Assembly: GCF_020782235.1 (NCBI RefSeq)
Contig: NZ_JAJGNO010000005.1
Location: 1-64,000 of the forward strand
Direction of reading: 5' to 3'
From: Sphingobium naphthae
GTDB lineage: Bacteria > Pseudomonadota > Alphaproteobacteria > Sphingomonadales > Sphingomonadaceae
Length of the DNA: 64,000 nt
Positions 1 through 64,000 of the stretch are shown here, piece after piece. The position numbers were made by a program, and so were the translations under genes. Within the stretch, counting starts at the first letter, position 1. Each line of letters begins with the position of its first letter. A model generated the notes under the pieces. The model did no database searches and had not been told where the DNA came from. It saw only the letters and a list, made by a program, of their open reading frames with translations.

Positions 1-77
1 AAACCAGCATCATATTATCTGAAAAGGGGGTCCCTCTTCGACGCCGATCGGGGGTCCCTTTTGAACGCCGTTTGACA
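1..77. mobile_element. Terminus of an IS21-like insertion sequence (partial)
   Basis: Two tandem 24-bp repeats lie at 26-49 and 50-73 (GGGGGTCCC followed by GACGCCGAT or AACGCCGTT; 19 of 24 positions agree). The second runs straight into TTTGACA ending at 77. Multiple transposase-binding repeats next to a ...TGACA-3' end are known from IS21-family termini, so I read 77 as the outer end of an element whose body lies left of the window. It is not the IS21-family copy at 39692-42276, whose end repeats differ. The family call is from repeat layout only. Confidence 0.5.
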
Positions 78-160
78 CGCTGTCCGATCGGATGCTTGAG
101 GTGGTGATGCGCCTGGAAAACTTGGCCGGACGGCTGGAAGGCTTGCACCCGAAGGGCTGA
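78..160 (+). pseudogene. C-terminal fragment of a gene cut by the IS end
   Basis: Directly after the IS terminus an open frame runs to TGA at 158-160, with a charged, helical sequence (SDRMLEVVMRLENLAGRLEG then LHPKG). It has no start codon of its own next to a ribosome site, and upstream of 62-64 the frame is closed by the IS repeat. The likely reading is the last 26-27 codons of a gene whose front was displaced by the insertion. The parent protein is not recognisable; a phage structural or coiled-coil protein would fit the setting. Confidence 0.35.
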
Positions 161-236
161 CGACGATGTTGCGAGGTTAGCCGACTGGACCTAACCTGGC
201 GAGCAGGCGACACCGGATCGAAGGACAGGCAGGCGA

Positions 237-896
237 ATGGACCCACGCCGCACGATTGTGGAAACGGATGAATATTACATCATTCCGGAGGACGTGTTGC
301 CGCTGCTGCCAGAAGATTGGCAAGAGAGCTTTGCGGAAAGGGTCGCCGATGGAAAGGCGATCCTTAAATCGGTTGATGGCGAGTTGGACGGCTTGGCGAA
401 ACTGGCTCGATCCTTCCCCTCGTTGATTTCCATGAAGCATGCCGCCAAGCGGTTGAGCCAGTTCAAGTTTGAGGTCGATTTGGATCGGCTGCTCGACCTC
501 GATATGATGACGACGGCGTTCGTTGTTTCCTACGCGCGACTACAGCAGGGTGGAGTAGGCAGCGGTTTTTCGCGGAAGTCCTTGCCCGACCATCTACGTG
601 CCGCTCATGACCAGATAATCGAGTTCAGAAACAAGCGGTTTGCACACACCGATGAACATGAATCGGTGTCCAGCATGCTGCGTATCGATATGCATGAAGA
701 GAACTTCCACCCGCAAATGCAACTCTCCCTAGGGTTTTACATTGGTGGTGCGAACGAGTGGCATGAGCTTGCTGCGTTCATCGATGAGATGTTTTACGAT
801 CGACTTGATAAGATTTTGAAGCACCTGTCTAGTAAGACCGGGCGAACCTGGGTCATGCCCAGTGGCCCGGAGTTAGGCTATGGAAGCGAGGGGTGA
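237..896 (+). CDS. HEPN/AbiU2-like protein, possible RNase toxin or abortive-infection protein
   Basis: A 219-aa soluble protein, probably all-helical. Residues 128-141 read IEFRNKRFAHTDEH, containing R131-N132 and H137, which fits the R-x(4-6)-H motif of HEPN ribonucleases. The surrounding pattern (helix, RNK-x-AH, acidic residues) resembles AbiU2-type proteins. No membrane segment or signal peptide is visible, and no nucleotidyltransferase or antitoxin partner adjoins it. It stands alone between an IS end and a convergent small-gene operon, suggesting horizontally acquired DNA. The HEPN assignment is inferred from the motif; the function is not established. Confidence 0.5.
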   Translation: MDPRRTIVETDEYYIIPEDVLPLLPEDWQESFAERVADGKAILKSVDGELDGLAKLARSFPSLISMKHAAKRLSQFKFEVDLDRLLDLDMMTTAFVVSYARLQQGGVGSGFSRKSLPDHLRAAHDQIIEFRNKRFAHTDEHESVSSMLRIDMHEENFHPQMQLSLGFYIGGANEWHELAAFIDEMFYDRLDKILKHLSSKTGRTWVMPSGPELGYGSEG

Positions 897-1169
897 TCAT
901 CTGCGAGGATCGTGATCAGCGGTTCGCGCCTCTTCCTTCCGATCGTCGTCGATTTGGTCGATCTCGTCCTGGAGGCAAGATGACACGCTGACGATCTCAT
1001 CGGGGTCATACGCGGTCTCGCATTCATGGGCGGTCGCTACAGCCCACTTGAGAGCAGCCGCTTCCTTTCGCTCGCCTCCAATGCTCCAGCCCAGCATGAT
1101 GCCCAATCCGAGTAGGAGCGCCTGGGCGCAGAATTGAGCGATCTTTGATTTCGCTTCGGTGTCAGTCAT
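897..1169 (-). CDS. Small single-span membrane protein, hypothetical
   Basis: A 90-aa protein with one hydrophobic segment at about residues 12-30 (CAQALLLGLGIMLGWSIGG) and a hydrophilic acidic tail containing two cysteines. Its ATG at 1169 overlaps the stop codon of the upstream excalibur gene as ATGA, so the two are probably translationally coupled. The topology resembles small phage lysis or membrane accessory proteins, but no family is recognised. It ends one base after the convergent HEPN-like gene. Confidence 0.5.
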   Translation of the reverse strand: MTDTEAKSKIAQFCAQALLLGLGIMLGWSIGGERKEAAALKWAVATAHECETAYDPDEIVSVSSCLQDEIDQIDDDRKEEARTADHDPRR

Positions 1170-1561
1170 CGCGGATGATGCGGATGATACGGCTCACAGG
1201 CGATGCCATCACCGTCACCGTCCATATGCGCGCCATACCCTGGCTGGCCGCGATAGATCGGGGCTGCGCCTGCGCCGCGAGCTTCCTTGCAGTTTCGATA
1301 TGACCAAGTCGTGCCACCGGTTTGAGCCGGTGGTGCGGGATTGGCTGGACGGGCGATGCCTCCGGATGATGATGAAGATGGCTGCTGCTGATCAAGTTCA
1401 TCAGCGGACATAGGCCGTTCGTAAGGGATAGTGTCCCGACGCGCCCAGCCTCCGTCGGGCACCTCCGCTCCGGCGGGGGCTTGGCCACCGCGCGGAAGCA
1501 TCGTCCCGCCTACCAGTCCGGCCGCAAGCGCGCCGACCACAATCATAGGTGAGTGTCGCAT
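1166..1561 (-). CDS. Secreted or anchored protein with C-terminal excalibur calcium-binding domain
   Basis: A 131-aa protein. Residues 1-22 form a signal peptide or membrane anchor (MRHSPMIVVGALAAGLVGG). A Ser/Pro/Gln-rich linker follows, then the excalibur domain at about 86-125: YRNCKEARGAGAAPI, a glycine turn, and the signature DGDGDGIACEPY. Excalibur domains are short extracellular Ca-binding modules with a conserved cysteine pair, often found on envelope nucleases and phage-region proteins. It is the first gene of a two-gene minus-strand operon with the 90-aa membrane protein. Confidence 0.75.
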   Translation of the reverse strand: MRHSPMIVVGALAAGLVGGTMLPRGGQAPAGAEVPDGGWARRDTIPYERPMSADELDQQQPSSSSSGGIARPANPAPPAQTGGTTWSYRNCKEARGAGAAPIYRGQPGYGAHMDGDGDGIACEPYHPHHPR

Positions 1562-1628
1562 CCCGACGACATACCGCGCTCTGGTAAAGCAATCGCTACG
1601 CCTGCGTGATAAATACTAAAATGAACTC

Positions 1629-2054
1629 CTGAAAACGTCGCCCGCTGGTCGGGCGCTTATCACCCGTTTCGAAGGCGAGCGTCTGGTCGCCTATTTTTGT
1701 CCGGCGAAGGTCTGGACCGTGGGCGTGGGGCATACTGGCCCCGATGTCCGGCCAGGCCTGACGATCACCCGCGAACGATCGCAAGAAATTCTCGCTGCCG
1801 ACCTTCTGCGGTTCGAGCGCGCGGTCAATCGGATGGGCGGACGGATGACCCAGGGGCAGTTCGACGCGATGGTATCATTCGCGTTCAACGTCGGGGAAGG
1901 GGCGCTGAAATCATCCACGCTGTTGAAGAAGCACTTGGCGGACGACTATGCTGGAGCGGCTAGAGAATTGGCGCGCTGGAACAAGGCGGGTGGTCGGGTG
2001 CTGCCTGGCCTGGTGAAGCGTCGGGCGGCGGAAGCGGCGCTGTATATGTCTTGA
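1629..2054 (+). CDS. Phage-type lysozyme (GH24 endolysin) without a normal start codon
   Basis: Residues 11-40 carry the GH24 active-site pattern LITRFEGERLVAY, then CPAKVWTVGVGHTG, with the catalytic Glu in FEG and the Thr in GHTG; Cys occupies the usual middle Asp position. The C-terminal part (MTQGQFDAMVSFAFNVG) is typical of phage lysozymes. It cuts peptidoglycan glycan strands. The frame opens after TAA at about 1617, and the only position matching usual N-termini (MKTSPAGRAL) is CTG at 1629. An ATG at 1621 is out of frame and meets TGA after three codons. Either a CTG start is used or one base was lost near the start, making it a pseudogene. Confidence 0.65.
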   Translation: MKTSPAGRALITRFEGERLVAYFCPAKVWTVGVGHTGPDVRPGLTITRERSQEILAADLLRFERAVNRMGGRMTQGQFDAMVSFAFNVGEGALKSSTLLKKHLADDYAGAARELARWNKAGGRVLPGLVKRRAAEAALYMS

Positions 2055-2061
2055 TGGCGCC

Positions 2062-2385
2062 GTGCGCGTTCGTCATGCTCTTGTGATGGAAAGCGATACT
2101 CTCCAAATCGATTGGACGGCAGGTGTGGTCGCCGATGGTGAAATGCGCATCCGTGCCAGCTTCGAAGGCCTGTCCGGTTTTCTGATTTTGCCCGAACACG
2201 AGATGTTGGCGGCGTCAGAAGCTGCGGATGACGAAGTCCTGGTCGCCTATGGCGGTATGATCGGATGGATCGCCGACGCTGCCCAGAACGCTTTTTCGCG
2301 GGGCGCGCTCGTAAAGGCGGATGATGAATTTCGGATGCTGATCGCCGCTGGCGATTTCAGTCTCGCGGCGCCGACCATCAACTAA
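2062..2385 (+). CDS. Hypothetical protein, weakly DUF1488-like
   Basis: The reading frame begins with GTG eight bases after the lysozyme stop, so it is probably co-transcribed and may be translationally coupled; an ATG at 2086 is the alternative start. The product is about 100 aa, acidic and soluble. The order of a beta-rich first half (RIRASFEGLSGFLIL), an acidic centre and a final helix loosely recalls DUF1488, but I cannot confirm this. It is followed at once by a strong hairpin. Confidence 0.4.
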   Translation: MRVRHALVMESDTLQIDWTAGVVADGEMRIRASFEGLSGFLILPEHEMLAASEAADDEVLVAYGGMIGWIADAAQNAFSRGALVKADDEFRMLIAAGDFSLAAPTIN

Positions 2386-2387
2386 AA

Positions 2388-2413
2388 TGGCCCCGCCATC
2401 GCTGACGGGGCCA
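2388..2413 (+). terminator. Stem-loop terminator after the lysozyme pair
   Basis: TGGCCCCG at 2388-2395 pairs perfectly with CGGGGCCA at 2406-2413 around a 10-base loop. It begins two bases after the stop codon of the upstream gene. No long T-tract follows, so strength is uncertain. Confidence 0.6.
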
Positions 2414-2497
2414 GTGGAAGGTCGTGAAGACAAAACCTTCGGGTCGCACGATTCGGATAGCAGATTTTGCAGCGCAGCATATCACCCAAACGGGGTA

Positions 2498-2608
2498 TCA
2501 CTCGATCAGGCTGACGATCCCGCTGACCGCGCTGACGATCATCAGCAGCGCCAGGACGACCGCTTCAATGGTCAGGATTGTATCGGATGGATGGCGGTCA
2601 CGTTTCAT
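2498..2608 (-). CDS. 36-aa single-span membrane microprotein
   Basis: ATG at 2608 opens MKRDRHPSDTILTIEAVVLA, continuing as a hydrophobic helix (LLMIVSAVSGIVSLIE) to TGA at 2498-2500. The basic N-terminus plus one transmembrane helix suggests a small inner-membrane protein, of the kind used as holins, spanin partners or type-I toxins. Its first codons overlap the end of the upstream 53-aa gene by 11 bases in another frame, the compact packing seen in phage lysis regions. No family is recognised. Confidence 0.5.
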   Translation of the reverse strand: MKRDRHPSDTILTIEAVVLALLMIVSAVSGIVSLIE

Positions 2609-2759
2609 CGGACATCAGCCCTCGGATGATCATTTCATCCATGACAGCCTGCTGCTCGTTGGTGAGGATCTCTCGGTCGGTGACCGCAGCCCAGGTCGTC
2701 ATCAGTTCGTCATTTGACATATCGGCCGCCTCCGCAGCGGCCTTCAGATGGTCTTCCAT
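2598..2759 (-). CDS. 53-aa acidic hypothetical protein
   Basis: ATG at 2759 is preceded by GGAG with good spacing. The product begins MEDHLKAAAEAADMSNDELM and ends with GLMSDET. An internal in-frame ATG at 2720, itself preceded by GGAGG, could give a 40-aa form. The protein is helical and acidic with no membrane segment. The 3' end overlaps the following 36-aa membrane gene, so the two are probably one translation-coupled unit. Function unknown; the surroundings suggest phage origin. Confidence 0.5.
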   Translation of the reverse strand: MEDHLKAAAEAADMSNDELMTTWAAVTDREILTNEQQAVMDEMIIRGLMSDET

Positions 2760-2838
2760 CCGCGTCTCCGATCATTACGCAGGCAGCAAATAAAAGCGAT
2801 CGGGCAGGATTTTTCAACCGCCTCCAGTTTGCGCTAAG

Positions 2839-3246
2839 TTAGAAGATCGCATCCATGGCCTCGCGGAAATCGTTCACTGACCACAGCAGTTCGGGCTGGT
2901 GGAAGTCGGGGAAGACCCTGGCGTCATCCGTGAGTTGATCGTCAGCCGGACGGCGCAGGTTCATCGACTTCAGCATCCTGGCGGCGACCCGGTGAAGGAC
3001 CGCACCAGGAGAAGGATCGGGGACGGGATAGATGGGCAGTGGACGGTCCAGCCCAAGCTCCTGGCGATCCTCCGGGTGGATTGTGGCGATGAGCAGCGGG
3101 AAGCCCATGGGATCGACGACGTAGGACAGGTGATCCAACGGCTCCGGTGGATGGTCGAACAGGTCCATGATGTCGTGTCGAAGAGTGGGGGCAGGTGATT
3201 CGTCGGTATCGCGCATCACGTATTTAGGGCGAATGATTCGCCACAT
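2839..3246 (-). CDS. Hypothetical protein of the prophage-like remnant
   Basis: A 135-aa soluble protein rich in Pro, Asp and Arg (for example HPEDRQELGLDRPLPIYPVP). No recognised domain, signal peptide or membrane helix. It is the gene closest to the 3' end of the tRNA-Leu, a position where island integrases or excisionases often lie, but nothing in it resembles a recombinase or a helix-turn-helix protein. Confidence 0.45.
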   Translation of the reverse strand: MWRIIRPKYVMRDTDESPAPTLRHDIMDLFDHPPEPLDHLSYVVDPMGFPLLIATIHPEDRQELGLDRPLPIYPVPDPSPGAVLHRVAARMLKSMNLRRPADDQLTDDARVFPDFHQPELLWSVNDFREAMDAIF

Positions 3247-3393
3247 CGGCCGACCTTAATGGCCCGTCGTGTGGCTATTTTGCCCCAAACTGCCACTGTG
3301 TCTGACACATGTGGGACGCAAACGGCAATATTTGCCACATTGTCAACTATTCGAAAAGTGACCCAAACCCGCAGATTTCTGCCGTTTTATGGT

Positions 3394-3478
3394 TGGTGCG
3401 GACGCCGGGAATCGAACCCGGACTCTATAAAGAAGCGGATTTTAAGTCCGCTGCGTCTACCGATTTCGCCACGTCCGC
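3394..3478 (-). tRNA. tRNA-Leu (anticodon TAA)
   Basis: On the minus strand the gene starts GCGGACGTGGCGAAATCGGT and ends GGCGTCCGCACCA, with an encoded CCA. The anticodon loop CTTAAAA gives TAA, and the long variable arm expected of tRNA-Leu is present. Its 3' end faces the accessory region at 1-3246, and tRNA-Leu 3' ends are frequent integration targets. Confidence 0.95.
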
Positions 3479-3534
3479 GCTGCACCGGCCATAGCCCGCG
3501 CGGCGATCAGGTCAAGCGACAGGCGTCAGAACAG

Positions 3535-3825
3535 TCAGGCTTCGCTGCCGCTGTTCAACCGCTCGCGCATTTCCTTGCCCGGCTTGAAATAGGGGACGCG
3601 CTTGGCCGACACCGGCACTTGTTCGCCGGTACGCGGATTGCGCCCGGTCCGCGCATCGCGCGCGCGCGTCGTGAAGGCGCCGAAGCCCCGCAACTCGACG
3701 CGACCGCCCGAAGCGAGCCGATCGACAATCTCCTTGAAGAACAGGTCGACGATCCGCTCGACCTCCGGCACGGTCAGCCCCGGATTTTCTTCGGCCAGTT
3801 TCTGGATCAATTCCGATCGGATCAT
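3535..3825 (-). CDS. ihfB: Integration host factor subunit beta
   Basis: A 96-aa HU/IHF-fold protein that pairs with IHF-alpha to bend DNA at specific sites for replication, recombination and transcription. The signature is clear: [21 protein letters not shown] at about 47-67, with the Asn-Pro tip of the DNA-intercalating beta arm. Length is normal. Placement directly downstream of rpsA is the common arrangement in proteobacteria and distinguishes it from HU. A terminator lies between rpsA and this gene, so it may also use its own promoter. Confidence 0.92.
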
Positions 3826-3930
3826 TGGTTCTCCAGCGCCCCTCTGCTGTTCCCCTGCTTATTTCATACTGTTTTTGTAACGCGTTGACAATCGGCAGCC
3901 GCAGGATCGTTTCGCCTGTGTCAGAACGGG

Positions 3931-3965
3931 AAAGGCCCGCCGAACCAAGGGTCCGACGGGCCTTT
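3931..3965 (-). terminator. Rho-independent terminator after rpsA
   Basis: AAAGGCCCGCCG at 3931-3942 pairs with CGACGGGCCTTT at 3954-3965 (one mismatch). On the minus strand it lies just beyond the rpsA stop and ends in a short T run. The symmetrical A and T flanks would let it act in both directions. Confidence 0.75.
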
Positions 3966-3987
3966 CGCCAATAGTCTGTCGAAGGGA

Positions 3988-5700
3988 TCAGCCTTCGTTC
4001 TTGGCCTTGAGCGCTTCGCCCAGGATGTCGCCCAGCGACGCGCCGCTGTCGGACGAGCCATATTGCGCCACAGCCTGCTTCTCTTCGGCGATCTGCATCG
4101 CCTTGACCGAGAAGGTCGGCTTCTTGGCGCGGTCGAAACCGGTGACCATGGCGTCGAACTTCTGGCCGATCTGGAAGCGTTCCGGACGCTGCTCGTCGCG
4201 GTCGCGGCCCAAGTCGCTGCGCTTGATGAAGCCGGTGGCGCCGTCTTCGCCGGCCTGGACTTCCAGGCCGCCGTCGCGGACTTCCAGAACGGTCACGGTG
4301 ACGATCGCGTTCTTGTTGAGGCCAGCGGCGGCAGCAGTGGTGCCGCCAGCGGCCGGACCACCACGCTCAAGCTGCTTCATGCCCAGGCTGATACGCTCCT
4401 TCTCGACGTCGATGTCGAGAACGACGGCCTGAACCGTCTCGCCCTTGCGGTGCAGCGCCAGCGCGTCTTCGCCCGAAATGCCCCAAGCGATGTCCGACAT
4501 GTGGACCATGCCGTCGACGTCGCCGTCCAGGCCGATGAACAGGCCGAACTCGGTAGCGTTCTTGACTTCGCCCTCGACGGTCGAACCGACGGGGTGACGC
4601 TCGGCGAAGCTGTCCCAGGGGTTGGACTGGGCCTGCTTGAGGCCAAGGCTGATGCGGCGCTTTTCGGGATCGACCTCCAGGACCAGGACTTCGACTTCCT
4701 GGCTGGTCGACACGATCTTGCCGGGGTGGACGTTCTTCTTGGTCCACGACATTTCGGACACATGGACCAGGCCTTCGATGCCCGGCTCCAGTTCGACAAA
4801 GGCACCATATTCGGTGATGTTCGTGACGCGGCCCGACAGCTTGGCGCCGACCGGGTACTTGGCGCTCGCGCCTTCCCACGGATCGCTTTCCAGCTGCTTC
4901 ATGCCCAGGCTGATGCGCTGGGTGTCGCGGTTGATGCGGATGATCTGGACACGGACGGTGTCGCCGATGTTGATCATCTCGTTGGGGTGGTTGATGCGCT
5001 TGTACGACAGGTCGGTGACGTGCAGCAGGCCATCGATGCCGCCCAGGTCAACGAACGCACCATAGTCGGTGATGTTCTTGACGACGCCTTCGATGATCTG
5101 GCCTTCGGCCAGCGTCTGGATCAGACCCGAGCGCTGTTCGGCGCGGGTTTCTTCCAGGATGGCGCGGCGCGACACGACGATGTTGCCGCGGCGGCGATCC
5201 ATCTTCAGGATCTGGAAGGGCTGCGGAATGTCCATCAGCGGGGTGACGTCGCGCACGGGGCGGATGTCGACCTGGCTGCCGGGCAGGAACGCGACGGCGC
5301 CGTCGAGGTCGACGGTGAAGCCGCCCTTGACGCGGCCGAAGATGACGCCTTCGACGCGCGCGCTTTCGGTGAACTCGGCTTCCAGCTTGTCCCAGGCGGC
5401 TTCGCGGCGGGCGCGGTCGCGCGACAGCATGGCTTCGCCATGGGCGTTTTCGACGCGGTCGACATAGACTTCGACTTCGTCACCGACCTTTAGGTCAGCC
5501 TTCTGGCCCGGCATCGCGAATTCACGCAGCGGCACGCGGCCTTCCGACTTCAGGCCGACGTCGATGACGGCGAGGTCGTTTTCGATGGCGGTAACGGTGC
5601 CCTTGACGACGCGGCCTTCGAAGCCGCCGTCCTCACCACCGAGGGAATCATTGAGAAGCGCGGCGAAATCGTCGCGCGAGGGGAATGCCACAGAGGCCAT
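3988..5700 (-). CDS. rpsA: 30S ribosomal protein S1
   Basis: S1 binds mRNA on the small ribosomal subunit and helps load it for initiation. The protein carries six successive S1 RNA-binding (OB-fold) repeats over about residues 25-530; the middle ones show the standard pattern, such as KNITDYGAFVDLGGIDGLLH and TNITEYGAFVELEPGIEGLV. I chose ATG at 5700 (MASVAFPSRDDF), preceded by AAGGA at 5708-5712, rather than the longer reading from 5721, which has no such site. The 570-aa length is normal. Strong codon bias agrees with high expression. It follows cmk. Confidence 0.97.
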   Translation of the reverse strand: MASVAFPSRDDFAALLNDSLGGEDGGFEGRVVKGTVTAIENDLAVIDVGLKSEGRVPLREFAMPGQKADLKVGDEVEVYVDRVENAHGEAMLSRDRARREAAWDKLEAEFTESARVEGVIFGRVKGGFTVDLDGAVAFLPGSQVDIRPVRDVTPLMDIPQPFQILKMDRRRGNIVVSRRAILEETRAEQRSGLIQTLAEGQIIEGVVKNITDYGAFVDLGGIDGLLHVTDLSYKRINHPNEMINIGDTVRVQIIRINRDTQRISLGMKQLESDPWEGASAKYPVGAKLSGRVTNITEYGAFVELEPGIEGLVHVSEMSWTKKNVHPGKIVSTSQEVEVLVLEVDPEKRRISLGLKQAQSNPWDSFAERHPVGSTVEGEVKNATEFGLFIGLDGDVDGMVHMSDIAWGISGEDALALHRKGETVQAVVLDIDVEKERISLGMKQLERGGPAAGGTTAAAAGLNKNAIVTVTVLEVRDGGLEVQAGEDGATGFIKRSDLGRDRDEQRPERFQIGQKFDAMVTGFDRAKKPTFSVKAMQIAEEKQAVAQYGSSDSGASLGDILGEALKAKNEG

Positions 5701-5858
5701 GGTTAGTCCTTCACTCGTCATTGCTGGCCAACCGGTTGTGTCCGATGGTCTTTGGCCAAACCACTCGACGGGCCGAATGCCCGCAGAGTATCCAGCGGCG
5801 GAGGCGAGGAACGCGCAGGCGAGAAAAGCGAAAAGGGCGCCCGGAAAATCCGCGCGCC

Positions 5859-6503
5859 TTATCGGGTCACTCCGGAGGGGCGACCTTCAAGCTGGGCGTC
5901 CACAAGCGCGATCGCTCGCTGGACGGCACTCTCTATAGTCAAATCCGACGTGTCGAGCAAGTCCGCACCCTCGGCCAGCTTCAGCGGGGCGTGGTCGCGA
6001 CTCATGTCGCGCGTGTCGCGCGCCTGGATGTCGGCGATCAGGCTATCCATGTCGGGATGGCCGCCATGCGCGAGCGCATCCTTGTACCGGCGTTCGGCGC
6101 GGACATGGACGCTGGCGGTCACGAATATCTTCGCGTCGGCATCGGGCGCAATGACCGTGCCGATGTCGCGCCCGTCGAGGATGGCGCCGCCCGGCTGCGT
6201 CGCGAAATCGCGCTGGCGCTGGACCAATGCGTCGCGCACGACCTGATGGACGGAGACGCGCGACGCCAGCGAACCCACGGCTTCGCTCCGCAGCGCCGAA
6301 TCGCCCAGGATGGCGTCGTCGAAGCCACAGGCGGCGAGCGCGTCCGCTTCATGGTCCGGATCGCCGCCGGCCTTGAGCACGGACAGACCGACCGCGCGAT
6401 AGAGCAGGCCGGTGTCGAGCACGGGCAGGCCGTAATGCCGCCCCAAAGCCTTGGCGATGGTGCCCTTGCCGGATGCGGCGGGGCCGTCGACGGCGATGAT
6501 CAT
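5859..6503 (-). CDS. cmk: Cytidylate kinase
   Basis: Transfers phosphate from ATP to CMP or dCMP in nucleotide salvage and phospholipid precursor supply. The start MIIAVDGPAASGKGTIAK carries the P-loop (GPAASGKGT). LDTGLLYRAVG and GGAILDGRDIGTVIAPDADAK are the family-typical CMP-binding and lid segments. The 214-aa length is normal. The start at 6503 follows GGGAG; a longer frame extends upstream to 6752 but only as out-of-context sequence. The start overlaps the preceding small membrane gene by four bases, giving an aroA-membrane protein-cmk-rpsA operon. Confidence 0.95.
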   Translation of the reverse strand: MIIAVDGPAASGKGTIAKALGRHYGLPVLDTGLLYRAVGLSVLKAGGDPDHEADALAACGFDDAILGDSALRSEAVGSLASRVSVHQVVRDALVQRQRDFATQPGGAILDGRDIGTVIAPDADAKIFVTASVHVRAERRYKDALAHGGHPDMDSLIADIQARDTRDMSRDHAPLKLAEGADLLDTSDLTIESAVQRAIALVDAQLEGRPSGVTR

Positions 6504-6742
6504 GTTTTTCTCCCTGCCTTGGCGAGGCCGAGCAGCGCGATCACTGCCCAGACGATTTCCAGCGCCATCGACGCTATGTTGAAGTGGACCGTCAGCGACC
6601 AGATCAGCAGCAGCGATCCCACGAGGTTCAGAAGGTTGAACAGGACGAAGTTCAGCCGCCGCGCGAAATTGCTGTAGGCATAGGCGATCACCATCAGCGC
6701 GCTGCCCACCAGCCCGACGATGCTGGCAAAATCCAGCATCAT
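6500..6742 (-). CDS. Small membrane protein, CBU_0592-like
   Basis: An 80-aa integral membrane protein with three predicted helices (about residues 5-22, 30-47 and 55-75). The FARRLNFVLFNLLNLVGSLLL stretch is characteristic of the CBU_0592-like family found between aroA and cmk in many alphaproteobacteria. Both ends overlap neighbours by four bases (ATGA type), so it is translated from the aroA-cmk message. Function unknown. Confidence 0.75.
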   Translation of the reverse strand: MMLDFASIVGLVGSALMVIAYAYSNFARRLNFVLFNLLNLVGSLLLIWSLTVHFNIASMALEIVWAVIALLGLAKAGRKT

Positions 6743-8079
6743 TCAAGCGCACCGATCGCGCGCAGCAGCGGCACGAAGGTCGGGAAGCTGGTCGCCACCG
6801 GGCGCATGTCGTCGATCGTGACGCCCGCGCGCGACACGAGGCCAGCGACGGCGAAGCTCATCGCGATGCGGTGGTCGAGCTTCGTCGCGATCGGACCGCC
6901 GCCTGGCAAGGGCGCGCCGCCGCTTCCTTCGATGATGATGCCGTCCTCCAGTTCCTCGACAGTCACGCCAATCGCTCGCAGCCCTTTGGCCATCGTCGTG
7001 ATCCGGTCTGACTCCTTGACCCGCAATTCCTCCAGGCCGCGGAAGATGCTGCGCCCCTGCGCTAGGGCGGCGGCAATGAAGGCGACGGGATATTCGTCGA
7101 TCATGCTGGGCGCGCGGGCGGGATCGGGCTCGACGCCTGTGAGCGCCGAAGCGCTGACGATCAGGTCGCCTACTGGCTCGCCACCGACCTCGCGGGCGTT
7201 CACGATCTCGATCGACCCGCCCATCTCGCGCAGCAGGTCGATCAACCCGGCCCGGGTCGCGTTGAGGCCGACATTGCCGATCGTCACGCGTGATCCGGGC
7301 ACCAGCAGCGCGGCGACCATCGGGAAGGCGGCGGAGGAGGGGTCGCCGGGCACGATGATCTGCTGCGGCTGGAGTTCCGCTTCCCCGACCAGCGTGATGA
7401 TCCGCGTGCCGTCGGCCTCCATTTCGACGTTGAGATCCGCGCCGAAGCCGCGCAGCATCCGCTCGCTATGATCGCGCGTCGGCACGGGCTCGACGACGCG
7501 CGTGATGCCCGGCGCATTGAGGCCGGCGAGCAGGATGGCGGATTTGACCTGTGCCGATGCGACCGGCAGGCGATAGTCGAGCGGCACGGCCGGGCAGGCG
7601 CCCCGCATGGTGAGCGGCAGCCGCTCGCCCGGGCTGGTCATGAAGCTCGCGCCCATGCGGCTCAGCGGCTCCGTTACCCGGGCCATGGGCCGCTTGCTCA
7701 GGCTAGCATCACCCGTGAAGGTGGCGGTCAGGTCATGGCTTGCCAGCACGCCCATCAGCAGGCGGGTCGATGTGCCGCTATTGCCCATGTCCAGCGCAGT
7801 CTCCGGCTGGAGCAGACCGCCGACGCCCACGCCATGAACATGCCAGATGCCCTCGGCGTCGCGATCGATCTGCGCACCCATCGCCCGCATCGCGGCCGCG
7901 GTGGCGAGCACATCCTCGCCCTCCAGCAGGCCTTCCACCCGGCTTTCCCCCACCGCTAGCGCCGACAGCATCAGCGATCGGTGGGAAATGCTCTTGTCGC
8001 CGGGCACGGTGACGCTGCCCGCCAGCGCTGGCGCAGCGCGGAAGGTCGTGGGGGTGGGCTGATCATTAGGCTGGGTCAC
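6739..8079 (-). CDS. aroA: 3-phosphoshikimate 1-carboxyvinyltransferase (EPSP synthase, class II type)
   Basis: Joins phosphoenolpyruvate to shikimate-3-phosphate, the sixth step of the shikimate pathway. Conserved substrate-binding segments are present: VPGDKSISHRSLML near 21-34, GNSGTSTRLLMG near 98-109, MIDEYPVAF and LEELRVKESDR. Overall sequence, including LLEGEDVLATAAAMRAMGA and GDASLSKRPM, follows the class II (CP4-like) lineage. The loop that carries Ala in CP4 here has Gly (GNSGT), the residue normally associated with glyphosate sensitivity. The 446-aa length is typical. It leads the operon with the small membrane gene, cmk and rpsA. Confidence 0.95.
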   Translation of the reverse strand: MTQPNDQPTPTTFRAAPALAGSVTVPGDKSISHRSLMLSALAVGESRVEGLLEGEDVLATAAAMRAMGAQIDRDAEGIWHVHGVGVGGLLQPETALDMGNSGTSTRLLMGVLASHDLTATFTGDASLSKRPMARVTEPLSRMGASFMTSPGERLPLTMRGACPAVPLDYRLPVASAQVKSAILLAGLNAPGITRVVEPVPTRDHSERMLRGFGADLNVEMEADGTRIITLVGEAELQPQQIIVPGDPSSAAFPMVAALLVPGSRVTIGNVGLNATRAGLIDLLREMGGSIEIVNAREVGGEPVGDLIVSASALTGVEPDPARAPSMIDEYPVAFIAAALAQGRSIFRGLEELRVKESDRITTMAKGLRAIGVTVEELEDGIIIEGSGGAPLPGGGPIATKLDHRIAMSFAVAGLVSRAGVTIDDMRPVATSFPTFVPLLRAIGALE

Positions 8080-8226
8080 GGATGCCCCTTGTCATGGAAC
8101 CGAAAAAATGCGTGGGGCTTTTGACAGCGCGGTTTGCCTATGGCAAGGCGCGCCACGTTTCGCGGGCGACTTGGCTGTCGCGCCGCGTGATTTCTGTTTG
8201 AGCATCGAAGAAGGAACAGGCCGGAC

Positions 8227-8562
8227 ATGGTGAAGGCTGAATGGGGCACGAAGCGGACCTGCCCGAAATGCGCGACTCGCTTCTATGACCTGGGCAAGGA
8301 CGATCCGGTTGTCTGCATCAACTGCAACACCGCCTGGGAACCGGAACCGGTGCTGAAGTCGAAGCAGCCGCTGCCTTATGAGGAAGCGCCCAAGAAGATG
8401 GTGGAAACCGCCGATGGTGAGACCGAGGCGGCTGACGACGATCTGGACCTGGATATCGATGTCGATGATGATGGCGATTCGCCGGATAATGACGTCGATC
8501 TGGGCGGCGATGACGACCTGGGCGTCGATGCCGGCAATGACGACGGCGACGACGACAATTAA
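8227..8562 (+). CDS. FYDLN-acid protein (TIGR02300 family)
   Basis: A 111-aa protein with an N-terminal zinc-ribbon-like part (CPKCATRFYDLGKDDPVVC then CNTAW) and a low-complexity C-terminal half made almost entirely of Asp, Glu, Gly and Asn. The FYDL motif after the first Cys pair defines the alphaproteobacterial TIGR02300 family, whose function is unknown. Its position opposite aroA and before a tRNA-Ala is common in the order. A perfect hairpin closes the transcript. Confidence 0.85.
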   Translation: MVKAEWGTKRTCPKCATRFYDLGKDDPVVCINCNTAWEPEPVLKSKQPLPYEEAPKKMVETADGETEAADDDLDLDIDVDDDGDSPDNDVDLGGDDDLGVDAGNDDGDDDN

Positions 8563-8613
8563 GTGAAAATTCCGCTTGCCAACGGGGTCGGACGACCCTA
8601 GAGGCAGCGACCT

Positions 8614-8643
8614 CCGAAGCGCCGGACCCAAACGGCGCTTCGG
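8614..8643 (+). terminator. Perfect 11-bp hairpin between the FYDLN gene and tRNA-Ala
   Basis: CCGAAGCGCCG at 8614-8624 pairs exactly with CGGCGCTTCGG at 8633-8643 around an 8-base loop. No T-tract follows, but its position 10 bases before the tRNA suggests a terminator or a processing stem. Confidence 0.55.
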
Positions 8644-8652
8644 TCTGGTGAC

Positions 8653-8728
8653 GGGGCCTTAGCTCAGCTGGGAGAGCGCCTGCATGGCATGCAGGAGGTC
8701 AGCGGTTCGATCCCGCTAGGCTCCACCA
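8653..8728 (+). tRNA. tRNA-Ala (anticodon GGC), copy 1
   Basis: The sequence runs from GGGGCCTTAGCTCAGCTGGG to GCTAGGCTCCACCA with an encoded CCA. The anticodon stem-loop TGCATGGCATGCA gives anticodon GGC. It is identical over all 76 bases to the copy at 8880-8955. Confidence 0.96.
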
Positions 8729-8879
8729 GTTTTGCCGGTAAGTCCAAGGGACATTCACCGGTAAAACTCCCGAAGCGACCGCGTAGGGCGGATTTGATCC
8801 GGGTTGCACTGATATATCGGCCGACGGTTCGCACCGGACATGGCCTGACCCTGCGACTGCGGCGATTGCTGCATCGGAT

Positions 8880-8955
8880 GGGGCCTTAGCTCAGCTGGGA
8901 GAGCGCCTGCATGGCATGCAGGAGGTCAGCGGTTCGATCCCGCTAGGCTCCACCA
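8880..8955 (+). tRNA. tRNA-Ala (anticodon GGC), copy 2
   Basis: Base-for-base identical to the copy 151 bases upstream, including the CCA end, while the spacer between them is not repeated downstream. The two form a tandem pair of isoacceptors, probably a recent duplication or gene conversion. Confidence 0.96.
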
Positions 8956-9077
8956 TTTTCCTCCACCCGACGTTCGCACGCGATCGGCCGCAATCGGCAC
9001 CGCTTTCTGCGTCTGGACTTCGTAGTCCGACATCGTCAGCATCGCTCGCATCCTCTCAAGTGGATGCCGATGCGTCG

Positions 9078-10472
9078 ATGAAACTTTTTCCCCTGCTGTT
9101 TGCCGGTGCGGCGCTCGTAACGAGTTGCTCTTCGCCCGCCATGTCCAGCGACCTGTGCGAACCCGCCCCGCAGACGCAGGCCGGTGGCGCGCTGCCGATC
9201 GGGCGCGTATGGAGCGGTGTGCAGGTCGCCTTCGGATCGGCTCTCAGCGAGGATGGCGTCCTGGTCGCGGCCTTCTACGATGCCGATCGCTATTTGACGC
9301 TCGCCACCTATGATCCTGGATCGGGTCGCATTTGTCGCAAGCGATTGCCATCGCGGTTCGCAGGGTGGGATGCGCATAATGCGCTTGTGGTCGCTATCGA
9401 TGACGAAGACCGCATCCATGTCGCGGGCAACGCGCATGCGAGCCCGCTCGTCTACGCGACAGGCCCGCTGGACGATCTCGATGCGGTCGCGCTGCGGCCG
9501 ATGCTGGGCAGGAACGAGGCATCGGCGACCTATCCGCAATTCCTGCATGACGGCGCGGGCAACCTGCTTTTCCTGTATCGTGACGGCATGTCCGGCAACG
9601 GCTTGTGGATGCTCAACGCATGGCGCGACGGCCAATGGAAGCGGGTCGGCCAGCTCTTTGCCGGCCGGGACGACGATGGCCCGGTCAGCGCCTATCCGAC
9701 CAAGTTCGTCGCGGATGATGATGGGCGCTTCCACGTCGCCGTGGTCTGGCGACGCACCCCCGATGTCGCCACCAACTTCGCGCTCACCTATGCGTCCACC
9801 CGCGACTTCCAGCATTGGGATGTCGGCGGCAGGACGGTGAACGGTCCCCTGTCGCCGAAGACCATGGAAATGATCGACGCGCCGGGCGTGGGGCAGGGGC
9901 TGGTCAACAATGCGCAACTCACCCTGTCGCCGTCCGGGCGACCGGTGGTCCTGTTCACGAAATATGTCGAAGGCGGTAAGAGCGGCGTGGTTGCCGCCGC
10001 GCGGGACGATGGCCACTGGCGTACAAGGACCATTGTCACGGGCCCGGAAGCGCTGAAAGTGTCGGGCGGCGGCTCCATACCGGGCCTGCCGATCTTCCGC
10101 TTCGCCGAAACGCGTCGCGACGGCAGCATCCATGTCAGCGCGGTCATCGGCAAGCAGCAGAGCGAGTTGCTGCTGGATCCGACGCGTCTCGTCGCAGCGC
10201 CTTGGCGATCAGACCCCAATCCGGGGCCGGCCAAAAGAGCGCGTGTGCCCATTCCGGCCGCGCTTGCCCTGACGCCTCCCGCGGGGATGGAAAAGGTTGG
10301 CGTCCAGTCGGCGATGGTGCGCCGCAATGGCGTCGACGGCGCCGTCGCTGGGGAACTTCGCTGGATCGCGCAAGGCGTCAATCAGGACCAGCCCCGCGCC
10401 TGCAAGCCTTCGGCGCCCGTTGCCTGCAAACCGCCAGCATCGCCCCTGATCTGGGTTCCCGCCGCTGATTGA
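9078..10472 (+). CDS. BNR-repeat (BNR_4-like) lipoprotein, possible polysaccharide-active beta-propeller
   Basis: The start at 9078 (MKLFPLLFAGAALVTSC) gives a lipoprotein signal with the lipid-modified Cys at residue 17; the longer frame from 8916 would run through the tRNA and is rejected. The 464-aa product contains repeated blade-like segments such as WSGVQVAFGSALSEDGVLVAAFYDADRYLTLATYD, DRIHVAGNAHASPLVYAT and GRFHVAVVWRR, as in BNR_4 family proteins, some of which are polysaccharide lyases. An envelope-facing sugar-binding or -cleaving role is inferred. It stands alone between tRNA-Ala and a convergent helicase gene. Confidence 0.7.
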   Translation: MKLFPLLFAGAALVTSCSSPAMSSDLCEPAPQTQAGGALPIGRVWSGVQVAFGSALSEDGVLVAAFYDADRYLTLATYDPGSGRICRKRLPSRFAGWDAHNALVVAIDDEDRIHVAGNAHASPLVYATGPLDDLDAVALRPMLGRNEASATYPQFLHDGAGNLLFLYRDGMSGNGLWMLNAWRDGQWKRVGQLFAGRDDDGPVSAYPTKFVADDDGRFHVAVVWRRTPDVATNFALTYASTRDFQHWDVGGRTVNGPLSPKTMEMIDAPGVGQGLVNNAQLTLSPSGRPVVLFTKYVEGGKSGVVAAARDDGHWRTRTIVTGPEALKVSGGGSIPGLPIFRFAETRRDGSIHVSAVIGKQQSELLLDPTRLVAAPWRSDPNPGPAKRARVPIPAALALTPPAGMEKVGVQSAMVRRNGVDGAVAGELRWIAQGVNQDQPRACKPSAPVACKPPASPLIWVPAAD

Positions 10473-10483
10473 GGCGGCCGCGT

Positions 10484-12769
10484 TCAGGCGATCGAGATGA
10501 AGCTGTCCATGACGCGCTTGCGGCCGGCCGTTTCGAAATCGATCTCCAGCTTGTTGCCTTCGATCTCCGCGACGGTGCCATAGCCGAATTTCTGGTGGAA
10601 GACACGCAGGCCGACGCTCACATCGCTTCGCCCCTTGTTGCCCAGGGAAACGGCGGATGTTCGCGCTTCGACGATCCGCACCGGCTCGCGGCTGAACTGG
10701 CCCGATGACTGGGCGCGCTGCCACCCCGGGCCGCGCCCGGTCCCGCGCGCGACATTGGCGAAGGGATCGTCCCGCTCCGACCAGTTGGCGCGCCACAGCG
10801 ACGCGCCGCCGCTCATGCTGCTTTCCTCCTCGACATGTTCGGGCGGCAGTTCGCCGACGAAGCGGGAAGGGATGCTGCTCGTCCACTGGCCATAGATGCG
10901 GCGATTGGCGGCATGGAGGATGGTGCAGCGCCGCCGCGCGCGGGTGATCGCCACATAGGCCAGCCGCCGCTCCTCCTCCAGGCTGTTGAGCCCTCCCTCG
11001 TCGAGCGCGCGCTGCGATGGGAAGAGGCCTTCCTCCCATCCGGCCAGGAAGACATGGTCGAACTCCAGCCCCTTGGCGGCGTGAATGGTCATGATGGTGA
11101 CCTTGCGCTCTTCCGCTTGCGCCTCATTGTCCATCACCAGGCTGACATGCTCCAGGAACGCGCCCAGCGTGTCATATTCCTCCATCGCTCGCGCAAGCTC
11201 GGACAGGTTTTCCAGCCGCCCCGCGCTTTCGGTCGTGCGATCGGCCTGCAGCATGGCGGTATAGCCGCTCTCGTCCAATATCTGCCGCGCCAGTTCCGCA
11301 TGAGGCAGCTGCGCCGCCCGATCGCGCCAGCGCGCCAGATCGCCGATGAAGGCCCCGAGCGATCGGCGCGCCTGCGGCGTCAGTTCGTCCGTGTCCAGGA
11401 TACGCGCCGCGGCCAGGGTCAACGGCACGCCCTGCGCCCGCGCCAGCCGGTGCAGCTTCTCCACCGCCTTGTCGCCCAGGCCGCGCTTGGGCACATTGAC
11501 GATGCGCTCGAAGGCGAGGTCGTCGGCCGGCTGGTTCACCAGGCGCAGATAGGCGAGCGCATCGCGAATTTCCGCGCGCTCGTAGAAGCGGAAGCCGCCG
11601 ACAATGCGATAGGGCAGGCCGATCTGGATGAACCGGTCTTCAAATTCGCGCGTCTGATGCTGGGCCCGCACCAGGATCGCCACGTCCTCCAGCGATCCGC
11701 CACCGCGCTCGATCGCTTCGATTTCCTCGCCGATCCGCCGCGCTTCCTCCGGCCCGTCCCAGACGCCCAGCACCTTGACCTTTTCGCCGACGTCGATGTC
11801 GGTCCACAGCGTCTTGCCCAGGCGGTTGCCATTTTCGGCGATAACCCCGGACGCCGCGCCCAATATGTGTGGGGTGGATCGGTAATTCTGCTCCAGCCGG
11901 ATGATCGCGGCGCCAGGAAAATCCTTCTCGAACCGCAGGATATTGGCCACTTCTGCGCCACGCCATGAATAGATGGACTGGTCGTCATCGCCCACGCAGC
12001 AGATGTTCTTCCGGTTCTGCGCCAGCAGCCGCAGCCACAGATATTGGCTGCTGTTCGTGTCCTGATATTCGTCCACCATGATGTAGCGGAATTTCTGCTG
12101 ATACTGCTCCAGCACGTCGCGATGCTTCTTCAATATCGTCAGAACATGCAGCAGCAAGTCCCCGAAATCGCATGCATTCACCTCGCGAAGGCGCGCCTGA
12201 TAGGCAGCATAGAGCTTCTGCCCCTTGCCATGGGCATAGCCTTCGGCATCGCCCGCGCTCACTTCTTCCGGCGTCAGGCCCTTGTTCTTCCACTGATCGA
12301 TCAGGCCGCCCAGCTGCCGCGCGGGCCAGCGCTTTTCATCGATCCCCTCGGCCTGGATCAGCTGCTTCATCAGGCGCAACTGGTCGTCGGTATCCAGGAT
12401 GGTGAAGTTGGACTGCAGGCCCACCAGTTCGGCGTGTCGGCGCAGCATGCGGGCGGCGATGGCGTGGAAAGTGCCGAGCCACGGCATGCCCTCCACCGCG
12501 TCGCCGATCATCGCACCAACGCGCACCCGCATTTCACGCGCCGCCTTGTTGGTGAAGGTCACGGCCAGGATTTCCGACGGCCACGCCCGCCGCGTCGCGA
12601 TCAGATGCGCGAGCCGCGCGGTGAGGGCGGCCGTCTTCCCCGTGCCCGCACCCGCCAGCACCAGGACGGGCCCCTCGGTCGTCAGCACCGCCTCACGCTG
12701 GGGCGTGTTGAGCCCTTTGAGATAGGGGGGATCGTTGGGCGAAGGAGCAGGTAGCGTCATCTGGATCAA
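10484..12769 (-). CDS. uvrD: UvrD/PcrA-type superfamily 1A DNA helicase
   Basis: An ATP-driven 3'-5' helicase for repair and replication-fork maintenance. All SF1A motifs are visible: Q-motif LNTPQREAV, Walker A AGAGTGKTAALTAR, Ia TFTNKAA, II VDEYQDTN, III GDDDQSIYSWRGA, IV LEQNYRST, V TIHAAKGLEFDHVFL, VI VAITRARR. The C-terminal tail KFGYGTVAEIEGNKLEIDFETAG is the Tudor-like RNAP-binding fold of UvrD/PcrA. The 761-aa length fits. A start three codons further in (MTLPAPSP) is possible. It is convergent with the BNR lipoprotein gene, 11 bases between stops. Confidence 0.93.
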   Translation of the reverse strand: MIQMTLPAPSPNDPPYLKGLNTPQREAVLTTEGPVLVLAGAGTGKTAALTARLAHLIATRRAWPSEILAVTFTNKAAREMRVRVGAMIGDAVEGMPWLGTFHAIAARMLRRHAELVGLQSNFTILDTDDQLRLMKQLIQAEGIDEKRWPARQLGGLIDQWKNKGLTPEEVSAGDAEGYAHGKGQKLYAAYQARLREVNACDFGDLLLHVLTILKKHRDVLEQYQQKFRYIMVDEYQDTNSSQYLWLRLLAQNRKNICCVGDDDQSIYSWRGAEVANILRFEKDFPGAAIIRLEQNYRSTPHILGAASGVIAENGNRLGKTLWTDIDVGEKVKVLGVWDGPEEARRIGEEIEAIERGGGSLEDVAILVRAQHQTREFEDRFIQIGLPYRIVGGFRFYERAEIRDALAYLRLVNQPADDLAFERIVNVPKRGLGDKAVEKLHRLARAQGVPLTLAAARILDTDELTPQARRSLGAFIGDLARWRDRAAQLPHAELARQILDESGYTAMLQADRTTESAGRLENLSELARAMEEYDTLGAFLEHVSLVMDNEAQAEERKVTIMTIHAAKGLEFDHVFLAGWEEGLFPSQRALDEGGLNSLEEERRLAYVAITRARRRCTILHAANRRIYGQWTSSIPSRFVGELPPEHVEEESSMSGGASLWRANWSERDDPFANVARGTGRGPGWQRAQSSGQFSREPVRIVEARTSAVSLGNKGRSDVSVGLRVFHQKFGYGTVAEIEGNKLEIDFETAGRKRVMDSFISIA

Positions 12770-12864
12770 CTAGGAGCGAGCAGGGGTGGGGGCAAGGGCG
12801 CGGCCTTGCGGCGAAGGTCATTCTATGAGAACAAAAGGCGAATCATGCAAGAGGAGGGTGATCC

Positions 12865-13263
12865 ATGGCGACGGGCAAATGCCACTGCGGCGCGATCCAC
12901 TATGAAACGGAGGGGGAGCCGATCTACAGCGCGCTCTGCCACTGCGGCGATTGTCAGGCCAGCGCCGGTGCGCCGATGGTCGGATGGGCGCTCTTCGCGC
13001 AGGACAAAGTTCGGATCAGCGGCGATCCGGTGAGCTTCCAGTCGTCTGACGCCGCCACGCGCCAATTCTGTGGCACCTGCGGCACCGGGCTCTTCTATCT
13101 CAATCCCACGGTCTTTCCGGGCTCGATCGATATTCAGACCAGCACGCTTGATGATCCTGCCGCTTTCCCGCCGCAGGTGCATGTTCAATATGCCGAGGCT
13201 GCGCCCTGGATGGCGGACGTCCACGCGCTGCCCAAGTTCGACCGCTATCCCGACGGGCCCTGA
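12865..13263 (+). CDS. GFA/CENP-V family zinc protein
   Basis: A 132-aa protein of the glutathione-dependent formaldehyde-activating-enzyme fold. The zinc-binding cysteines lie in KCHCGAIHYE (about 6-15), CHCGDCQASAGAP (about 31-43) and FCGTCGTGLF (about 68-77). Family members include S-hydroxymethyl-glutathione synthase, but most bacterial copies have no proven substrate, so formaldehyde activation should not be assumed. Monocistronic, divergent from the helicase gene. Confidence 0.85.
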   Translation: MATGKCHCGAIHYETEGEPIYSALCHCGDCQASAGAPMVGWALFAQDKVRISGDPVSFQSSDAATRQFCGTCGTGLFYLNPTVFPGSIDIQTSTLDDPAAFPPQVHVQYAEAAPWMADVHALPKFDRYPDGP

Positions 13264-13385
13264 CCCTTGATCGGGCGCTGATCCGGCACGGTTCGTCGTG
13301 GGACGGGAACGGCTGTCTCTCCCTCATGGTTTTCGTCCTGCCCGAGCGGGCAACGGGGCGAAGAACAGAGGAAAGGATGTTCCCG

Positions 13386-13832
13386 ATGAAGAGGTTCCTT
13401 CTGGCAGGCGCTGCCCTGCTGAGCTTTTCCGCCATTCCCGGCTATGCGCAGGACATGATGCCGCCCGGCAGCCAGCCGCCCGGTGACGCCATGACGCCGC
13501 CGAGCGATCCGTCCATGCCGACGCCGCCTGCCAACCCGTCGACCGATATGCCAGCCGGCCCGGATTCCACCATGCCGCCGCCCGCTGATCCAAACGCAAG
13601 CCTGCCGACCGGGGAGGTGCCGTCCAATCCGGGCATGGCGCCGGCACCCGCGCCGTCGACCATGCCCCGTGATCCCGCCGCGCCGGTCGGCTCATCCGCC
13701 AACCCTGTGACCATGGGGGGCAATATGACTCCCCCGCCCACCGAGACGAAGGATTATCCGGTCTGTTCGCGCACCGTGCAGGATAGCTGCGTCAATCGCG
13801 GCGAAGCGCGCAAGATGCGCAAGCCCGGCTGA
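13386..13832 (+). CDS. Secreted Pro/Met-rich low-complexity protein
   Basis: Starting at 13386 (MKRFLLAGAALLSFSAIPGYAQ) gives a clear Sec signal peptide cleaved after AQ. The mature protein of about 125 aa is dominated by Pro, Met, Asp and Ala repeats (MMPPGSQPPGDAMTPPSDPS), then a short ordered C-terminus with two cysteines (YPVCSRTVQDSCVNRGEARK). Probably a disordered periplasmic or surface protein; no function is assignable. An upstream in-frame ATG at 13374 is nearer the AGGAAAGG site but gives a poorer signal peptide. Confidence 0.6.
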   Translation: MKRFLLAGAALLSFSAIPGYAQDMMPPGSQPPGDAMTPPSDPSMPTPPANPSTDMPAGPDSTMPPPADPNASLPTGEVPSNPGMAPAPAPSTMPRDPAAPVGSSANPVTMGGNMTPPPTETKDYPVCSRTVQDSCVNRGEARKMRKPG

Positions 13833-13856
13833 TCCGATCACGCGTCCAAAGATGAG

Positions 13857-13892
13857 AAAAGGCCGGTCGTCCTACCGATGATCGGCCTTTTT
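13857..13892. terminator. Bidirectional terminator between convergent genes
   Basis: AAAAGGCCG at 13857 onward pairs with CGGCCTTTT ending at 13892, extended inward by G-T pairs (GTCGTC with GATGAT). It has A-rich and T-rich flanks on both sides. It sits between the secreted-protein gene and the convergent rsmD. Confidence 0.75.
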
Positions 13893-13917
13893 GCGCGCTG
13901 CTCTGTCCAGGCCGGCG

Positions 13918-14454
13918 TTACTCCGCGCGCAGCAGCGTCAGCCGCGCCTTGCCGACATCGCGCACGGCGTCGACCGCAAAGCCCTTCACCTCCACATCCT
14001 CGCGGCGATCTGTCTCGATGCTGATCCAGCTCGAGGGAGCGGTCCAGCCAAGCCGCGCCAGCTTGTCCAGCGCCACTTGTCCCGCCCCGGTCTGATAAGG
14101 GGGATCCATGAAGATGAGGTCCAGCGGCTTGGGCGCAGGCCCCAGCGCCATCACGCTGGACGGGCGAATGTCAGGGCGCAGCCCCAGTCGCTCGCCGTTG
14201 GCGCGGATCGCATCCAGCGCCGCCTTGTCCTGCTCGACGAACAGGCAGCTAGCCGCGCCGCGCGACAGGGCTTCCAGCCCCAGCGCCCCGGACCCCGCGA
14301 AGAAGTCGCCGATGGCCAGCCCTTCGAACGATCCGATCCGGCTCAACAGCATGGAGAATAGCGTTTCGCGGGTGCGGTCGGCGGTGGGCCGCGTCGCGTC
14401 GCCCTTAGGCGCGGTCAGTGGCCGACCACGCCATTGCCCGGCGATAATCCTCAT
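13918..14454 (-). CDS. rsmD: 16S rRNA (guanine(966)-N(2))-methyltransferase
   Basis: Methylates G966 of 16S rRNA in the assembling 30S subunit using S-adenosylmethionine. The N-terminus MRIIAGQWRGRPL and PTADRTRETLFS are RsmD signatures. The SAM-binding motif is DFFAGSGALGLEALSRGA, and the N6/N2-methylase catalytic motif is DPPY at about 117-120. The 178-aa length is normal. The start overlaps the end of the rluB-type gene by four bases, a frequent pairing. Confidence 0.93.
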   Translation of the reverse strand: MRIIAGQWRGRPLTAPKGDATRPTADRTRETLFSMLLSRIGSFEGLAIGDFFAGSGALGLEALSRGAASCLFVEQDKAALDAIRANGERLGLRPDIRPSSVMALGPAPKPLDLIFMDPPYQTGAGQVALDKLARLGWTAPSSWISIETDRREDVEVKGFAVDAVRDVGKARLTLLRAE

Positions 14455-15380
14455 GCGCCCACGTCTTTCAGCGTCTTGCGAAACAGGATCAGGTCGTGCT
14501 GGCGCACTTCCTCGATCGCGCCCACGGGCATCTCGCCCAGCGTGAACGGGCCATAGGCGGTGCGGATCAGTCGGTTCACCTTCAATCCCAGATGTTCGAG
14601 CACGCGCCGCACCTCGCGGTTCTTGCCTTCAGTCAGCGACATTTCGATCCATTGATTGCGGCCGGTCCGACGCTCCAGATTGGCTTCGATCTGCCCATAG
14701 CGGATGCCGTCAATCTCCAGCCCGTCGAACAGATCCTCCAGCTGCTGCTGGCTGACGTCCCCGAAGGCGCGGGCGCGATAGGTGCGCGGAACGCCGGTGG
14801 CCGGCAACTCCATCTGCCGCTTGAAGCCGCCGTCGGTGGTGAGCAGCAGCAGCCCCTCGGTATTCATGTCCAGCCGCCCGATCGGCATCAGGCGCGGCAG
14901 CCCAGCGGGCAAGCGGTCGTAGATGGTCGGCCGCCCGGCCGGGTCGCGTTCGGTGGTGAGGCAGCCGGTGGGCTTGTGGAACAGGAACAGCCGCGCAGGC
15001 GGCGGTGCGGCGACCGCGACGCCGTCGACCGTGACGCCATGGAGCGACGCCAGCAGCGTGGCGGGCGTTTCGATCGGGACCCCGTCCTGGGCGATGCGGC
15101 CTTCGGCGATCATCCGCTCGATTTCGCGGCGCGACGCCACGCCGGCCCGCGCCAGCAGCTTGGCGATGCGCTGCGGCTCGCCCTTGCCGGACGACGCGGC
15201 GGCGGCGCGCGCGGGGTGCGGGTTGGCGGGCCGCGCCGGCCCTGCCGGCTTGCGCGCCGGCGCCTTGCCGCGCGGTCGATCGGCAGCGTTTGCGGGACGC
15301 CGTCCAGGCCCGGCCGGGCGCTTGGGGCCGCCGGCGCCTGCCCCCCTGCGGGGCGGTCCGGATTTTTTCGGCGGTTCCAC
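14451..15380 (-). CDS. rluB: Large-subunit rRNA pseudouridine synthase, RluB family
   Basis: Converts a uridine in 23S rRNA to pseudouridine. After a basic Pro/Arg/Ala-rich disordered extension of about 65 residues comes an S4-like domain (RIAKLLARAGVASRREIERMIAEGRI). The RsuA/RluB catalytic core follows, with GRLDMNTEGLLLLTTDG holding the catalytic Asp. I prefer the GTG start at 15380, with AAGGA seven bases upstream; ATG at 15416 and 15494 give longer forms without a ribosome site. rluB and rsmD form a two-gene rRNA modification operon. Confidence 0.85.
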   Translation of the reverse strand: MEPPKKSGPPRRGAGAGGPKRPAGPGRRPANAADRPRGKAPARKPAGPARPANPHPARAAAASSGKGEPQRIAKLLARAGVASRREIERMIAEGRIAQDGVPIETPATLLASLHGVTVDGVAVAAPPPARLFLFHKPTGCLTTERDPAGRPTIYDRLPAGLPRLMPIGRLDMNTEGLLLLTTDGGFKRQMELPATGVPRTYRARAFGDVSQQQLEDLFDGLEIDGIRYGQIEANLERRTGRNQWIEMSLTEGKNREVRRVLEHLGLKVNRLIRTAYGPFTLGEMPVGAIEEVRQHDLILFRKTLKDVGA

Positions 15381-15554
15381 GGGCAATTCCTTTTCCTGGC
15401 TACTGGTCCTTCCCATATCCACGGAAAGCCAGCATTGGGCTGAGATGTGCCGCTTCGGCGCTTGGGCGACGGGGCAATCCGTCGCCTCGGGCAACCCGTT
15501 GCGGGCGCGCGGCGTTTCTCCATTTGCATGGCGGACTCAGGGCGGACTTGGCAA

Positions 15555-16013
15555 ATGTTTTTCGGTTTGGTGAAAGAGGAAGACGCGCGCAGAACGCCCC
15601 GCAAGGCCGTCCGCTCCATTCTGGTGGTGGAGGATGAGCCGCTGGTCGCCTTCGACAATGAACATGCGCTGGAGCAGGCCGGCTATCGCATCGCCGCGAC
15701 GGTGGACGATCATGATCATGCCGTCCGCGTGATCGATGAGGGCGGCGTGGATCTGATCGTCGCCGACGTCGCGCTGCAAGGCGACAAGAATGGCATCGAT
15801 GTGGCGCGCCATGCCGCGGCGCAGGGGCTGCCCGTGCTGTTCGTGACCGGCCGCTGTCCTATCGATGCGCAGAGCCTGGCGATCGGCTGCCTCGCCAAAC
15901 CTTATTCGCCCCGGGAACTGGTGGCGGCGATCCAGGTCGTCGATGCGGTCCTGCGCGGCGCGCGGCGCCCGAAGCTGCCACCGGGCCTCAGCCTGTTCGC
16001 AGCGCGCGACTGA
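15555..16013 (+). CDS. Single-domain response regulator (CheY-like)
   Basis: A 152-aa receiver domain with no output domain. The acidic pocket is VVEDEP (E26, D27), the phospho-accepting Asp is D71 in LIVADVALQG, the switch Thr is T98 in PVLFVTG, and the conserved Lys is K115 in LAKPYSP. Single-domain receivers in sphingomonads serve in phosphorelays, including the general stress response; the PVLFVTG segment resembles the FAT-GUY-type motif of that group, which is only suggestive. Divergent from rluB, upstream of the ampG-like gene. Longer frames to 15447 lack a ribosome site. Confidence 0.75.
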   Translation: MFFGLVKEEDARRTPRKAVRSILVVEDEPLVAFDNEHALEQAGYRIAATVDDHDHAVRVIDEGGVDLIVADVALQGDKNGIDVARHAAAQGLPVLFVTGRCPIDAQSLAIGCLAKPYSPRELVAAIQVVDAVLRGARRPKLPPGLSLFAARD

Positions 16014-16093
16014 GCGACGCAATGCGCCCTTGCCTGACGCGCGACAGGCCATAAGGTGGCGCCGACTGACGCCATCGGGGAACGCGCGCATTT

Positions 16094-17419
16094 ATGACTG
16101 ACGCCACACAGGGCAATCGCAACTGGTTGGATGCCGTAAAGCCCTATGTGGAGAAAGCCCCGCTGGCGGCCTTCTTCCTGGGCGTATCGTCCGGTTTTCC
16201 CTTCGCCATGATCGGCGCGACGCTGACGACGCGTCTGGCGCAGGACGGCATCGACAAGAGAGCGGTGACCGCCTTCACCCTGGCTTTCCTCGTCTATAAT
16301 CTCAAATGGCTGTGGGCCTGGATCGTGGATGGGGTCCGCCTGCCGGTGATCGGCCGCTTGGGCCAGCGCGTATCCTGGCTGCTGGTCGCGGGCGTGTTCG
16401 TGATCGCGGCCGTGGTCAATCTGGCGCTGGTCGATCCCACGACGAGCCTGGCCCAGACTGCCTATGCCGCGATCCTGGTCGGCGTGGCAGGGGCGACCTA
16501 CGACATCGTGATCGACGCTTATCGCATCGAGATATTGAAGCCGCGGCAGCTGGGGATCGGTTCGGGCATGTCGCAATATGGCTGGCGCATCGGATCGGTC
16601 GCGGCTGGTTCCCTGGCGCTTGTTCTGGCGGCGCGCATCGGCTGGCATGGCGCCTATCTCGCATGCGCTGTGTTCGCGCTGCCGGCGATGCTGACCGGCT
16701 TGCTGCTCGGCGAGCCCGAACGGCATCGCGAGCCGGTCGCGCGTCGCGGCTTCGATGAGGTTTGGGCGTCGATCGCCGGCCCGCTCGCCGAATTCTTCCG
16801 CCGCCGCGGCGCGCTGCTGGTGCTGCTCTTCATCCTGCTGCACAAGATTGGCGACACATTGGCCAACCTGACGTTCCGCCTGCTGTTCGACGACATGGGC
16901 TACAGCAATGACGAGATCGCCATTTATGATGTCGGCATGGGCTTCTGGGCCTATCTCGCCGGCATCTTCATCGGTGGCATTCTCTACGCGCGCCTGGGCA
17001 TGAAGCGGTCGGTGCTGCTCAGCCTGGTGCTCATGTGCATCTCCAATTTCAGCTTCGCCGCCCTCGCAGCGCTGGGAAAGAGCAACTGGGGCATGGCGGG
17101 TGCGATCGGTTTCGAAAATTTCGCGAGCGGTATCGGCGGCGTCACCGTGGTCGCCTATTTCTCCGCTTTGTGCGACCTGCGCTTCACCGCGTCCCAATAT
17201 GCGCTGATCTCCGCCGCGGCGAGCATCGTTGGCCGTTTTCTGACCGGCACCACCGCCGGCGCGCTGATCGAGCGCTTCGGCTATGTCGATTTCTACCTGT
17301 TCACCACCGCCCTGGCCGTGCCGGGGATCCTCCTCTTCTGGCTGATGATGCGCGCCGGCCTGATCGACGCGAGCGTGGGCACCGCAGCGACGGAGACCAC
17401 GGCTCAGCCCGCCGCGTAG
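16094..17419 (+). CDS. AmpG-like MFS permease (muropeptide transporter family)
   Basis: A 441-aa major facilitator with about 12 membrane helices. The N-terminal APLAAFFLGVSSGFPFAMIGATLTTRLA matches the AmpG pattern. Conserved polar/charged positions follow between helices 2 and 5 (NLKWLWAWIVDGVRLP and GATYDIVIDAYRIEIL). AmpG imports GlcNAc-anhydromuropeptides for cell-wall recycling and so feeds AmpC beta-lactamase induction; that role is inferred here. No ampC or ampR lies nearby. The 3' end overlaps a convergent gene by 16 bases. Confidence 0.82.
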   Translation: MTDATQGNRNWLDAVKPYVEKAPLAAFFLGVSSGFPFAMIGATLTTRLAQDGIDKRAVTAFTLAFLVYNLKWLWAWIVDGVRLPVIGRLGQRVSWLLVAGVFVIAAVVNLALVDPTTSLAQTAYAAILVGVAGATYDIVIDAYRIEILKPRQLGIGSGMSQYGWRIGSVAAGSLALVLAARIGWHGAYLACAVFALPAMLTGLLLGEPERHREPVARRGFDEVWASIAGPLAEFFRRRGALLVLLFILLHKIGDTLANLTFRLLFDDMGYSNDEIAIYDVGMGFWAYLAGIFIGGILYARLGMKRSVLLSLVLMCISNFSFAALAALGKSNWGMAGAIGFENFASGIGGVTVVAYFSALCDLRFTASQYALISAAASIVGRFLTGTTAGALIERFGYVDFYLFTTALAVPGILLFWLMMRAGLIDASVGTAATETTAQPAA

Positions 17420-17844
17420 ATGTCCAGCGGCCGGCCCAGGTCAGCATGGGCCTGGGCGACCGCCTGCAGGCATGTGAGCGCGCCCAGCGCATGATCGTTG
17501 CCGAGCAGTTCGCTCACCTGGTCATAGGCGGCATTGGGGTCGCGCAGCGCGGCGCCGGTTGCCTGCATCATCAACGCTTCGTCAGCCGTCATGCGGGCGC
17601 AGCAGCAAGGGGCGACCATGATCTTGCGGCTGGACGCGCGCGCCAGTTCCAGCATCATCGCCCGCATCAGCACCAGCGGCCGGCGATAGCTGCGGCCGAA
17701 GGCCCCCAGCATGGCGTTGGCGGCATGGGCGTCGTTCACTCCGGCACTGGCCATCCGGCGCATGACGAACAGGAAGAGCCGGTTGCCATATCCGCCCGGA
17801 ATGGGCCGGGGCAGGTCGAGGGGGGAGGTCTCTCCATAAGCCAT
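17404..17844 (-). CDS. DUF6628-like conserved protein
   Basis: Start at 17844 (MAYGETSPLDLPRPIPGGYG). The 146-aa product has the pattern GYGNRLFLFVMRRMA..., RRPLVLMRAMMLELARAS and MVAPCCCARMTADE, with a run of three cysteines, found in a sphingomonad-restricted family I recall as DUF6628. No membrane helix or catalytic motif is obvious; the Cys cluster could bind a metal. It follows folC divergently and converges on the ampG-like gene. Confidence 0.6.
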   Translation of the reverse strand: MAYGETSPLDLPRPIPGGYGNRLFLFVMRRMASAGVNDAHAANAMLGAFGRSYRRPLVLMRAMMLELARASSRKIMVAPCCCARMTADEALMMQATGAALRDPNAAYDQVSELLGNDHALGALTCLQAVAQAHADLGRPLDIYAAG

Positions 17845-17910
17845 AGAATCGCGCCTTCTGAACTGTTCGGAAGGGCAAGATACGCTATTGCGAGTCAGTC
17901 GCAAGTCTAT

Positions 17911-19245
17911 TCAGTCGGGTAATTGCGCATTCAGTCGCAAAATCTGCCCGGCGAGATAGAGCGATCCGCCGATCAGCAGCTTGGGTGCCGTCTCTCCATC
18001 GGCGGCGGCGCTGGCAGCAACCGCGCCGATGGCCGCTTCGGGCGACTCATGTGCGGTGCAGCCGATGCCCCAGCGATCGGCAATGGCGGCGAAGCGCGCG
18101 GGCGCATGATGATCGTGGCCGGGCACGGGAAGCGCATGGATATGGCCGACCACCCCGGCGAAGGGCGCCAGGAAGGCGTCGGTATCCTTGTTGGCGAGCA
18201 TGCCGATGATGAGGTGCAACTTCCCCCCTTCAAGCCGCTCGGCCGTGAAATAAGCGGCGATCGCTTCGCCCGCGCCGGCATTATGCCCGCCATCCAGCCA
18301 TGCGCTCGTGCCGGCCGGCAGCGGCGCCAGCAGCGGCCCATGGTCGAGCCGCTGGAGGCGCGCGGGCCATTGCGCCCACAGCGGGGCGGCCTTGATCGCC
18401 GCTTCGGAGAGGGACACCGCCGCCTGGTGGCGCAGCATGGCGAAGGCGAGCGCGGCATTCTGAACCTGATGCGCCCCGGCCAGGCGCGGCAGCGGCGTGT
18501 CGAGCCGACCCTGCGCATCGCGATAATGGAGCCGATCACGATAGGTCGCCGCGTCCCAGCCATCGCCCTGGCCGATCCAGCGCGTGCCGGCCTTCTCCGC
18601 CGCGGCTTCCATCACGGGGAAGAGCGACTCGGGGTAGCGCTGCGTCACCAGCGGCGCGCCCGCCTTGGCGATGCCCGCCTTCTCCGCGGCGATCTGCGCC
18701 AGCGTGTCGCCCAGGAAAGCCTGATGATCAATGCCCAGTTGCGCGACGCCGCACACCACCGGATCGACGATCACATTGGTCGCGTCGAGCCGCCCGCCCA
18801 GGCCCACCTCGACGATGCAGGCGTCGGCCGTCTGTTCGGCGAAGGCCAGGAAGGCGGCCGTCGTCGTCACTTCGAAAAAGCTGGCATTGACCCCTTCGGC
18901 AATGTCCAGCACCCGCGCCAGATATCCGGCCAGCGGCGCATCCTCGATCAACTGGCCGGCGACGCGAATGCGCTCGTTGAACCGGACGAGATGGGGCGAG
19001 GTGAAGACATGGACGCTCTTGCCGTCCGCCTCCATGGCCGCGCGCAGGAAGGCGCAGGTCGAACCCTTGCCATTGGTGCCCGCGACATGGAAAACCGGCG
19101 GCAGCGCGCGATGCGGGTCGCCCAGCCGCTCCAGCAGGCGAGTGATCCGCTCCAGCCCCAATATGTCCGCGCCCGGCGAAAGCGCCCAAAGCCGGTCAAG
19201 CTGCGCCTGGACCTGCGGATCGTCGGAAACGGCATGGTCGGCCAT
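17911..19245 (-). CDS. folC: Bifunctional dihydrofolate synthase/folylpolyglutamate synthase
   Basis: An ATP-dependent Mur-ligase-type enzyme that adds glutamate to dihydropteroate and then to reduced folates. The P-loop is HVAGTNGKGSTCAFLRA at about 47-63; TSPHLVRFNERI is the folate-binding segment, and GGRLDATNVI and HQAFLGDTLAQIAAEKAGI are signature blocks. The 444-aa length is normal. It is the last gene of trpB-trpA-accD-folC, with a 30-base gap after accD, the usual alphaproteobacterial order. Confidence 0.95.
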   Translation of the reverse strand: MADHAVSDDPQVQAQLDRLWALSPGADILGLERITRLLERLGDPHRALPPVFHVAGTNGKGSTCAFLRAAMEADGKSVHVFTSPHLVRFNERIRVAGQLIEDAPLAGYLARVLDIAEGVNASFFEVTTTAAFLAFAEQTADACIVEVGLGGRLDATNVIVDPVVCGVAQLGIDHQAFLGDTLAQIAAEKAGIAKAGAPLVTQRYPESLFPVMEAAAEKAGTRWIGQGDGWDAATYRDRLHYRDAQGRLDTPLPRLAGAHQVQNAALAFAMLRHQAAVSLSEAAIKAAPLWAQWPARLQRLDHGPLLAPLPAGTSAWLDGGHNAGAGEAIAAYFTAERLEGGKLHLIIGMLANKDTDAFLAPFAGVVGHIHALPVPGHDHHAPARFAAIADRWGIGCTAHESPEAAIGAVAASAAADGETAPKLLIGGSLYLAGQILRLNAQLPD

Positions 19246-19275
19246 TGCGCGTGCCCCCGGTTGGCGCGGCAGGAA

Positions 19276-20127
19276 TCAGGCGGCGGCGCGTGGGCGAAGA
19301 TAGCCGATCACGCGCGCCAGCGTATCGCGCAATTCGCTGCGATGGACGACCATGTCGAGCATCCCGTGATCGAGCAGATATTCGGCGCGCTGGAAGCCCT
19401 CGGGCAGCTTCTCGCGGATCGTGCTTTCGATCACGCGCTGGCCGGCAAAGCCGATCAGCGCATTGGGCTCGGCGATCTGGATGTCACCCAGCATCGCATA
19501 GCTGGCGGTGACGCCCCCCGTGGTCGGATCGGTCAGCACGACGATATAGGGCAGGCCCGCCGCATGCAGCTTCTGGATGGCGACGGTCGCGCGCGGCATC
19601 TGCATCAGCGACAAAATGCCTTCCTGCATCCGCGCGCCGCCGGCGGCGGTGAAGATGACATAGGGGCAACCATGCGCGATCGCGTCGTTCACGCCCTGGA
19701 TGAAGGCAGCTCCCACGCCCATGCCCATGGAGCCGCCCATGAAAGCGAAATTCTGCACGCCCATCACCAGCGGCACATCGTCGATCGCGCCGCGCGCATT
19801 GATCAGCGCATCCTGGTCGCCGGTCGCGCCGCGCGCCGCCTTGATTCGGTCGGGATAGCGCTTGGTGTCGCGGAACTTCAGCGGGTCCTCGGGCACATGC
19901 GGCGTCGGCAGCAGGATGAAGCCGGCATCCAATATCTGCTCGAACCGCGCAGCGGGCCCGATGCGCCCATGATGATCGCAGCGGGGGCAGACGGACAGAT
20001 TTTCCTCCCACTCCTTGATGAACACCATTTCCGCGCAGGCCGGGCATTTATGCCACAGCGTTTCGGCGGTGGTTTCCTTCTTGGCGATGAAGGGAAGGGC
20101 GTTGCGGACGCGATTGATCCAGCTCAT
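19276..20127 (-). CDS. accD: Acetyl-CoA carboxylase carboxyltransferase subunit beta
   Basis: With AccA it transfers CO2 from carboxybiotin to acetyl-CoA, giving malonyl-CoA for fatty-acid synthesis. The N-terminal zinc finger is CPACAEMVF ... [10 protein letters not shown] (about 28-50). The crotonase-like core contains [11 protein letters not shown] and [13 protein letters not shown], the oxyanion and CoA-binding loops. The start at 20127 ([14 protein letters not shown]) overlaps the trpA stop as ATGA; 283 aa is normal. Confidence 0.96.
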
Positions 20128-20942
20128 GCGGCGGTCTCTTGGGCTTGGGTGGTGAGCGCACCGCGCAGGGCGGCGACGAAATCCTGGACGAAGGGGGCGG
20201 CGGCATCGCCATGGCTGCCGACGATGTCGACGATCGCCGATCCGACGACGACGCCATCGGCGACGCGGCCGATCGCGGCGGCCTGTTCGGGCGAACGCAC
20301 GCCGAAGCCGACGGCGATGGGCAAGTCGGTTGCGGCCTTCAGCCGGGCGACGGCGATCTCGATCGACGCCTGCGCCGCCTGCTGCTTGCCGGTCACCCCA
20401 GCAACCGCGACATGATAGAGGAAGCCGCTGGCGCCCTGGAGCACGGCGGGCAGGCGCTGCGCGTCGGTCGTGGGCGTGGCGAGCCGCACCAGATGGACGC
20501 CGGCCGCGCGCAGGGTGGGGCCGATTTCGGCATCTTCCTCGGGCGGCACATCCACGCAGATGACGCCATCGACACCCGCCGCCTTGCATTGCTCGGCGAA
20601 CCAGTCGGCCCCGCGGGCCAGCATCGGATTGGCATAGCCCATCAGCACCAGCGGCGTGTCGGCATGGCGCGCGCGGAACTCGGTGGCGAGCGCGAACACG
20701 TCCCTGGTCCGCGTGCCCGATCCCAGGCTGCGCAGATTGGCCAGCTCGATCGCCGGGCCGTCGGCCATAGGGTCGGTAAAGGGCATACCCAGTTCGATAA
20801 TGTCTGCCCCGCCCGCGACCATCGCGTCGAGAATGGCGGGCGTAGCCGCCACGTCGGGGTCGCCAGCGGTCACGAACGTGATCAGCGCGGCGCGGCCCTG
20901 CGCCTTACAAGCGGCGAAGCGGGTGGAGAGACGATCAGCCAT
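20124..20942 (-). CDS. trpA: Tryptophan synthase alpha subunit
   Basis: Cleaves indole-3-glycerol phosphate to indole and glyceraldehyde-3-phosphate and channels indole to TrpB. The catalytic Glu and Asp are in [18 protein letters not shown] (about 47-64), and the phosphate-binding glycines are in VAVAGVTG and [14 protein letters not shown] take ATG at 20942 ([20 protein letters not shown]); the frame continues to 21014, but that part is a REP-like intergenic repeat. The 272-aa length is normal. Confidence 0.95.
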
Positions 20943-20959
20943 GCGCGGTTCCAACCATC

Positions 20960-21049
20960 CGTTCGCCCTGAGCTTGTCGAAGGGCCATTTTCTCTTCGGT
21001 GCCCTGACCATCACCGGCCAGGAGCATCGACTGGCTGAGCCCGAACGGG
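20960..21049. repeat. REP/BIME-like repeat pair between trpB and trpA
   Basis: Position 20960-20985 reads CGTTCGCCCTGAGCTTGTCG then AAGGGC, an imperfect hairpin (GCCCT ... AGGGC) typical of the short palindromic repeat spread through sphingomonad genomes. An inverted partial copy, GGCTGAGCCCGAACGGG, lies at 21033-21049. Together they form a two-armed element in the only sizeable gap of the trpB-trpA-accD-folC cluster, where it could stabilise or attenuate the message. Confidence 0.7.
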
Positions 21050-21071
21050 ATGGGAGAGTATAGGCAGGCGC

Positions 21072-22322
21072 TCACATCTCCACTCCCAACGCGTCGGCGA
21101 CGGTGAAGATGTCCTTGTCGCCCCGGCCCGACAGGTTGACGACGATGATCCTGTCCGCGTCCAGCGTCGGCGCGACCTGCTCGGCGGCGGCGATGGCGTG
21201 CGCGGATTCCAGCGCGGGAATGATGCCTTCCAGCCGCGAGAGCGTCTGGAAGCTCTCCAGCGCCTCATCATCCTTGATCGGCATATATTTCACCCGGCCG
21301 ATCTCGTGTAGCCAGCTATGTTCCGGGCCGATGCCGGGATAGTCCAGGCCGGCCGAAATGCTGTGCGCTTCGGTGATCTGGCCGTCCTCATCCTGCAGCA
21401 GATAGGTGCGGTTGCCGTGCAGGATGCCGGACTTGCCGCCGGCCAGGCTCGCGGCATGTTTCCGGTGCAGTCCTTCGCCCGCCGCCTCAACGCCGATCAT
21501 CGCGACTTCGGGATCGTCGAGGAAGGGGTGGAACATGCCAATCGCATTGGATCCGCCGCCGACCGGCGCGATCAGCATGTCGGGCAGGCGGCCTTCGGCC
21601 TCCAGCATCTGCGCGCGGGTTTCCTTGCCGATCACCGACTGGAAATCGCGCACCAGTTCGGGATAGGGGTGCGGCCCCGCCGCCGTGCCGATGATGTAGA
21701 AGGTGTCATGCACATTCGACACCCAGTGGCGCAGCGCATCGTTCATCGAATCCTTCAGCGTCGACGATCCCGAATGAACCGGGATCACTTCGGCGCCGAG
21801 CAGCTTCATGCGAAACACGTTGGGCTTCTGCCGTTCGACGTCCTTCGCGCCCATGAAGATCTTGCATTCCAGGCCGAACAGGGCGGCGACCGTCGCGGTG
21901 GCGACGCCATGCTGGCCCGCGCCCGTTTCGGCGATGACCTTCTTCTTGCCCATGCGCCGGGCGAGCAGCGCCTGGCCGATGCAATTGTTGATCTTGTGCG
22001 CGCCGGTGTGATTGAGCTCTTCGCGCTTGAGGTAGATTTTCGCGCCTTTTCCCGGCTCCGCCTTGGCGCGCAGCGCTTCGGTCAGGCGCTCGGCATAATA
22101 AAGCGGGTTGGGCCGACCGACATAGGTGCGCAGCAGTTCGGCGAATTCGGCGTCGAACGCCGGGTCGGCCTTCGCCGCCTTGTAGACTTTCTCCAGCTCC
22201 AGGATCAGCGGCATCAATGTTTCGGCGACGTAACGACCGCCGAACGCCCCGAAATGCCCATGGGCGTCGGGCTGGCTGCGCAGGCTGTTGGGCAAGCTGG
22301 TCGGAGCAAGAATATCGGTCAT
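21072..22322 (-). CDS. trpB: Tryptophan synthase beta subunit
   Basis: A PLP enzyme that condenses indole with serine to give tryptophan. The PLP lysine lies in [14 protein letters not shown] (about residues 98-111). The phosphate-binding glycine loop is [11 protein letters not shown], and [17 protein letters not shown] is the substrate loop. The 416-aa length and N-terminal [22 protein letters not shown] are standard. Operon trpF-trpB-trpA with accD and folC. Confidence 0.97.
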
Positions 22323-22421
22323 GAAATCGGTCTTTCCGGGACAGAAGATGGGCGTTCGCTTCGGGAAGGGGAAGCGATCAGCGCCATCGTTGTCCGATGC
22401 GCATGACGAAGGGCGTCTGCG

Positions 22422-23066
22422 TCAACATGCGTCCACCGCTTTGCAGAAGGCCATGATCTTGTCCACACTCTTGATGCCGGGCGCATCCTCGACGCCCGAC
22501 GAAACGTCGATCAACGGGGCGCCTGTGGTGGCGATGGCGGTGCAGACGGTGTCGATCGACAGGCCGCCCGACAGGCCCCAGGGCATGGACAGGGCGGCGC
22601 CGCGCAGCAGCGTCCAGTCGAAGCGCAGGCCCATGCCGCCGGGCAGCGCCGCGCCATCGGGCGTTTTGGCGTCGAACAGCAGCCGGTCGACCGCGCCCGT
22701 GTAGGCCGCAGCGGCATCGATGTCCGACCGGGTCTTGACCGAAATCGCCTTCCACACCGGCAGGCTGAAGCGCTGACGAATGGCGGCGCTGCGTTCCGGA
22801 CTTTCCTTGCCATGCAGTTGCAGCGCGGTGATCGCGCCTGTTTGCACGATCTGCGCCAGCTGCGCGTCGTCGGCATCGACCACCACCGCGACCCGCTCAA
22901 CATGCGAAGGCACTGCGGCGGCCAGCGCGCGCATTTGCTCGGGCTCGACGTGGCGCGGGCTCCGGCCGAAATGGACGAAGCCCAGATGGCTGGCCCCCGC
23001 GCGCACCGCGGCGCCCACCGTCTCGGCGGTCGACAGGCCGCAAATCTTGATCGCGAGTCGGGACAT
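22422..23066 (-). CDS. trpF: Phosphoribosylanthranilate isomerase
   Basis: Catalyses the Amadori rearrangement of phosphoribosylanthranilate in tryptophan synthesis. The TIM-barrel protein has its catalytic Cys in IKICGLS at the N-terminus and catalytic Asp in RLLFDAKTP. The phosphate-binding end WGLSGGLSIDTV and the final SSGVEDAPGIKSVDKI are signatures. The 214-aa length is normal. About 100 bases separate it from trpB. Confidence 0.95.
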   Translation of the reverse strand: MSRLAIKICGLSTAETVGAAVRAGASHLGFVHFGRSPRHVEPEQMRALAAAVPSHVERVAVVVDADDAQLAQIVQTGAITALQLHGKESPERSAAIRQRFSLPVWKAISVKTRSDIDAAAAYTGAVDRLLFDAKTPDGAALPGGMGLRFDWTLLRGAALSMPWGLSGGLSIDTVCTAIATTGAPLIDVSSGVEDAPGIKSVDKIMAFCKAVDAC

Positions 23067-23075
23067 GCCGGCGCT

Positions 23076-23963
23076 TTAGCCGCGATCGGGCGCGAAGTCA
23101 CATGGCGGCCGGTGCCCCTCGGCCGTCAGGTCCATGTCGTGCAGCGCCAGCCATTGGTCGGCATGAGCGATGCACGCGCGGCCCAGATAGGCGTCCAGCG
23201 CCGCGACGATCGCCTCGTCGCTCAGCGCGCCCGGATCGAGCGGGGGATGCCAGTGCAGGTCGAAATGCGGCCCCTGGGTGCGCAGCAGATAGAAGGGCAG
23301 GATGCGCGCGCCCACCTTGCGCGCGAGCCGCAGCGCGATCGACAGATTGCCCGATGGGGGCAGGGGGCGCCCGAAGGTCGGGAACCAGACCTGCCGTTCG
23401 CGCCGCTCGTCGGCCAATATGTAGAGCGTGGCGCGGTCCTTTTGCGTCAGATGTTTCAGCACCCCGCGCGCCGCGCCTTCGCCGCCGATCGCCTCGCCCA
23501 TATAGCTTGATCGCGCTTTCTTGAGCTGCGCCGCGATGCGCGGATCTTCGGGATCTTCATAGACGCCAAGGCCCGGCCGGTCCGTCGACCATTTGATATG
23601 CGCGGCGAGCAGATCCCAATTGCCGAGATGACAGGTGAAGGCGATCATCGGGCCGGGGCCATCCAGCACTGCATCATAGCCCGCCTTGTCGATCACGCGC
23701 ACATGGGCGTCATTGACCAGCCGGTCGATATTGGCGAGCTCCGCCAGGGTGCGGCCGACATTGATCCAGCGCCGGGTCAGCATCGCCTCCCGCTCGGGCT
23801 GCGACAGGTCGGGTCGCAGGATCGCCAGATTGGCGCGCGCTCGCGCATCGCGCAGCTTCATCCGGCGGCGGGCGACATGCACGGACAACCAGCCGCCCAG
23901 CCAGGACGCAAGGCCCGCGGGCAGCCATCGCAACATCCAGAAAAGAAAGGGGTTGGAGAGCAT
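23076..23963 (-). CDS. LpxL/HtrB-family acyltransferase
   Basis: A 295-aa membrane-anchored acyltransferase of the lipid A biosynthesis family. It has an N-terminal hydrophobic segment (FLFWMLRWLPAGLASWLGGW), the catalytic H-x4-D motif in TCHLGNWDLL, and later RRERQVWFPTFGRPLPPSGN, where acyl acceptor binding occurs. Sphingomonads mostly lack classical LPS and use glycosphingolipids, so the acceptor may not be lipid A. Start ATG at 23963 follows GGCGGGACG; upstream ATGs exist to 24068. It ends 9 bases before trpF and may be co-transcribed with it. Confidence 0.82.
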   Translation of the reverse strand: MLSNPFLFWMLRWLPAGLASWLGGWLSVHVARRRMKLRDARARANLAILRPDLSQPEREAMLTRRWINVGRTLAELANIDRLVNDAHVRVIDKAGYDAVLDGPGPMIAFTCHLGNWDLLAAHIKWSTDRPGLGVYEDPEDPRIAAQLKKARSSYMGEAIGGEGAARGVLKHLTQKDRATLYILADERRERQVWFPTFGRPLPPSGNLSIALRLARKVGARILPFYLLRTQGPHFDLHWHPPLDPGALSDEAIVAALDAYLGRACIAHADQWLALHDMDLTAEGHRPPCDFAPDRG

Positions 23964-24015
23964 CGTCCCGCCGTCATACAGCAGCATTGCGGACGGTAAA
24001 GGGGCAGGCGCGAAC

Positions 24016-25149
24016 ATGCTGTGGGTCTGGATATTGCTGCAGGCGCTGACGCTGCTGGGGGTGGCCAATTATCTGCACAACCTGCCGGCCGAGCGGAAGG
24101 AGGAAACGCCGGATGGCGTCGTGGTCATCCTCAGCGTGCGGGACGATTGGGATGGCGCGCCCGACCTCATCGCTCGGCTGAAGGCGCAGAGCGCGCCGCA
24201 TCGTCTGTTGCTGGCGACATCGGGCGCCTGCCCGGCGGCGCGCCTGCTGGCTGCCCGGGAGGGCGCGTGGGTGCAGCTGGTCTCTGCAGGAGTCGCGCGG
24301 GATGAAGGGCAGAAGGTCCACAAGCTGCGCGCCGCCCTGCGCGCGCTGCGTCCGGCTGACCGCTACCTCATCTTCATCGACGCCGACATAGCGCCGCCGC
24401 AGCGGCTGATCGGGCGGCTGCTCTTCCCGCTGGTGCGCGACAAGGCGGACATCGTCACTGGCTATCGCTTGCTGCTGCCCGCGCGCGGCTGGATGCCGCC
24501 GCTGGTCGGCGCTGTGGAAATGCAGCTGGCGACCATGCCGCGCGCGCCCGACGCGACCATGCCCTGGGGCGGCGCGATGGCGATGACGCGCGAAGTCGCC
24601 GACCGGCTTGGCCTGGACGCGGTGCTGGCGGGCCGTTTGTCGGACGACATGGCGATCGGCCTGGCCGGTTGGCGCGCGAAGCTGCGGATGCGGCCGGTGC
24701 GCGACCTGCTGGTCGCGAGCCCGCTGGAAGGCGCGTTCGCGCCGCTCTGGGCTTTTGGCGTACGCCAATATCGGCACATCGTCACCAACAGCCCGGGCAT
24801 GTGGGCGCTGGCGACCCTGGGTGTCGCGATCCAGTCTGTCGGCTGGGCCTGGGCGCTTGGCTGGGGCGGCTGGGGCGCAGTCGCGATCGGCTATGGCGCG
24901 GCCTGGGGCCGGGCGCTGCTGCGCTGGCGCATCCTGCGCGCCGTGCTGGAGCCGGGCCAGATGATGTCCGCCCGCCGATCCCTCTACTGGGACGCGCTCG
25001 CGCCCTTCTTGCCTCTTTGGGCGCATCTGGCGGTGCAGCTTCAGGCCGCCACGTCCAACCGCATAGGCTGGGGCGGCTGGACCTACCGCGTCGAGCGCGG
25101 GCGGGTCACGGACATGGTGCGAGACCAGACCGATTCATCACCGTCGTAG
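24016..25149 (+). CDS. Family 2 glycosyltransferase, ceramide-glucosyltransferase-like
   Basis: A 377-aa protein with an N-terminal membrane helix and a C-terminal pair of helices. The catalytic layout matches the ceramide glucosyltransferase/HpnI branch: D-x-D in FIDADIAPP (D122, D124), WGGAMAM, a third Asp in LSDDMAIG, and RQYRH in place of the (Q/R)xxRW motif. It probably adds a sugar to a lipid on the cytoplasmic membrane face. Sphingomonads make glycosphingolipids and hopanoids, so either acceptor is plausible. Divergent from the LpxL-like acyltransferase, with starts 52 bases apart. The 3' end overlaps the convergent DoxX gene by 12 bases. Confidence 0.75.
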   Translation: MLWVWILLQALTLLGVANYLHNLPAERKEETPDGVVVILSVRDDWDGAPDLIARLKAQSAPHRLLLATSGACPAARLLAAREGAWVQLVSAGVARDEGQKVHKLRAALRALRPADRYLIFIDADIAPPQRLIGRLLFPLVRDKADIVTGYRLLLPARGWMPPLVGAVEMQLATMPRAPDATMPWGGAMAMTREVADRLGLDAVLAGRLSDDMAIGLAGWRAKLRMRPVRDLLVASPLEGAFAPLWAFGVRQYRHIVTNSPGMWALATLGVAIQSVGWAWALGWGGWGAVAIGYGAAWGRALLRWRILRAVLEPGQMMSARRSLYWDALAPFLPLWAHLAVQLQAATSNRIGWGGWTYRVERGRVTDMVRDQTDSSPS

Positions 25150-25512
25150 GCGGTGTCGCAGTGCATAGGCGGCCAGCAGCAGGATCAGTGTCACGATCGC
25201 CGGCGCTGCGCGGGCGACAGGATCACCGATCGCCAGGTGCGAGCCCGCAGCGCCGACCAGCGTGACCGCCATGGCGCCAAAGGCCCATTCCTGCAGGAAG
25301 GCGAGGCCCGACTGATAGAGGCAGAGGACGCCGATCAGATAGGCGATGCCGATCAGGGTCATGAAATAGCCCGGATAGCCAAGGCGCATCATCTCCTCGG
25401 TCATCGCGCCCGTCAGGTTGAGCAGGCCGGCCACCAGAAAGATGAGGGCGACAAGGCCTTGCAGCACCAGCTGCACGATTCTGATGGGAGAAGAGCGGGC
25501 AAGCGTCGTCAT
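25138..25512 (-). CDS. DoxX-like small membrane protein
   Basis: A 124-aa protein with four hydrophobic helices. Start at 25512 (MTTLARSSPIRIVQLVLQGL) follows AAGGA. The pattern GLVALIFLVAGLLNLTGA ... MRLGYPGYFMTLIGIAYLIGVLCLY matches the DoxX-like family (DoxX_2). Members are linked to respiratory or thiol-redox functions, but no specific role can be given. Monocistronic between a convergent glycosyltransferase gene and the DUF952/gyrA unit. Confidence 0.75.
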   Translation of the reverse strand: MTTLARSSPIRIVQLVLQGLVALIFLVAGLLNLTGAMTEEMMRLGYPGYFMTLIGIAYLIGVLCLYQSGLAFLQEWAFGAMAVTLVGAAGSHLAIGDPVARAAPAIVTLILLLAAYALRHRLRR

Positions 25513-25682
25513 GATGGCGTCCTTCGCGGCATGCGCTGGGACGAGAGGCGGCTGCCCCTCGTCATGTGGGGCGCATGCGATCGCGCGCCCAAGCTCCATT
25601 CGCGGCTCGCGCGGGCCAAGTTACAGGATATGGCGAAAAGGCCGCGAGGCCTAACCGGCATAAGGCGCGCCCCGCGCCGCGC

Positions 25683-26026
25683 TCAGAAGCCGGCGGGGAA
25701 GAGGTGCTGGCCGCCCTCGTCGAGCCGGAGAATCACCTTGCCGGCGACGGCGCTCATCGGCAGGTCGGCATAGAGATGCGGGAAGAGCGCGCCGCCGCGC
25801 GACACTTCCCATTTCACCGCGTCGCCAAAGGGCGCCAGGTCGATCATCAACAGGACGAGCCGATCCTGCCCGGCGAAATGCTTGGCGACCGTCTCGGCCG
25901 CCTGCGCGCGCGTCGACATGTGGATATAGCCGTCGGCCAGGTCGACCGGCGCGCCCTTGAAGACGCCTTCGGCCTTGAACTGGTCGAACTGCTCGGCGGT
26001 CAGCACCTTGTAGGCGAAGAGGTCGC

Positions 26027-26030
<4 letters not shown>
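25683..26030 (-). CDS. DUF952 family protein
   Basis: A 115-aa soluble protein. GTG at 26030 overlaps the gyrA stop as GTGA, so it is translationally coupled to gyrA. The sequence DLFAYKVLTAEQFDQFKAEG ... ADGYIHMSTRAQAAETVAKHF ... WEVSRGGALFPHLYADLP carries the Trp/His/Ser pattern of DUF952. The fold resembles ADP-ribose-handling enzymes, but the activity is unknown. Confidence 0.8.
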
Positions 26031-28759
<2,729 letters not shown>

Positions 28760-28986
28760 TAGCCCAGCGAAACAAATCTGTCACCCCTCGCGCGCGTGCG
28801 CGCCCGGGTGCGCCGCCAATATGGCCCGGGCAGGCGATAGGAGCGGCCTGCGGAACGAAACACCTGTATAGAGGTTGCAAATCACTCCGATTTAGGGTTG
28901 TTCAATGCCCGTTCACGCGCCGGCCCCTAACCGGCATGCAAACCCCGAAAGGTCGCCTGGTCCCAGGCGCAGAGGAGATGAGGATC

Positions 28987-30261
28987 ATGCGTTTTGTTAC
29001 CCCGGTGGCGCTTGCGCTGGCTCTGGCCATGACCAGCGGCGCGGTTTCGACCCCCGCTTTCGCCGCAAAGAAGGAAGAGAAGAAGGCCGGTCCCAAGCTC
29101 AACATCACGCCCGACGTTCTGAAGGCGCTGCAGACCGCGCAGAAGTCGGCAGAGGCGCAGGATTTCGCCGCGGCCAAGACCGCCATTGCGGAGGCCGACA
29201 GCAAGGCGGCGTCGAACGACGACAAATATCAGATCGGTGCGATCAAGCTGAACACCGGCATCGCGTCCAAGGATGAGGCGATGAAGATGGAAGGCCTCAA
29301 CCAGATGCTCGACAGCGGCCTGACCCCGCCCGAGCAGGCCGGCCAGTTCAATGCCGTGGCTGCCGACGCGGCTCTGGCGCAGAAGAATTACGACGTCGCC
29401 ATTCAGCGCGGCCAGGCGGCGCTCGCGGCGGGGTACAAGGCCGAAGCCGTGCAGCCCACCATCGCCCAGGCTTATTTCGGCAAGGCCGGCACCACCAACA
29501 CCACGGCCGAACCCGCCCGCGGCTTCACCCAGCAGGGCCTCGCCGCGCTGAAGGCGGCGGCGGACGCGACCAAGGCCGCGGGCCAGCAGGTGCCGGCGCA
29601 ATGGTATCAGATCGGCGTCAGCCGCGCCGAAGCGGCCAAGCTGCCGGACGTGACCGAATGGGCGAAAATGTCCTATCAGGCCGATCCGAGCGGCCAGAAC
29701 CTGCGGACGCTGGTCCGCCTGTTCCAGCGCGCCAACCCCAACATCACCAACCGCGAAAATCTGGACGTGTTGCGTCTGCTCGGCGCGTCGGACGGCCTGG
29801 TCGTGGCGCAGGACTTCACCGAATATGCCGAGATGGCGTCGAAGACCGGCATCTATGGCGAGGTCAAGACGGTCATCGACAAAGGCCGGTCGAAGGGCGT
29901 GCTGAACGCCAGCCAGGGCGCGGACGTCTACCAGAGCGCGGTGCCCAAGATCGCGGGTGACAAGAGCACGCTCGGCTCGGCCGAAGCCGATGCGCAGAAG
30001 GCCGCTAATGGCAAGATCGCGGCGGCGACCGCCGACGCCTATCTGGGCTATGGCGACTATGCCAAGGCGGCGTCCATGTTCGAACTCGCCAAGCAGAAGG
30101 GCGGCGTCGATGCGGACGAAGTGAATACGCGTCTGGGCATTGCCAAGACGCTGGGCGGCGACACCGCCGGCGCCAAGGCCGCTTTCGAGGCGGTGCAGGG
30201 CGGCGCGCGCAAGCAGATCGCGGGCCTCTGGCTCGCCTATCTGGGCACCAAGGGCGCCTGA
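28987..30261 (+). CDS. Secreted TPR-like repeat protein, paralogue 1
   Basis: A 424-aa protein with a signal peptide (MRFVTPVALALALAMTSGAV ... AFA, cleavage near residue 26), a Lys-rich stretch, and then Ala-rich helical repeats such as LKALQTAQKSAEAQDFAAAKTAIAEADSKA, suggestive of tetratricopeptide folds. The start is preceded by GAGGAG. Its C-terminal third (AYLGYGDYAKAASMFELAKQKGGVDADEVNTRLGIAKT) closely parallels the next gene, so the two are tandem paralogues. Such pairs are common in sphingomonads; a periplasmic scaffold role is inferred only. Confidence 0.7.
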   Translation: MRFVTPVALALALAMTSGAVSTPAFAAKKEEKKAGPKLNITPDVLKALQTAQKSAEAQDFAAAKTAIAEADSKAASNDDKYQIGAIKLNTGIASKDEAMKMEGLNQMLDSGLTPPEQAGQFNAVAADAALAQKNYDVAIQRGQAALAAGYKAEAVQPTIAQAYFGKAGTTNTTAEPARGFTQQGLAALKAAADATKAAGQQVPAQWYQIGVSRAEAAKLPDVTEWAKMSYQADPSGQNLRTLVRLFQRANPNITNRENLDVLRLLGASDGLVVAQDFTEYAEMASKTGIYGEVKTVIDKGRSKGVLNASQGADVYQSAVPKIAGDKSTLGSAEADAQKAANGKIAAATADAYLGYGDYAKAASMFELAKQKGGVDADEVNTRLGIAKTLGGDTAGAKAAFEAVQGGARKQIAGLWLAYLGTKGA

Positions 30262-30359
30262 TGACGAACGCCGCCGGATCCGCAGAGGCTTCGGCGGCGT
30301 CGAACATGCGGCCGGCGCCTTTCGCCGGCATGGATTGACGGGATAGGCGGGGGCATATC

Positions 30360-31616
30360 GTGCGTGGATTGAACAAGGTTTCCGGTGGCCTGATGCTGGC
30401 CGCCATGGCGGGCATGCTGGCGACGGCGCCCGTGTCGGCGAAAAAGAAGAAGATCGTGGTCGCGGGTCCGCCCATCACCATGTCGGACACGTTCCGCGCC
30501 AGCGCAGCGGATGCCGAGGCGGCCTTGAAGGCGCGCGACACCGCCACCGCGGCCAGTCGCATCAGCGCGCTGATGCCCACCACCGATTTCGAAGCCTATG
30601 TGGCGGCCGGCATGCGCTATCAGCTGGCGGTTCAGCGGCGCGATGTGCAGGCGCAGCGGCTGGCGCTCACCGACCTGTTCAAGACCACCGCCGTGCCCCG
30701 CACGGAAGCCCCGCGCTTGCGCTTCGTTGCTGGCTATCTGTCCTTCATGGTCGGCAATTATGACGATGCCACCGCCCAGCTCGATTATGCCAAGACGCTG
30801 GGCTATGACGGCATCGATGCTATCATGCTGCGCGCCGACATCGCGCTGCGGCGGAACAAGCCCAAGGAGGCGCGTCCGCTGCTGCGGGAAGCTCTGGCGC
30901 GGCAGCGCGCATCGGGCCAGGAGGTGCCGCTCGCCTGGATCGATCGCGCCATCTCCATGGCCTATCAGGCCGAGGATTGGAATGAGGTCGGCGCGCTCTA
31001 TCGCGAGCGTCTGGCGCGGACCGCGACGCCGCAGGATTGGCGGTCGGCGCTGACCAATTATCTTTCCGCCGCCGACCTCGAATCGCAGGCGCAGCTTGAC
31101 CTCTACCGCCTGCAGGCCGCCAATGGCGCGATGGCCAGTGAGCGCGATTACCAGGCCTATGCGCAGCTGGCGGAAAAGGCGGGCTTTTATGCCGAAGCCA
31201 AGGCGATCATCGAAGCCGGGCGCAAAGCCGGAAAGCTGACCGCGAAGCAGCCCGCCACCAGCGCGCTGCTGAAGAGCGTGACGCCCAAGGCGACCAAGGA
31301 AATCGCCAGCCTTCCCGCCATGGCCAAGAAGGCCGCCGCCGCATCGAGCGGCAAGGAGGCACTGGCGCTCGGCGACAATTATGTGTCCCTCGGCCAGTTC
31401 CCGCAGGCCGTCGAGCAATATCGTCTGGCCTTGGCGAAGGGCGGCGTGGATGCCGGACGCGTCAACGCACGGCTGGGCATCGCGCTCGCCCGCTCGGGCG
31501 ACTATGCTGGCGCACAGGCCGCTCTGGCCCAGGCGACCGACAGTGACTGGGCCAATGTCGCGGGTTTCTGGTCGACCTGGATCGACCAGCAGAACGCCAA
31601 GTCCAGCGCGGCATGA
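30360..31616 (+). CDS. Secreted TPR-like repeat protein, paralogue 2
   Basis: A 418-aa protein whose first 27 residues form a signal peptide (GGLMLAAMAGMLATAPVSA) followed by KKKK. Helical repeats follow, including YLSFMVGNYDDATAQLDYAKTLGYDGIDAIMLRADIALRRNK. The last part (GDNYVSLGQFPQAVEQYRLALAKGGVDAGRVNARLGIALARSGDYAGA) aligns with the preceding paralogue. Co-directional with a 98-base gap, likely one transcript. Function unknown; interaction scaffold likely. Confidence 0.7.
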   Translation: MRGLNKVSGGLMLAAMAGMLATAPVSAKKKKIVVAGPPITMSDTFRASAADAEAALKARDTATAASRISALMPTTDFEAYVAAGMRYQLAVQRRDVQAQRLALTDLFKTTAVPRTEAPRLRFVAGYLSFMVGNYDDATAQLDYAKTLGYDGIDAIMLRADIALRRNKPKEARPLLREALARQRASGQEVPLAWIDRAISMAYQAEDWNEVGALYRERLARTATPQDWRSALTNYLSAADLESQAQLDLYRLQAANGAMASERDYQAYAQLAEKAGFYAEAKAIIEAGRKAGKLTAKQPATSALLKSVTPKATKEIASLPAMAKKAAAASSGKEALALGDNYVSLGQFPQAVEQYRLALAKGGVDAGRVNARLGIALARSGDYAGAQAALAQATDSDWANVAGFWSTWIDQQNAKSSAA

Positions 31617-31635
31617 CCCTGGCGCCGTTGCCGGG

Positions 31636-32109
31636 TTACACCGGCAGCGGCACGCCCGGCAAATTCTTCGACGTGCGGATCGTCAGCGACGTCTTGACGC
31701 TCACCACATTGGGGGCCGGCGTCAGTTTCGACGTCAGGAATTGCTGGAAGCTCTGAAGATCCTTGGCCACGACCTTCAAAATGAAGTCTATTTCGCCGTT
31801 CAGCATATGGCATTCGCGCACTTCGGGCAGCGCGTCGACATGTTCCTGGAACGCCTTCAGATCGGATTCGGCCTGGCTCTTGAGGCTGACCATCGCAAAG
31901 ACGGTGATGGTGTAGCCCAGCATCGCCGGGTCGACCACGGCATGATAGGAAGTGATCGCGCCGGATTCCTCCAGCGCCCGGACGCGGCGCAGGCAGGGCG
32001 GGGCCGTCAGCCCGACCTTGCGCGCCAGTTCCACATTGGTCATGCGCCCGTCATTCTGCAGCTCACCCAGAATTTGCAGGTCGATGTCGTCGATATTGGG
32101 GCCGGCCAT
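31636..32109 (-). CDS. Lrp/AsnC family transcriptional regulator
   Basis: A 157-aa regulator: N-terminal winged helix-turn-helix (DDIDLQILGELQNDGRMTNVELARKVGLTAPPCLRRVRALEESG) and C-terminal RAM ligand-binding domain (about 70-150) with ECHMLNGEIDFILKVVAKDL. Lrp/AsnC proteins form octamers and respond to amino acids; the effector cannot be read here. Convergent with the TPR pair and divergent from the histidine kinase gene, so its own promoter lies in 32110-32274. Confidence 0.88.
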   Translation of the reverse strand: MAGPNIDDIDLQILGELQNDGRMTNVELARKVGLTAPPCLRRVRALEESGAITSYHAVVDPAMLGYTITVFAMVSLKSQAESDLKAFQEHVDALPEVRECHMLNGEIDFILKVVAKDLQSFQQFLTSKLTPAPNVVSVKTSLTIRTSKNLPGVPLPV

Positions 32110-32274
32110 TATTCTGATTATTTCCTATCCTGTGTGCTGTCCGCACCATAATAATATTTCAGGCCATTGCAATTGTCCCACTATGCGACGGCCTGATTCT
32201 GTCGCATCCGCACCCTTCCCCTGAGCCGCCCAAGCGCCTATCCATAGGGCAGACGGCGCGCCGCGGCGCGATAG

Positions 32275-34002
32275 ATGGGGAATATGGTGCGTTTCAACGA
32301 TCTCATGCACACGGTGCTGGCAGCGGAAAACCGCTCGGGCCTGAGCGCGGTGACGTTGTGGCGCCAGTGTGTCGACCTGTTGGCCCAGCATGATCGCGCC
32401 GATCGCAGCGCCATGCCGGATGAAGAACGCGACCTGCTGCTGGACCGCCTTGCCGCGTTGCGCCCGAAATTGTCGGAGACGCAGCGAATCGCGACGGCCG
32501 TGGAGCTGGGCGGCCGGCTGCGTTCGCCTTCGCTGATCCGCTTCTTCGCGAGCGACCGTCCCTCCGTGGCGGCCGCCGCCATGGCGCGCGCGCAATTGCC
32601 CGATCTGCTGTGGGCCGAGCTGCTGCCGCAACTGACGCCGACCGCGCGCGGCGTGCTGCGCGGTCGGCGCGATACCGGCCCCTATACGCGCAAGGCGCTG
32701 GAGGCCTTCGGCCCCGCCGATCTGGTGTTGACGACCGTCCACCAAGGAGCGGGTGAGGATGACGCGCTGCTGCTGACTGAAGCGATGGCGCCGCCCGCCG
32801 AAGCGGCTGCGCCTTCCGTCGTTACGCCGCTGCGGCCGGCGACGAAGGACGAGGACCAGATTCGCAATCTGGTCGATCGCATCGCGGAATTTACCAGCAA
32901 TCGCCGTCCCATAGGCGAGGCGGACAGCGGCAAGCCGGCGCAGCCCGACGCGCCGCGCGCCTTCGCGTTCGAAACCGATGCTTCAGGCGTCATTCTGTGG
33001 GTGGATCAGGGGCCGCGCGCGGCGCTGGTCGGCCTCACTCTGGGCGAAGCGGCGCTCGAAGGCGGCAGCGGCCCCGATGGCCATGTCGCCGGCGCCTTCG
33101 CGCGCCGCAGCGGTTTTCAGAATGGGCGCTTCACCATTTTGGGAGGTGTGATGGCGGGCGAATGGCGCATGTCGGCCGCGCCTTTCTTCGATCCGCAATC
33201 AGGCCGCTTCCAGGGGTTTCGCGGCGAAGCGCGCCGACCCTATCTGCATGAAGTGGCCGCGCGCCCGGCGCCTGCGCCCATGTCGGTGACCGGCCTGTCC
33301 GCGGATTCGCTGCGGCAACTCGTCCATGAACTGCGGACGCCGCTCAATGCGATATTGGGCTTTGCCGAGATCATCGAACAGGAACTGTTCGGCGCTGCCG
33401 GCGCGCAATATCGCGAAATGGCGGGGAAGATCGCGGTTGATGCGCGCCATTTGCTGGCCGCCTTCGACGATCTCGATCTCGCCGCCCGAGTCTCGCGCGG
33501 CGATGGCAGCGGCGCGCCGCAGTTGATCGATCCCGATCATCTGGTCTCGCAAGTCGTCGAACGCTTCAGCGAGCAGGGCGGGGCCGCGCTCCCGCCGATC
33601 GACATCGCGATCGCGCATGACCTGCCGCCGATCCTGGTCGACCCGGTGCAGGGCGAGCGGATGGTGCAGCATCTGCTGCGCACGATCGTGTCGGTCGCGC
33701 CGCGGGACGAGGCGGTGACGGGGGCCTGCTGGCTTCGTCCGGACGGCGGCCATGGCAGCGTCATTCTGGCGGTTGACCGGCCTTCGACCCTGGCAGGCCT
33801 GGAGGAAGGCCAATTGCTCGATCCGGGCTATAGCGCCGACGGAAATTGGGTGGACGGGCCGTTGCTGGGCCTTGGCTTTTCGCTGCGGCTGATCCGAAGC
33901 CTGGCGGGTGCCTGCGGCGGCGCGCTGGAAATCGAGTCGGGGCGAATCCTGCTGGTGATCCCGGTGGCGGGCGCAGCCAATGGCGCAGTCGACATCGGCT
34001 GA
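32275..34002 (+). CDS. Sensor histidine kinase with long N-terminal region
   Basis: A 575-aa protein with no obvious membrane helix. The N-terminal 190 residues look like helical repeats, a PAS-like region follows at about 220-330, and the HisKA H-box is LRQLVHELRTPLNAILGF with the phospho-His near residue 351. The ATPase part retains GLGFSLRLIRSLAGACGG, but the N-box is weak, so kinase activity is plausible rather than certain. No response regulator adjoins it. A second start at 32284 (MVRFNDL) is possible. Confidence 0.8.
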   Translation: MGNMVRFNDLMHTVLAAENRSGLSAVTLWRQCVDLLAQHDRADRSAMPDEERDLLLDRLAALRPKLSETQRIATAVELGGRLRSPSLIRFFASDRPSVAAAAMARAQLPDLLWAELLPQLTPTARGVLRGRRDTGPYTRKALEAFGPADLVLTTVHQGAGEDDALLLTEAMAPPAEAAAPSVVTPLRPATKDEDQIRNLVDRIAEFTSNRRPIGEADSGKPAQPDAPRAFAFETDASGVILWVDQGPRAALVGLTLGEAALEGGSGPDGHVAGAFARRSGFQNGRFTILGGVMAGEWRMSAAPFFDPQSGRFQGFRGEARRPYLHEVAARPAPAPMSVTGLSADSLRQLVHELRTPLNAILGFAEIIEQELFGAAGAQYREMAGKIAVDARHLLAAFDDLDLAARVSRGDGSGAPQLIDPDHLVSQVVERFSEQGGAALPPIDIAIAHDLPPILVDPVQGERMVQHLLRTIVSVAPRDEAVTGACWLRPDGGHGSVILAVDRPSTLAGLEEGQLLDPGYSADGNWVDGPLLGLGFSLRLIRSLAGACGGALEIESGRILLVIPVAGAANGAVDIG

Positions 34003-34056
34003 GGCGCGCCGGCGCGGGAAACCCTATGGCAACCATTGGCCGCTAGGGGGAAGGGC

Positions 34057-35094
34057 ATGATGGCATCTTCGCACGACGGCAATCTGCTCCTGCCTCCCCT
34101 GGAGCAGGACCGGATCATCCTCGACCCGGCGTTCGGCACGCGGTTCATGCTCTTCGTCGATACCGAGGAAGAGTTTGACTGGAATGCGCCGTTCAGCCGG
34201 ACCGGGCATGGCGTCACGGCGCTGGCCGGCATGGCGCGGGGCCAGGCCTATTTCGCCGCCGCGGGCGTCAAGCCGGTCTATGTGACGGACTATCCCGTGG
34301 TCGAATCCGATGCCGCTGCGGGCATGATGGGGCAATGGCAGGCGGACGGCGCAGCCGATATCGGCGCCCATCTGCACCCCTGGGTCAACCCGCCGCATCT
34401 CGAAGAAGTCACCGCCGCCAATTCCTATGTGGGGTTCCTGCCCGAAGCGATCGAGCGCGCGAAGCTGGAGGCCTTGTGCAGCCGGATGGAGGCGCGCTTC
34501 GGTTCGCGGCCGATCGCATATCGCGCCGGTCGTTATGGCGTGGGCCCCAACAGCGCGCGCCTGCTGGAGGAAGCGGGCTTTCAGCTGGACAGCTCCGTGC
34601 GCAGCCGGTTCGATTATAGCGGCCAGCATGGTCCCGACTTTCACGGCTTGCCTCAGCATCCCTATTGGGCGGGGCCGAGCCGCTCCCTCGTCGAGCTGCC
34701 CTTGTCCACCGCCTTCGTGGGCATGGCGCGCGGGGGTGGCGAACCGCTCTACCGCGCGGCGCAGCGTGTCGGGCCGCTGGCGGGCGCCTTGTCGCGCGCC
34801 CGACTGATCAGCCGCGTGCCGCTGACGCCCGAAGGCGTGCCGGTGCGCGACGCGATCGCCGCGATCGACGCGCTCATCGAGGAAGGGGTGCGCGTGCTCA
34901 ATTTCAGCTTCCACTCCCCCACGCTGGAGCCCGGCCATACGCCCTATGTCCGCAGCGAAGCCGACCGCACCGCCTTTTATCAATGGTGGGATGCGGTCCT
35001 CGCGCATCTCGCACGGCGCGGGGTTGCGCCGGCCAGCCTCGACCAGCTGCTAGCGGCCGTCCCGGCGCGCGCGGAGGCTTGCAAAGCGGCGTGA
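34057..35094 (+). CDS. WalW-like polysaccharide deacetylase family protein
   Basis: A 345-aa carbohydrate esterase-4-like protein. Metal-binding and catalytic positions appear as FVDTEEEFDW (Asp near the N-terminus) and ADIGAHLHPWVNPP (His pair). RPIAYRAGRYGVGPN and LNFSFHSPTLEPGHTPYV correspond to later motifs. This WalW-type set occurs next to sphingomonad exopolysaccharide or cell-wall genes. Cytoplasmic by sequence, since no signal peptide is seen. The start at 34057 follows GGGGGAAGG. It is the last core gene before the conjugative element. Confidence 0.75.
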   Translation: MMASSHDGNLLLPPLEQDRIILDPAFGTRFMLFVDTEEEFDWNAPFSRTGHGVTALAGMARGQAYFAAAGVKPVYVTDYPVVESDAAAGMMGQWQADGAADIGAHLHPWVNPPHLEEVTAANSYVGFLPEAIERAKLEALCSRMEARFGSRPIAYRAGRYGVGPNSARLLEEAGFQLDSSVRSRFDYSGQHGPDFHGLPQHPYWAGPSRSLVELPLSTAFVGMARGGGEPLYRAAQRVGPLAGALSRARLISRVPLTPEGVPVRDAIAAIDALIEEGVRVLNFSFHSPTLEPGHTPYVRSEADRTAFYQWWDAVLAHLARRGVAPASLDQLLAAVPARAEACKAA

Positions 35095-35121
35095 TGCTGC
35101 CTAATCCCACGCGCTCAGGTG

Positions 35122-35197
35122 GGGCCTGTAGCTCAATGGTTAGAGCTGGCCGCTCATAACGGCTAGGTTGCGGGTTCGAGTCCTGCCGGGCCCACCA
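35122..35197 (+). tRNA. tRNA with CAT anticodon (elongator Met or Ile2)
   Basis: A 76-base cloverleaf from GGGCCTGTAGCTCAATGGTT to GCCGGGCCCACCA, with an encoded CCA. The acceptor pairs GGGCCTG with CGGGCCC. The anticodon loop CTCATAA gives CAT. Sequence alone cannot separate elongator Met from lysidine-modified Ile2. An integrase gene follows 163 bases downstream in the same direction, so the 3' half is the probable attachment site. Confidence 0.93.
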
Positions 35198-35271
35198 AAT
35201 ATTGCTTCCAGAACAGGTCGTGTGGTACAAGTAAATCCTTGAAAAACAAGGAGTTATAGAGCCATGATAGG

Positions 35272-35357
35272 TCAGGACAGTTCATAATAGATCAGGACAG
35301 TTCAGCGAATCTGGGGGTAAAATTGGGGGTAAAGCGCGCCGATTTGGGGGTAAAATT
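35272..35357. repeat. Short direct repeats between attL and the integrase
   Basis: TCAGGACAGTTCA occurs at 35272-35284 and again at 35292-35304. TGGGGGTAAA occurs three times: about 35312, 35324 and 35345. They lie between the tRNA 3' end and the integrase start, the place of arm-type integrase or excisionase binding sites. An inverted repeat CCTTG/CAAGG at 35237-35251 lies further left. The binding role is inferred. Confidence 0.6.
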
Positions 35358-35360
35358 CCC

Positions 35361-36692
35361 ATGCCGCTTACCATCACTGAAGTAAAGAATGCCAAGCCTG
35401 GACACGCCGACTTTAAACTCGCCGATTCGAAGGGCTTATTCCTCCTCGTGTCCAAAGCCGGGGGCAAAACCTGGCGGTTCAAATATCGGATAGGGGTTCG
35501 AGAAAAGTCGCTTACGCTCGGACGTTACCCTGAGATGGGGCTCGTGGCAGCGCGCGAGGCCCACCATGAGGCACGCCAGCTGCTTGCGGCCGGAAAGGAT
35601 CCGGCCATTGAGAAGCAGAAGATCAAGGTCGCCAAGGTTGAAGCGTCAAAAGCGACATTCAGAAAGATCAGTGAAGAATGGCTGTCCGATCAGGAGCCCA
35701 CATGGTCGAGCTCGAATGCCAAGCGGGTGCGCAACCGATTCGAGCGTGATCTGTATCCGCTCTTTGGAAACATCCCCGTTGGCGAGATAGAGAGCGCAAT
35801 GATCTTGCGGGCACTTCGTAAGATCGAGGCGCGGGGATCCATAGAAACTGCCAAAAGAGTACGGGGCTATATAAGATGTGTATTTCGCCGTGCGAGGGGA
35901 GAGGGCTATGTGGATCATTCCGTCCTGCTTGAGATCGACGAGATCAAGGACGCGCTGAAGCCTGCAAAGCGCGGATCCCGGCAGCCGGCATTAACAGATG
36001 TGGAAGAACTGCTCGAACTGCAGAACATCGCTGACCGATCAACATCCAACCTCCTTATCAAGCTCGCCTCGCGGTTGCTTGCGCTAACAGTGGTACGTGT
36101 CGGTGTGCTGCGGACCGCACTATGGGATGAGTTTGAGGGAATAGATTGGGACGATCCAGCCCAAGTGCCTGATGCGCCCATTTGGCGCATCCCAGCAAGT
36201 CGCATGAAACTGATTGTCGAAGACAAGGGGAATGCCGCCTTTGGCCACGACGTGCCACTTCCCGCTCAAGCGATCTTGCTCCTTCGGCAGATCAGGCGTT
36301 TCACCGGGACTTCCTCGCTCCTCTTCCCAAGTTCCAAGTCCTGGCATGAGCCCATGTCCGATGGCACGATAAGCAGCATGTACAAGCGTATGGGCCGCGG
36401 CGCCTACAAAAACAGAATGGTGCCGCACGGTTGGCGATCTGCCTTCTCCACCATCATGAATGAGCGTGCGGCGGAGCTGGGTCGAGACGGGGACCGGATG
36501 GTGATCGATATGATATTGGCCCACGTGCCCGAAGGCATATCTGCCTCGGAGTGGGCCTATAACCGATCACGGTACCGGAAGCCTCGCGCTTTGCTGCTGA
36601 GTGCGTGGGCCGATCTCATTACCCACGGGCTGCTTCCGGTTGACGAGATGGTCAATCGCTATCTGAGCGGTAACCTGAAGGATCGGCTATGA
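35361..36692 (+). CDS. int: Tyrosine recombinase/integrase, P4 type
   Basis: A 443-aa site-specific recombinase that inserts and excises the element at the tRNA. The N-terminal arm-binding domain (DUF4102-like) is LTITEVKNAKPGHADFKLAD ... LTLGRYPEMGLVAARE. The catalytic domain holds R246 (TVVRVGVLR), H356-x-x-R359 (VPHGWRSAF), H388 (LAHVPEG) and the nucleophile Y400 (WAYNRSRY). All catalytic residues are present, so it should be active; Pro of the usual VRPGELR motif is Val. It ends inside the convergent AlpA-type gene. Confidence 0.93.
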   Translation: MPLTITEVKNAKPGHADFKLADSKGLFLLVSKAGGKTWRFKYRIGVREKSLTLGRYPEMGLVAAREAHHEARQLLAAGKDPAIEKQKIKVAKVEASKATFRKISEEWLSDQEPTWSSSNAKRVRNRFERDLYPLFGNIPVGEIESAMILRALRKIEARGSIETAKRVRGYIRCVFRRARGEGYVDHSVLLEIDEIKDALKPAKRGSRQPALTDVEELLELQNIADRSTSNLLIKLASRLLALTVVRVGVLRTALWDEFEGIDWDDPAQVPDAPIWRIPASRMKLIVEDKGNAAFGHDVPLPAQAILLLRQIRRFTGTSSLLFPSSKSWHEPMSDGTISSMYKRMGRGAYKNRMVPHGWRSAFSTIMNERAAELGRDGDRMVIDMILAHVPEGISASEWAYNRSRYRKPRALLLSAWADLITHGLLPVDEMVNRYLSGNLKDRL

Positions 36693-36924
36693 AGGCGTCG
36701 ATATCGCTTTCGTACCAGCCCACTGCTCTAAGCCCGATCTGCACTCTTTTTGGAAAACGACCGCATATCTCCCGGCGATAAATAGAAGAAATCGAAATGC
36801 CGGTTCTTGCTGCAACATCCCTCTTGCGCAGGAGCCGGTCGTTTCGTCGATCGCGAGAACAATGACCTGAATGACTTGGTCCGCCATTTAACGCAGGCGT
36901 TTGCGAAAACGAATCATAGTTCAT
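36652..36924 (-). CDS. AlpA-type helix-turn-helix regulator/excisionase
   Basis: A 90-aa protein whose second half is the AlpA/MerR-like DNA-binding domain: DRLLRKRDVAARTGISISSI ... YRREICGRFPKRVQIGLRAVGWYESDIDAFI. AlpA-type proteins switch on excision or activate P4-type integrase genes. The start at 36924 follows AAGGTGG. The 3' end overlaps the integrase 3' end by 41 bases, so transcription of the two is opposed, a layout that could couple their expression. Confidence 0.82.
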   Translation of the reverse strand: MNYDSFSQTPALNGGPSHSGHCSRDRRNDRLLRKRDVAARTGISISSIYRREICGRFPKRVQIGLRAVGWYESDIDAFIADPSGYRSDSD

Positions 36925-37272
36925 TGACCACCTTCACAGAAAGGAAGGTCTGTCCGCCACGGCGAACTATGCAGGATGCGCATCCGAGTCGCAACTTGCC
37001 TTTACGAGGGGACGGTGGATTGGTGCCTGCTTTGCGACGCCATTGCCTAAGTTGGCGCTTTGAATGAGCGGGCAATGCAAAGCGGTGCAGCCTCTCGTCT
37101 TCTTCCAATGAGATCATTTCACCTTGCAACTGATCTGGCCCGTTTCCTATTATTGTTTGCAGGCGCACGCGCCTCCATTCGGTCGAAGGTCGACACGAAC
37201 CGCTCAGCGAGAAGGCGGTTAAAGGGCATCAGGAATAGGAGAGGATAAAAAGAAGGACGACAGGACACGTGA
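36925..37272. other. Intergenic stretch of the element, no convincing gene
   Basis: Short frames exist on both strands (for example 37168-36914 minus from a GTG, Arg-rich, and 37060-37248 plus), but neither shows a recognisable domain; the first has its GGAGG too close to the start. The stretch holds the promoters of the AlpA gene (leftward) and the membrane-anchored regulator (rightward), with an AGGAGAGGATAAAAAGAAGG purine run near 37240. Confidence 0.4.
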
Positions 37273-37286
37273 ATGTTCATTTCACG
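37268..37286. promoter_or_regulatory. Inverted repeat overlapping the start of the regulator gene
   Basis: CGTGAA at 37268-37273 and TTCACG at 37281-37286 form perfect 6-base arms around a 7-base centre that contains the start codon at 37273. Its size and symmetry fit an operator for autoregulation or for the nearby LuxR receptor, but no binding protein can be named. Confidence 0.4.
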
Positions 37287-37851
37287 CGAAGGCACGTTTG
37301 CGCCGTCATCTGTAGCTCAGATGAAAAGCTACAGGTGGACGATGCCATCAAGCCAAGCCGCGGCGCCGACAATGGCTGATCCCTCGCTTGATGCGCTGCG
37401 AGACGTGCAGAAAGCCTGTTTGCTGTTGGTAGCCTTCGGCAGCAGCTCGAAAGAGATAGCTCCCGTATTGGGCCTCTCTCACCGCACCGTCGATCAATAT
37501 GTGAACGATGCACAACATGCAGTTGGTGCTGGCGACCGGCGCGAGGCCGCCAGAAAATTATATTCGATCCTTGATGATATGGAGTTGAAGAAACTTCAAC
37601 AGAAGTTTCCCGGGCTAGCCGAGCGCCTTCCCGGCGTGGCAGCCAAGCCTCTCAAGCAACCAACCGGCCGTTCCGCAGTGAGTCTGACTGAAGTCAGGCG
37701 CCTTGTGTTTCCGCCGCCGCTGAGGGGAGACAAACATGATCTAAGCCGGTCAGCCAAAGCGGCTGAAATGATCCGTGCAGCCAGCTTCCTTGCCGTCGCC
37801 ATGGTAGGGCTCATTCTATTTTTTGCGGCGACCATGCGGCTTTTGAGCTGA
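37273..37851 (+). CDS. LuxR-type HTH protein with C-terminal membrane anchor
   Basis: A 192-aa protein. Residues 45-95 form a LuxR/GerE-like helix-turn-helix (FGSSSKEIAPVLGLSHRTVDQYVNDA). Residues 165-190 form one transmembrane helix (AASFLAVAMVGLILFFAATM). No sensory domain is present. A membrane-tethered DNA-binding protein implies signalling through release, interaction or membrane-proximal DNA contact. It heads a block of small genes before the LuxR receptor. The N-terminus could instead begin at the ATGs near 37321 or 37342. Confidence 0.72.
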   Translation: MFISREGTFAPSSVAQMKSYRWTMPSSQAAAPTMADPSLDALRDVQKACLLLVAFGSSSKEIAPVLGLSHRTVDQYVNDAQHAVGAGDRREAARKLYSILDDMELKKLQQKFPGLAERLPGVAAKPLKQPTGRSAVSLTEVRRLVFPPPLRGDKHDLSRSAKAAEMIRAASFLAVAMVGLILFFAATMRLLS

Positions 37852-37901
37852 GTTGCCTTTCGTTCACATCAAGGCGTTCTAGATTACGCTGGGAGTTTAT
37901 T

Positions 37902-38243
37902 ATGCTCGCATTCGAACCGAATAAGGCGGCTGTGGTCGCTCACGACACGCAGACGGCCTTTTCCCAATATGACGATGCTTACCGATCTGCGCTTCGCCTG
38001 GCTTCCTCCTTTCTTGACGTCGCAGAGAAATCCAATCTCTCGGCGAGGGAACAGCAAAAGCTGATGCAAGTCGTGCATGACAGCGCCGGCGATCTGCTTG
38101 CAGGGCGCTCGAAAATGGTGACTGCAACAGCAATTCTCACCCAGTTCCATCATAACAGCAATCTTGCTGAAACGAGCTTCGGGTGCCCGGGCCCTGGCCC
38201 ATGGATGGATAACGACAAGGCAGCGCTTCAAGCGGTGGCTTGA
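37902..38243 (+). CDS. Hypothetical helical protein
   Basis: A 113-aa soluble protein starting with MLAFEPNKAAVVAHDTQTAF, mostly helical and ending with a Pro/Gly-rich segment (FGCPGPGPWMDND). ATG at 37902 follows GGGAG. No family is recognised. It sits between two membrane-associated genes of the regulatory block and runs into the next gene's leader. Confidence 0.5.
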   Translation: MLAFEPNKAAVVAHDTQTAFSQYDDAYRSALRLASSFLDVAEKSNLSAREQQKLMQVVHDSAGDLLAGRSKMVTATAILTQFHHNSNLAETSFGCPGPGPWMDNDKAALQAVA

Positions 38244-38286
38244 GAGGCCGGTAGCCCAACGTCCAATCTGTCCCCAGCGAGGCCGC

Positions 38287-38706
38287 GTGACCATTATCTA
38301 TCTTTTCTGGCTCTTGGTCATCATGGCGAGCTCGTTTGCTTGGCGATACGGGGAAAAAGATGGACGCCGGGCTGCCCTACTCACCATTGGTGCAGCTGCG
38401 CTGACGGCGATAGGCCAAAATTATCAGACGGTCTGGCAGCACACCAATTTCACAGTCATGCTGATCGACCTCTTGGTTTGGCTGGCATTTATGGACTTCA
38501 TGTTCGCAAGCCGGCGCTACTTCCCGATTTGGATGGCAGCAGCGCAAACCAACGCCGTGCTCACACATTTCGCGACGCTGATGGCGGCTGCCTTCAATCA
38601 CAAGATTTATGCCGGCTTGGCTTCGGTCTGGTCGATCCCCTGCTTGCTGAGCATGGTGGCGGGCATTGCCCTTGATCGAAATCGAGGGCCCAGGAAAGAA
38701 TTTTGA
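38287..38706 (+). CDS. Small multi-span membrane protein
   Basis: GTG at 38287 opens MTIIYLFWLLVIMASSFAWR; GAGG lies just upstream. The 139-aa product has about four hydrophobic segments (near 3-17, 30-46, 52-72 and 95-128) and an arginine-rich tail. The frame extends upstream to 38164 only through non-membrane sequence. No family is recognised. Its place beside a membrane-anchored regulator suggests a partner, which is inference. Confidence 0.5.
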   Translation: MTIIYLFWLLVIMASSFAWRYGEKDGRRAALLTIGAAALTAIGQNYQTVWQHTNFTVMLIDLLVWLAFMDFMFASRRYFPIWMAAAQTNAVLTHFATLMAAAFNHKIYAGLASVWSIPCLLSMVAGIALDRNRGPRKEF

Positions 38707-38832
38707 AGGCCGGGGCGATGGGTTCCGGCGCGGCACTTTCTATCTCGCCCCGCTCTAACACCCACCCCTCCGCCAGCCGGTTGTGAGCACAGAAAGGCCC
38801 CGATGTTTCAACTTCCGCAATGAGGTCGTGAT

Positions 38833-39588
38833 ATGGACAGTCGAACGCTATGGCGCCTGCTCGATCAAATAGCTGCGGCGCGAGATGAAAACGCCCTAAT
38901 GGCAGCCTTGGAAACAGCGGCCCACTTCCTCGGTTTCACGCAATTCGCCTTAGGTCACCATGTTGACTTTGGTCGCCAAGCCGAGCGCGCCATCAGGATC
39001 ACAAACTATCGCCGCGAATGGATCGAAGAGGTTGTTGGCCGATCCTATTTCCGAGTGGACCCGGTACATGAGGCCAGTGTGCGGTGCGCGGGGGCATTTT
39101 CCTGGACGCAGATACCAAGCCTCATAAAACTGACCCCAGTCCAACTGCAAATTATGTCGAGTGCCAAAAGTCACGGGCTTTTGGCAGGAGTGACGGTGCC
39201 GGCTCACATCCCTGGCGAGTATCGTGGGACATGCTCCTTTGGAGGCTCGGAGCAGGCTTGTATGAAGAGGGTGCTACCTTTCGCTCAGGTGTTAGGGACC
39301 TTCGCTTTCGAAGCTGCACGCCGAATGATGAAGCTTCGGACGGGAGACGGAGGGGACGGGGGAGGCGTGCCACGGCTGACCGAGCGTCAGACCGACGTGC
39401 TGATCGAACTCGGCCGAGGGAAAAGCGATGCCGAGATCGCCTTAAATCTCGGCATCGCAAAATCGACCGCACATGAGCATGTCGAGGCTGTTCGAGCAGC
39501 TTATGGGGGAGCGCAGCGCACATATCTTATTGGTCGGGCGCTATTTGACGGGCAGCTAAGCTATGTCGATATCATGAATTCATACTGA
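38833..39588 (+). CDS. Orphan LuxR-family receptor (autoinducer-binding plus HTH)
   Basis: A 251-aa protein. The N-terminal autoinducer-binding domain keeps the conserved positions W63, Y72, D76-P77 (YFRVDPV), W91 (AFSW) and a Gly near 115-119. The C-terminal GerE helix-turn-helix is LTERQTDVLIELGRGKSDAE, continuing IALNLGIAKSTAHEHVEAVR. These are the acyl-homoserine-lactone-contacting and DNA-binding features of LuxR/TraR. No luxI-type synthase is in the window, so it is a solo receptor or pairs with a distant synthase. On a conjugative element, control of transfer by cell density is likely. Confidence 0.87.
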   Translation: MDSRTLWRLLDQIAAARDENALMAALETAAHFLGFTQFALGHHVDFGRQAERAIRITNYRREWIEEVVGRSYFRVDPVHEASVRCAGAFSWTQIPSLIKLTPVQLQIMSSAKSHGLLAGVTVPAHIPGEYRGTCSFGGSEQACMKRVLPFAQVLGTFAFEAARRMMKLRTGDGGDGGGVPRLTERQTDVLIELGRGKSDAEIALNLGIAKSTAHEHVEAVRAAYGGAQRTYLIGRALFDGQLSYVDIMNSY

Positions 39589-39801
39589 AACCTCGAGAAC
39601 CTGATCATCCAGATCGGGGCGGTGCCAAAAGCTGATCCCTTTGCTAGCTCGAGGCATTAATATCTGGATAAAATTATGCCGCACCCACATATGTAGAGGG
39701 CGGTGACAAACCAGTCCAATGGAACGCCAGCGATTTGCTGAGCGTGGCGGTTTAAAAACCAGCCATTGGATAGGTTGCTCCTTTTTAGGGGGGTGGCCGG
39801 G

Positions 39802-41301
39802 ATGTTTGCCGTGGAGAGCTACGCCGCCGTTCGGCACTTTGTTTTTGTTGAAGGTAACAGCCGACGCGAGGCCGCGAAGGTCTTTGGACTGAGCCGCGAG
39901 ACGATATCAAAGATGTGCCGGTTTTCTCTGCCGCCCGGCTACACGCGGACTAAGCCTGTGGCGAAGCCGAAGTTGGGACCGCTGCTGCCAGTGATTGACG
40001 CGATCCTGGCAGCGGATCGCATTGCGCCTGTGAAGCAGCGGCACAGCGCCAAACGGATTTTTGAACGTCTGCGCGACGAGCATGGCTTTGGCGGTGGCTA
40101 CACTGTCGTAAAAGATTATGTCCGGCTGTGCCGGGCGCGTGGACGCGAGACGTTCGTGCCGCTGGCGCACCCGCCAGGACATGCTCAGGTAGATTTTGGC
40201 GAAGCGGTGGGCGTGATCGATGGTGTCCGTCGGAAGATACACTTTTTCTGCATGGACCTGCCGCAATCGGATGCCTGCTTTGTGAAGGCCTATCCAGCGG
40301 AGACAACCGAGGCGTTTCTAGACGGGCATGTATCAGCGTTCGCCTTCTTCGGCGGTGTGCCGCTGTCGATCCTTTACGATAACACGAAGATCGCGGTTGC
40401 CAGGATCTGCGGGGATGGGAAGCGCGAGCGGACACGCGCCTTCACTGGGCTTGTCAGCCATTACCTTTTCAACGATCGCTTTGGTCGGCCTGGAAAGGGG
40501 AACGATAAGGGGAAGGTCGAAGGCTTGGTCAAGCACGCTCGATCGCACTTCATGGTGCCGATCCCACATGCGCCCAGCTTCGATGCCTTCAATGATGAGC
40601 TGTTGGGTCGCTGCCGGGCCCGTCAGGAAGAGCGGGCTGGCCGACATAGCGAGACGATCGGCGCACGGCTCCTGGCCGATCTGGCGGTGATGCGGGCATT
40701 GCCAGCAGGGCAGTTCGAGCCGTGCGAGACCAAGGCTGCTCGCGTATCGTCGACCGCCCTGGTGCGCTACCGGACCAACGACTACTCAGTGCCAACCCGG
40801 TACGGCTTCCAGAATGTCATTGTGAAGGGCTTCGTCGACACGGTGGTCATCCTTTGTGGCAATGAGGAGATCGCCAGACATCCGCGCTGTTATGGTGAGG
40901 CCATGTTCGTGGCGAACCCGCTGCATTATCTGGCGCTGATCGAGACCAAGCCCAATGCGCTCGATCAGGCCGCCGCGCTGCAGGACTGGGCCCTTCCGCA
41001 AGCGTTCCAGCATATGCGTCACCTCCTTGATGCGCGCATGGGCAACAAGGGCAAGCGCGAGTTCATCCAGATCCTGCGCCTGTTGGAGGCAATACCGATA
41101 GAGGTCGTCACCTTCGCGGTGAACGAGGCGATCTGTATCGGCGCAATCGGCTTTGATGCGGTCAAGCAGATCGCGCTGGCGCGCATCGAGCGGCGGCCCG
41201 CCCGCCTGGACCTGACAGCCTATCCCCACCTGCCGAAAATGGACGTGAAGACGACGCGTGCCGCGGACTATGCCGCGCTCGTGCCGGGGATGGCGGCATG
41301 A
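39802..41301 (+). CDS. istA: IS21-family transposase IstA
   Basis: The DDE-type transposase acts with the ATPase IstB. Residues 12-40 form a helix-turn-helix (EGNSRREAAKVFGLSRETIS). The catalytic triad is Asp in GHAQVDFGEA, Asp in SILYDNTK and Glu in DKGKVEGLVK. Start ATG at 39802 (MFAVESYAAVRHFVF) follows the AGGGGGG run; the frame is open from 39766. The 499-aa length is normal, and the stop overlaps the istB start as ATGA. Appears intact. Confidence 0.92.
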   Translation: MFAVESYAAVRHFVFVEGNSRREAAKVFGLSRETISKMCRFSLPPGYTRTKPVAKPKLGPLLPVIDAILAADRIAPVKQRHSAKRIFERLRDEHGFGGGYTVVKDYVRLCRARGRETFVPLAHPPGHAQVDFGEAVGVIDGVRRKIHFFCMDLPQSDACFVKAYPAETTEAFLDGHVSAFAFFGGVPLSILYDNTKIAVARICGDGKRERTRAFTGLVSHYLFNDRFGRPGKGNDKGKVEGLVKHARSHFMVPIPHAPSFDAFNDELLGRCRARQEERAGRHSETIGARLLADLAVMRALPAGQFEPCETKAARVSSTALVRYRTNDYSVPTRYGFQNVIVKGFVDTVVILCGNEEIARHPRCYGEAMFVANPLHYLALIETKPNALDQAAALQDWALPQAFQHMRHLLDARMGNKGKREFIQILRLLEAIPIEVVTFAVNEAICIGAIGFDAVKQIALARIERRPARLDLTAYPHLPKMDVKTTRAADYAALVPGMAA

Positions 41302-42155
41302 ACCGGGGCACCGAGAACAAGATGCCCACCGGCACCATGGCAGGGACGCCGCAGGTTTTGCTCGCGCATCATCTCAAGCAACTCAAGCTTCCTACAGTGC
41401 TACGGGAATATGAGAAGCTGGCCCGTGAATGCGCACGCGACGGGGTTGATCATAGCCGATACTTGCTTCGCCTCATCGAACTTGAGCTGATCGACCGGGA
41501 GCGCCGCACCGTGGAGCGCCGGATCCGGGCTGCGCGGTTCCCGGCGGTGAAAAGCTTCGACACGTTCGACTTCACGGCCATTCCAGGCCTCAACAAAATG
41601 CTCGTGCTGGAGCTGGCCCGCTGCGAATAGATCCTGCGGCGGGAAAATATCATCGCGCTGGGCAACAGCGGCACCGGCAAAACCCACGTGGCGCTCGCCC
41701 TGGGACTGGCGGCTTGCCAGAAAGGCTTCACGGTCGCGTTCACGACCGCCGCTGCACTGGTCAACCAGCTGATGGAGGCAAGGGACGAAAAGCGACTGCT
41801 CAAGATGCAGCGCGATCTTGCGGCGGTGAAGCTGCTGATCGTCGATGAACTGGGTTATGTTCCTCTCTCGCCCACAGGCGCTGAGCTGCTGTTCGAGACT
41901 TTCTCACAGCGCTATGAGCGGGGATCGACAATCGTCACATCCAACCTGCCGTTCGAGGACTGGACGCAGGTCCTGGGATCCGAGCGGCTCACCGGCGCGC
42001 TGCTCGATCGGCTCACGCACCACGTCAGCATCCTGGCCTTGAACGGCGATAGCTACCGCCTCAAGCAATCTGCCCGCCGTCGTGCTGCCGGGGCGGAGCA
42101 AAACCAGGCCACTCCGGTCGTCGACCCGGACACTGGCGAGATCACCGCCACCTGA
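41298..42155 (+). pseudogene. istB: IS21-family helper ATPase IstB, interrupted by an amber codon
   Basis: The AAA+ partner of IstA. The frame starts at 41298 (MNRGTENKMPTG...) and stops at TAG 41628-41630, after LELARCE. It continues in the same frame as ILRRENIIALGNSGTGKTHV with the Walker A P-loop. Walker B is LLIVDELGYVPLS. Family members have a codon for an aromatic residue where the TAG stands (TGG to TAG would explain it). Without readthrough the ATPase domain is lost, so this copy is probably immobile unless helped in trans. Confidence 0.88.
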
Positions 42156-42167
42156 TCAATGACGACA

Positions 42168-42209
42168 ACGATATGAAGAGGGCCCCGATCGGGGCCCTCT
42201 TCATATCGT
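42168..42209. terminator. Perfect 42-bp palindrome downstream of istB
   Basis: The arm ACGATATGAAGAGGGCCC (extended GA at the centre) at 42168-42188 is the exact reverse complement of 42189-42209. A 21-bp stem with no loop spacing can extrude as a cruciform. In RNA it would form a very strong hairpin ending in T-rich sequence, a terminator insulating the IS from downstream genes. Confidence 0.75.
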
Positions 42210-42284
42210 CAGGCCCACATCACAGTGGCCTGCTTTTACTCCGCCCCGATGGCCTAGAATCTGACCGCCGTTGACACCCCTACA

Positions 42285-42410
42285 GTGAGAAATGCGATCG
42301 AGACTGCAATTGGAGCAGTTCTGCATGACGGAACCGCTGATGCGCGCGAGGCTCTGCTCGCTCTTCTGACCCTGCGTCGCATCCTGGTCCCGCGCTATGC
42401 CCGGCATTGA
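42285..42410 (+). pseudogene. Short open frame at the IS right edge, probable 3' gene remnant
   Basis: From GTG at 42285 to TGA at 42408 the frame encodes 41 residues with gene-like composition (AIETAIGAVLHDGTADAREA then LLALLTLRRILVPRYARH). The same frame stays open leftward into the IS end, so it may be the tail of a gene whose front was lost when the IS landed. No matching front half is visible left of 39692. The parent is unknown. Confidence 0.35.
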
Positions 42411-42814
42411 TCGGAAATGGTTCATCGGTGCAGCTGGACCTTTGGGCACGCAGTATTTGAAACGCTACAGCTAAAGTGCTGATCCGTTCTTGCCCTTAAT
42501 CCGCTCCCCATTTCCGGCCTAGGTGGCCTCGGTCAGCGAGCCGCCAAGGCAGCTATGGAGTTGGTCGGACTGATGATGCGAATGGAAGTCGATGCTGGTA
42601 GTTGACGCACATAATGCAGGGCATATTCCTCCGGTCGCCCCGGTTCAACTGATCCCGCGGAATGTTGCATTCAGCCGATGCGGTTGCGAAGAGACATCGT
42701 CTTGCCACGCTCCTGTCGGCAGGTGGTTTTGATGCTACGGGCGCAAATCCGAGGGTGGCTCTCCCTGCGCGCCGGCGGGCTGTGGAATATCCGCCAAAAT
42801 AGTGATTTTGCGTC
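42411..42814. other. Intergenic stretch before the efflux gene, no supported gene
   Basis: Only short unrelated frames occur (for example one ending at TAG near 42802 with HSADAVAKRHRLATLLSAGG). They lack starts or domains. The stretch probably contains the promoter of the MFS gene and degraded sequence next to the IS. Confidence 0.4.
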
Positions 42815-44182
42815 ATGAGGACGGCAGCTAATCGCATGCGCGCCGTTTTGACTGCGGCATGTCTAGGCTTTGGCGTGGTCCAGGTCGATGTCAGTGTCGT
42901 GAACATCGGACTCCCGCAAATCGGCAGAGCCTTTGATGCCGACTTAGGCGACCTTCAATGGGTCATAAACAGCTATGCGCTGACTTTCTCCGCGATCCTT
43001 CTTCTGGGCGGCAGTTGGGCCGACAGATACGGGGCCAAGGCCATATTCTCCGCAGGTTTCATCCTGTTCTCGCTCTCGTCGATCGGTTGCGGGATCGCGC
43101 ACAACTTGCCGATGTTGATCGGAATGAGGATTCTACAAGGCGTTGGCGCGGCATTGATTTTGCCGTGCGCCCTTTCGCTCATTCGTCTTGGCTATGATGA
43201 CCTTGAGGCGAGGCGGGCCGCTATAGCGATCTTTGGCGCTTCTGGAGGGATCGGCATGGCCGCGGGCCCCCTGGTTGGCGGTATCATGATTGAATATTGG
43301 GGCTGGAGAAGCGTATTCCTGATCAATGTGCCCATTGGCGTTCTGGCAATGGCGCTGATCCTGAAGAACGCGGCATCGACACCTGGCCTTAAAAAGCCCA
43401 TGAGTTCGTACAGCCAGATCAGCATCGCACTTGGCGTGGCGACTTTCTGTTTTGCCGTGACCGAAGCAAGCACGGCAGGCTGGAGAGGAGACGGTGTTGC
43501 AGCATTGTTCATCGCTCTGGGTTCCGCGATGCTTTTCTGCTTGGTCGAGCGCCGCATCGCGCATCCAATGCTTCCAGGTCGGCTGTTCAGAAATCCGATC
43601 ACATTGACAATGCTGCTAGCGGGCATTGCGACCAATCTGACATTTTTTGGCACCATCTTTGGAATGAGCCTCTATTTTCAGAATATTCTTCACTTCACAG
43701 TTGCACAGACCGGTCTGTCATTCGTCCCCATGACAGCTGTCCTCGCGGCGGCGAGCCTCGTCTCGGCGCGCATAGGCAAGCATATCAGCGGCGCCTGGAT
43801 CCTGTCCATTGGCTTTGGCATGGGTGCGATCGGCTTCGTCGCTCTATCGCAAATCTTGGTCAGCACGCCGATCCTCACCATCAATCTCATTCTCATGCTG
43901 ATCGGCGCGGGCACCGCAACCGCGACACCATCGATGATGAACATGATGATCTCATCGGTCAGTCATCACGATGCAGGTATAGCCTCGGGCCTCATGTCGT
44001 CAGCCAGGCAGTTGGGCGGTGTGATCGGCGTCGCCATGTTCGGAAGTCTGATCGATTATCCTGATGCTCTATCTTTTCTGCGCGGGCTGTCTACTGCGGT
44101 GCTGCTCTCAGGCGCCACGCTCCTCTTATGTATCGGGCTAACCGCTGGGGTTGCGTACAGGACGCCATCAAGGCGGCGGTGA
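42815..44182 (+). CDS. MFS drug efflux transporter, DHA2 (EmrB/QacA-like) family
   Basis: A 455-aa membrane protein with about 14 helices. The N-terminal VDVSVVNIGLPQIGRAFDAD and the motif GDLQWVINSYALTFSAILLL are typical of the 14-TMS proton-drug antiporters. Motif A is GGSWADRYGAK, and motif C is GASGGIGMAAGPLVGG. It expels hydrophobic compounds; the substrate cannot be read. It may act with, or protect against, the products of the adjacent hydrolase and reductase cargo genes. Confidence 0.87.
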   Translation: MRTAANRMRAVLTAACLGFGVVQVDVSVVNIGLPQIGRAFDADLGDLQWVINSYALTFSAILLLGGSWADRYGAKAIFSAGFILFSLSSIGCGIAHNLPMLIGMRILQGVGAALILPCALSLIRLGYDDLEARRAAIAIFGASGGIGMAAGPLVGGIMIEYWGWRSVFLINVPIGVLAMALILKNAASTPGLKKPMSSYSQISIALGVATFCFAVTEASTAGWRGDGVAALFIALGSAMLFCLVERRIAHPMLPGRLFRNPITLTMLLAGIATNLTFFGTIFGMSLYFQNILHFTVAQTGLSFVPMTAVLAAASLVSARIGKHISGAWILSIGFGMGAIGFVALSQILVSTPILTINLILMLIGAGTATATPSMMNMMISSVSHHDAGIASGLMSSARQLGGVIGVAMFGSLIDYPDALSFLRGLSTAVLLSGATLLLCIGLTAGVAYRTPSRRR

Positions 44183-44396
44183 GTAGCGCTCAATCCGGAA
44201 GCTTTGCCATTCGGGCCCATGACGACTGCTACTTCGGGGAGGGCGCGATGTGGCCTGGCGATCACCGTTTCGCCGATTTGCTACGGAACAAGCAGCAAGT
44301 GGACCAAGGGCATCGGCTTGGAATGCCTTTTCTTCTCCGTCGAGGATGTGTTCCCTGTGTGCTCCCTTGTTTCGATTGCACGCTGCCCTCGGCCGT

Positions 44397-44795
44397 TCAA
44401 GGCGTTATGTCGTGGCCGATGCGCTCGTCCCATGGACTGCCGAGATGGGGGTAAAGCGAACTCCTAAAAGTGCGAACGGGGGAGGACTGAACGAACCTGT
44501 CGTAGGCCGCCTGGCTTGCGAATGTTTCAACGAGAATGAAGTGGTTGGGCGCCTGTGGCCCCTGGCTGATAAGACGGATCGAAATCGCTGCCCGATCAAG
44601 CTTCACTTGACGAACAAAGTCGGTGAGCAGGCGTGTGCCTTGCACCTCGTCAGTGGGAATGACGTCGACGTTGACGATGATTTCGATCGCACTGTCGTTG
44701 GCAGTCGCACGAGCTGGGCCTATTGCGGCTGGCGACAGAAGGCCGGTTGCGCAAATGACTGCAAGCAGGCTTGATTGGGAATATCTTGGTCTCAT
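44397..44795 (-). CDS. Exported antibiotic-biosynthesis-monooxygenase (ABM) domain protein
   Basis: A 132-aa protein with a signal peptide (LLAVICATGLLSPAAIGPARA) and an ABM-type ferredoxin-like fold: IEIIVNVDVIPTDEVQGTRL, ISIRLISQGPQAPNHFILVE, and FASQAAYDRFVQSSPVRTFR. ABM proteins such as YgiN act on quinols without cofactors. Export to the periplasm is unusual for the family. Its start overlaps the stop of the upstream hydrolase gene by four bases, so the two are co-translated. Confidence 0.72.
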   Translation of the reverse strand: MRPRYSQSSLLAVICATGLLSPAAIGPARATANDSAIEIIVNVDVIPTDEVQGTRLLTDFVRQVKLDRAAISIRLISQGPQAPNHFILVETFASQAAYDRFVQSSPVRTFRSSLYPHLGSPWDERIGHDITP

Positions 44796-45904
44796 GATTT
44801 CAGGAATCCCAATACTTCTGTGTGGAAGCGATCCGGGGCCTCAAGATGAGGGACATGGCCGACGCCCGGAAAGGAAATGAAACGCCCTGAACGCAGCTCA
44901 TTGACCGCGGCCTGACCCGCTTCGTGAATGCCGGGCATACGCGCCCGGTCCTCGGCCTTGGCGTAACCTGCAAGGGGAGCAGATCGGTCCTGCGTTCCCG
45001 CGGTGAGCAGAACCGGCATTGGGAGCGAGGCGTAGAGCGGTCGCGTAGGCTCTTTGTAAATCATCTGGTAGGTGAGGGCGCTTGCCAGAGCGAAGCGATC
45101 AAACTCTGCAGAGAGCCTGACCCGCATCCGCCAGGTCACGAACTGCTCGTAATTCTGCGGTGCCAGCAACGGAAAGAACCGGCCGATGAACGCCCGGTAT
45201 GTCTGCGCCGTATAGGCCTCCTCGGCTGCGACAAGGGTGGAGGTTTCCTGAGGCGGGATGAATTCGCTGTAATCGACCAGACCAATTGGGTCTTCAAGAA
45301 CGAGCCGCTCTACCCGGTCCGGATAGAGGCTGGCCAGCTTGACTGCAAGCGCTCCGCCGGTCGAATGGCCAAGAACCTCTATGCGTTGCAAGTACAGTGC
45401 GTCGGCCAGCGCCATGGTATTGCGAGCGAGCCCTTCGAACGTATATGCAAGGGCGGGCTTGGTGGATTTGTTGAAACCGATCTGGTCAGGCACGATCACG
45501 CGGTAGCCAGCCGCGGCCAACCAACGGATCACATCGCTCCAGTAGCTGCTGTCGAAATTCTTTCCATGCAGGAGAAAGATTGCACGCCCGCTTGGCGCAG
45601 CGGTCGGTGCGACGTCCATATAGGCCATGCGCACAGGCTGCCCGGCCATGACAAGCGGGAGAAAGGATAGCGGAGCGGGGTAGGTCCAGCCTTCCAATCC
45701 AATTCCCAGCGGCTCATCGGCACTGCCAGTAGCTGGAGGGGATGAGGCCAGAACGGGCGTAACAACGCCCGTACCCAGCAGTGCCGCACCGGCCGAAAGC
45801 GACAGGGCTCCCCGACGAGTAAGGGTTGGAACCTCATTCACGCTGGCACTGCCCGAAGCGGCCTGCGATGAGGAGGTCGAAGAGATCGTATGCTTATTTG
45901 TCAT
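44792..45904 (-). CDS. Tat-exported alpha/beta hydrolase
   Basis: A 370-aa hydrolase. A twin-arginine leader (LTRRGALSLSAGAALLGTGV) at about 28-47 predicts folded export. The catalytic nucleophile is Ser in VLGHSTGGALA, the oxyanion region is LLHGKNFDSSYW, the acid is Asp in TAGTQDRSAP, and the His lies in FPGVGHVPHLEAP. It resembles epoxide hydrolase/haloperoxidase-type esterases; substrate unknown. First gene of a two-gene unit with the ABM protein; its start is 8 bases from the neighbouring old-yellow-enzyme stop, so all three may share one message. Confidence 0.83.
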   Translation of the reverse strand: MTNKHTISSTSSSQAASGSASVNEVPTLTRRGALSLSAGAALLGTGVVTPVLASSPPATGSADEPLGIGLEGWTYPAPLSFLPLVMAGQPVRMAYMDVAPTAAPSGRAIFLLHGKNFDSSYWSDVIRWLAAAGYRVIVPDQIGFNKSTKPALAYTFEGLARNTMALADALYLQRIEVLGHSTGGALAVKLASLYPDRVERLVLEDPIGLVDYSEFIPPQETSTLVAAEEAYTAQTYRAFIGRFFPLLAPQNYEQFVTWRMRVRLSAEFDRFALASALTYQMIYKEPTRPLYASLPMPVLLTAGTQDRSAPLAGYAKAEDRARMPGIHEAGQAAVNELRSGRFISFPGVGHVPHLEAPDRFHTEVLGFLKS

Positions 45905-45911
45905 CGGATCC

Positions 45912-47014
45912 TCAGGCCGTTATCTTGGCTAATGGATAGTCGCTGTAGCCGGCTTCGCCACCGCCAAACAGGGTTGCAGGGTCAGGCTCGGCCAATGCGA
46001 TCCCCTTCTCAAGTCGGGTTACAAGATCGGGATTGGCAATGAACGGGCGGCCGAACGCAACAAGATCTGCAAAACCATGCTCGATGACCCACTCGGCTTT
46101 GGCAATGTCGTATTGGCCTGCAACACGATGGGGCCGATAAAGCGCCCGCGGACCTCGGCGCGGAACTCTTCGGTGAATTCGGGCGCGTCGTCCCAGTCGG
46201 CTTCAACCAGATGCAGGTAGGCGATCTTGGCTTCCTGGAGGAATTTGGCTGCTTCAAGAACTGTCGGGAGGATATCCGGGCAGTCCATGCCGCGCGCGGT
46301 GAGGAAGGGGGCAAGGCGAATGGCAGTCCGATCAGCTCCGATTTCTTCGGCTATGGCGGTGACGACCTCGCGAAGGAAGCGCAGGCGATTTTGGCGGGAA
46401 CCCCCATATTCATCCGTCCGCCGGTTTGATCCGGTCCGCAGGAACTGGTCGATCAGGTATCCGTTGGCGCCATGGATCTCGACGCCGTCGAAACCAGCCT
46501 CTCGGGCATTTCGCGCCGCGGTCCGATAATCATCGACAATCTGCGCAATCTCAGGCTGTTCAAGCGCGCGCGGCGTTGGGCAAGGAACCATTCCACCTTC
46601 ACCGGTGGCCGGATCGACCTTCCAGATGTCGCCCTCGAAGGGGATGGCTGAGGGCGCAACCGGGAGCTCGCCGCCGTGAAAATCTGGGTGCGACATGCGG
46701 CCGACATGCCAAAGCTGGATGAAGATCCGGCCGCCGCCGGCGTGAACGGCGTCCGTGACAAGCTTCCACCCAGCGACCTGCTCCGCGCTGCAGATGCCCG
46801 GAGTGAAGGAGTATCCCTTGCCTTGAGGGGAGATCTGCGATGCTTCGGTGATGATGAGGGCGGCATCGGCACGCTGCGCGTAATAGGCAGCATTCATGGC
46901 ATTGGGAATATCGCCCGGCTGGCTGCTGCGCGCTCGTGTCATGGGAGCCATCACGATCCGGTGTTCCACTTCGCGGCCCGCGAATGTTGTTGGTGTGAAC
47001 AGAAGCGAAGACAT
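45912..47014 (-). pseudogene. Old yellow enzyme (NADH:flavin oxidoreductase), frameshifted
   Basis: The N-terminal 290 residues are a normal OYE: MAPMTRARSSQPGDIPNAMN, IFIQLWHVGRMSHP, and GFDGVEIHGANGYLIDQFLR with the catalytic His/Asn region. After RFIGPIV, near 46121-46126, the frame slips. The true C-terminus continues in the next frame (GQYDIAKAEWVIEHGFADLV, then AFGRPFIANPDLVTRLEKGI) to TGA at 45912. The span of 1103 bases is one short of a whole number of codons, so a single base is missing. The original reading frame stops early at 46019, losing flavin-binding residues. Confidence 0.85.
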
Positions 47015-47116
47015 GCCGAGTATCCTTGTGATTTGTCGGTGTCTAACTAGGCTCTATATCTGCGGTAGAGTATGCGCCGATAATCGAACACACCCTCCAC
47101 CATTGGGAAAGTATCC

Positions 47117-48027
47117 GTGCTGAATGACATCAACGAGCTGCGAACATTCGTCAGAATTGCGACCGATGGCAGCCTCTCGTCAGCAGCCCGATCAATGGGG
47201 CTTGCCCTTAGCGTGGTAAGCAAGCGTCTCGCGGCACTCGAACGGCGAACGGCTACCCGTCTGATCGTACGGAGCACGCGCCGATTCTCGCTTACCGATG
47301 AAGGCAGCAAATTGTTCGAACGCGCGCTGCGGATCCTTGCCGAAATAGGCGAGGCCGAGGCGATGCTGGGGAACGGAAAGCTCGAACCACAAGGATTGCT
47401 GCGGGTAAGCGCGCCTGTTGCGTTGGGACGAAAACATGTCGCCCCGGTTTGCCGTGATCTCGCCCGCCTTTATCCTTCGCTCACCATCGATCTTGTGTTG
47501 ACCGATCGCGTTACAGGCCTCATAGATGAGGGGCTGGACGTCGTTATTCGTATCGGCGAACCGAAGGATTTCGACCTTGTCGTTCGCAAGCTTGCGGACA
47601 ACCACCGTGTGGTTGTGGCTTCTCCCGCTTATCTGGAAGAACATGGTGCTCCAATGGACCCCCATGAGCTCGCCGCTCACGAGTGCCTTCATCAGGGCGC
47701 TGGCACCGTCTGGTCGCTTCATGGCCCCGGAGGGCGCTCGGTCCATGTCGAGGTGAGTTCACGCCTGCGATGCAACAATGGCGAGATTTGGCACTTGACG
47801 GCTTTGGACTCGCAATGAAATCCTGGATTGATGTCGCGGCTGATATTCGCTCGGGCCGCTTTGTTCAGATACTCCCGGAGTGGCACAGCCCGCCCATGCT
47901 AATCTGCGCGGTATTGCCAAGTCGCACTCTCATACCATCTAGAGTGAGGGTTTTCATCGATGCGGTGACGGAAAGGTTGCGTGAGTTTGGCCAAGCGGCC
48001 GGGGACAACCCTATCGCTATTGCTTGA
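47117..48027 (+). pseudogene. LysR-family regulator, frameshifted
   Basis: The helix-turn-helix (ELRTFVRIATDGSLSSAARS then MGLALSVVSKRLAALERRTA) and most of the effector domain are intact. After SSRLRCNNGE near 47780-47785 the frame ends at 47818. The family-typical continuation RDLALDGFGLAMKSWIDVAA then DIRSGRFVQILPEWHS is in another frame and ends at 48027. A small deletion explains this. The gene is divergent from the old-yellow-enzyme gene, the usual regulator-target arrangement, and both members are broken. Confidence 0.85.
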
Positions 48028-48169
48028 TGATCGGCGTCAATGCTGACCAGATCGGAGTAGGTGTCTCACTTGCTTCCGTTCATCCCTCCGATCGGCTTGG
48101 CGATCTGTGCGTACGGATTAGGGCACCAACAGCGTTGAATCTGAAGCAGCGATCTCATAGCGTCACAGC

Positions 48170-48415
48170 ATGGAGTTTGGCCCGTACCCCGAACTGATCG
48201 AATCCTCTCTCTGCAGGTCCGTCGAGCAGGCCGGCGTACGGCTGAGGGTAAACATCGTCCGTCTTGTCACCGAGCGGAGTTGGTCGCTTGAGGTGGTCAA
48301 CGAGTACGGCGCTTCCACGGTCTGGGACGAGCTCTTCCCCACCGATCGCGATGCCGACGCTGCGTTCTGCGCTGTGCTCGCTCAAGAAGGCGTCGAGGCC
48401 TTCCTAGGCAAATAG
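48170..48415 (+). CDS. Small conserved-looking hypothetical protein
   Basis: An 81-aa soluble acidic protein (MEFGPYPELIESSLCRSVEQ ... WSLEVVNEYGASTVWDELFP). The alternation of beta-like and helical parts and the clean composition suggest a real gene, but no family is recognised. It lies between the broken LysR gene and a divergent-strand small gene. Confidence 0.5.
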   Translation: MEFGPYPELIESSLCRSVEQAGVRLRVNIVRLVTERSWSLEVVNEYGASTVWDELFPTDRDADAAFCAVLAQEGVEAFLGK

Positions 48416-48474
48416 ATGCCAACTCCTGCAGGGAAAATCTGGCATAAGCTCAGCCAATTCGATCCCTGTCCGGC

Positions 48475-48684
48475 CTAGCTTTCGCTAGCCTCCGCAGTCC
48501 CACTTTCCAACCCGTTGATGACCATAGCGGCCAATGTCTCTTCGGCACGCACACGTGCAACCGCATCCTTGGAGGCCAGGTCATGGCGTACCCATTGCGG
48601 GACGCGGGAAATGACGCGAGAGACCAGCGCTTTTTGTTCTTGATCCATGAAGCTGGCTATGATGCTGCGCGTCAGCAGGTGCAA
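48475..48684 (-). CDS. Small hypothetical protein, DUF6771-like
   Basis: A 69-aa protein. The core ISRVPQWVRHDLASKDAVAR then VRAEETLAAMV resembles the short sphingomonad family I recall as DUF6771, where a xxPxWVRxxLxSKD pattern precedes an Ala-rich helix. The assignment is from memory and weak. A shorter start at M13 (MDQEQKALVSRVI) is possible. Function unknown. Confidence 0.5.
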   Translation of the reverse strand: MHLLTRSIIASFMDQEQKALVSRVISRVPQWVRHDLASKDAVARVRAEETLAAMVINGLESGTAEASES

Positions 48685-48891
48685 TATGTTATGTGTGGGG
48701 GATGAGATAATGGCAGATGACGCGTTCGTCCCGGCGCGGCTGCAGTTGCATCAGGAGGGGAGGGGCAATGGCTCGATGGCCGGGTGCCTCGGTCCGTCAT
48801 GTTTGTTTCTTTGACGCGCTTGCATGTCACGCCCTGCTTCGGCGCAACCTTGATTTCGGTTGGCCATGCTCAGTTCCGGCGTCATGCGGCC

Positions 48892-49881
48892 TCAAGGGCA
48901 GCGGGCGCCAATGCCCGAACGCCCGGGAGGCAGTGGATTTTTCTGCAGGAAAATTCGCAATTCATGATGTTCCTGGAGGTTGGAACGTAGATTCTTGACG
49001 GACCGCTTGTGTAAAGTTGCCAACTCTTGCCAGCTCAAATTCTCGCCTTCTTTTTGATCCAGAAGCGCTGACATTTCCTTCCACCGTCGCGCGGCCTTGG
49101 CCAGCCTTGCCGCATAGGCAGACCGAGCGGTGCGAAGATGATTTTTCTCCGGTATGAACAATATCGCCCGTTCCCTCAGCCTATGGCCATATTCCTCCAT
49201 CACGAAAAAGAGTTCCAGGAGGGACGCGCGCGAGAAATTAGGAATCTGCAAAAGTTCTTCCACCGGAATTCTTGCTACGTCGCTCAGAAGCGGACCATTT
49301 TCTCCAGTCTCGTCGGCGAAGTTTCGCCATGCAAAGCGCAGTGAATTATAACATCGAGCAGAAAGCCGTTCCCAACGCCGCAGGAGATGAATGCTGGGGT
49401 TCGCGACCGCGTCCTGTGATCTTGGGGCCTCCATCATTGCCCTTCTCTGCAGCAATAATTCGATCATGGGCAGGATGTCGGACGTGGCGGTGTTCGATAA
49501 AACCGTCTCGAGCCGCCTCAAAAGTGGCGGGCTGAACGCGACGAGCTGCTCGACCCCTTGGAGTTCATCTTCTGGAGATTGAGCGCCTGGGCCGCTCACT
49601 CGTTCTGCATTTTCGATGACGCCCTCCGCTATGTTTGAACGGAGGACCTTGAGGCTGGACGCAGGAAGTGCCGACGTCTGGCCGCCAGTCCTCTCCGCTT
49701 TACCATCTGTGGCCCGAGGCAGTCGGGTTCTCAAATCATGCCTGAAAAGCGCCACAGCACAAGCGTCTTGCAAGGATAATCTTGGCGGGACAATCCTGGG
49801 CTCCGAGGCCCCCTGGTCGCAATCCCTTTCATAAAAGATCGAGACTGACCCAGCCCAATCGGAGGTCCTGTCGTTCGACAC
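48892..49881 (-). CDS. Protein with an RNA-polymerase alpha-CTD-like domain
   Basis: A 329-aa soluble protein. Residues 172-236 (LSARCYNSLRFAWRNF ... VARIPVEELLQIPNFSRASL, then LELFFVMEEYG) follow the alpha C-terminal-domain pattern of RpoA: LSxRxxNxL, an ELLxxPNxxxxSL turn, and an ExxxVMxxxG ending. The remainder is helical and unrecognised. The GTG start lies 27 bases after the preceding WHGKI-type gene, so it is the fourth gene of the DUF262-ATPase cluster. A DNA- or RNAP-binding role is inferred. Confidence 0.6.
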   Translation of the reverse strand: MSNDRTSDWAGSVSIFYERDCDQGASEPRIVPPRLSLQDACAVALFRHDLRTRLPRATDGKAERTGGQTSALPASSLKVLRSNIAEGVIENAERVSGPGAQSPEDELQGVEQLVAFSPPLLRRLETVLSNTATSDILPMIELLLQRRAMMEAPRSQDAVANPSIHLLRRWERLSARCYNSLRFAWRNFADETGENGPLLSDVARIPVEELLQIPNFSRASLLELFFVMEEYGHRLRERAILFIPEKNHLRTARSAYAARLAKAARRWKEMSALLDQKEGENLSWQELATLHKRSVKNLRSNLQEHHELRIFLQKNPLPPGRSGIGARCP

Positions 49882-49908
49882 AATGATTGCCTCGCGCTTT
49901 GCCGCTCT

Positions 49909-50871
49909 TCACTTCTTCGTGATTTTTGGTCCCAGATAGAGAATCGGCAGCCGCCGCCTGTCCGGGGCCATAGGCCATTCGAAATGCATTCGGAAAAAAC
50001 GGTGACTTATCTTGCCATGCCAAGGCGCGAACACCTCGCGTCCGTCGGATGCGGTGAAGGTCATCTCATCTTCGAACTTATCTTCGTTGGTCGGGGACTC
50101 CCCCGTGAAATAAGCGCGGTCGCCTTTGAAATGCGCGTCGATAACCTCTTTGGAAGCAGGTCCTTCGGCACCCTTCTCGTCGCGCCCCGCCATATAGGCG
50201 TTAAGCAGCGCCATGAGCGCCAGCGCTCGATCGCGGATGGAGGCCTCGAAGGGCTCGCGCGCGAGCTGGGAATTTGTGTGAAGATCGGCAATATCAAGAT
50301 GAGGAAAGCGGGCACGCGCTGCCTCCACAAGGGCCGCCCAGGATGTTATCGAAGGCCCGCTCGCGACGGCCTGTTCAACCATCATTTGTGCGATCCAGTG
50401 GTTACGCACGTCATAGCGGCCATAGCGTTCCTCTGGAATGCCATGATCGATCTCCAGGGGATCGCGGGCAAAATCCACAGGCCCGCCCGCGAAGCTATAG
50501 GTAGCACATGTTTCGCCGGCCTTTGTACGGCGGGCAGCCTCTCCTAGGCCGGTCGAGGTGACTTCAACATCATTATACTCAAAATAGTCGTCCTGCTCCG
50601 CCAACCTGTCGTCATCGACGAACGGCCCGGTACGATCGAACCAGTTGAAAGTTGCCGATCGCAAGTCACGGTCGCGGCATCGCTGCAGGAGCTGGCGGAC
50701 GGACATTCCGGGTCCAGCCAACGCGTCCTGCAGCGATCGGGTCGATCGAAGGTTCTGCTTGATCAGCGGCACGCGAGCGCGGACACCCAGCAATTCCCGC
50801 AATATTTCCTCGAACTGCGCCGGATCGGCAAATTGCCCCTGCAAGGAAGCGTCGTTCAGATACCAGCGCAT
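49909..50871 (-). CDS. Uncharacterised protein with C-terminal WHGKI...HFEWP motif
   Basis: A 320-aa protein immediately after the ATPase gene, no spacer. The C-terminus APWHGKISHRFFRMHFEWP, then LPILYLGPKITKK, is a conserved ending seen in unnamed proteins next to restriction or abortive-infection ATPases. A central EIDHGIPEERYGRYDVRNHW has spaced D-H, R and N-H residues that loosely recall an HNH-type nuclease core, but this is not convincing. No membrane helix. It is probably the effector or a structural partner of the ATPase; function is not established. Confidence 0.6.
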   Translation of the reverse strand: MRWYLNDASLQGQFADPAQFEEILRELLGVRARVPLIKQNLRSTRSLQDALAGPGMSVRQLLQRCRDRDLRSATFNWFDRTGPFVDDDRLAEQDDYFEYNDVEVTSTGLGEAARRTKAGETCATYSFAGGPVDFARDPLEIDHGIPEERYGRYDVRNHWIAQMMVEQAVASGPSITSWAALVEAARARFPHLDIADLHTNSQLAREPFEASIRDRALALMALLNAYMAGRDEKGAEGPASKEVIDAHFKGDRAYFTGESPTNEDKFEDEMTFTASDGREVFAPWHGKISHRFFRMHFEWPMAPDRRRLPILYLGPKITKK

Positions 50872-51981
50872 TCAATCCCACCCGGCCAGTCTCGAGACAT
50901 CCTTGTCATTCTGGTCGAAAAAGCCGTCGGGCCATTCGTCAATTCGCCCTTCCTTGTCGATACGGGGGGCCGACACCCCATGCCCTTCCGGCGTGGAGCC
51001 CGAGAAGAAGAGAAGGCTCAAGTCGGTGGACTTGATGACACCATCCCGGACTGCGAGCCGAGCGCCGTTCAGAACATGATCGCTATGGGTTTCGATGAGT
51101 AGTTGCACGCCCGCAGCCGCGAAAGTGGCAAGCATGCTTCCCATGCGAGATTGCGCTTGCGGATGGAGATGGGCTTCCGGACTGTCGATGACCAGTATAT
51201 CGCCTGGCTGGGCAGCGAGCAAAGCTACTAGGATCGGAAAGGCGTAGGTGAGGCCATATCCGACATTGGCAGGGCGCCGCCATTCTCCGGTGTCGGACAG
51301 ACGAAACTGCAGCGCCAGTGACGATGCGACGGGCAGTGCCTGCACATTCGCATTGGCCCCTGGAGCCAGTCGGTCAAGCCATGCGTCAACCTGCCGGCGG
51401 AATGTCGTGCCGCTTTCTCCCTGGACGCATCGCTCGGGCGGGACCTCTGTGTCGGCCAGCGTGTGGTACCAGTAACTGGCGAAACGGCCATCAACGCCCA
51501 CGTCCGCGACCTGGCTGATGCTGCGATCGGGGATGGGGAAGGTGTCCGATGGACCGCCACGGACCGCACTGATATGGACTAGCCTGTTCAGGCGCGTAGC
51601 CAGTTCTAAGTCCTCATCGCCCTGCGCCAGGTCCCGTGCCCGTAACGCGCGCTCACCTGCGCGCGCGGAGACCCCGATTGCCAGACTGTGCGATCCCGCG
51701 CCGATGAAAAAACGGGTATCTCCGCTGTAACCAGCACGGATCACGTCGCCTGCAGAACCCAGGCGCACCATGTCTCCATTAAGCGGCAACTCGCCTTCAA
51801 GGCTTTCTGCTCCCCAGATGCGAAGCCGTGCTGCTTGGGCAAGCAGCAGAAGCGGCTGAAGTGCGGTGGATTTGCCTGCGCCGTTGAAGCCGGTGAAAAG
51901 GGTGAGGGGAGCCAAAGGTACCCGCAGGCGCTCAAAGCATTTATAGCCTTCCAGCTCGAGAAATTCCAACATGTCCGTCAT
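50872..51981 (-). CDS. AAA ATPase of the SMC/RecF-like type (DUF3696 family)
   Basis: A 369-aa ABC-type ATPase. Walker A is TLFTGFNGAGKSTALQ (about 28-43), the signature-like region is GYGLTYAFPILVALL, and Walker B is DILVIDSPEAHLHPQAQ, followed by the D-loop and switch His in IETHSDHVLNG. The ending GRIDEWPDGFFDQNDKD is the DUF3696 signature. Such ATPases pair with nucleases or other effectors in defence systems. Its stop touches the next gene, and its start overlaps the DUF262 gene by four bases. Confidence 0.87.
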   Translation of the reverse strand: MTDMLEFLELEGYKCFERLRVPLAPLTLFTGFNGAGKSTALQPLLLLAQAARLRIWGAESLEGELPLNGDMVRLGSAGDVIRAGYSGDTRFFIGAGSHSLAIGVSARAGERALRARDLAQGDEDLELATRLNRLVHISAVRGGPSDTFPIPDRSISQVADVGVDGRFASYWYHTLADTEVPPERCVQGESGTTFRRQVDAWLDRLAPGANANVQALPVASSLALQFRLSDTGEWRRPANVGYGLTYAFPILVALLAAQPGDILVIDSPEAHLHPQAQSRMGSMLATFAAAGVQLLIETHSDHVLNGARLAVRDGVIKSTDLSLLFFSGSTPEGHGVSAPRIDKEGRIDEWPDGFFDQNDKDVSRLAGWD

Positions 51982-53117
51982 CCCTGAAATGGCTCCAGTG
52001 CGACCTCTAACGTTGAAAAGCGCTTTCTGACAGCTTGGGTGCTGTTTGTTGAATAGGTGATGGATCTTGCGAAATCCTCGTCAGTGACAAGGTCCTCGAT
52101 CACTGCCCGCAGTGCATCATGCGCGGTATCGGGCAGGGAATGTGCCAGACGGGCCAGAACGACCGCGCTCACCTCAAACAAAGAGATGTTGATGACGCTG
52201 CGCGCCGCATATGCATCTTCGGATGCCAGCGATTTGCGGAAGGCATGAGGACCGAACAGCAAGGTACTAAGAGACATGGCGGCGTCGAAACTCGCTCGGA
52301 GGCTCGCGCGATCTTCTTCACTCAGTTCGGCAAGTCGCTTCAGCCCTTGCGCCAGAAAGCTGTCCATGTCTCCTGCGGTATAGCTTTCCCAGCCAAGGAG
52401 AGAGAAGGCGCAAAAGCGGTTGATTGCTTCCCGGTCGCGCATCGCCCTGCTGTCCAGCGATCCTCCCGTCGCCGTCTGGAAGGGATCGCCTTCCGCGGCC
52501 TGCTTGAGCCATTGCGTAGCAGGACCGTTATACAGGGCATTACGCATCTGCTGCCTGGTGAGTTGGGCACCACTGTTTACCCGCTCGAAAATGTCCAGAC
52601 GGGCGCGCTCGGGGGCTTTGGCATCGAGGATGTACATGGTGAGCTGCGTATCGGCGACGCGCTCCTGCAGGTTGAGCGGAAGCGTCTCGTAGGTTTGTCC
52701 TTCTAGTGCATGTGATCCTTTATGCTGCGCACTTACGAGGCCAGTGAGCTTGAGGTCACCGCCAAGGAAGCGCGCGAAAGTCGTCAGCCTCTGCAGGCCA
52801 TCTACCACGATGATCCGACCGTCGGGCGCCTCGGCGACATAGAAAACCGGAAGCGGGATCCGCATGACGCAGCTCTCGATCAGCTTGGATTGCTTCGGGT
52901 TCGACCAGACGAAATCACGCTGGAAATCAGGATCAAGGACGTACCGGTTCTTCTGGATGCGGGCCACCACCTCCCCTACGGTGCGTTGTTCGGTCCGCAC
53001 GAAAACGGCGTCTAGCGGATAGTCACCCCATCCATCGCCAGTTTCGGTGTCGACGCCCTCGATAAGCTCGTTGTTCGAGCCTGTGGCGCTTTTGGCCTCT
53101 TCGGGCGTCGTCGACAT
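51978..53117 (-). CDS. DUF262 (ParB/Srx-fold) protein
   Basis: A 379-aa protein. The DUF262 motifs are clear: VLDPDFQRDFVWSNPKQSKL (about 60-79), IPLPVFYV, and VVDGLQRLTTFARFL (105-118), which carries the D-G-x-Q-R catalytic signature of the ParB/sulfiredoxin nucleotide-hydrolase fold. The GmrS half of GmrSD uses the same domain. The DUF1524/HNH half is absent here. First gene of the minus-strand cluster, overlapping the ATPase start as ATGA. Confidence 0.88.
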   Translation of the reverse strand: MSTTPEEAKSATGSNNELIEGVDTETGDGWGDYPLDAVFVRTEQRTVGEVVARIQKNRYVLDPDFQRDFVWSNPKQSKLIESCVMRIPLPVFYVAEAPDGRIIVVDGLQRLTTFARFLGGDLKLTGLVSAQHKGSHALEGQTYETLPLNLQERVADTQLTMYILDAKAPERARLDIFERVNSGAQLTRQQMRNALYNGPATQWLKQAAEGDPFQTATGGSLDSRAMRDREAINRFCAFSLLGWESYTAGDMDSFLAQGLKRLAELSEEDRASLRASFDAAMSLSTLLFGPHAFRKSLASEDAYAARSVINISLFEVSAVVLARLAHSLPDTAHDALRAVIEDLVTDEDFARSITYSTNSTQAVRKRFSTLEVALEPFQG

Positions 53118-53242
53118 TCAATCACTCCATATGCAACGGGGAGGACACCCCATTGATTCGCAACATCAGCACGTCGGCACGCTGACCCAGCCTGTCAACA
53201 TCCGCAAGTCAGTTGCCGACGTAAGCCGCTGTCATGCTGGTT

Positions 53243-54199
53243 TCATTTGTCGTTTGAAATGGCAGCAGCCTCCAACAAATCTATCCTTTCTTTGCAGATT
53301 GTAAGAACAACTTGCCCAAGCTGTTCAACTCGCTCGCCAAGCCAGCGCAGTTCCTCTTCACTGATCTTGTAATGTTTGGAATAGCGAGCTTTAACATAAG
53401 CTTCCTTGAGCTTTTCAAATTTCGCTCGGTCAGCGCGAGAATCCGACGGCCAAACATCTCGAACGCGAATGTCGAGACTTTCTGCTTTCTTCCGGAGAAA
53501 CTCTAAATTGTGGACGTGTGGGGTGTAGAATGTGCATACCAAAAGTACGCAATGGTAAAGACGTTCTGTGGACTGATGGAGCTGAAAGGCTGAGTTTTTA
53601 AACCTTCCGTTGGACAGAGTGAATTCAAAATTAGCATAGAATTCACCAGCGCTGCTGTACCATTCCTCAAAATATTCGCGAGCCATATCGACCGATTGTT
53701 TCGGCGTCTTAGGCCTTGGTTTGTGTAACTCGCGATCATCCGATTGGTAGAGCGCGATTCCTTCCTTCGCGATATCCATAAAGAAATACCGGCCATGGGC
53801 CAGCGCATCGTTCACTTCCTGCAGAGTGTGCACGATGAAATTTACCGGCGTTCGAAGCGCGTGTGTGATGCCATATTCCCGGATCAACCGATCATTGGCC
53901 TTGTGCCAATATGCGACTGTGTCGGTCAGTTCATTCTGATCAACGATGATCAAAAGATCGTAGTCTGACTGATACCCTTTGGCAGTATATGGCTCATCCA
54001 CCCAGCGATCGCTGGTATAGCTTCCGTACAGAACGATCTTCAGGATGCGACCATCCTTGGTCTTCCCTGTCGCGTTCTTCGTGGCGTCCTCAAACTCCTC
54101 AAACAGCAGGCGCACGACCCGCTCAAGCTCACGCTGCTTTTGTGGAGGCAAATGATCAAGGTCGGTTCGCACAGTTTCGTCGTTCCAATACGCTGCCAC
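53243..54199 (-). CDS. One-chain MNT nucleotidyltransferase-HEPN protein
   Basis: A 318-aa fusion. The N-terminal minimal nucleotidyltransferase has the G-S motif in KIVLYGSYTSDRW (G59-S60) and the metal-binding SDYDLLIIVD (78-87). The C-terminal HEPN domain (about 180-315) contains HQSTERLYHCVLLVCTFY and LKEAYVKARYSKHYKIS. MNT and HEPN usually form a two-gene toxin-antitoxin pair in which the MNT AMPylates the HEPN RNase; here they are joined. It is more AT-rich than neighbours. It lies 126 bases upstream of the DUF262 gene. Confidence 0.85.
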   Translation of the reverse strand: MAAYWNDETVRTDLDHLPPQKQRELERVVRLLFEEFEDATKNATGKTKDGRILKIVLYGSYTSDRWVDEPYTAKGYQSDYDLLIIVDQNELTDTVAYWHKANDRLIREYGITHALRTPVNFIVHTLQEVNDALAHGRYFFMDIAKEGIALYQSDDRELHKPRPKTPKQSVDMAREYFEEWYSSAGEFYANFEFTLSNGRFKNSAFQLHQSTERLYHCVLLVCTFYTPHVHNLEFLRKKAESLDIRVRDVWPSDSRADRAKFEKLKEAYVKARYSKHYKISEEELRWLGERVEQLGQVVLTICKERIDLLEAAAISNDK

Positions 54200-54358
54200 T
54201 TATCCAGCCAGGAAACAGCTGGCTTTCTGACATTTGAATTCTAAGTCATTGGTAGCGCAGGGGCAATTGGAACGCGAACGAAACTGCTGTCAAAACGCTG
54301 CTAATTTATTTTCGCGCTGAGCAGGCAGTCCGGTATGATGCCCTGACGGAGGCTCGCC

Positions 54359-54772
54359 ATGTCAGACATGTTAGGAAAAACGGAAGGGCGGTTACCTGAA
54401 CGGCTGCCAATCTCAACCTATATCTGGAAGCCTTGGTATGCGAAGGTATATTGGACGCTGACGCCATCTATATGGTTCGTCGGTGCCGACTGGGTGCGCG
54501 ATCTGCCAGAGTGGTTGCGCTTCTTTGTCGTCGTGGTATCGCTGTTCACGACCCCTCCGGTAGCGTTTTTAGTACTTGCCTTCCCTTGGCTCGAGAAACT
54601 TATCCACGATCCGAGCCGGAAGTGGGAAGAGCAGCACTTGGTCAGACCGGCGCAATACCCTTTTGAACGTGGACCATTGGGACTGTGTCCTTCAGCTGAT
54701 CCACTCGATCCACGAGCAGGCATTCATTGGCAATTTGATTCGAATAATCCGATAAGCCCGTTTCATAAATGA
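54359..54772 (+). CDS. Small membrane protein, hypothetical
   Basis: A 137-aa protein with one or two hydrophobic segments at about 53-82 (LRFFVVVVSLFTTPPVAFLVLAFPWL) and Trp-rich flanks (IWKPWYAKVYWTLTPSIWFV). It ends in a hydrophilic Pro-rich tail. No family recognised. It is convergent with traG (14 bases between stops) and divergent from the MNT-HEPN gene. Confidence 0.5.
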   Translation: MSDMLGKTEGRLPERLPISTYIWKPWYAKVYWTLTPSIWFVGADWVRDLPEWLRFFVVVVSLFTTPPVAFLVLAFPWLEKLIHDPSRKWEEQHLVRPAQYPFERGPLGLCPSADPLDPRAGIHWQFDSNNPISPFHK

Positions 54773-54786
54773 TCCCGTAATTCAGA

Positions 54787-57700
54787 CTAATCTGGCCTTT
54801 GGCCGTCGCCGATACCAGATGAGCTGTCGAGAAGGGAGCGCCCCGTTTGTAGTAATGCCTCCTGCTCCCGAGAAGTTAGGGGAGATAGGGCATCTATCGT
54901 GCTGCGGCCGGCTGCCGCATCTCGGAGATATTTGATCCTCAGCCCATCGGATCCCATTATCTCGTTGCTTAGATGCTCGGTAAAAGTTTGGGCCGGATCG
55001 CGTGCGTGTGCTGCCTTTTGCCCAGCTGCCGTCAACGATGATCGTACCTGATAATTTACTATGTCGAGCTTGGCGCTGGCAGATTCACTCATTGAAGTTG
55101 AATCGCTCGACGACATACCGATATTTCCCCCAGCTGTTCCAAGTTGCTGCCGATCATCGCCGGGGTGCTTCTCGCTAGAAGCAGAGTTGCTGGTGGCGCC
55201 AATCTGTAGTCCAGCGTCAAATCTCAACGATGTATGGTCCTGTGCTCCCCGGTCAATTGCTCTCGACCAACCCGTCTGCGCAATAATGGCACCTATATCG
55301 CGCTGAAGCGTGTCCGCGACCTGTGGTTTAAGACGCCAAGCGCCCCTTCGATCCATCTCGAAACCGCCACGTAGCCAGTCGGCCATTGCCTTCTGGCCTT
55401 CCACGCCTCCGCTCATGAAATGCTCGATCGTGTCGGGCCCCGCCTGCTTGCCAGCTTCGAAGCGCGTGCTCGTATCATTCTGTCCTGCCTTCTCATATTG
55501 CGTTCGGCTCGAGACGAGCAGGTCGTTATGGGCGAAGCTGAAGCGCGCATGCCCGCCATTGGCGATCGCGCCCAACTGACTATCGTTGATCAAACCGGCC
55601 CGCCACAATTGCGATGCCGTGTCGGGGGTCAGGTTCAGGCCGAAATCGCCATTCTGGTCCATGGCTATCTCGCGCTTGCCAAGTTCGATGCCGTGCGCCC
55701 GCAGGAGCCCCTGAACGCGGCTCAGCCGCTCTTTATCAACGATGCTGGTCAATCGGGAATTCCGCGCACGATCCGCAATCCCGTCTGACCCGCCTTCAGC
55801 CATGTCCACCTGATTGCCTGCAGTTTGAGATAGTGCCTGGATGAAGCTGTCCAGACGAGCTGCCTCTCTTGTGGACGCTCCGGCGGCCGCTGCGCCTTGC
55901 GCGAAGCCGAATTGCTCCGACTGACGCCTTTGTTCTCCGATATGGGAGGCGGCCCGAGTTCCATCATGACCGACCTCCCGCTGCGCATCGAGTTTTCCTG
56001 ATCGCTCGGCAAAGTCAAATCCGGCCGCTTCCCGGGTTCGACCGTAAACGGATACACCCTCCCTGGCGGCCTCCGCAGTGGCACCATCTGCAGTCCCAAC
56101 ATCGGTCGCAGCACGATAGCGAGCGAGAGCTCCCTCAATCTGGGCTTCGTTGCGCCCGGTGCTCCTTGCAAGTTGGGAGATCGCGGTTGATCGCGCTTCG
56201 CCCGACAAGGCGTCGATGAAGCCAATTCGCCGGGAGGTTTCGTCGACCGAAAGGCCCAACATCGCGGCGGCCTCCCGCTGCCCGCTATTGGTGCCAGTCC
56301 GCCGAGCCTGCTCGGTGGCGACGTTGCTCCTCTCTGTGCGAGCGACAGCGTCGCCCGCATAATCGCGCCGGCCTTCCATAGCGCCGACTTGCACCTGCGC
56401 GCCGGTCAAATCATTGCGCAGCATGCTCTCCTCGTCATAGCTGTTGGCGATCAGCTTCGCGAAGGTGGGATCGTTCGATGCCTGCGCCACCAAACCGCTG
56501 GCCTTGAGTTCGGCGTCGGCGGGAGAGTAGCCTGAACGCTCGAAATGGCGAGCGGCAGCCTGCATCATCATACCATAGGCGCGGTTATCGCCAAACGCCT
56601 TCCACTGAACAAGATTTTGCGAGAAGGCTGCAAAGGCGCTTTCACCTGCCTGTCCCTCGCCAAAATAGCCAGTTCCAAGCGAACGAAGAGCATCCTTCTC
56701 GGCAAAGTTGTGGATGGCGCCGGTCGTGGCAGCAGCCTGCACTTCCCGCGCCACCGCCGGATCGGAAAGGCTGCGGCCGGAGAGGGCAGGGGCGACATTG
56801 CCGATATCTCGCCCGCCATCGGCCTGACCCATCCCAAATGCGGCACTGTTTGCTATTCCGCCGCCTTCGCCGATAATTTTGTCGGCGGCGCCGAAGCTGC
56901 GATTGGCGCCGAAGCTGCTCCGCTCGCCAAAGTCGCCAAATCCCGATGAGGCAGCGCGCCGCGCGCCCGTTCCTGCAGCGCTGGCCTGCGCCTCGAGTGC
57001 CGAGGCATAGCCTTCCGACGTCGTCATCGTCGCTCCGGCGCCGGCCGCCTGGGTCTGGACTGCAAGGCTTCCTCCCGTAAGGCCTGAAAATACGTTGCCC
57101 GAGAAGCGGAACACGGTGAACACGAATGCGCTGGCAAGCGCTGCCGATGCCGAGCGGAAAGTACCGAAAATCGCCAGCGCCTTCATCGCGGAGGACGGGG
57201 CCAGGATCCAGGCGTTGGCCGCCACATGGAAGGAACGCATTTCAGCGAGCGCGTCCATCGCGCGGCCAAGAGTGAGCTGATAGAGGCCAGCGTCGATCAC
57301 ACCCCAAAGCGCCACGAAGACGAAGAGGCCCAGCGCAAAGCTTGCGACCCGCAGATTGATGGGGGTGAGGATGAACAGGAGGGCTACCGGCATCATGAAG
57401 AGCATGATGCCGAACACGGTCGCGCGGATCGTCGGCATCCATTCATTCGCAGTCGAGAGCGTAGAGAGACCGCTCGAAACAACCGCGCGGTTCGCCATGA
57501 CCCTCGCCGCGGCAGCCGGGCTGTCCTCGAAAAGTACGTCGCCCACGCTCGTCCCCAGCAATATGTCGGTAAGGAAGGCCTGCATGGACATCGGGCTGTC
57601 CATCATCATGGATCCGAGCGCACCAAGGTTGGCACGGCATCGGGTAAGCTGGGTCGCGTCTTGTGTGGCATAGCCGCTCGAGGCACATAGGCGCTGGCTA

Positions 57701-58497
57701 TATTCCTCGAAGACATCGGGCTGGTTCAGCCTGTCAGCTATGTGCTGCCAGGATTGTTCGCAACTCACTGTTGTTCCTGCCTTGTCCGACGCCGTGAAGA
57801 TCGTGCTGAAGGTCGACGGGCCCGCCATAGCTGCGAAGGCGGCGGGAAGGTCGGTCGCAGTCCGGAACAACTGGTCATCGTCAACGCCATAGGCAGGTGA
57901 AACCCGTGCTACCGGGTAGCATTGGCGGACATAATCCTTGATCGTGGCGTCGAGGAAACTGTCGGTCATGGGGCCGCGCGGGGATACTGCATTCAGAAAA
58001 AGATCAAAGGCGTGGCCGCCGGCGCCGAACTCAAGCTTTGCGTTCGGATCGAGGGTCGCATCATCGATCGTTTCGGAAAGCGCCCGCTCCATCATGTTGG
58101 TGACGCCCGCCACCAGCACGATGAGATTGGGTACATCGCCGACCGGCTGATAGGCGTTGCGAACCCGGTCATAGACATGAACGGTTCCCGTCGTTCCGAC
58201 GAGCCCAACGAAGAGGCCTATCCCCACCAGCATCTGAAAGCCGAAGGTGACGATGCCCATGCCGGTACCCCGGATCGCGGCAAGAGCCGCCCCGATCGCC
58301 ATGCCTGCAACCGCAATGATGACGACCAGGGTGCCGTAACGCGGGTCGCCAAAAATCATGGAGACCAGCTGGAAGGCGCTCACCGTTTCAGAGAAACCGT
58401 CATAGCTATGGAAGCTCGTCTCGAGCGCCAGGGCCGGGCGCGCATGCAAACCCAGGAGCAGCGCAGGAAAAAGCGAAAGCTGCTGGCGCTGTGCCAT
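54787..58497 (-). CDS. traG: Conjugal transfer protein TraG, F type
   Basis: A 1236-aa protein of the F-type mating-pair-stabilisation apparatus. The N-terminal 490 residues are hydrophobic: helices near 50-110 and a group at about 370-480 with FGIMLFMMPVALLFILTPIN, matching the TraG N-terminal domain. Residues 500-1236 are a long Ala/Gly/Ser-rich, partly coiled-coil periplasmic region with many charged residues. TraG and TraN stabilise mating pairs and TraG acts in entry exclusion. Last gene of the transfer cluster in transcription order, 11 bases after traH. Confidence 0.88.
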   Translation of the reverse strand: MAQRQQLSLFPALLLGLHARPALALETSFHSYDGFSETVSAFQLVSMIFGDPRYGTLVVIIAVAGMAIGAALAAIRGTGMGIVTFGFQMLVGIGLFVGLVGTTGTVHVYDRVRNAYQPVGDVPNLIVLVAGVTNMMERALSETIDDATLDPNAKLEFGAGGHAFDLFLNAVSPRGPMTDSFLDATIKDYVRQCYPVARVSPAYGVDDDQLFRTATDLPAAFAAMAGPSTFSTIFTASDKAGTTVSCEQSWQHIADRLNQPDVFEEYSQRLCASSGYATQDATQLTRCRANLGALGSMMMDSPMSMQAFLTDILLGTSVGDVLFEDSPAAAARVMANRAVVSSGLSTLSTANEWMPTIRATVFGIMLFMMPVALLFILTPINLRVASFALGLFVFVALWGVIDAGLYQLTLGRAMDALAEMRSFHVAANAWILAPSSAMKALAIFGTFRSASAALASAFVFTVFRFSGNVFSGLTGGSLAVQTQAAGAGATMTTSEGYASALEAQASAAGTGARRAASSGFGDFGERSSFGANRSFGAADKIIGEGGGIANSAAFGMGQADGGRDIGNVAPALSGRSLSDPAVAREVQAAATTGAIHNFAEKDALRSLGTGYFGEGQAGESAFAAFSQNLVQWKAFGDNRAYGMMMQAAARHFERSGYSPADAELKASGLVAQASNDPTFAKLIANSYDEESMLRNDLTGAQVQVGAMEGRRDYAGDAVARTERSNVATEQARRTGTNSGQREAAAMLGLSVDETSRRIGFIDALSGEARSTAISQLARSTGRNEAQIEGALARYRAATDVGTADGATAEAAREGVSVYGRTREAAGFDFAERSGKLDAQREVGHDGTRAASHIGEQRRQSEQFGFAQGAAAAGASTREAARLDSFIQALSQTAGNQVDMAEGGSDGIADRARNSRLTSIVDKERLSRVQGLLRAHGIELGKREIAMDQNGDFGLNLTPDTASQLWRAGLINDSQLGAIANGGHARFSFAHNDLLVSSRTQYEKAGQNDTSTRFEAGKQAGPDTIEHFMSGGVEGQKAMADWLRGGFEMDRRGAWRLKPQVADTLQRDIGAIIAQTGWSRAIDRGAQDHTSLRFDAGLQIGATSNSASSEKHPGDDRQQLGTAGGNIGMSSSDSTSMSESASAKLDIVNYQVRSSLTAAGQKAAHARDPAQTFTEHLSNEIMGSDGLRIKYLRDAAAGRSTIDALSPLTSREQEALLQTGRSLLDSSSGIGDGQRPD

Positions 58498-58508
58498 GAG
58501 ATCGCCTC

Positions 58509-59960
58509 CTATCGGTTGCGGTTTGCCGCAGTGCCGGCGGCCTCGCGGGCATCCCTGTCGCGCTGCCTCAGCAGGCCTGCATAGCTGGTCGAGAGTTGGG
58601 CCTGGGACAGGGCTGCCATATAGGACTGGCGCATCTGCGAGCGCTGGCGCTGCACTTCATCGCGCAAATCCCTGAGCTGATCGATCCCCTTGCTCAGGAT
58701 ACGTGTCTGGCAGATTTGCGCGCTCCCAGCGTCCGCGGCCCCGGCGGCACTGGTCCCGCGCTCGGCATTTGTGAGCGTGAAATCTATCCCTCGGCTGAGA
58801 TCACTCAGCATCTGATAGGCAAGCGTCAGGGCGACCAGTTCGTCCGTATCGGAGATGACAGAGTCCACCATATCCTGCCTCACGCCCCATTCGAGAAGCC
58901 GGTAGACCGGAAGCGTGCGTACATTGGCCACGAACTGGCGCTCCTCGGGCGTGAGCGCCGTGCGCCCCTTGATCCTGGTCGCAATCGCGATCATGCGCTC
59001 GCGCGCAAGTTCAAGTGCGCCCTTGCCACCGTCTGGCGTGCAGTCGGATACAGTGGCGGGGATGGCGAGGGCCCGTTGCATGACCCGGCCGGACAGAAAA
59101 TCGTCGGGCGTATCGCCGTCTTGCCGGGCGCATGCAGGAATGGCAGAGAAGAGGGGGACCTTGTCCTCGTCATTCCAGCGCATGTAGACGTCGCCGACCC
59201 GCGCGCGCATCACCGCCGCCCAGTCAGCCGCGCCAACCCTGCCGGCCGCATGCGAAAGCAGGCTTCCCGTGCGGAAAATGTCGGTTACCTCCGCCGGACA
59301 GTTTGCCAGTGCATCCTTGAGATCCTCGGTTGGATTATTCTGGTTGGCCTGGATCTTCTCCCGGCTCTGCTGATAGCTTTTTGAAAAGCCCTGGCTTACC
59401 GATTTGGAGCCCGTCATTTCCTCGATGATACCCGACATATTGTCATCGCCCCTGGCGATCTGGACCATCCGGTTGGCGAGCCTGCAATCATTGACCTGAA
59501 TGGAATTGAGGTAATTGGTGGCTGCCTCCATTTTCGAAACGATGTTCCCCATCTTTTCATCGAGCGTTTCGAGAAGATACTGGAAGGCGACTGCAGGGGC
59601 GGCCTGAAGAATGCTTTCAAGCTTCTGGACGAGATAGTCCGGATCAAGAAAGGACATGCCACCAAGGAACATGTCGATCCCGCCGCAGCCTGCTTTCACT
59701 TTGGGAAGGGTGAGACTGGTGAGATAATCATTGTTAAGGTCCACGCGAGCAGAGAGACCCCCAGCGGTCACATATCCACGCGTCTGGTCCTCGAAACTGC
59801 CAGGGCTCGTATAAGTGACATTGTCGAACCAGTGCTCGGCCCAGCTCTGGGCCTGCGCTGGCGCAGCCATGATGCCGCAACTTGCAAGGGTGAAGAGGAG
59901 AAGGAAGGCCAGATGCCGGGCAACAGGCATCACGGCTGGGGAAGGGACGGGAAAGCGCAT
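58509..59960 (-). CDS. traH: Conjugal transfer protein TraH, F type
   Basis: A pilus-assembly protein located in the periplasm. It has a signal peptide (FLLLFTLASCGIMAAPAQAQ) and the TraH pattern GGLSARVDLNNDYLTSLTLP, KVKAGCGGIDMFLGGMSFLD, and a central NDCRLANRM, with several cysteines expected to form disulfides. The start at 59960 (MRFPVPSPAVMPVARH) follows GGAGG; the longer frame begins four codons earlier. 483 aa. The transfer thiol-redox proteins TraF and TrbB upstream are the likely folding helpers. Confidence 0.9.
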   Translation of the reverse strand: MRFPVPSPAVMPVARHLAFLLLFTLASCGIMAAPAQAQSWAEHWFDNVTYTSPGSFEDQTRGYVTAGGLSARVDLNNDYLTSLTLPKVKAGCGGIDMFLGGMSFLDPDYLVQKLESILQAAPAVAFQYLLETLDEKMGNIVSKMEAATNYLNSIQVNDCRLANRMVQIARGDDNMSGIIEEMTGSKSVSQGFSKSYQQSREKIQANQNNPTEDLKDALANCPAEVTDIFRTGSLLSHAAGRVGAADWAAVMRARVGDVYMRWNDEDKVPLFSAIPACARQDGDTPDDFLSGRVMQRALAIPATVSDCTPDGGKGALELARERMIAIATRIKGRTALTPEERQFVANVRTLPVYRLLEWGVRQDMVDSVISDTDELVALTLAYQMLSDLSRGIDFTLTNAERGTSAAGAADAGSAQICQTRILSKGIDQLRDLRDEVQRQRSQMRQSYMAALSQAQLSTSYAGLLRQRDRDAREAAGTAANRNR

Positions 59961-60013
59961 GGCGGCCTCCATGAATGATGCAGGAAATGCGGAGTTGATG
60001 AGCCCGCCATTGC

Positions 60014-60589
60014 TCAGTGCTCTCCATTGTGATGGGTACGAGCCGGCGAAGCGCCGACAATACCTGTGAATTTCGATAAGGCTCTGACGCCGACGGCTGC
60101 TCGGACGCCGGTCTGCATCTTGATGGCAAGATAGATGTTGCGCGTGAGATTGGCAGCGTGATCCGTTCCGATAGCGATCGGGATCGACCGTCTCTCGTCG
60201 CCCTTGGGTCTCAACCAGGCGACCGGATAGCCAACCCAGGGAAGGGCGAGCCTGCCTGCCTTGATCGCCGCCTCATTACCGTCGATGACCCGCACTGCGA
60301 TGCCGTGACGCCGGCCAAGCGACTGGAGCTTGGACCACAGGTCGTCGCAGGGAATGCATGATCCTGTACTGCTCATCTCCAGCGTGAAGGCCGGGCCTGC
60401 GCCGCTCAACACGGTTCCAAGATCGGGCGGGAAATCCCTCGTCACCGGAACGCGTGCGAGCCATCGCTGCATTGAAGCGATGTTTGCGACGGGATGCACA
60501 GCAGCCGAACGCGCAATGTCGGACCGGTCAGTTGCTGGAGCGGACAATGGCGAGGACGCCAGGAGCAGGAGAGGGGCGCTTGCGATCAT
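60014..60589 (-). CDS. TrbB-like periplasmic thioredoxin-fold protein
   Basis: A 191-aa exported protein with a C-x-x-C at residues 78-81 (GSCIPCDDLW). The region around it, with LQSLGRRHGIAVRVIDGNEA, fits a degenerate thioredoxin fold. F plasmids place the disulfide isomerase trbB beside traH, and this gene lies between traF and traH. The sequence is far from F TrbB, so the name is by position and motif. The start overlaps the traF stop as ATGA. Confidence 0.65.
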   Translation of the reverse strand: MIASAPLLLLASSPLSAPATDRSDIARSAAVHPVANIASMQRWLARVPVTRDFPPDLGTVLSGAGPAFTLEMSSTGSCIPCDDLWSKLQSLGRRHGIAVRVIDGNEAAIKAGRLALPWVGYPVAWLRPKGDERRSIPIAIGTDHAANLTRNIYLAIKMQTGVRAAVGVRALSKFTGIVGASPARTHHNGEH

Positions 60590-61452
60590 GGCCGGTCTCC
60601 ATCGTCCGCTGGCGCGGCCGTGTCCGCTGCGGAGGAGGCAGAAAGGGGCCCGTTGGCGAGTGCGTCGAAAAAGCCGCCCTCTTCGCCAGGAGCGGTCATG
60701 AACTGTTCGGCGCGTATGTCGCCCAGAAGCAATCTGACAGCCTGATAGGCCATTTGCGCGATGGCGGGATAGGCCTCGACCCCGTTGGCGATAACCATGC
60801 GCTGCTCGCTCGATCGCCTGATGATCATCGTCGTGGGCGTCACCTCGACGCCATAGCGGGCCGCCAGATCGGGGCGCTTGTCGAGATCCATCTGCGCGAC
60901 CTGCCAGCCCATCTCATCATGGAAGCGCTGGATGATGGGCCACTGGATGCGGCAATAGCCGCAGGATGCACGCGAGAACATCACGATGGCAAAACTGCCG
61001 GCATTGGCGCGAAGATAGACCCTGCGGGCTTCATCCTTTTCCTTGAGTTGCTCGGAGCGGGCATCGCCCACCATCGGATTTGCCGATCGAGAGTTGAGTT
61101 CGGGATGGGCAAGCATCGCCATCTGGGTGAGGCCGGCAAAGGCACGCGCCTTGCGTCTGGCAAAATCCTCGAGCCGCCAGAAGTCGGCAACGGCATCGAC
61201 CGTCAGAACGGTTGCCGCATAATCGCGCTGCTCGGCGATGAGCCTGGCGATGCGAGGCGGCGTCCAGGATGCCAGCTCCTTCATGGGCGGGATGACAGGT
61301 TTTTCCGGTTCGTCTGCCGCTTTCTGCTCCTGCGGCGGCGCCTTTGGGGCATACCACCAGTATCCCGTCTTATCGTCGGGCGGCGCGGCTGCGGCCGGCA
61401 ACGCCAGCGCAGTCGAAAGCGCGACAACCGCAGCCGTCGTTACATAGCTCAC
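60586..61452 (-). CDS. traF: Conjugal transfer protein TraF, F type
   Basis: A 288-aa periplasmic pilus-assembly protein. Signal peptide to about residue 22, then the TraF N-terminal pattern GYWWYAPKAPP. A thioredoxin domain (about 135-245) includes the redox pair C164-C167 (FSRASCGYCRIQWPIIQRFH) and the cis-Pro region GVEVTPTTMI. F-plasmid TraF lacks the CxxC; this one keeps it, so it may be catalytically active. ATGA overlaps on both sides join it to the S26 peptidase and the TrbB-like gene. Confidence 0.88.
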   Translation of the reverse strand: MSYVTTAAVVALSTALALPAAAAPPDDKTGYWWYAPKAPPQEQKAADEPEKPVIPPMKELASWTPPRIARLIAEQRDYAATVLTVDAVADFWRLEDFARRKARAFAGLTQMAMLAHPELNSRSANPMVGDARSEQLKEKDEARRVYLRANAGSFAIVMFSRASCGYCRIQWPIIQRFHDEMGWQVAQMDLDKRPDLAARYGVEVTPTTMIIRRSSEQRMVIANGVEAYPAIAQMAYQAVRLLLGDIRAEQFMTAPGEEGGFFDALANGPLSASSAADTAAPADDGDRP

Positions 61453-62048
61453 AGGATCTTCTCCATGCGCGTGAGGCGGCGCGTGGCAACCAGCCCGTAA
61501 TAGCGGCTGTCGAACCCGTCAGGATGATCGGAGCCCAGATAGACGTAGCCTGCAGGAATGCGTTTTTCGCCCCAGTTCAGATGAGCAAGGGCGCGCCCGT
61601 CGCGCGTGCGGGGCCGACTGATCGCGAGAAACCGGTCTCCACAATAATACCAGCCATCCGTTCCTCCACCTGAAGAGCGAGAGATGCGCTCGACGCTGCG
61701 GAGCAGTTCGCCCGGCATGCACCGCACTTTCTTGGTCACATTGACCGGCTCGGCCCCGGCGATCGGATGGGTGAGGGTGAAGCTTACAAGATCGCCGCGA
61801 GAGACCGGTCCTGGCGCGCGGCGCAAAAGCCAGGCGTCGATGGATGGGCTCATGACGATGACGATGTTGGGGAGCAGCAGTGCTGCAGCCATGGCGATCG
61901 GCAAGCTCACCATAAGGGTGATGCCGAGCCTGGCATGGCGGGTCATGCCAAAAGCCTCACCTGGTCCGATGGCGGCTGCAAGATCGCGCCAGAGACGTCG
62001 ACCCGCCGCCTGGGCGGCACTAGCGGCCAGCCAGCAGAGACGAAGCAT
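61449..62048 (-). CDS. S26 signal peptidase of the conjugation cluster (TrhF/TraF-RP4-like)
   Basis: A 199-aa membrane-anchored serine peptidase. The catalytic Ser is S67 in VIVMSPSIDAWLLRR, and the Lys lies in NVTKKVRCMPGE (106-107), giving the Ser-Lys dyad. The end GYVYLGSDHPDGFDSRYYGL matches box E of S26 peptidases. Such enzymes process or cyclise pilins. The start at 62048 is preceded by GGAGGTGG, much better than the longer frame from 62138. It overlaps trbC by 29 bases. Confidence 0.83.
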   Translation of the reverse strand: MLRLCWLAASAAQAAGRRLWRDLAAAIGPGEAFGMTRHARLGITLMVSLPIAMAAALLLPNIVIVMSPSIDAWLLRRAPGPVSRGDLVSFTLTHPIAGAEPVNVTKKVRCMPGELLRSVERISRSSGGGTDGWYYCGDRFLAISRPRTRDGRALAHLNWGEKRIPAGYVYLGSDHPDGFDSRYYGLVATRRLTRMEKIL

Positions 62049-62886
62049 GAGCCACCTCCTTTCCGCCACCCAGGCGTGCATATTCTTCAAACAGGCCCGA
62101 GAGCGCAGCATCGCCAAAGACCAGATGCGTCGCCGCAATCCCTTCTTCCTCGTCCCGCTCGCAATAGGGCTGTGTCGGGTCGCCCGCGATCATGCCAAGG
62201 GCTGGCACCTGGCTCACGCCATGCTGCCGGAACAGGATCGGGTCGACGACCACCTGGACGTCCCGCATGGTGCAGGCAGGTCCATCGCAACCAGGATCAA
62301 TGCGCAGCATTTGCGCCGTCAATCGCGCCATCGGTTCCATCTTTCCAAGGCCACCCGGCACACCGCGAAAGGCCAGTACGCCGCGGACTTTCACCATCTG
62401 TGCGGCATAGTTGCGCAGGGTCGATATCGGCATGGAGGACGAAACGAACAGAACCGGAACCCATCCTGACCGGCCCTTGACCCCGCTATTGGCGCCATCG
62501 GGCAGGGGAGCTGCAACAATGCCCAGAGCCTCGTCGAGCCGCGCGGCCATCGCGGCCTGCTGCGCGTCGCGGGCATCCCTTGCCGCCTGATAGGCACGCT
62601 GCGCGCGCGCATCCATTTCCAGAGTCGGGGCGCGTTTGGTGATCAGCGCCCTTATGCGGCTGTCCTCCTCTTCATCCATTTCCGGGAGGTCGTTAATTCG
62701 TGGAATTCGCGGCTCCGACATCGTCGGCCGTGTGGACAGCGCCTTCCGCAATCTTTCAAGCGCGGCGTTGCCCTCTTTCGCGGCGGCGGACTGCGCATGG
62801 AGTTTCAGGGGTGCAGCAGCCACCAGAAGAGAAACTAGCAGGCACCACGCCCGATGTTCAGGGCTTGACGGTCTCGAGATAGGCAT
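62020..62886 (-). CDS. trbC: F-type pilin assembly protein TrbC
   Basis: A 288-aa periplasmic protein with a signal peptide ending near residue 32 (LVAAAPLKLHAQ). The C-terminal half carries the TrbC_Ftype pattern VPVLFVSSSMPISTLRNYAA, GVLAFRGVPGGLG, and VVVDPILFRQHGVSQVPAL. TrbC aids pilin assembly and works with TraW in F-like systems. Its start lies inside the traN 3' end, a 29-base overlap. Confidence 0.87.
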   Translation of the reverse strand: MPISRPSSPEHRAWCLLVSLLVAAAPLKLHAQSAAAKEGNAALERLRKALSTRPTMSEPRIPRINDLPEMDEEEDSRIRALITKRAPTLEMDARAQRAYQAARDARDAQQAAMAARLDEALGIVAAPLPDGANSGVKGRSGWVPVLFVSSSMPISTLRNYAAQMVKVRGVLAFRGVPGGLGKMEPMARLTAQMLRIDPGCDGPACTMRDVQVVVDPILFRQHGVSQVPALGMIAGDPTQPYCERDEEEGIAATHLVFGDAALSGLFEEYARLGGGKEVAHASSLLAGR

Positions 62887-63943
62887 CGACTCGATCCTTC
62901 ATATCGATTTCGATTTCGGTCTGCGCCCGTGCCTCGATCTCCGAATAATATTCGGACAGATCCATGCGGCTGAAATCGAGCGCTTGGAATTCTTCGGCGG
63001 TAAACCCTCGGCAATAGGGTTCGTGCGCCGTGCCCCAGCCAATCTGGCTGAAAGAGCTGAGTTGCGGGCGACCCTGCTCTTGGAGGATGCGACCAAGCTT
63101 GGTGTTGAAGCAGCAATGGCCACGCGCCTTCTGGATGCAGATGCCGAGCACGCTTGACGCACAATAGCTGCCCGTCTCGTGGCACATGCCCGATCCCTTG
63201 AGCATGCCGGTCTCCATGTCCTGCGCGTCGCAGCCGGCAAGAAGCACTTCCATCATATAGTTGATGGCGAGGCTGATCGCGATCGAGGTCGGATCGATAC
63301 CGATTATGATCGCATTTGCCCCGGCACTGGCCGCCTGTCCGGCGGTCGCACCTGCCCGAAAGGCGGTATAGGCTGCCTTCATGCCGGTGAAGACTCCCTT
63401 GGCGACGGCAATCTTCGTACCGATCGAGCCGATCGAGCCACCCATGCCATCCTTGATGATCCGGTCGCGATCGCGGCAGCAATTCTGGAAGGTGACGCTC
63501 GCGCCGGGGGGGCGGCAGCGCATCGCTCTGCCTGCAAAAATCTCGACCGACCCCATGCAGGTGCCTGCGTCATCGACCGTTCCGTCAGCCAGCGGTCCCG
63601 GGTCATCCACCGGTTCGACCGTTTCGACAGGATTGGTCCCGGTATTGACACAGGCATGGGGCGAACAGCTTGGAACAGAGCCAGGGCTAGAGATCACGCA
63701 GGAATATTGGCCGCCGAGCGGGCAGCTATATGCGCCGCCTCCATCCTGCGCACAGGGCGTCGCGTCGATAGGACAAAGTGCCGATCCATCACCAGCGACG
63801 GTGCAGGAGGCAAGCTCTCCCTCATCGGCCGCATCACCATTGCCATTGCGATCGACGGCGCAGATTGTCGCGGCCCTGGCAGATGGTGCCAGCGCCGGAA
63901 GTACCAGCACGAGAGCGACGCACATCAGAAAGGCGCCTTTCAT
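62858..63943 (-). CDS. traN: Mating-pair stabilisation protein TraN
   Basis: A 361-aa outer-membrane-directed protein with a signal peptide (MCVALVLVLPALAPSARA) and more than 20 cysteines, notably CRPPGASVTFQNCCRDRD and ARGHCCFNTKLGRILQEQG, the standard TraN C-terminal region. It contacts the recipient cell during mating. It is shorter than F TraN (about 600 aa), lacking much of the variable recipient-recognition part. ATG at 63943 follows GGAGG and overlaps the upstream stop as ATGA. Confidence 0.88.
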   Translation of the reverse strand: MKGAFLMCVALVLVLPALAPSARAATICAVDRNGNGDAADEGELASCTVAGDGSALCPIDATPCAQDGGGAYSCPLGGQYSCVISSPGSVPSCSPHACVNTGTNPVETVEPVDDPGPLADGTVDDAGTCMGSVEIFAGRAMRCRPPGASVTFQNCCRDRDRIIKDGMGGSIGSIGTKIAVAKGVFTGMKAAYTAFRAGATAGQAASAGANAIIIGIDPTSIAISLAINYMMEVLLAGCDAQDMETGMLKGSGMCHETGSYCASSVLGICIQKARGHCCFNTKLGRILQEQGRPQLSSFSQIGWGTAHEPYCRGFTAEEFQALDFSRMDLSEYYSEIEARAQTEIEIDMKDRVDAYLETVKP

Positions 63944-64000
63944 CAGCGCGCCTCCATATTGCAGGAAAGGTCTGCGCCAGCCAGACGCAGCGACTGCATC
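63943..64000 (-). CDS. C-terminal end of the next transfer gene, truncated by the window edge
   Basis: The last residues SLRLAGADLSCNMEAR end at TGA 63945-63943, overlapping the traN start. In F-like clusters traU or a TraW-type gene usually precedes trbC-traN, but the short fragment cannot be identified. Confidence 0.5.
   Translation of the reverse strand, partial: MQSLRLAGADLSCNMEAR

Follow-up and report, generated by a model that had tools for sequence, protein, structure and literature searches.

Genes 1-3 (positions 49909-53117) very probably form a complete Menshen anti-phage system, nsnABC, whose products follow the order sensor, transducer and effector. They lie in a 64,000-nucleotide stretch of a Sphingobium naphthae contig (the window), and an original prediction had grouped them with a fourth gene as a new defence system. 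Genes 1-3 have full-length matches in PADLOC-DB: gene 1 to the NsnA model PDLC03877 (1.7e-113, residues 34-373), gene 2 to the NsnB model PDLC03878 (2.5e-97, residues 4-367, profile positions 1-344 of 345) and gene 3 to the NsnC model PDLC03896 (3.4e-110, residues 1-320). We take NsnA, NsnB and NsnC to be the names of the Menshen genes, a system reportedly described by Millman et al. in 2022. Because genes 1-3 match these models, the four-gene set is not new, and the search with HMM profiles places genes 1-3 under a defence system that already has a name. The prediction was right in seeing a defence operon that adjoins conjugation genes and comprises a DUF262 protein, an OLD/RecF-like ATPase and, as a plausible effector, a third protein with no name. 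Its claim of novelty does not hold, and its fourth member is not supported.

Organization and conservation of the operon

The ORF list of the window has four minus-strand ORFs of 379, 369, 320 and 329 aa at 48892-53117. Genes 1 and 2 share 4 bases, gene 3 follows gene 2 without a gap, and gene 4 starts 27 bases past gene 3 on the same strand, so that the ORF coordinates agree with the arrangement first described. The gene nsnA (51978-53117) encodes a DUF262/GmrSD_N protein, the probable sensor, nsnB (50872-51981) an OLD/RecF-type ABC ATPase with a C-terminal DUF3696, the probable transducer, and nsnC (49909-50871) the probable effector.

The conserved unit is three genes. The order nsnA-nsnB-nsnC recurs far beyond chance, at 19 other loci that include near-identical ones. 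When the NsnC alignment was scanned against genome contigs, 14 loci emerged, 13 of them in A-B-C order, with NsnC split over two frames at one (L007); the remaining locus (L014) holds only a C-terminal piece of NsnC and was left out of the 19. In the host's family, 7 of 397 genomes, host included, have an NsnC match. Five of the six others show the A-B-C order, two of these being places already counted (L020 and L022 coincide with L002 and L004, and each entered the total once), and the sixth (L025), a weak NsnC match with an internal stop, was also left out. NsnA is matched in 245 plasmids, and the three that were inspected are all in A-B-C order. The 19 exclude L001, L016 and L019, which correspond to the window itself. 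L005/L006 and L008/L010 have identical scores; each pair may represent one island, yet its members were counted separately. At L021, L023 and L024 about 1.5 kb of flank was covered, and NsnA is partial there. The expected co-occurrence of the set thus applies to genes 1-3, found together at all 19 loci, but not to gene 4, found at 0/19; although it lies directly behind nsnC here, these other Menshen loci do not share it.

NsnA and NsnB

Pfam confirms the DUF262 domain of gene 1 (GmrSD_N, PF03235, 2.8e-22) and the DUF3696 ATPase of gene 2 (AAA_21, 2.7e-20; AAA_15; DUF3696, 1.2e-12), both as predicted. NsnA carries the motif VVDGLQR at residues 104-110, and DGLQR is invariant in 11 aligned NsnA proteins, the alignment having drawn on the genome loci other than L006, L007 and L010 (10 of 13). 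In the solved-structure search the closest match of NsnB is the OLD-family protein 6p74 (7.4e-9, over residues 4-46), and NsnA has no match.

A review, in the excerpt available (PMC10952713), describes Menshen as combining a predicted OLD nuclease and a DUF262 gene, reports that resistance is lost once the DUF262 gene is mutated or deleted, and assigns a Toprim domain to one component. Genes 1-3 are otherwise like the system of that excerpt, but Pfam does not find its Toprim here: the families that genes 1-4 match at E<=1, including the nine of NsnB, contain none. Since gene 2 covers the 345-position NsnB profile from end to end, Toprim may not be a defining part of Menshen. NsnB as a nuclease was rejected on this absence of Toprim in Pfam. 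The DUF1524 nuclease domain is likewise absent from genes 1-4 in Pfam, gene 1 matching GmrSD_N alone, so neither NsnA nor NsnB has a recognised nuclease domain.

Related systems differ in composition. PARIS (AriA/AriB) also joins an OLD-type ABC ATPase to a separate effector, according to the excerpted text of PMC12839542, and NsnB matches the AriA model at 1.8e-20 (among the best 25 of 131 PADLOC matches). However, an AriB-like Toprim protein is not among genes 1, 3 and 4, which have no PADLOC AriB match, and the DUF262 protein is additional here. PD-T4-2 has a DUF262 protein in common with this operon, NsnA matching PD-T4-2_A at 2.7e-29 in PADLOC, and DUF1524 is missing there too, as far as the review excerpt goes (PMC10952713). 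A literature search found no paper on DUF262 together with DUF3696.

NsnC as a candidate effector

NsnC, 320 aa with no Pfam family, has a confident AF2 model (pLDDT 93.7) whose best structural neighbours in VIA-align are RelE-superfamily toxins, the fold evidence being weak. From this model, the C-terminal domain (about residues 189-320) may be RelE-like, and the N-terminal domain appears to be alpha/beta with a weak PIN-like match. NsnC carries the motif WHGKI...FRMHFEWP...YLGPK, and a Lys, an Arg and a His are invariant in the possible RelE-like domain. Two NsnC alignments were used: one with the 10 genome loci of the NsnA alignment, L021, L024, L028, L029 and the window, and a larger one of 86 rows, including the window's protein, drawn from the best 120 of 379 relatives.

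The RelE, YoeB and HigB toxins may, by VIA-align, share the fold of the C-terminal part of NsnC, but no sequence similarity to NsnC was found, and NsnC adds a large N-terminal domain. PF05016 (RelE/ParE) is not among the families at E<=0.1 for the 86 NsnC members, none of 28 ORFs from ParE-type loci reaches 1% in hhalign, and the NsnC profile finds nothing among ParE-type and PIN proteins. The viral structure library gives 0/132 matches at E<=0.001; NsnC has no solved-structure match, and its profile hits one chain at chance level (E 0.69). The excerpted literature on Menshen/Nsn, which did not take in Li et al. 2025, yielded no description of NsnC. That paper, on the domain polymorphism of Menshen in NAR, is said to make NsnA the sensor, NsnB the transducer and NsnC a polymorphic effector, and the RelE-like reading of NsnC may already be in print there.

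The chances that NsnC is a RelE-type RNase seem roughly even. A more specific form of this idea is tentative: NsnC of this Menshen branch could be a two-domain RNA-cutting effector, with a PIN-like N-terminal domain and a RelE-like C-terminal domain in which WHGKI...FRxHFEWP...GPK makes up a variant of the RelE active site; activation would come from the pair of DUF262 protein and ABC ATPase rather than from loss of an antitoxin. At rather low probability, NsnC could instead be a binding partner or a DNA nuclease, with the damage done by NsnA or the ATPase in the manner of GmrSD-like or OLD-type systems. The weakness of the fold match leaves room for this alternative, and so do the DUF262 proteins of GmrSD, BrxU and SspE, which in the review excerpt act with a DUF1524 nuclease domain, the activity of BrxU and SspE being NTP-dependent (PMC10952713). 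NsnA shares the DUF262 domain with those proteins, but Pfam finds their DUF1524 in none of genes 1-4; with no Toprim from Pfam in NsnB either, and with RelE-superfamily toxins as the closest structural neighbours of NsnC, damage by an RNA-cutting NsnC is preferred.

The resulting model is as follows. NsnA, with a DUF262 domain that would bind NTPs, would recognise a phage cue, either a nucleic acid or a nucleotide. NsnB, an OLD/DUF3696-type ABC ATPase with no Toprim nuclease domain in Pfam, would relay the signal to NsnC, the effector, probably an RNase with a RelE/YoeB-fold C-terminal domain. Its action would bring translation to a halt in infected cells, with an abortive outcome. Gene 4 would be a separate downstream sphingomonad protein of DNA-binding type.

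Gene 4

Gene 4 (48892-49881, minus strand, 329 aa) has a GTG start with more in-frame starts inside, and its N-terminus is uncertain because of these inner starts and a 235-residue version in the protein set. The label alpha-CTD-like suits its C-terminal half, but the Pfam match (RNA_pol_A_CTD, PF03118, E 0.0012) is below cut-off at 18.9 versus 23.8 bits. In the protein set gene 4 finds only itself (8000 best candidates scored); a two-sequence profile adds three proteins of 169-193 aa, two with sphingomonad names. These relatives have the alpha-CTD-like stretch in common, and by our reading of the sequences the shared tail is helix-turn-helix-like. The N-terminal part has no relatives, and the solved-structure search returned only chains of eS10, none with an E below 0.11.

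A new, unnamed four-gene system would draw its one argument from genes 3 and 4 having no Pfam family above cut-off; it was ruled out by the NsnABC identity of genes 1-3 and by gene 4 being unlinked at the loci examined, and deserves almost no credence. A four-gene variant of Menshen, with gene 4 as a lineage-specific part that might, for example, regulate the operon or sense RNA polymerase during infection, is improbable as well. The position of gene 4 so close behind nsnC on the same strand, the possible ribosome-binding GAGG before its GTG and its alpha-CTD-like half would fit such a role, but phmmer of the loci ORFs found it at none of the 19 other Menshen loci, matching only the window copies and a single relative, at L017, where the flanking DNA examined contains no Nsn genes. 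A profile with four relatives, run over 2083 ORFs of at least 60 aa, likewise returned only L016 and L019, both the window, and L017. Elsewhere there is one match (E 4.3e-9) in 60 other relatives, and 396 further genomes of the family, with at most five candidates scored in each, gave one partial match (E 9e-4); neither lies beside Nsn genes in the flanks examined. Gene 4 is thus a probable bystander beside Menshen.

Several features lie beyond gene 4. A small minus-strand ORF (48475-48684) has a DUF6771 match just below cut-off, and a short stretch at about 48076-48435 resembles sphingomonad-plasmid DNA annotated as a hypothetical protein and an IS66 transposase. A LysR-type regulator on the plus strand (47117-48027) looks broken, its frame ending at 47818 and another frame continuing at 47683-48027. 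An ORF at 39766-41301 (plus strand) has a Mu-transposase C-terminal domain.

Conjugation setting

Upstream of the operon and outside Menshen, an MNT-HEPN fusion protein is encoded at 53243-54199 on the minus strand, with HEPN (PF05168, 3.6e-8) above cut-off and a nucleotidyltransferase domain (Polbeta, 0.00046) below it. The gene has a G+C of 0.488 against 0.624 for the window and was perhaps acquired separately. As a further part of Menshen it was ruled out, having no match at the 19 other loci. Carriage on a conjugative element beside an MNT-HEPN gene had been proposed, and the neighbours are as described, but only as a local arrangement where MNT-HEPN is concerned.

The TraG and TraH genes lie beyond MNT-HEPN at 54787-59972. 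The Rhizorhabdus wittichii DC-6 plasmid pDC02 has the same pair, with 73% identity over 4.6 kb, and shows no DNA similarity to 46001-60000 of the window beyond it. Since other genes adjoin the TraG/TraH pair of pDC02, Menshen appears to be variable cargo adjoining an F-type conjugation cluster in this sphingomonad. A 137 aa ORF on the plus strand (54359-54772) has a weak counterpart beside the traG of pDC02 (25% identity, 2e-7) and may indicate where the conjugation cluster ends.

The locus is an ordinary one, apart from the hint in one protein of a build like that of RNA-cutting toxins. One candidate new system is removed, and it is now clear which of the four genes belong together. The remaining interest is the effector fold of NsnC, where the invariant Lys, Arg and His of the possible RelE-like domain offer concrete residues to change.
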